DNA of 12,182 nucleotides from Candidatus Kaiserbacteria bacterium RIFCSPHIGHO2_02_FULL_54_11b (lineage in GTDB: Bacteria; Patescibacteriota; Minisyncoccia; Phycocordibacterales; UBA2100), in NCBI GenBank assembly GCA_001781275.1, contig MFLH01000029.1:5941-18122 (forward strand), given 5' to 3'. Shown one piece after another: positions 1 through 12,182 of the stretch. Under the pieces are notes generated by a model, which saw only the letters and a program-made list of their open reading frames with translations, had not been told where the DNA came from and ran no database searches. The translations under genes were made by a program, and so were the position numbers. The first letter of the stretch is position 1, and every line of letters starts with the position of its first letter.

Positions 1-2489
1 TCGATCACCTTGAGGTGATTCTCTTGCGCGATAAATTGTATGTTGAAAGGTCCTGTGATACGGAGTTCTTTCGCCGTTGCCGCCGCGATCGCTTTTGCGG
101 AATCCCGCGTTTCTTGGTTGGTGCGTTTTGTTGTCGGCAACACGACGGTAGCATCTCCCGAATGCGTGCCCGCGTTTTCGACGTGCTCTGTCATCGCCCA
201 CGCAAGTATTGTGCCGTTTTTGGCAACAGCATCTATTTCCAGTTCGCGCGCGTTCTCAATGAATTTCGAAATAACGACGGGGTGGTCCGAGGACACGTCG
301 GCCGCGCGTTTGAGGAATTTGACGAGCGCGTCTTTATCGATCGCAACACTCATTGCGGCCCCCGAGAGCACGTATGAGGGGCGCACTAAGACAGGGTAGC
401 CGATTTTTTCTGCTGCCTGCAGCGCCGCGTCTGTCGTCGTGAGTTCCGCCCAAGGCGGCTGGTCTATTCCAAGGCGATCCAACAATTTTGAGAACGTATG
501 TCGATTTTCCGCGCGATCGATGTCCTCGGGATGCGTTCCCAGTACCTTGATGCCGTTGTCGTGAAGGGAAAGCGCGAGGTTGTTGGGAATCTGCCCGCCT
601 GTCGAGATCACGACGCCTTGGGGCATTTCAAAGTCCGTGATATCGAGGACGCGCTCGAGAGAGAGTTCCTCAAAGTAAAGCCGATCCGAAGTGTCGTAGT
701 CGGTCGAGACTGTTTCCGGATTGTAATTTATCATTATCGTCCCGTACCCTTCTTTTTTGAGCGTACGAAGCGCCTGCACGCTCGACCAATCGAATTCCAC
801 CGATGAACCAATCGCATACGGACCGCTCCCCAAGACTGCAATTTGTTTCTTTCCGCGAACCACGTCGTGCTCGGTGCCGTGGTAGGTCATGTAGAGGTAG
901 TTGGTCTCGGCAGGGAATTCTCCTGCGAGCGTATCTATCTGTTTGACCACGGGCAGAACCTTGAGCTTTTTTCGCAGCGTGCGGATATCCGATTCCTTCG
1001 TATTTTTAATGACGGCAAGTTGTGCGTCGGAAAATCCTGCCTTTTTTGCGCGGCGCATGAGAGGGGTATCCAGTTTGCTGTGCTTCAATTCGCTCTCCAG
1101 CGCAATGATGTTCTGCATTTTGTGCAGGAACCACGGATCTATCGAACTCATCTCGTGCAATTTTTCTACCGAAACGCCCGCTTTTAGAGCTTCTGCGATC
1201 GCAAAGACGCGCCGCGATGTCGGGTTCTTTATTTCGTCGACATAGTCAGCAATCTGGAAATTGCCGTTCTTTTGCGCCGTCAGGCCGCCCGCACCGATGT
1301 TGAGCATGCGAATAGCTTTTTGGAACACTTCCTCGAATGAGCGGCCGATCGCCATGACCTCCCCGACACTTTTCATTTCGGTGCCGATGCGCGGAGCTGC
1401 GTTCTCGAATTTGTTGAGGTCCCAGCGTGGGATCTTCAAGACGATGTAGTCGAGTGCCGGCTCGAAGCAGGCGATCGTTTTCTTCGTGACAGAGTTGCGT
1501 ATCTCGGGGAGGGTGTAGCCTAGCCCAAGTTTGGCGGCGACGAACGCGAGCGGGTAACCCGTGGCTTTCGATGCGAGCGCGGAAGAGCGCGAAAGGCGAG
1601 CGTTGACCTCGATGACACGGTAGTCACCCGTCTTGGGGTGCAGGGCGTATTGGATATTGCATTCGCCCACAATGCCGAGGTGCCGAATCGTCTTGATGGC
1701 AATTTCCCGAAGTCCGTGGTACTCGGCGTTGGTAAGTGTCTGCGAAGGAGCGACCACAATACTCTCGCCGGTATGAATGCCCATCGGGTCGAAATTCTCC
1801 ATGTTGCAAACCGTGATGCAATTGTCGGCGCGGTCGCGGACGACTTCGTATTCGATCTCTTTCCATCCACCGAGGTATTCTTCGATAAGCACCTGCGACA
1901 CATTGCGAAAGACTTCCGGAAGTTTCGCTGAAAGCTCTTTCGCGTTTTTGACTACACCCGAGCCTTCGCCGCCGAGCGCAAAGCCCGAGCGCATCATGAC
2001 GGGATAACCGATCTCTTCGGCAGCCCGCAGCGCCTCTGCGACATTTGATGTGGCGCGACTGCGCGCAGTTTTTACGTCTATCTCTTTGAGTCGTTCTACG
2101 AAAAGTTCGCGGTCCTCGGTGTCGCGGATGGTCGAGACAGGAGTTCCCAAGACAGCCACCTTATATTTCTTCAACACGCCGTTTTTTTCGAGCGTGAGAC
2201 CGAGGTTGAGCGCCGTTTGGCCGCCAAACGAGAGGAGTATTGCGTCAGGCTTTTCTTTCTGTATCACCTGCGTTGCGAATTCTTCGGTCAGTGGCAGGAA
2301 GTACACAGTATCGGCAAGCTTCTCATCTGTCTGCACAGTCGCGATGTTGGGGTTGATAAGCACCACTTCAATACCTTCTTCTTTGAGCGCCTTGATGGCC
2401 TGAGAACCTGAGTAATCAAACTCGCCGGCCTGCCCGATGCGAAGGCCTCCCGAGCCGAGCAGCAATACTTTTTTCGGTTTCTTTATCAT
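1..2489 (-). CDS. carB: Carbamoyl-phosphate synthase large subunit, N-terminal ~829 codons (cut by left edge)
   Basis: CarB makes carbamoyl phosphate from ammonia (delivered by CarA), bicarbonate and two ATP, the first step of pyrimidine and arginine synthesis. The minus-strand frame opens with MIKKPKKVLLLGSGGLRIGQ followed by AGEFDYSGSQ, the classic start of the first carboxyphosphate ATP-grasp half. Further on it has GGQTALNLGL, GGEGSGVV, GECNIQYAL and EVNARLSRSSALASKATGYP. The second half begins near + position 830 with VLGSGPYAIGSSVEFDWSS. Reading reaches RITGPFNIQF at the window edge, inside the second ATP-grasp domain, so roughly 240 residues (the rest of that domain and the allosteric MGS-like domain) lie outside the window. 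No internal stop or frameshift was seen. The ATG overlaps the carA TGA as ATGA, which implies translational coupling. No convincing Shine-Dalgarno precedes it. Confidence 0.97.
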   Translation of the reverse strand, partial: MIKKPKKVLLLGSGGLRIGQAGEFDYSGSQAIKALKEEGIEVVLINPNIATVQTDEKLADTVYFLPLTEEFATQVIQKEKPDAILLSFGGQTALNLGLTLEKNGVLKKYKVAVLGTPVSTIRDTEDRELFVERLKEIDVKTARSRATSNVAEALRAAEEIGYPVMMRSGFALGGEGSGVVKNAKELSAKLPEVFRNVSQVLIEEYLGGWKEIEYEVVRDRADNCITVCNMENFDPMGIHTGESIVVAPSQTLTNAEYHGLREIAIKTIRHLGIVGECNIQYALHPKTGDYRVIEVNARLSRSSALASKATGYPLAFVAAKLGLGYTLPEIRNSVTKKTIACFEPALDYIVLKIPRWDLNKFENAAPRIGTEMKSVGEVMAIGRSFEEVFQKAIRMLNIGAGGLTAQKNGNFQIADYVDEIKNPTSRRVFAIAEALKAGVSVEKLHEMSSIDPWFLHKMQNIIALESELKHSKLDTPLMRRAKKAGFSDAQLAVIKNTKESDIRTLRKKLKVLPVVKQIDTLAGEFPAETNYLYMTYHGTEHDVVRGKKQIAVLGSGPYAIGSSVEFDWSSVQALRTLKKEGYGTIMINYNPETVSTDYDTSDRLYFEELSLERVLDITDFEMPQGVVISTGGQIPNNLALSLHDNGIKVLGTHPEDIDRAENRHTFSKLLDRLGIDQPPWAELTTTDAALQAAEKIGYPVLVRPSYVLSGAAMSVAIDKDALVKFLKRAADVSSDHPVVISKFIENARELEIDAVAKNGTILAWAMTEHVENAGTHSGDATVVLPTTKRTNQETRDSAKAIAAATAKELRITGPFNIQFIAQENHLKVI

Positions 2490-3562
2490 ACGGCCTTGAG
2501 AGTCTTCAAAAAATCATCGAATATCCACGCAGTATCCGTCGGCCCGGGAGTTGCCTCAGGGTGGAATTGCACCGAGCGCCACGGCTTGTTCTTGTGCCGA
2601 ATACCTTCGTTGCTGCCGTCGTTGGCGTTGGTAAACCATTCCTCCCATCCGGCGGGGAGGGTCTTTTCATCGACGGCGTACCCATGATTCTGGGAGGTGA
2701 TGTAACACCTCTTAGTTTTCTCCTCTACGCAAGGCTGATTCTGCGAACGATGGCCGTAGGGAAGTTTGTAGGTCTTTGCTCCGGCTGCGAGCGCTAAGAG
2801 CTGATTGCCAAGGCAGATGCCGAGTATCGGTTTGTTCTTTTTCATCGCGTCACGAATGTGCTCGATCGTTTTCACGCATTGCGTCGGGTCCCCTGGACCA
2901 TTGGAGATAAAGAGTGCGTCGTAGTCGTCGCGCGTGAAATCGTAGTCCCACGGTACGCGAATGACCGTCGTTTCTTTTCGCGCGAGCGAGCGCACGATGT
3001 TTTCTTTCATACCACAATCGATCGCAACTATTTTTATGGGGCCATTGCTTGCCCTTCGTAGCTTTAGCGAAGTAGGGCCATACATTTTTTTCTTTTTCGG
3101 ACTCACCGCCGCGACGAGATTCTCTTCATTGGGATCGAAGAATTTCTTCTGTTTTTCTGCGCCGAGTGCGCCTAACATCACGCCATGTTCGCGAAGCTTT
3201 TTCGTCAAGGCTCGTGTGTCGACGCCCGAGATCGCCGGCACACCGGAGTCTTTAAGCCATTTCGCGAGAGACATTTTTGCGCCCGCGTGTGAGTATTGTT
3301 CGCAATACTCTGAGACGACGAGACCAGCGATCTGGATTTTTTCTGATTCGAGCGTCTTCGGGTCGGGCACACCGTAGTTGCCGATTAGGGGATAGGTGAG
3401 CACAACGATTTGGCCGGCATACGAAGGATCAGTAAGCCCCTCGGGGTAACCGACCATGCCGGTGTTGAAAACGACCTCGCCGTGCACTTGCTTGCCAGCA
3501 GGTATGCTAGCGCCGAAATTTTCTCCCTCAATCACCGTGCCGTCTTGGAGGTAGAGCTTCAT
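2486..3562 (-). CDS. carA: Carbamoyl-phosphate synthase small (glutamine amidotransferase) subunit
   Basis: CarA hydrolyses glutamine and passes ammonia to CarB. It has 358 residues, slightly under the usual ~370-380. The N-terminal CarA domain (about 1-150) shows EVVFNTGMVGYPEGLTDPSY and SGVDTRALTKKLR. The class I amidotransferase domain (about 177-358) has FISNGPGDP, nucleophile C250 in GICLGNQLLA, the HGYAVD segment, and H334/E336 in QFHPEA. The ATG at 3562 fits the family N-terminus (MKLYLQDGTVIEGENF). A TTG at 3661 in the same frame would add 33 unconserved residues, but it overlaps the -10 box and so probably lies upstream of the mRNA. No Shine-Dalgarno precedes the ATG; it overlaps the stop of a 30-codon upstream ORF. 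Residues 162-171, in the linker between the domains, are encoded by a short palindrome that looks inserted. The usual HRGANHP segment reads HRSQNQP here. Confidence 0.96.
   Translation of the reverse strand: MKLYLQDGTVIEGENFGASIPAGKQVHGEVVFNTGMVGYPEGLTDPSYAGQIVVLTYPLIGNYGVPDPKTLESEKIQIAGLVVSEYCEQYSHAGAKMSLAKWLKDSGVPAISGVDTRALTKKLREHGVMLGALGAEKQKKFFDPNEENLVAAVSPKKKKMYGPTSLKLRRASNGPIKIVAIDCGMKENIVRSLARKETTVIRVPWDYDFTRDDYDALFISNGPGDPTQCVKTIEHIRDAMKKNKPILGICLGNQLLALAAGAKTYKLPYGHRSQNQPCVEEKTKRCYITSQNHGYAVDEKTLPAGWEEWFTNANDGSNEGIRHKNKPWRSVQFHPEATPGPTDTAWIFDDFLKTLKAV
3051..3078. repeat. Palindromic element inside carA
   Basis: On the plus strand, GCCC-CTTCG-type arms surround the core CTTCGTAGCTTTAGCGAAG: CTTCG pairs with CGAAG over a 9-nt loop, and outer GCCC/GGGC pair with a TA bulge. 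It encodes carA residues about 162-171 (GPTSLKLRRA), in the linker between the N-terminal and amidotransferase domains, a stretch with no counterpart I recall in other CarA proteins. From memory, CTTCGTAGCTTTAGCGAAG-like words recur in Parcubacteria genomes. No second copy is visible in this window. Confidence 0.6.
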
Positions 3563-3651
3563 ATAAGAAAAATCCGCCAGAGGCGGGAATAGAGGAGGTA
3601 AAAAAATGCACCCGAGCGGGTGTTCTTCTTCGGAAACTCCTTGGAGGTCAT
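3559..3651 (-). CDS. Candidate 30-residue leader peptide upstream of carA
   Basis: An ATG at 3651 opens a 30-codon frame (MTSKEFPKKNTRSG, then AFFYLLYSRLWRIFLI). Its TGA overlaps the carA ATG as ATGA. The ATG lies 9 nt after the -10 box TACACT, so the mRNA would begin almost at the start codon. Two GC-rich hairpins, each followed by a T run, sit inside this ORF. This resembles the architecture of pyrBI attenuation in E. coli, where a leader peptide is translated across a U-rich pause region and a terminator. The peptide matches no family I recognise and its role would be regulatory. That it is translated is inferred from position only; chance is possible for a 30-codon frame. Confidence 0.5.
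   Translation of the reverse strand: MTSKEFPKKNTRSGAFFYLLYSRLWRIFLI
3568..3586 (-). terminator. Second leader hairpin plus T5 run just before carA (candidate attenuator)
   Basis: On the minus strand, CCGCC (3586-3582) pairs perfectly with GGCGG (3578-3574) across a TCT loop, followed by A and TTTTT (3572-3568). The T run ends five bases before the carA ATG. A ribosome translating the 30-codon leader ORF would cover this hairpin. It may act as a terminator, or as a structure that makes carA initiation depend on leader translation. The 5-bp stem limits confidence. Confidence 0.5.
3600..3622 (-). terminator. First leader hairpin plus T7 run upstream of carA (candidate pause/attenuator element)
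   Basis: On the minus strand, CACCC (3622-3618) pairs with GGGTG (3613-3609) across a GCTC loop and is followed by CA and seven Ts (3606-3600). The stem is short (5 bp) but GC-rich, as in a weak intrinsic terminator or pause site. It lies within the candidate leader ORF. The U run upstream of the second hairpin is where a UTP-starved polymerase would slow. Confidence 0.5.
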
Positions 3652-3660
3652 TAAAAGCCA

Positions 3661-3688
3661 AGTGTAGCCGATTTTAGGTTTTTGTCAA
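3661..3688 (-). promoter_or_regulatory. carAB promoter (TTGACA-N16-TACACT)
   Basis: On the minus strand, a consensus TTGACA (3688-3683), a 16-nt spacer and TACACT (3666-3661) stand upstream of carA. The predicted start is near 3654, leaving about 90 nt of leader before carA and only 2-3 nt before the upstream ATG. It sits back to back with the uvrC -10 box. Confidence 0.75.
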
Positions 3689-3695
3689 TGCTGAG

Positions 3696-3701
3696 TATAC
3701 T
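3696..3701 (+). promoter_or_regulatory. -10 box of leaderless uvrC promoter
   Basis: TATACT ends exactly 6 nt before the uvrC ATG (3708), which would place the transcription start at the A of the start codon. No good -35 box is seen about 17 nt upstream, and there is no Shine-Dalgarno sequence. The same 6-nt spacing recurs at 5531 and 10657. Confidence 0.7.
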
Positions 3702-3707
3702 CGCGAC

Positions 3708-4931
3708 ATGGAGAAACCAGAACTCAAGAAATACAAAGTCCCGGACGAACCCGGCGTCTATCTTTTCAAAAAAGGGCGGAAAATCCTCTACATTGGCAAG
3801 GCGACGAGCCTGCGCGATCGAGTGCGGAGCTATTTTTCATCCGACTTGGTAGCCGGAAGAGGAGACCGGATCGTCGGCATGGTGGCGGGAGCTACGTCTT
3901 TAGACTGGAAGGTGACCCAATCCGTACTCGAAGCACTCATGCTCGAGTCGCACCTCATCAAACATCATCAGCCTCCATACAACGTGGATGAGAAAGACAA
4001 CAAAAGTTGGAATTACGTCGTTATCACCAAAGAAGATTTTCCGCGCGTACTCCTTGTTCGCGGCCGTGAACTATTTCAGGATGTTGGGTTTACGAAACCC
4101 AACATCAGGGTAGGAACATTTTTTGGGCCGTATCCGCACGGAGGGCAACTGAAGGAGGCATTGAAGATCATTCGCAAAATCTTCCCGTTTCGCGACAGCT
4201 GTGTTTCTCAAAGTGGAAAGCCTTGCTTCAATCGGCAAATAGGATTGTGCCCAGGGGTTTGCTCGGGCGAAGTGAGCGTCGAGGAATACGAAAAAACGAT
4301 ACGCAACCTCAAAGAACTTTTCTCGGGGAATTTCAAAGGTCTCAAGCAACGACTTGTGCGCGAAATGAAGGTCGCGGCTGCAGCAGAGAGGTTCGAGGAT
4401 GCATCTCGGCTCCGCAGACAAGTACATGCGCTCGAACATATCCACGATGTCTCCCTCATTAAGGACGAGCATCGTATCGCGTCGGGAGGCGGTGTGCGTA
4501 TTGAAGCGTTTGACGTTGCGCACACCGGCGGAACGGAAACTGTCGGCGTCATGACTGTCGTCAGCAGCGGAGAGTCGATGAAAGCCGCTTACAGAAAATT
4601 TAAAATTCGCACAGCGACCAACGACGACGTCGCGGCTCTGAAAGAACTTCTATCGCGACGTCTGAATCATTCTGAATGGCCACTGCCACGAGTATTCGTC
4701 GTGGATGGGGGAAAGGGGCAGGTGCGCGGGGCGCAGGCTGTGTTGAAGGGGGCGGGGATAGAAGTGCCGGTAGTGGGTGTGGTGAAAGATGAGCGACACA
4801 AGCCCGAGCGACTCATCGGAGATGCGCGAGCCATCCAAGCATACGAGAAGGACATTCTGCTTGCCAATTCCGAGGCGCATCGGTTCGCTATTTCGTGGCA
4901 TAAGAAGAGGCTCAGTGCACGCATGTATTGA
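3708..4931 (+). CDS. uvrC: UvrC-type excinuclease subunit lacking the C-terminal HhH region
   Basis: UvrC makes the dual incisions of nucleotide excision repair. Here it has 407 residues against about 590-620 usually. The GIY-YIG nuclease is at 16-100 (GVY, YIG, Arg39, Glu80). Four cysteines (165, 173, 181, 185) match the UvrC iron-sulphur-type cluster, and the UVR motif is at about 220-245. The RNase H-like second nuclease runs from about 262 to 400, with D269 in FDVAHTGGTETVG, D333 in VVDGGKGQ and H391 in AHRFAISWHKK, so both nuclease centres look intact. The protein stops right after that block, where other UvrC proteins continue into the tandem HhH DNA-binding domain. No HhH-like continuation is visible in the next bases, which form a promoter instead. 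Residues 125-133 are coded by a perfect 12-bp palindrome. The start is set by the leaderless -10 box; MEKPELKKYKVPDEPGVYLF fits the family. Confidence 0.93.
   Translation: MEKPELKKYKVPDEPGVYLFKKGRKILYIGKATSLRDRVRSYFSSDLVAGRGDRIVGMVAGATSLDWKVTQSVLEALMLESHLIKHHQPPYNVDEKDNKSWNYVVITKEDFPRVLLVRGRELFQDVGFTKPNIRVGTFFGPYPHGGQLKEALKIIRKIFPFRDSCVSQSGKPCFNRQIGLCPGVCSGEVSVEEYEKTIRNLKELFSGNFKGLKQRLVREMKVAAAAERFEDASRLRRQVHALEHIHDVSLIKDEHRIASGGGVRIEAFDVAHTGGTETVGVMTVVSSGESMKAAYRKFKIRTATNDDVAALKELLSRRLNHSEWPLPRVFVVDGGKGQVRGAQAVLKGAGIEVPVVGVVKDERHKPERLIGDARAIQAYEKDILLANSEAHRFAISWHKKRLSARMY
4080..4106. repeat. Perfect 12-bp inverted repeat inside uvrC
   Basis: GATGTTGGGTTT (4080-4091), spacer ACG, then AAACCCAACATC (4095-4106): 12 matching pairs with a 3-nt loop. 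It is exactly codon-aligned and encodes residues 125-133 (DVGFTKPNI). In other UvrC proteins the text passes almost directly from the RGREL-like strand to the FGPYPHG motif, so this looks like an added surface loop. From memory, GTTGGGTTT...AAACCCAAC palindromes are common dispersed words in CPR genomes. Confidence 0.75.
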
Positions 4932-4956
4932 CACCCACCCACTTTGTTAGTATAAT
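4928..4956 (+). promoter_or_regulatory. Perfect-consensus promoter TTGACA-N17-TATAAT for the 28-residue peptide gene
   Basis: TTGACA at 4928-4933, a spacer of exactly 17 nt and TATAAT at 4951-4956 match the housekeeping sigma consensus at all twelve positions, the best promoter in the window. The -35 box contains the uvrC stop codon (TGA at 4929-4931). The predicted start is near 4963. Confidence 0.92.
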
Positions 4957-4981
4957 ACAACGACGGCATTAGGAGGAAACC

Positions 4982-5068
4982 ATGCTCGAGTTTCAGATCA
5001 TCGGAGCAGTGTTCATTGCACTGTTCCTCGCGGCACTCGTGACCGGCGAAAGCACGCCGACGAGATGA
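4982..5068 (+). CDS. 28-residue single-span membrane peptide, strongly expressed by its signals
   Basis: The frame encodes 28 residues: a short amphipathic start (MLEFQ), a hydrophobic span of about 17 residues (IIGAVFIALFLAALVTG) and a polar tail (ESTPTR). A perfect AGGAGG lies at 4971-4976, 5 nt before the ATG. The gene has its own perfect-consensus promoter and a hairpin/T-run terminator, so the transcript would be only about 150-160 nt. I recognise no family. It could be an inner-membrane small protein modulating a larger complex, or a hydrophobic toxin, though no antitoxin RNA was identified. The coding call rests on the Shine-Dalgarno, the start and the membrane profile; an sRNA with incidental coding is the alternative. 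Confidence 0.7.
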   Translation: MLEFQIIGAVFIALFLAALVTGESTPTR

Positions 5069-5083
5069 CGCACTCACAATCCA

Positions 5084-5123
5084 CCGCTCGGCGCACATCT
5101 ACGTGCCGGGCGGATTTCTTTTT
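5084..5123 (+). terminator. Intrinsic terminator after the 28-residue peptide gene
   Basis: CCGCTCGGCGCAC (5084-5096) pairs with GTGCCGGGCGG (5103-5113), with one G-T pair and one bulged G, across a 6-nt loop. The T-rich run ATTTCTTTTT follows. It ends the short unit before the next promoter, whose -35 begins at 5132. Confidence 0.8.
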
Positions 5124-5131
5124 CCAATCTG

Positions 5132-5160
5132 TTGACTCGTGCACGAAGAGAGCGTACAAC
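5132..5160 (+). promoter_or_regulatory. Promoter TTGACT-N17-TACAAC of the zinc-ribbon gene
   Basis: TTGACT (5132-5137), 17 nt, then TACAAC (5155-5160). It follows directly after the preceding terminator and leaves a leader of about 20 nt with a Shine-Dalgarno. Confidence 0.7.
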
Positions 5161-5187
5161 TCACACACCAACGAACAGGAGGTACTC

Positions 5188-5475
5188 ATGTTGGCATGCA
5201 CCTTTAGACCGCTAAAGCGCGGGAGGCTCGCTTGCATTCAAACGGGCGTTATCGTGAAGAAAGCGAAGACCGACCCGTATCGCAACAGTTTGCTGAGCGG
5301 CAACCGATCGCCGTCAGCGTCTGTTGCTCCCAGAATTCACGAAGTCGTGATCGGCACTTGGGGTAGGCAGCGAAGGGCACGCTGCCCGACATGTCACGTC
5401 CGTTACGATCTCCGGTTTGCTCGAGGAGAATTTTCCTGCGATTGTGGTACTCGGATTAAAGTCACGTGGTTATGA
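5188..5475 (+). CDS. Small zinc-ribbon protein of unknown function
   Basis: A basic protein of 95 residues. The C-terminal part holds a CxxC...CxC pair of knuckles: C66 and C69 in RARCPTCHVRYDL, then C84 and C86 in EFSCDCGTRIKV, separated by beta-strand-like text. This is the layout of a small zinc ribbon, suggesting nucleic-acid or protein binding. The first 60 residues are basic and not recognisable. The start at 5188 is chosen because AGGAGG (5177-5182) lies 5 nt upstream and a promoter lies just before it. A longer in-frame ATG at 5065 overlaps the previous peptide gene and terminator and is unlikely. The gene is an independent unit between two terminators. Confidence 0.7.
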   Translation: MLACTFRPLKRGRLACIQTGVIVKKAKTDPYRNSLLSGNRSPSASVAPRIHEVVIGTWGRQRRARCPTCHVRYDLRFARGEFSCDCGTRIKVTWL

Positions 5476-5497
5476 GGTGTCGTGACCCCGAGATGAC

Positions 5498-5526
5498 AAC
5501 GGCGCCGCGTGAGTGGCGCCGTTTCC
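5498..5526 (+). terminator. Terminator after the zinc-ribbon gene, abutting the ddl-like promoter
   Basis: AACGGCGCC (5498-5506) and GGCGCCGTT (5515-5523) form a perfect 9-bp stem with an 8-nt loop. The following tract is only moderately T-rich (TCCTTGTT). The -10 box of the next gene starts 8 nt after the stem, so one stretch ends one gene and starts the next. Confidence 0.7.
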
Positions 5527-5530
5527 TTGT

Positions 5531-5536
5531 TATACT
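5531..5536 (+). promoter_or_regulatory. -10 box of leaderless ddl-like promoter
   Basis: TATACT ends exactly 6 nt before the ATG at 5543, placing the predicted start at the start codon. No Shine-Dalgarno is present, and any -35 region would fall inside the loop of the preceding terminator hairpin. Confidence 0.7.
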
Positions 5537-5542
5537 TGCAGC

Positions 5543-6511
5543 ATGGCACGGCTCTCTGTCGGTATTTTGCGTGGTGGGACTTCGAGCGAATATGACCTCT
5601 CGCTGAAGTCGGGTGCAGCGATGCTTGCGGCACTTTCTCCTGATCGGTACGACGCGCGCGATATTTTTATCGACAAGCGTGGATACTGGCATTTGCGCGG
5701 CGCTCCGGTAGACGCCGCGCGCGCACTCGCGCAGATCGATGTCGTATTAAACGCGCTTCACGGCGGTGTGGGCGAGGACGGCACCGTACAACGCATCCTA
5801 GACCGCGCCGGTGTCCCGTATGCAGGTGCGCGGCCGCAGGCAGCAGCACTTTCACTCAATAAAATACGTGCGCGCGAAGTCTTGCAACAGGCGGGCGTCC
5901 GTATGCCGCATGCCGTTTCCTTTAATCTCGGAAATGAGCTTACAACTGGAGAGATGGCACGTCTGGTTTTCGAACAATTCGGTCCACCCTATATCGTCAA
6001 ACCTGCACAGGAAGGTGCCTCGACCGGCGTCACGCTGGCGATGAGCCTCATCGAGCTTCCCGACGTGCTTGGAGATGTCTTGGATGCATTTGGTGCCGCG
6101 CTCGTTGAAGAATACATCCGCGGAGAGGAGGCGAGTGTTGGTGTTATCGAAGATTTTCGAAATGAAGAACTATACGTTCTTCCGCCCGCGCACGTAATTC
6201 TCCCCGAGGACCTGCGTTTCTTGGAACCTGACTATCATCGAGAGGGGAATCTGCGCCACAACGTCCCGAGTAATTTTTCGGATAGTCAAAAGCGCGCCAT
6301 CGCCGAGCTCGCGCGCGCGGCACATCGCGCACTCGGTCTTTCGCATTTTTCGCGGGCCGATATTATCACCACACCTCGTGCAGCGTACCTTCTGGAAGTA
6401 AATGCCATCCCCGGCCTCTATCCGAGCGCATCATTTCCGCACATGCTTGAAAGCGTCGGATCTTCCGTGCGCGAGTTTCTGGAACACGCTATCCACCTAG
6501 CTCGCAGATAA
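5543..6511 (+). CDS. ddl: D-alanine--D-alanine ligase-like ATP-grasp enzyme
   Basis: This family joins two D-alanines using ATP for peptidoglycan precursor synthesis in the cytoplasm. At 322 residues it has normal length. Visible motifs are GILRGGTSSEYDLS (E16 is the expected N-terminal acid), HGGVGEDGT (73-81), the ATP-binding VKPAQEGASTGV (152-163), RADI (271-274) and LEVNAIPGL (284-292). Two points are atypical. The usual EGSSVG reads EGASTG, putting Ala159 where the catalytic-triad serine normally stands (Ser160 remains). The substrate-capping omega-loop region around 225-245 (FLEPDYHREGNLRH) differs from the common YDYEAKY pattern. The second substrate could therefore differ from D-Ala, but the CPR version of the enzyme may simply be divergent. 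The start at 5543 follows from the leaderless -10 box; an ATG at 5513 lies inside the terminator hairpin. Confidence 0.85.
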   Translation: MARLSVGILRGGTSSEYDLSLKSGAAMLAALSPDRYDARDIFIDKRGYWHLRGAPVDAARALAQIDVVLNALHGGVGEDGTVQRILDRAGVPYAGARPQAAALSLNKIRAREVLQQAGVRMPHAVSFNLGNELTTGEMARLVFEQFGPPYIVKPAQEGASTGVTLAMSLIELPDVLGDVLDAFGAALVEEYIRGEEASVGVIEDFRNEELYVLPPAHVILPEDLRFLEPDYHREGNLRHNVPSNFSDSQKRAIAELARAAHRALGLSHFSRADIITTPRAAYLLEVNAIPGLYPSASFPHMLESVGSSVREFLEHAIHLARR

Positions 6512-6519
6512 GTTTTCCT

Positions 6520-7158
6520 ATGGGTCTTGAGCCAAAACATAGTCCTCGAAGGCCAGACGCTGAAAAAACGTCGCTTGCCCAGGAGGTCAAATGGAACGAG
6601 GAAATGAATGCATACCAGCAGCATCTTGATGAACTCAAGCTAACGCCGGAGGATTTAAAAAAGAAAATCTTGGATGTAGGCGCAGACTTCGGTTATTTTG
6701 CTGAAGTCGCAAAACGGAATGGATATGACAATATCTATAGTATTGATATTGAATATCCGGCAGACATGTATCATCTGGATGCCGATATTGGTTTAGGAGC
6801 AGAAAAACTTGCCGTCGCTGACGCCTTTCAGTTACCTTTTAAAGATAAAACGTTTGACATGGCCATCTCATTTTGTGCGATGCCCAACATCGCCGGCGGC
6901 GAGAACCCTATTGATTACAGAAATCGTGTTAAGAAAGTCTGTCAGGAAATGCTTCGGGTTGTCAAAGTGAACGGTGAAATACGCATGGCACGAGTTGTTT
7001 CGTGGGAGGATCCAACTGATAAGCGTGAACGTGCCACGCAAATCAAAAAGGTACTCGAGTGGTTCAATAAATCACGACACTTCGAAGTCACTGTCGACCC
7101 AACGGGTGAGATGGATGGACATCCGTCGCATCTAATCCGCATCAAGAAATTGTCGTAA
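6520..7158 (+). CDS. Class I SAM-dependent methyltransferase
   Basis: A protein of 212 residues with the Rossmann-type SAM fold. Motif I is KKILDVGADFGYF (about 48-60), the acidic residue ending strand 2 is D76 in IYSIDIE, DAFQLPFKDKTFDMAIS (about 101-117) is the motif II/III region, and EMLRVVKVNGEI resembles the post-motif strand of small-molecule methyltransferases. The substrate cannot be told; there is no extra recognition domain. It begins 8 nt after the ddl-like stop and may be co-transcribed. The start is uncertain: ATG 6520 has no Shine-Dalgarno, while in-frame ATG 6604 lies 17 nt after an AGGAGG at 6581-6586 and would drop the first 28 polar residues without touching the fold. Codons look more AT-rich than in its neighbours. 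It converges on the tRNA gene. Confidence 0.82.
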   Translation: MGLEPKHSPRRPDAEKTSLAQEVKWNEEMNAYQQHLDELKLTPEDLKKKILDVGADFGYFAEVAKRNGYDNIYSIDIEYPADMYHLDADIGLGAEKLAVADAFQLPFKDKTFDMAISFCAMPNIAGGENPIDYRNRVKKVCQEMLRVVKVNGEIRMARVVSWEDPTDKRERATQIKKVLEWFNKSRHFEVTVDPTGEMDGHPSHLIRIKKLS

Positions 7159-7178
7159 GGGCAGACCAACACTGTGTG

Positions 7179-7250
7179 TGGACCAGCGGGGGATCGAACC
7201 CCGGACCTCCTCATTGCAAATGAGGCATTCTACCACTGAACTACTGGCCC
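7179..7250 (-). tRNA. tRNA-Ala (anticodon UGC)
   Basis: The minus-strand cloverleaf of 72 nt closes fully. The acceptor GGGCCAG pairs with CTGGTCC, including the G3-U70 wobble that identifies alanine tRNAs. The D arm is GTTC/GAAT, the anticodon stem CCTCA/TGAGG with loop TTTGCAA gives anticodon TGC, and the T stem is CGGGG/CCCCG with loop TTCGATC. The discriminator base is A73. The 3' CCA is not encoded (genome continues CACAC), so it must be added enzymatically. Confidence 0.97.
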
Positions 7251-7259
7251 TCGAGTGAA

Positions 7260-7288
7260 GTTATAGCAGATAATCAGGCATTTCAAAA
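7260..7288 (-). promoter_or_regulatory. Probable tRNA-Ala promoter
   Basis: On the minus strand TATAAC (7265-7260) ends 9 nt before the tRNA 5' end. TTTTGA lies 17 nt further up (7288-7283), or alternatively TTGAAA with a 15-nt spacer. The -10 is good, the -35 weak. Confidence 0.5.
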
Positions 7289-7337
7289 CTATTCACACAT
7301 CTGGTAAGCTCTATGTCTGGACACGTCTCGAATCGTT

Positions 7338-9599
7338 ATGGAAACAGAAACACCCATCAAAAATCTACACGAACACCTCGCCTCTCTCGCAGCAGAAAGC
7401 CCTCAGAAGATTGCGCTTGTTGCGATCGATGAGAAGGGGAACGTTACGGAAAAGATTACCTATGCTGAATTGCTTGAAAAAATAGGAGCGGCGGCGGCGG
7501 AGTTGAAGAGTCTCGGGCTCGAGAAGGGGGATAGGATAGCGCTCGCATTTCGGAATTCGCCGGCGCTTTTGATATGGAGCTGGGCTGCTTGGGCAACGGG
7601 AATCGTGACGGTACCGATGGATACGAAGCGTGATACACCTGAGCTGTATGAGTACAAAATTAACCTCAACAAAGCAAAAGTACTTATTCTCGAGCGCGGT
7701 ATCCAGACGAACAAGCTCCCCGGCGTGCGTATCAAAGTGCACACGGAATTCAAGGTAGCGTCTGCTGCAAACGTTGTATGGGAGAAAGGACTATCGAACC
7801 AAGCCCTCGTCCTCTTTACCTCTGGCACGACTGGCCATCCAAAAGGAGCGATGCTTTCACTCGAGAATCTCATCATCAATGCAGATGGTATTCGGGAATG
7901 GCTGCGCATCACGTCCGAAGATACGTTCCTCGTGAACTTGCCACTTCACCACATCAATTCAACTACCTTTTGCCTCTCGACGCTTCTCGCTGGCGGTACG
8001 ATCGCAATTCCGCCCAACTATTCCAACTCGCACTTCTGGGCGCAGATGGCGAAAACAAAGGCGACCATCACGTCCATCGTACAATCCATACTCTTCGACC
8101 AATTGAGTCGGGAGAAAGAATATGCAATGGTCAAAGATACGGTGAAGCTCAATAGGATCCAGATCGGTTCCGCACCCGTCATCGCGCAAACGGTGCAGGA
8201 ATTCATGAGGAAATTTGGCATTTCGCTCTACCAAGGATACGGCCATACAGAAACAGCGCTCCGCGTAACCGGTGTTCCCATGGACATCCCAAAAAGTCTC
8301 TATGAGCAGCTTATCGAAGAAAACTCTATTGGTGTGCCGATGAAGTGGGCAGACGTTCAGGTCTCGGATGAAAACGGGAAGTTCTTGAACGAGGGCGAAG
8401 ACGGCGAACTCGTTGTGAAAGGTCCCGCAGTCATGGAAGGCTACCTCGGCCGCGAGCCTGCATTCCGCGACGGGTACTTCCTCACGGGAGACGTCGGCCG
8501 CTTTAAAATCATCGAAGGAAGAAGGTATTTTTACCTCACAGGCCGCAAGAAGGAGATTATTATCAAAGGCGGCGTGAATATCTCTCCCGTCGCTGTCGAG
8601 AACGCGCTCAAGAAAATCTCCCCTGATATTGAGCAGGTGCACGTCGTCGCTGTCGCAGACGAGCGCTACGGAGAAGAGGCCGGCGCTGTCATCTCGTGGA
8701 AAGAAGGCACCCATTCGACAAGCTCAGGGCAGGTTGATGAAGAGCGCGCCAAGCGGCAACTTAAGACCGCGCTTCTCCTCGGTTCGAAGTACTTGAGTGC
8801 CTACGAAACGCCTAAATACATTACCTCACTTCCGGTAAGCGAGCTTCCAATGACTTCGACAGGCAAAGTGCAGCGAAGCATTTTGAAAACACAACTGCCG
8901 TACGAGCGATTTGAATCAATATACGGGGTGCTCAAGACACCCGACTATCGCTTTACTGTCTTGCACAGGGGTTCGCGCTGGGACGCTGCTTCGTATGAAT
9001 TGCACAAGCAATGCTGGGGCGAGCTTGCCGGCACACAAGAGCAGTACGAAAAAGGCGGTGCGAAGCAGGTCATCATTCTCGCCGCGAAGCCCGATGATTC
9101 ACTTGCAGGACAGATCGCCCTTATTCGCACCAGCCTTTCGGAAAAGGACATCTTGAACAAAAAATACGACGAGCTGCTCTCCGGTGCATTCGATCGCGAC
9201 GGCGACTCGCTGGTCTGCGTCTCTATCTGCAGCGCGAATTACAAAGAGAAACCAATTCCGGAAGTTTCTAAAGTCCCCACGCCTGAAGAAGTCGCCGCGT
9301 ACCTCGAAGCCGGCAATGACCCCGTCATGACATTCCACCAGAAGGCCAAGGGCGGGCTTTTTGAAGGGGCGCGACTCGTCGGCGTGATTCCAAACGGAAG
9401 ACCGAAAGACAAGACCTCGCTCGGATACAACATGCTTTTGAAATATCCGGAGCCTGAAAACATCGTTATCACCGAAGGGGCGCCTATTTCAAATCAACTC
9501 ATCGAAGTCGTCCTCTTGCTCGCGCAGGACCTCGGTATCAAAAATGTCTACGCCTACTCACGTCCCGGCGGCCTCGCCTCGTACTTATCCACACATTGA
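7338..9599 (+). CDS. Acyl-CoA synthetase / AMP-forming ligase fused to a GNAT-like C-terminal region
   Basis: A protein of 753 residues. The first ~525 form an ANL-superfamily adenylating enzyme, which activates a carboxylic acid as acyl-AMP and usually passes it to CoA or a carrier: P-loop LFTSGTTGHPKGAM (159-172), YQGYGHTETALR (298-309), TGD (383-385), RKKEIIIKGGVNISP (403-417), and the C-terminal catalytic Lys510 in TSTGKVQRS. Residues ~535-753 form a further domain with TVLHRGSRWDAASYELH, AGQIALIRTSL, FHQKAKGGLFEGARLVGVIP and LGYNMLLKYP. I read these as GNAT-acyltransferase-like, tentatively. The fusion suggests the activated acyl group is handed to an amine within one protein. An in-frame repeat-like word adds HSTSSGQ at 459-465, between motifs A8 and A10. 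No Shine-Dalgarno or clear promoter precedes the ATG. The substrate is unknown. Confidence 0.85.
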   Translation: METETPIKNLHEHLASLAAESPQKIALVAIDEKGNVTEKITYAELLEKIGAAAAELKSLGLEKGDRIALAFRNSPALLIWSWAAWATGIVTVPMDTKRDTPELYEYKINLNKAKVLILERGIQTNKLPGVRIKVHTEFKVASAANVVWEKGLSNQALVLFTSGTTGHPKGAMLSLENLIINADGIREWLRITSEDTFLVNLPLHHINSTTFCLSTLLAGGTIAIPPNYSNSHFWAQMAKTKATITSIVQSILFDQLSREKEYAMVKDTVKLNRIQIGSAPVIAQTVQEFMRKFGISLYQGYGHTETALRVTGVPMDIPKSLYEQLIEENSIGVPMKWADVQVSDENGKFLNEGEDGELVVKGPAVMEGYLGREPAFRDGYFLTGDVGRFKIIEGRRYFYLTGRKKEIIIKGGVNISPVAVENALKKISPDIEQVHVVAVADERYGEEAGAVISWKEGTHSTSSGQVDEERAKRQLKTALLLGSKYLSAYETPKYITSLPVSELPMTSTGKVQRSILKTQLPYERFESIYGVLKTPDYRFTVLHRGSRWDAASYELHKQCWGELAGTQEQYEKGGAKQVIILAAKPDDSLAGQIALIRTSLSEKDILNKKYDELLSGAFDRDGDSLVCVSICSANYKEKPIPEVSKVPTPEEVAAYLEAGNDPVMTFHQKAKGGLFEGARLVGVIPNGRPKDKTSLGYNMLLKYPEPENIVITEGAPISNQLIEVVLLLAQDLGIKNVYAYSRPGGLASYLSTH
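8710..8734. repeat. Dispersed-repeat-like word inside the acyl-CoA synthetase gene
   Basis: The core TTCGACAAGCTCAGGG (8714-8729), bounded by CCC and GGG, encodes HSTSSGQ in a surface loop of the synthetase. From memory, this word (reverse complement CCCTGAGCTTGTCGAA) is a very common dispersed palindrome-type repeat in many bacterial and CPR assemblies. The element is seen here once, so the repeat call depends on outside knowledge. Confidence 0.5.
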
Positions 9600-9623
9600 C
9601 TCGAATAATCCATTTAGTACACT
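9596..9623 (+). promoter_or_regulatory. Promoter TTGACT-N16-TACACT of the 93-residue gene
   Basis: TTGACT (9596-9601) contains the TGA stop of the synthetase gene (9597-9599). TACACT follows after 16 nt (9618-9623). The leader to the ATG at 9693 is about 63 nt and contains a small inverted repeat, CAGCT...AGCTG, near 9645-9662. Confidence 0.65.
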
Positions 9624-9692
9624 GGAAGTACTTGCTCCTTCATCAGCTGAATAATTAGCTGTTGAACACTCCCAACCAGAGAGGAGTCCATC

Positions 9693-9974
9693 ATGTGCAT
9701 TAAGCATCTGCGCCGATACCTGCTACAAGGAGTCAGCTCCCCGTCCGACTTCGAGGCGTTTTGCGTCCGTTTCGGTGCAAGGAAAATCGGCGGGAGCCGC
9801 GATGAGCAGAACTCTTTTGAGACACTGTTCAAAGCTAAGGCTCGCCAATGTGGCATGTCATCGGTGATCGCTGAAGACTACCTCGCTTCAATGCGAGGAG
9901 ATGGCGCCCAGCGCTCGTCCGGCGGTGTCGATGACACCGGCTTCGAGGGGGCATTGCTTCCCAGCAGAGCCTGA
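9693..9974 (+). CDS. Orphan 93-residue protein of unknown function
   Basis: The frame starts at an ATG 6 nt after AGGAG (9682-9686) and has its own promoter, which supports a real gene. The first ~65 residues look alpha-helical and charged (MCIKHLRRYLLQG, SFETLFKAKARQCG, AEDYLASMRG). The last ~25 are low in structure (RSSGGVDDTG). There are cysteines at 2, 24 and 53 but no metal-binding pattern, and no membrane span or signal peptide. I recognise no family. Near the 3' end, CGGTGTC-GAT-GACACCG (9923-9939) is a 7-bp hairpin inside the coding region. Confidence 0.6.
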   Translation: MCIKHLRRYLLQGVSSPSDFEAFCVRFGARKIGGSRDEQNSFETLFKAKARQCGMSSVIAEDYLASMRGDGAQRSSGGVDDTGFEGALLPSRA

Positions 9975-10080
9975 CGCTGTACTCACGTCTACTTGAGTAC
10001 GCCGCTATCGCAATAACGGGTTACACCGTCGGTTATCGTGATACTTATTCCTTTCTTGTTCTTTTTGCTCTTTCTTCTCG

Positions 10081-10127
10081 CCACTTACCTATATATCTCT
10101 TTTGATATATAGGTAAGTGGCATTTTT
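10081..10127 (+). terminator. Strong intrinsic terminator, 17-bp perfect stem
   Basis: CCACTTACCTATATATC (10081-10097), loop TCTTTT, and GATATATAGGTAAGTGG (10104-10120) pair without mismatch, followed by CATTTTTTTA. The stem is unusually long and AT-rich in its inner half. It would terminate read-through from the 93-residue gene. Confidence 0.85.
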
Positions 10128-10205
10128 TTATCCTCTGGTCGTTCTTGACAACTCTTCATGATGCGGGCATCATGGCGGGGAATGTAAGTTTTCCACTTTA
10201 TTTAC

Positions 10206-10233
10206 TTGCTGTGGAAAGGTTGGTTTACATTAT
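10206..10233 (+). promoter_or_regulatory. Possible RRM gene promoter
   Basis: TTGCTG (10206-10211), 16 nt, then CATTAT (10228-10233), in an AT-rich stretch. AGAGGAAA (10237-10244) follows, but it is 15 nt before the ATG, too far for an ideal Shine-Dalgarno. A weak assignment; a start further upstream with a longer structured leader is equally possible. Confidence 0.3.
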
Positions 10234-10259
10234 TTTAGAGGAAACATACACAAAGAATC

Positions 10260-10610
10260 ATGGCTAAGAAGCTATACGTCGGCGGGCTGCCCTACAGCAC
10301 GACCGATGCGGAGCTCAAGGACGCTTTTGCGCAAGCAGGGGCCGTCGAGTCTGCTGTCATCATCATGGATAAGATGAGCGGCCGCTCGAAAGGTTTCGGC
10401 TTCGTCGAAATGGCATCTGATGAGGATGCACAGAAGGCGATTGAGATGTGGAATGGGAAGGACTTCGGCGGACGCGCGCTCACGGTAAATGAGGCACGCC
10501 CGATGGAAGACCGACCTCGACGCGATTTTCGTAGCGGCGGCGGCAATGACCGCGGCGGCTACGGTGGCGGACGAGGAGGCAACGGAGGTGGAGGCGGCAG
10601 AAGCTGGTAA
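10260..10610 (+). CDS. RRM-domain RNA-binding protein with Gly/Arg-rich tail
   Basis: A protein of 116 residues. One complete RNA recognition motif spans 4-82, with RNP2 LYVGGL (5-10) and RNP1 KGFGFVEM (44-51), whose aromatic residues stack on single-stranded RNA. Residues 85-116 form a low-complexity tail of glycine with interspersed arginine (RRDFRSGGG, GGYGGGRGG, ending GGGRSW). This is the architecture of cyanobacterial Rbp proteins and eukaryotic glycine-rich RNA-binding proteins, which act as RNA chaperones and are often cold-induced. The leader upstream can form hairpins, compatible with post-transcriptional control. MAKKLYVGGLPYSTTDAELK is the typical bacterial start. An intrinsic terminator follows 15 nt after the stop. 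Confidence 0.94.
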   Translation: MAKKLYVGGLPYSTTDAELKDAFAQAGAVESAVIIMDKMSGRSKGFGFVEMASDEDAQKAIEMWNGKDFGGRALTVNEARPMEDRPRRDFRSGGGNDRGGYGGGRGGNGGGGGRSW

Positions 10611-10625
10611 TCCCCTTTGAGTTTT

Positions 10626-10652
10626 AAACAGCCCCGCAATGCGGGGCTGTTT
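10626..10652 (+). terminator. Intrinsic terminator after the RRM gene
   Basis: AAACAGCCCCGC (10626-10637) and GCGGGGCTGTTT (10641-10652) form a perfect 12-bp stem with an AAT loop; the Ts of the 3' arm provide the U tract. The -10 box of the next gene starts 5 nt later, so terminator and promoter abut as at 5498-5536. Confidence 0.9.
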
Positions 10653-10656
10653 GCCG

Positions 10657-10662
10657 TATAAT
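10657..10662 (+). promoter_or_regulatory. -10 box of leaderless promoter for the 121-residue membrane protein
   Basis: A consensus TATAAT ends exactly 6 nt before the ATG at 10669. There is no Shine-Dalgarno, and the -35 position falls in the preceding terminator hairpin and shows no consensus. Confidence 0.75.
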
Positions 10663-10668
10663 GCTGCT

Positions 10669-11034
10669 ATGAAATACGGAGCACTCCTCGGCTGGGGTAT
10701 TTGTATCTATGCAGTGATGATGCTCGCGTGGTCGGGTCTCGTCATCTACGGATTGGCTGGCACGCTCGTAGCTCGCATCCTTGTACTCTGCGTACTCATC
10801 ATCGTGACAACGATCGCAGCCCGTTCCCTCCGATATCACTCGTGGAAAGACATCCTTCCGTATTCGATCGCTTGGGCGCTTATGATGGGGCTCCTCGACG
10901 CAGTCTACACCGTACCCTACTCAAATTGGACGATCTATGCAGATTGGAATTTGTGGGTGGGATACAGCTTGGTCGCGATCGTGCCGCTTCTGACGCCGTT
11001 TTTGCGCCCACTTCCCACAGGCCATCAGACGTAA
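10669..11034 (+). CDS. Four-helix integral membrane protein, unknown function
   Basis: A protein of 121 residues dominated by hydrophobic segments at about 5-30, 33-52, 62-80 and 95-113, separated by short polar turns (RSLRYHSWKD; VPYSNWTIYADWN). There is no cleavable signal peptide and no catalytic motif I can name. The start is fixed by the TATAAT box 6 nt upstream; an ATG at 10639 lies inside the terminator hairpin. Its stop is 2 nt before the next ATG, so it is probably co-transcribed and translationally coupled with the transporter-like gene, and the two may work together at the membrane. Confidence 0.85.
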   Translation: MKYGALLGWGICIYAVMMLAWSGLVIYGLAGTLVARILVLCVLIIVTTIAARSLRYHSWKDILPYSIAWALMMGLLDAVYTVPYSNWTIYADWNLWVGYSLVAIVPLLTPFLRPLPTGHQT

Positions 11035-11036
11035 CT

Positions 11037-12182
11037 ATGCGAAGCCTTCCTTTGCGGGAGCCATCTCTTGCGTCACCTCTGCGGAGCATGCGAGCGCTTT
11101 CGACACATCGATTCCTTTTCCGCCTCGCGCTTGCGGGTACCAATGTATTCGCGTGGGTATTTATCTTCCAGTACTTCTACCTCGTCGAACCGGATATCGC
11201 GCACGGGCTCGCGCGCGTGGCACTCCTGTACGCGCTCTCTCAGACGATTACCTGCCTCGTGACGCCTTTTGCCGCTCGTTTGTTGCGCTCGGGTGCCCGG
11301 AGAGCGCTGCTCCTAGGGACAGTTGCTGCAGCATCGTCATTCGTTGTCCTCGGTGCTGCGCTCGAAGGTTTTTGGGGTGGTGCAGAGGTGCCGATCGCAC
11401 TCGCCGCGTTTGCGTGCGGCTTGGGCGTGTACCGTGCGCTCTACTGGATACCCTACGAGGCCGAAGCGGAGGCGGCAGGAAAACGAGCCAAAAATATTTT
11501 TGCGGAACTCTTCATCGCCCTCGCACCACTTCTTGGTGGGGCATGTGTGGCCGCGTCTCTTTATGGGCCGGTATGGCTGCTCTTCGGAGGCGCCTGCCTC
11601 ATCCTTATTTCAGTAATACCCATCTTCTCTCTGCGTGATATTCACGAAGGATTTTCGTGGGGCTACCGCGAGACCTTTGGACACATGATCGATCCGGCCA
11701 ACCGCGCGCTCGTGACGCAGTCCTTTCTCGAGGGTATCGCAGGAGCCGCGCTCCTGCTCTTCTGGCCGCTGGCGATATTTCTCATTACAGGCTGGTCGTA
11801 TGGGATGTTGGGAGTCGTACTCTCACTCACGTTCGTCCTCGCTATTTTCATGCGCTCTCTCGTACGCAAAGGTCTGCGCAAAGCAAGTCTGCACGCATCC
11901 AGTACGCTAAACATCGTTTTTGCGGTGACCCCGTGGATATTCCGTATGCTTGTCGCAACCCCGTTCGGCGTCATACTCGTTGATTCTTATTTCCACACAA
12001 CCACCCCACGACGTATCGGCCTCGATCCGGTGGTCTTTGAACAAGCGGCCGATGGCGGCTCCTTCCTCGACGAGTACACCGCGCTCAAAGAAATGGCCCT
12101 CTCGCTCGGCAGGATAGCGCTCTGTGCGGTGGGGGCGGCAGCAGCTCTTACCGTATCACTGCCTGTAGCGTTCGTCGTGGTC
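11037..12182 (+). CDS. Multi-pass membrane transporter-like protein (MFS-like), cut by right edge
   Basis: The frame starts at ATG 11037 and remains open for 382 codons to the window end. About ten hydrophobic spans are visible (about 26-50, 58-80, 88-108, 116-136, 154-173, 178-197, 230-250, 254-272, 289-316, 358-382), with basic loops such as RLLRSGARRA between spans 2 and 3 and RSLVRKGLRKA in the second half. Paired bundles with basic loops suggest a major-facilitator-type transporter, but I see no unambiguous family signature and no substrate can be proposed. YRALYWIPYEAEAEAAGKRAK after span 4 is a distinctive polar segment. An alternative start at ATG 11088 would remove 17 polar residues. 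It sits 2 nt behind the 121-residue membrane gene and shares its promoter. Confidence 0.75.
   Translation, partial: MRSLPLREPSLASPLRSMRALSTHRFLFRLALAGTNVFAWVFIFQYFYLVEPDIAHGLARVALLYALSQTITCLVTPFAARLLRSGARRALLLGTVAAASSFVVLGAALEGFWGGAEVPIALAAFACGLGVYRALYWIPYEAEAEAAGKRAKNIFAELFIALAPLLGGACVAASLYGPVWLLFGGACLILISVIPIFSLRDIHEGFSWGYRETFGHMIDPANRALVTQSFLEGIAGAALLLFWPLAIFLITGWSYGMLGVVLSLTFVLAIFMRSLVRKGLRKASLHASSTLNIVFAVTPWIFRMLVATPFGVILVDSYFHTTTPRRIGLDPVVFEQAADGGSFLDEYTALKEMALSLGRIALCAVGAAAALTVSLPVAFVVV

Follow-up and report, generated by a model that had tools for sequence, protein, structure and literature searches.

The window analysed here, a stretch of 12,182 nt from a genome of 741,590 bases in 56 contigs, carries on its minus strand two overlapping genes which we take, from their resemblance to known genes, to be carA and carB. 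With these names the leader in front of carA, at positions 3688-3559, belongs to a pyrimidine biosynthesis operon; carAB, through carbamoyl phosphate, also feeds arginine. A preliminary description of this DNA had read the leader as a candidate PyrL-like attenuator, in which a leaderless 30-codon ORF runs over two hairpins, each followed by a T-run, and is coupled to carA by ATGA. Every element that it named was found on the minus strand where it had been placed (Table 1). A uvrC-like gene (named by resemblance) runs in the opposite direction and has a separate -10 box, TATACT, 6 nt upstream of the start ATG.

Table 1. Features of the carA leader and the genes that follow it (window positions)
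Feature	Position	Strand	Remarks
-35 hexamer TTGACA	3683..3688	-	16 nt upstream of the -10 hexamer
-10 hexamer TACACT	3661..3666	-	TAnnnT 9 nt before the leader ATG in 32/32 leaders
Start region TGGCTTTTA, 9 nt	3652..3660	-	presumed transcription start a few nt from the ATG
Leader ORF (uORF) MTSKEFPKKNTRSGAFFYLLYSRLWRIFLI, 30 codons	3559..3651	-	presumed leaderless; ATG 3651-3649, TGA 3561-3559
Hairpin 1, CACCC-GCTC-GGGTG	3609..3622	-	candidate pause hairpin or weak first terminator
U-tract T7	3600..3606	-	uORF codons 16-18; separated from hairpin 1 by CA; candidate UTP-sensitive pause
Hairpin 2, CCGCC-TCT-GGCGG	3574..3586	-	predicted intrinsic terminator stem-loop
Terminator U-tract T5	3568..3572	-	one A between hairpin 2 and T5
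ATGA, uORF stop and carA start	3559..3562	-	carA ATG 3562-3560
carA	2486..3562	-	small subunit of carbamoyl-phosphate synthase; name by resemblance
carB	3..2489	-	large subunit; ATGA overlap with carA at 2489-2486; extends beyond the window; name by resemblance

The two stem-loops of the window leader are weak (-7.9 kcal/mol for hairpin 1 and -7.0 kcal/mol for hairpin 2), hairpin 2 being the third weakest among the 28 leaders for which it was scored. The leader fold has a z of -2.04, and the 20 terminator-like sites of the window alone are unremarkable against 13.9 +/- 3.6 in shuffled sequences.

The leader ORF and its start in the genus

carA was located in 31 of the 52 genomes of the window's genus, a group within the Patescibacteria, (E 1e-60) and, at a looser cut-off, in G010; 31 of these 32 genomes gave 32 readable leaders. 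G012 (L023) was left out because its contig begins inside carA, as were L025 and L026, further fragments of the loci L022 and L021. A short contig of G000 (C56) carries another carA, whose likely origin is a related species, and L013 lacks the -35 region owing to a contig end. The leaders are related and divergent rather than independent samples, and most of the genomes are fragmented assemblies.

In all 32 leaders a TAnnnT -10 box precedes the ATG of the upstream ORF (uORF) by exactly 9 nt, which agrees with the proposal that this ORF is placed as for a leaderless start; TTGAC lies 16-18 nt from the -10 box in 27 of the 31 leaders that extend far enough upstream. In every leader the uORF frame is open, as opposed to only 5 and 9 for the two other frames, and it always ends on the carA start, with its stop at +4 in 29 leaders and at +10 in three. 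The ATG-to-ATG length nevertheless ranges from 50 to 224 nt and takes 20 different values, all of them 2 mod 3. This divergence in length falls after the U-tract; from the opening codons through hairpin 1 to the U-tract the alignment is almost gap-free, with a median positional identity over nt 0-53 of 0.56 (range 0.24-0.91). Although the uORFs had been chosen by a stop near carA, an unselected list of TAATG ORFs returned the same ORF in 31 of 32 cases, the exception (L116) having TGATG. The control set comprised 80 distant carA loci, less L031 and L032 (same genus) and L110 (match starting at residue 27). At the remaining 77 loci, three of which (L086, L088 and L090) have less than 100 nt of upstream sequence, an ATG uORF ended in the carA-start window four times and one with any start codon 14 times. 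That the ORF stays open despite the divergence in length, and ends on carA, is strong evidence from comparative sequence that the uORF is translated and that its end has to meet the carA start. We regard the carA leader as almost certainly a conserved functional leader.

Two other coding arrangements were rejected. Fusion of the uORF to carA by frameshifting or slippage at U7 would need a carA frame that is open back to the U-tract, which was found in only 12 of 32 leaders. A small plus-strand ORF at 3606-3677 (GGAGG as Shine-Dalgarno (SD) motif, 7 nt, ATG) keeps its ATG in only 4 of 32 leaders and is attributed to chance.

The uORF looks to be using the normal start mode of the genus. Around its ATGs -10 boxes are common and cluster 6-9 nt upstream, and SD-like motifs stand ahead of just 25 of 283 ORFs in the genus loci, counts that are not independent, many of the ORFs being orthologues. 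The lack of an SD sequence at carA, to which the preliminary description had drawn attention, is thus a weak point: it holds for the window, but an SD-like motif is present there in five of the 32 genus leaders. The ATGA overlap of carA with carB, also claimed, is likewise seen in the window and conserved in part, carA ending in ATGA at 19 of the 30 loci that hold its end.

TTTA immediately precedes the ATG in 27 of the 32 uORFs, at none of 66 starts in a sample of G027 and at 4 of 80 other genus loci. All four of the latter are pyrB or pyrF by resemblance, and two of them (L156 and L160) had been picked through matches to the model R1 described below. This motif would fit a control in which UTP acts at initiation, the T-run TTTTAATG allowing slippage or a choice of start such that only transcripts beginning with A are leaderless, and the hairpins being secondary. 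The E. coli carAB promoter P1 is controlled by UTP through slippage at a U run, according to the part of the source available to us (PMC6245113). We nevertheless consider such a control improbable, since it leaves the conserved hairpins and reading frame unexplained, and a spacing of 9 nt is no hallmark of pyr genes: it occurs at 11 of 66 starts in G027, and pyrF often has 8 nt (16 of 27 rows). A special 8-10 nt spacing for pyr promoters, shared by 25 of the 66 G027 starts, was set aside as speculation.

The peptide itself appears less important than its synthesis. Entropy over codons 2-10 was 1.45, 1.50 and 1.60 bits at codon positions 1-3, and this near-equal variability suggests that the act of translation matters rather than the product. 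No amino acids are conserved in the 32 leaders beyond the residues that the RNA dictates at hairpin 1 and the U-tract, and the codon table contains no run of codons for one amino acid outside these elements; conserved codons for a sensed amino acid, as in trp- or his-type attenuators, were not found.

Hairpins, U-tracts and alternative pairings

Hairpin 1 is present in 30 of the 32 leaders (not in L013 and L112), with a stem that begins at uORF nt 25-31 and a mean energy of -8.6 kcal/mol (32 leaders, L013 counted as 0). When the 30 leaders were aligned, 87.2% of the cells were paired and the covariation score was 0.154, compared with at most 58.9% and 0.110 for versions in which the arms were slid; the observed score was matched by 1 of 500 shuffles. 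Four of the six pairs have changed on both sides, a count that was discarded as evidence because it is equalled by the slid versions -1, +2 and +3, and we rely on the paired cells and the score instead. Arms scored 15.44 with their own partners and 13.61 when crossed between leaders.

Hairpin 2, which is terminator-like, was also found in 30 of 32 leaders; it is absent from L117, and the only stem in L014 is weak and AT-rich. In L005 and L009 it was missed by a first stem search, whose extension entered the T-run, and found by a second. The stem starts at nt 54-67 in 26 leaders and further down, 98-176 nt from the ATG, in L007, L015, L018 and L113. Its mean energy is -11.6 kcal/mol (28 leaders scored), and the arms fit their own partners far better than those of other leaders (19.19 versus 12.59). 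Both hairpin/U units of the preliminary description are thus kept in 30 of 32 leaders each, and its suggestion to align the relatives is answered by conservation of the uORF frame, the carA overlap and the two units, with compensatory changes in the stems.

The T-run between the hairpins, at nt 40-57, has at least five T in 25 of 32 leaders, four in six and three in one. Its end is nearly fixed: nt 51 is U in all 32 leaders, nt 52 a purine in 29 and nt 42 G in 29. The resulting G-10/Y-1/R+1 pattern is pause-like, the pause consensus being G-10/Y-1/G+1 in the available part of PMC9291695. From the U-tract to the terminator there are 2-15 nt in 26 leaders and 46-124 nt in four. A U-tract shortly before a terminator, the pyrL plan that had been suggested for the window, is therefore found in those 26. 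At least one hairpin/U unit is present in every leader, and in 20 of 32 two lie no more than 100 nt from the uORF ATG; the corresponding means were 1.07 and 0.02 of 32 for codon shuffles and 1.14 and 0 of 32 for dinucleotide shuffles.

The units could be read in another way. Hairpin 1 and its U-tract also have the geometry of a terminator, with the stem ending at nt 43 and the last U at nt 51, and no leader is without both hairpins: L117 keeps just the first, L013 and L112 just the second, which suggests redundancy. Together with the mean energies given above, this would fit a leader of tandem terminators that report general translation (ribosome supply, growth state), each being suppressed by whichever ribosome leads on the leaderless ORF, with the U-tracts as mere tails and UTP not being sensed. 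To the extent that the hairpin 1 unit is a possible first terminator, weight would shift to this explanation. We still think it rather unlikely. A ribosome at the start codon would fall short of hairpin 1, and relief of termination there would be hard to achieve without a pause; the controlled gene starts pyrimidine synthesis; and U-rich stretches, judged by eye, remain where hairpin 1 has been lost (L013, L112, L228 and L229). Hairpin 1 looks accessory rather than core, since it is missing in L013 and L112 and unclear by eye in two other families.

Other pairings were also considered. GGGUG, the 3' arm of hairpin 1, is able to base-pair with the C-rich 5' arm of hairpin 2, and the duplex between them, at a mean of -7.2 kcal/mol versus -6.25 kcal/mol for shuffled arms, could possibly serve as an antiterminator. 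It exceeds hairpin 2 in strength in three of 30 leaders, falling short of it in the other 27, and exceeds hairpin 1 in eight of 30. Own and crossed arms scored alike (11.24 and 11.21, n=31), but the near-invariance of the hairpin 1 arm makes this a test of low power. Such a duplex would be needed for attenuation by stalling, for instance at arginine codons, where a ribosome held over the 5' arm of hairpin 1 would leave the 3' arm available to hairpin 2 and so keep the terminator from forming. Codon 12 does encode Arg in 16 of 32 leaders, but it is His in eight and another residue in eight, and in view of this, the relative weakness of the duplex and the codon table, stalling seems to us hardly credible. 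Pairing of the 5' region with hairpin 1 or the spacer gave no own-over-cross signal in the genus leaders.

The uORF might, finally, be a translational device only, a leaderless entry that passes ribosomes to carA at the ATGA, perhaps together with a stem that hides the carA start. Retention of the overlap in 32 of 32 leaders would be expected of such a device, and the best fold of the window indeed pairs uORF nucleotides with the carA start (score 16.0). In the relatives, however, this pairing is not clearly kept (own 11.48, cross 11.06), and two hairpin/U units occur far above chance, which makes a purely translational role very improbable.

A candidate UTP-responsive attenuator and its distribution

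Judged by its conserved parts, the carA leader is very likely a translation-coupled transcription attenuator. By analogy, we lean towards UTP-dependent pausing as its signal, and the reading as a whole, a pyrBI-type attenuator of carAB that senses UTP and has been rebuilt on a leaderless start, appears probable. RNA polymerase would begin at a candidate start a few nt from the uORF ATG and slow down in the U-tract about 50 nt on, aided in this genus by hairpin 1. The pause would allow time for a ribosome to load on the leaderless AUG, and the near-fixed gap of ~28 nt between the ATG and hairpin 1 may leave about one initiating-ribosome footprint exposed. When UTP is plentiful, the polymerase would outrun the ribosome past the U-tract, hairpin 2 would form and transcription would stop. 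When UTP is scarce, the ribosome would be close behind and cover hairpin 2, and the polymerase would enter carAB. The leader ribosome would end on ATGA and hand over to carA, which would be translated mainly by leader ribosomes.

Sections available from the literature on pyrBI describe tight coupling of ribosome and polymerase that prevents the terminator (PMC5021804) and fast transcription through the pause sites at high UTP (PMC7818426). In a model E. coli system, termination fell from ~90% to <10% when the stop codon was moved near the terminator, as reported in the accessible portion of PMC4824070. Several points speak against this reading: the stem-loops of the window are weak, hairpin 2 is missing or feeble in L117 and L014 and distant from the U-tract in four other leaders, and slow transcription at hairpin 1 and the U-tract could favour termination there over coupling. 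A more elaborate version would be a two-stage UTP gauge, in which the choice of start within TTTTAATG sets leaderlessness and the U-tract 50 nt on sets whether the ribosome catches up. We hold this version to be doubtful; if true, it would tie the level of UTP to leaderless loading, with all carA translation coming from the leader ribosome.

Pyrimidine operons are targets of PyrR in Firmicutes, and control by PyrR or through another known leader RNA would be an obvious alternative. The chance of this is negligible: the sole Rfam hit in the leader, to ffh, is at chance level (18.4 bits, cut-off 35), and a PyrR protein model exceeded its cut-off in none of the 52 genomes, the weaker matches below the cut-off in 17 of them perhaps being other phosphoribosyltransferases. 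The combination of a PyrR RNA element and a PyrR protein was thus absent from the leader and the 52 genomes.

Model R1 was trained on 30 carA leaders and run on the 52 genomes of the genus with stricter filters and a ceiling of 79 scored candidates per genome, settings at which weak matches are lost. It recovered 31 of the 32 carA leaders (the 30 of the training set and L117), L013 at its contig end not being found. Below E 0.009 these 52 genomes gave no other matches; the 11 weak ones (E 0.009-0.075) include two pyrF starts and otherwise no consistent gene. PF02729 gave 58 matches, and among the 30 loci read (three OTCase-like by eye) 14 have a -10 box 6-10 nt before the pyrB start. No carA-like element was seen at the loci examined for pyrB, pyrF and pyrC, so the leader is not a regulon-wide device. 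A scan of 846 genus starts (including pyrB, pyrD-family, pyrF and pyrC) for a uORF, a terminator and an overlap returned a single match, L310, with a GTG start. The same scan of the 398-kb G027 sample returned four rows at three places (rpmH-rnpA, a TTG start and a transposase-like GTG start), none of them carA-like.

Across the order (397 genomes), carA was found in 16 genomes at E 1e-60, 11 of them outside the genus. Four of these 11, from three families, have the leader in whole or in part as judged by eye. G408 has the full leader, but with 81% identity in carA this may be a case of transfer or mis-binning. In G159 and G373 the uORF, terminator and overlap are present, with hairpin 1 not clear and, in G373, a weak U-rich tract; in G209 there are a uORF and a terminator, but the stop lies inside the terminator and there is no overlap. 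The remaining seven genomes, whose carA is 52-59% identical, showed no such leader by eye. In two of the seven (L233 and L235) other ORFs overlap the carA start. These few sequences suggest that ORF, U-rich tract and terminator form the older core, to which hairpin 1 was added later.

Comparison with known systems

Gene regulation in the uncultured Patescibacteria, with their reduced genomes, is poorly understood. We found no description of such a carAB leader in the open literature, subscription papers being mostly outside this coverage. If the reading given here is true, these bacteria have a metabolite-level RNA switch, with no dedicated protein, on the opening step of pyrimidine synthesis, and they offer a natural example of coupling between transcription and translation that begins on a leaderless message. 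Coupling in small-genome bacteria would then be testable in vitro on a DNA template of ~200 bp.

Firmicutes also place terminators ahead of pyrimidine operons, in the form of PyrR-binding attenuators. These depend on a protein-bound RNA element, whereas no Rfam element was found in the carA leader and no PyrR above the cut-off in the 52 genomes. Leaderless leader peptides are reportedly encoded by the cysteine uORFs of mycobacteria. In Streptomyces lividans, leuL, trpL and ilvL similarly have leaderless leader ORFs, some with a hairpin and a U stretch (PMC8079986, in the part available). The leader peptides of Actinobacteria carry codons for the sensed amino acid; in the carA leaders no such codons are conserved, and the genes downstream are those of pyrimidine synthesis.

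The translation that governs E. coli pyrE is supplied by the preceding gene, in contrast to the dedicated short ORF of the carAB leader. Both would combine UTP-dependent pausing with attenuation of a pyrimidine gene, as described for pyrE in the text available from PMC7818426. The E. coli carAB operon itself is different, with two tandem promoters and, in the portion of PMC6245113 at hand, no attenuation at P2.

The closest resemblance is to E. coli pyrBI. In pyrL, as here, a short ORF runs over a U-rich pause tract and a terminator (8 bp in pyrL) and ends at the first structural gene of a pyrimidine pathway (PMC7818426 and PMC5021804, each in part). The GAFF motif that the two peptides share is likely convergent, as it follows from a G-rich arm plus a U-run. 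The pyrL pause has only weak preceding structure and shows no NusA effect in the available part of PMC9291695, whereas the genus leader has a hairpin before its U-tract. The terminator lies ~65 nt into the leader here versus 88 nt in pyrL, and is much weaker in the window (-7.0 kcal/mol for hairpin 2, compared with -15.3 kcal/mol). The pyrL ORF starts behind the SD sequence GGAGG and ends 3 nt before pyrB, whereas the carA leader ORF is presumed leaderless and overlaps its gene by ATGA.

TTTA motif and leader-like starts at other genes

In the carA leaders, where a -10 box is followed after 9 nt by the ATG of a short upstream ORF (uORF) ending on the carA start, TTTA lies immediately 5′ of the uORF ATG in 27 of 32 cases (region 3652-3660 of the window). 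The same motif directly preceded none of the 66 starts in the G027 genome sample and 4 of 80 at other loci of the genus, all four being pyrB or pyrF by resemblance. Two pyrF starts (L156, G021:C22; L160, G071:C23) are similar to the carA leader: a -10 box, 9 nt with TTTA at their end and the ATG, with a U-run close to codon 17. No terminator was noticed at these two loci.

The scan for a combination of uORF, terminator and overlap gave a sole other match among the genus loci, a pyrC-like locus (L310, G025) at which a 41-codon ORF overlaps a 178-residue ORF with a GTG start. At L241 (G027:C1:86001-106000), the stop of an rpmH-like ORF has one base in common with an rnpA-like ATG. A -10 box lies a short distance before the rpmH-like ORF, and a hairpin/T unit is present.

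Distribution and copies of carA

Five genus genomes have an ATCase-family gene and no carA match (G015, G016, G019 and G074, 95-99% complete; G030, 79%). G000 has a second carA copy (L002, L151), 75% identical to the first and adjoined by a uvrC-like gene, on a 6.8 kb contig (G000:C56) that is likely a contaminant from another species of the genus.

A candidate small-protein gene

Features of the candidate unit in the window
Feature	Position	Strand	Remarks
Candidate small-protein gene	4928-5120	+	Promoter, Shine-Dalgarno, ORF and terminator signals
Hydrophobic peptide, 28 residues	4982-5068	+	ORF within the unit
Terminator, 11 bp	5084-5113	+	3′ part of the unit

This unit looks like a stand-alone gene. 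Its peptide has a match in only one of the 52 genus genomes, its own. The promoter (a perfect TTGACA-17-TATAAT) and the Shine-Dalgarno sequence (AGGAGG) are strong consensus signals, in contrast to the genus, where Shine-Dalgarno motifs are rare.
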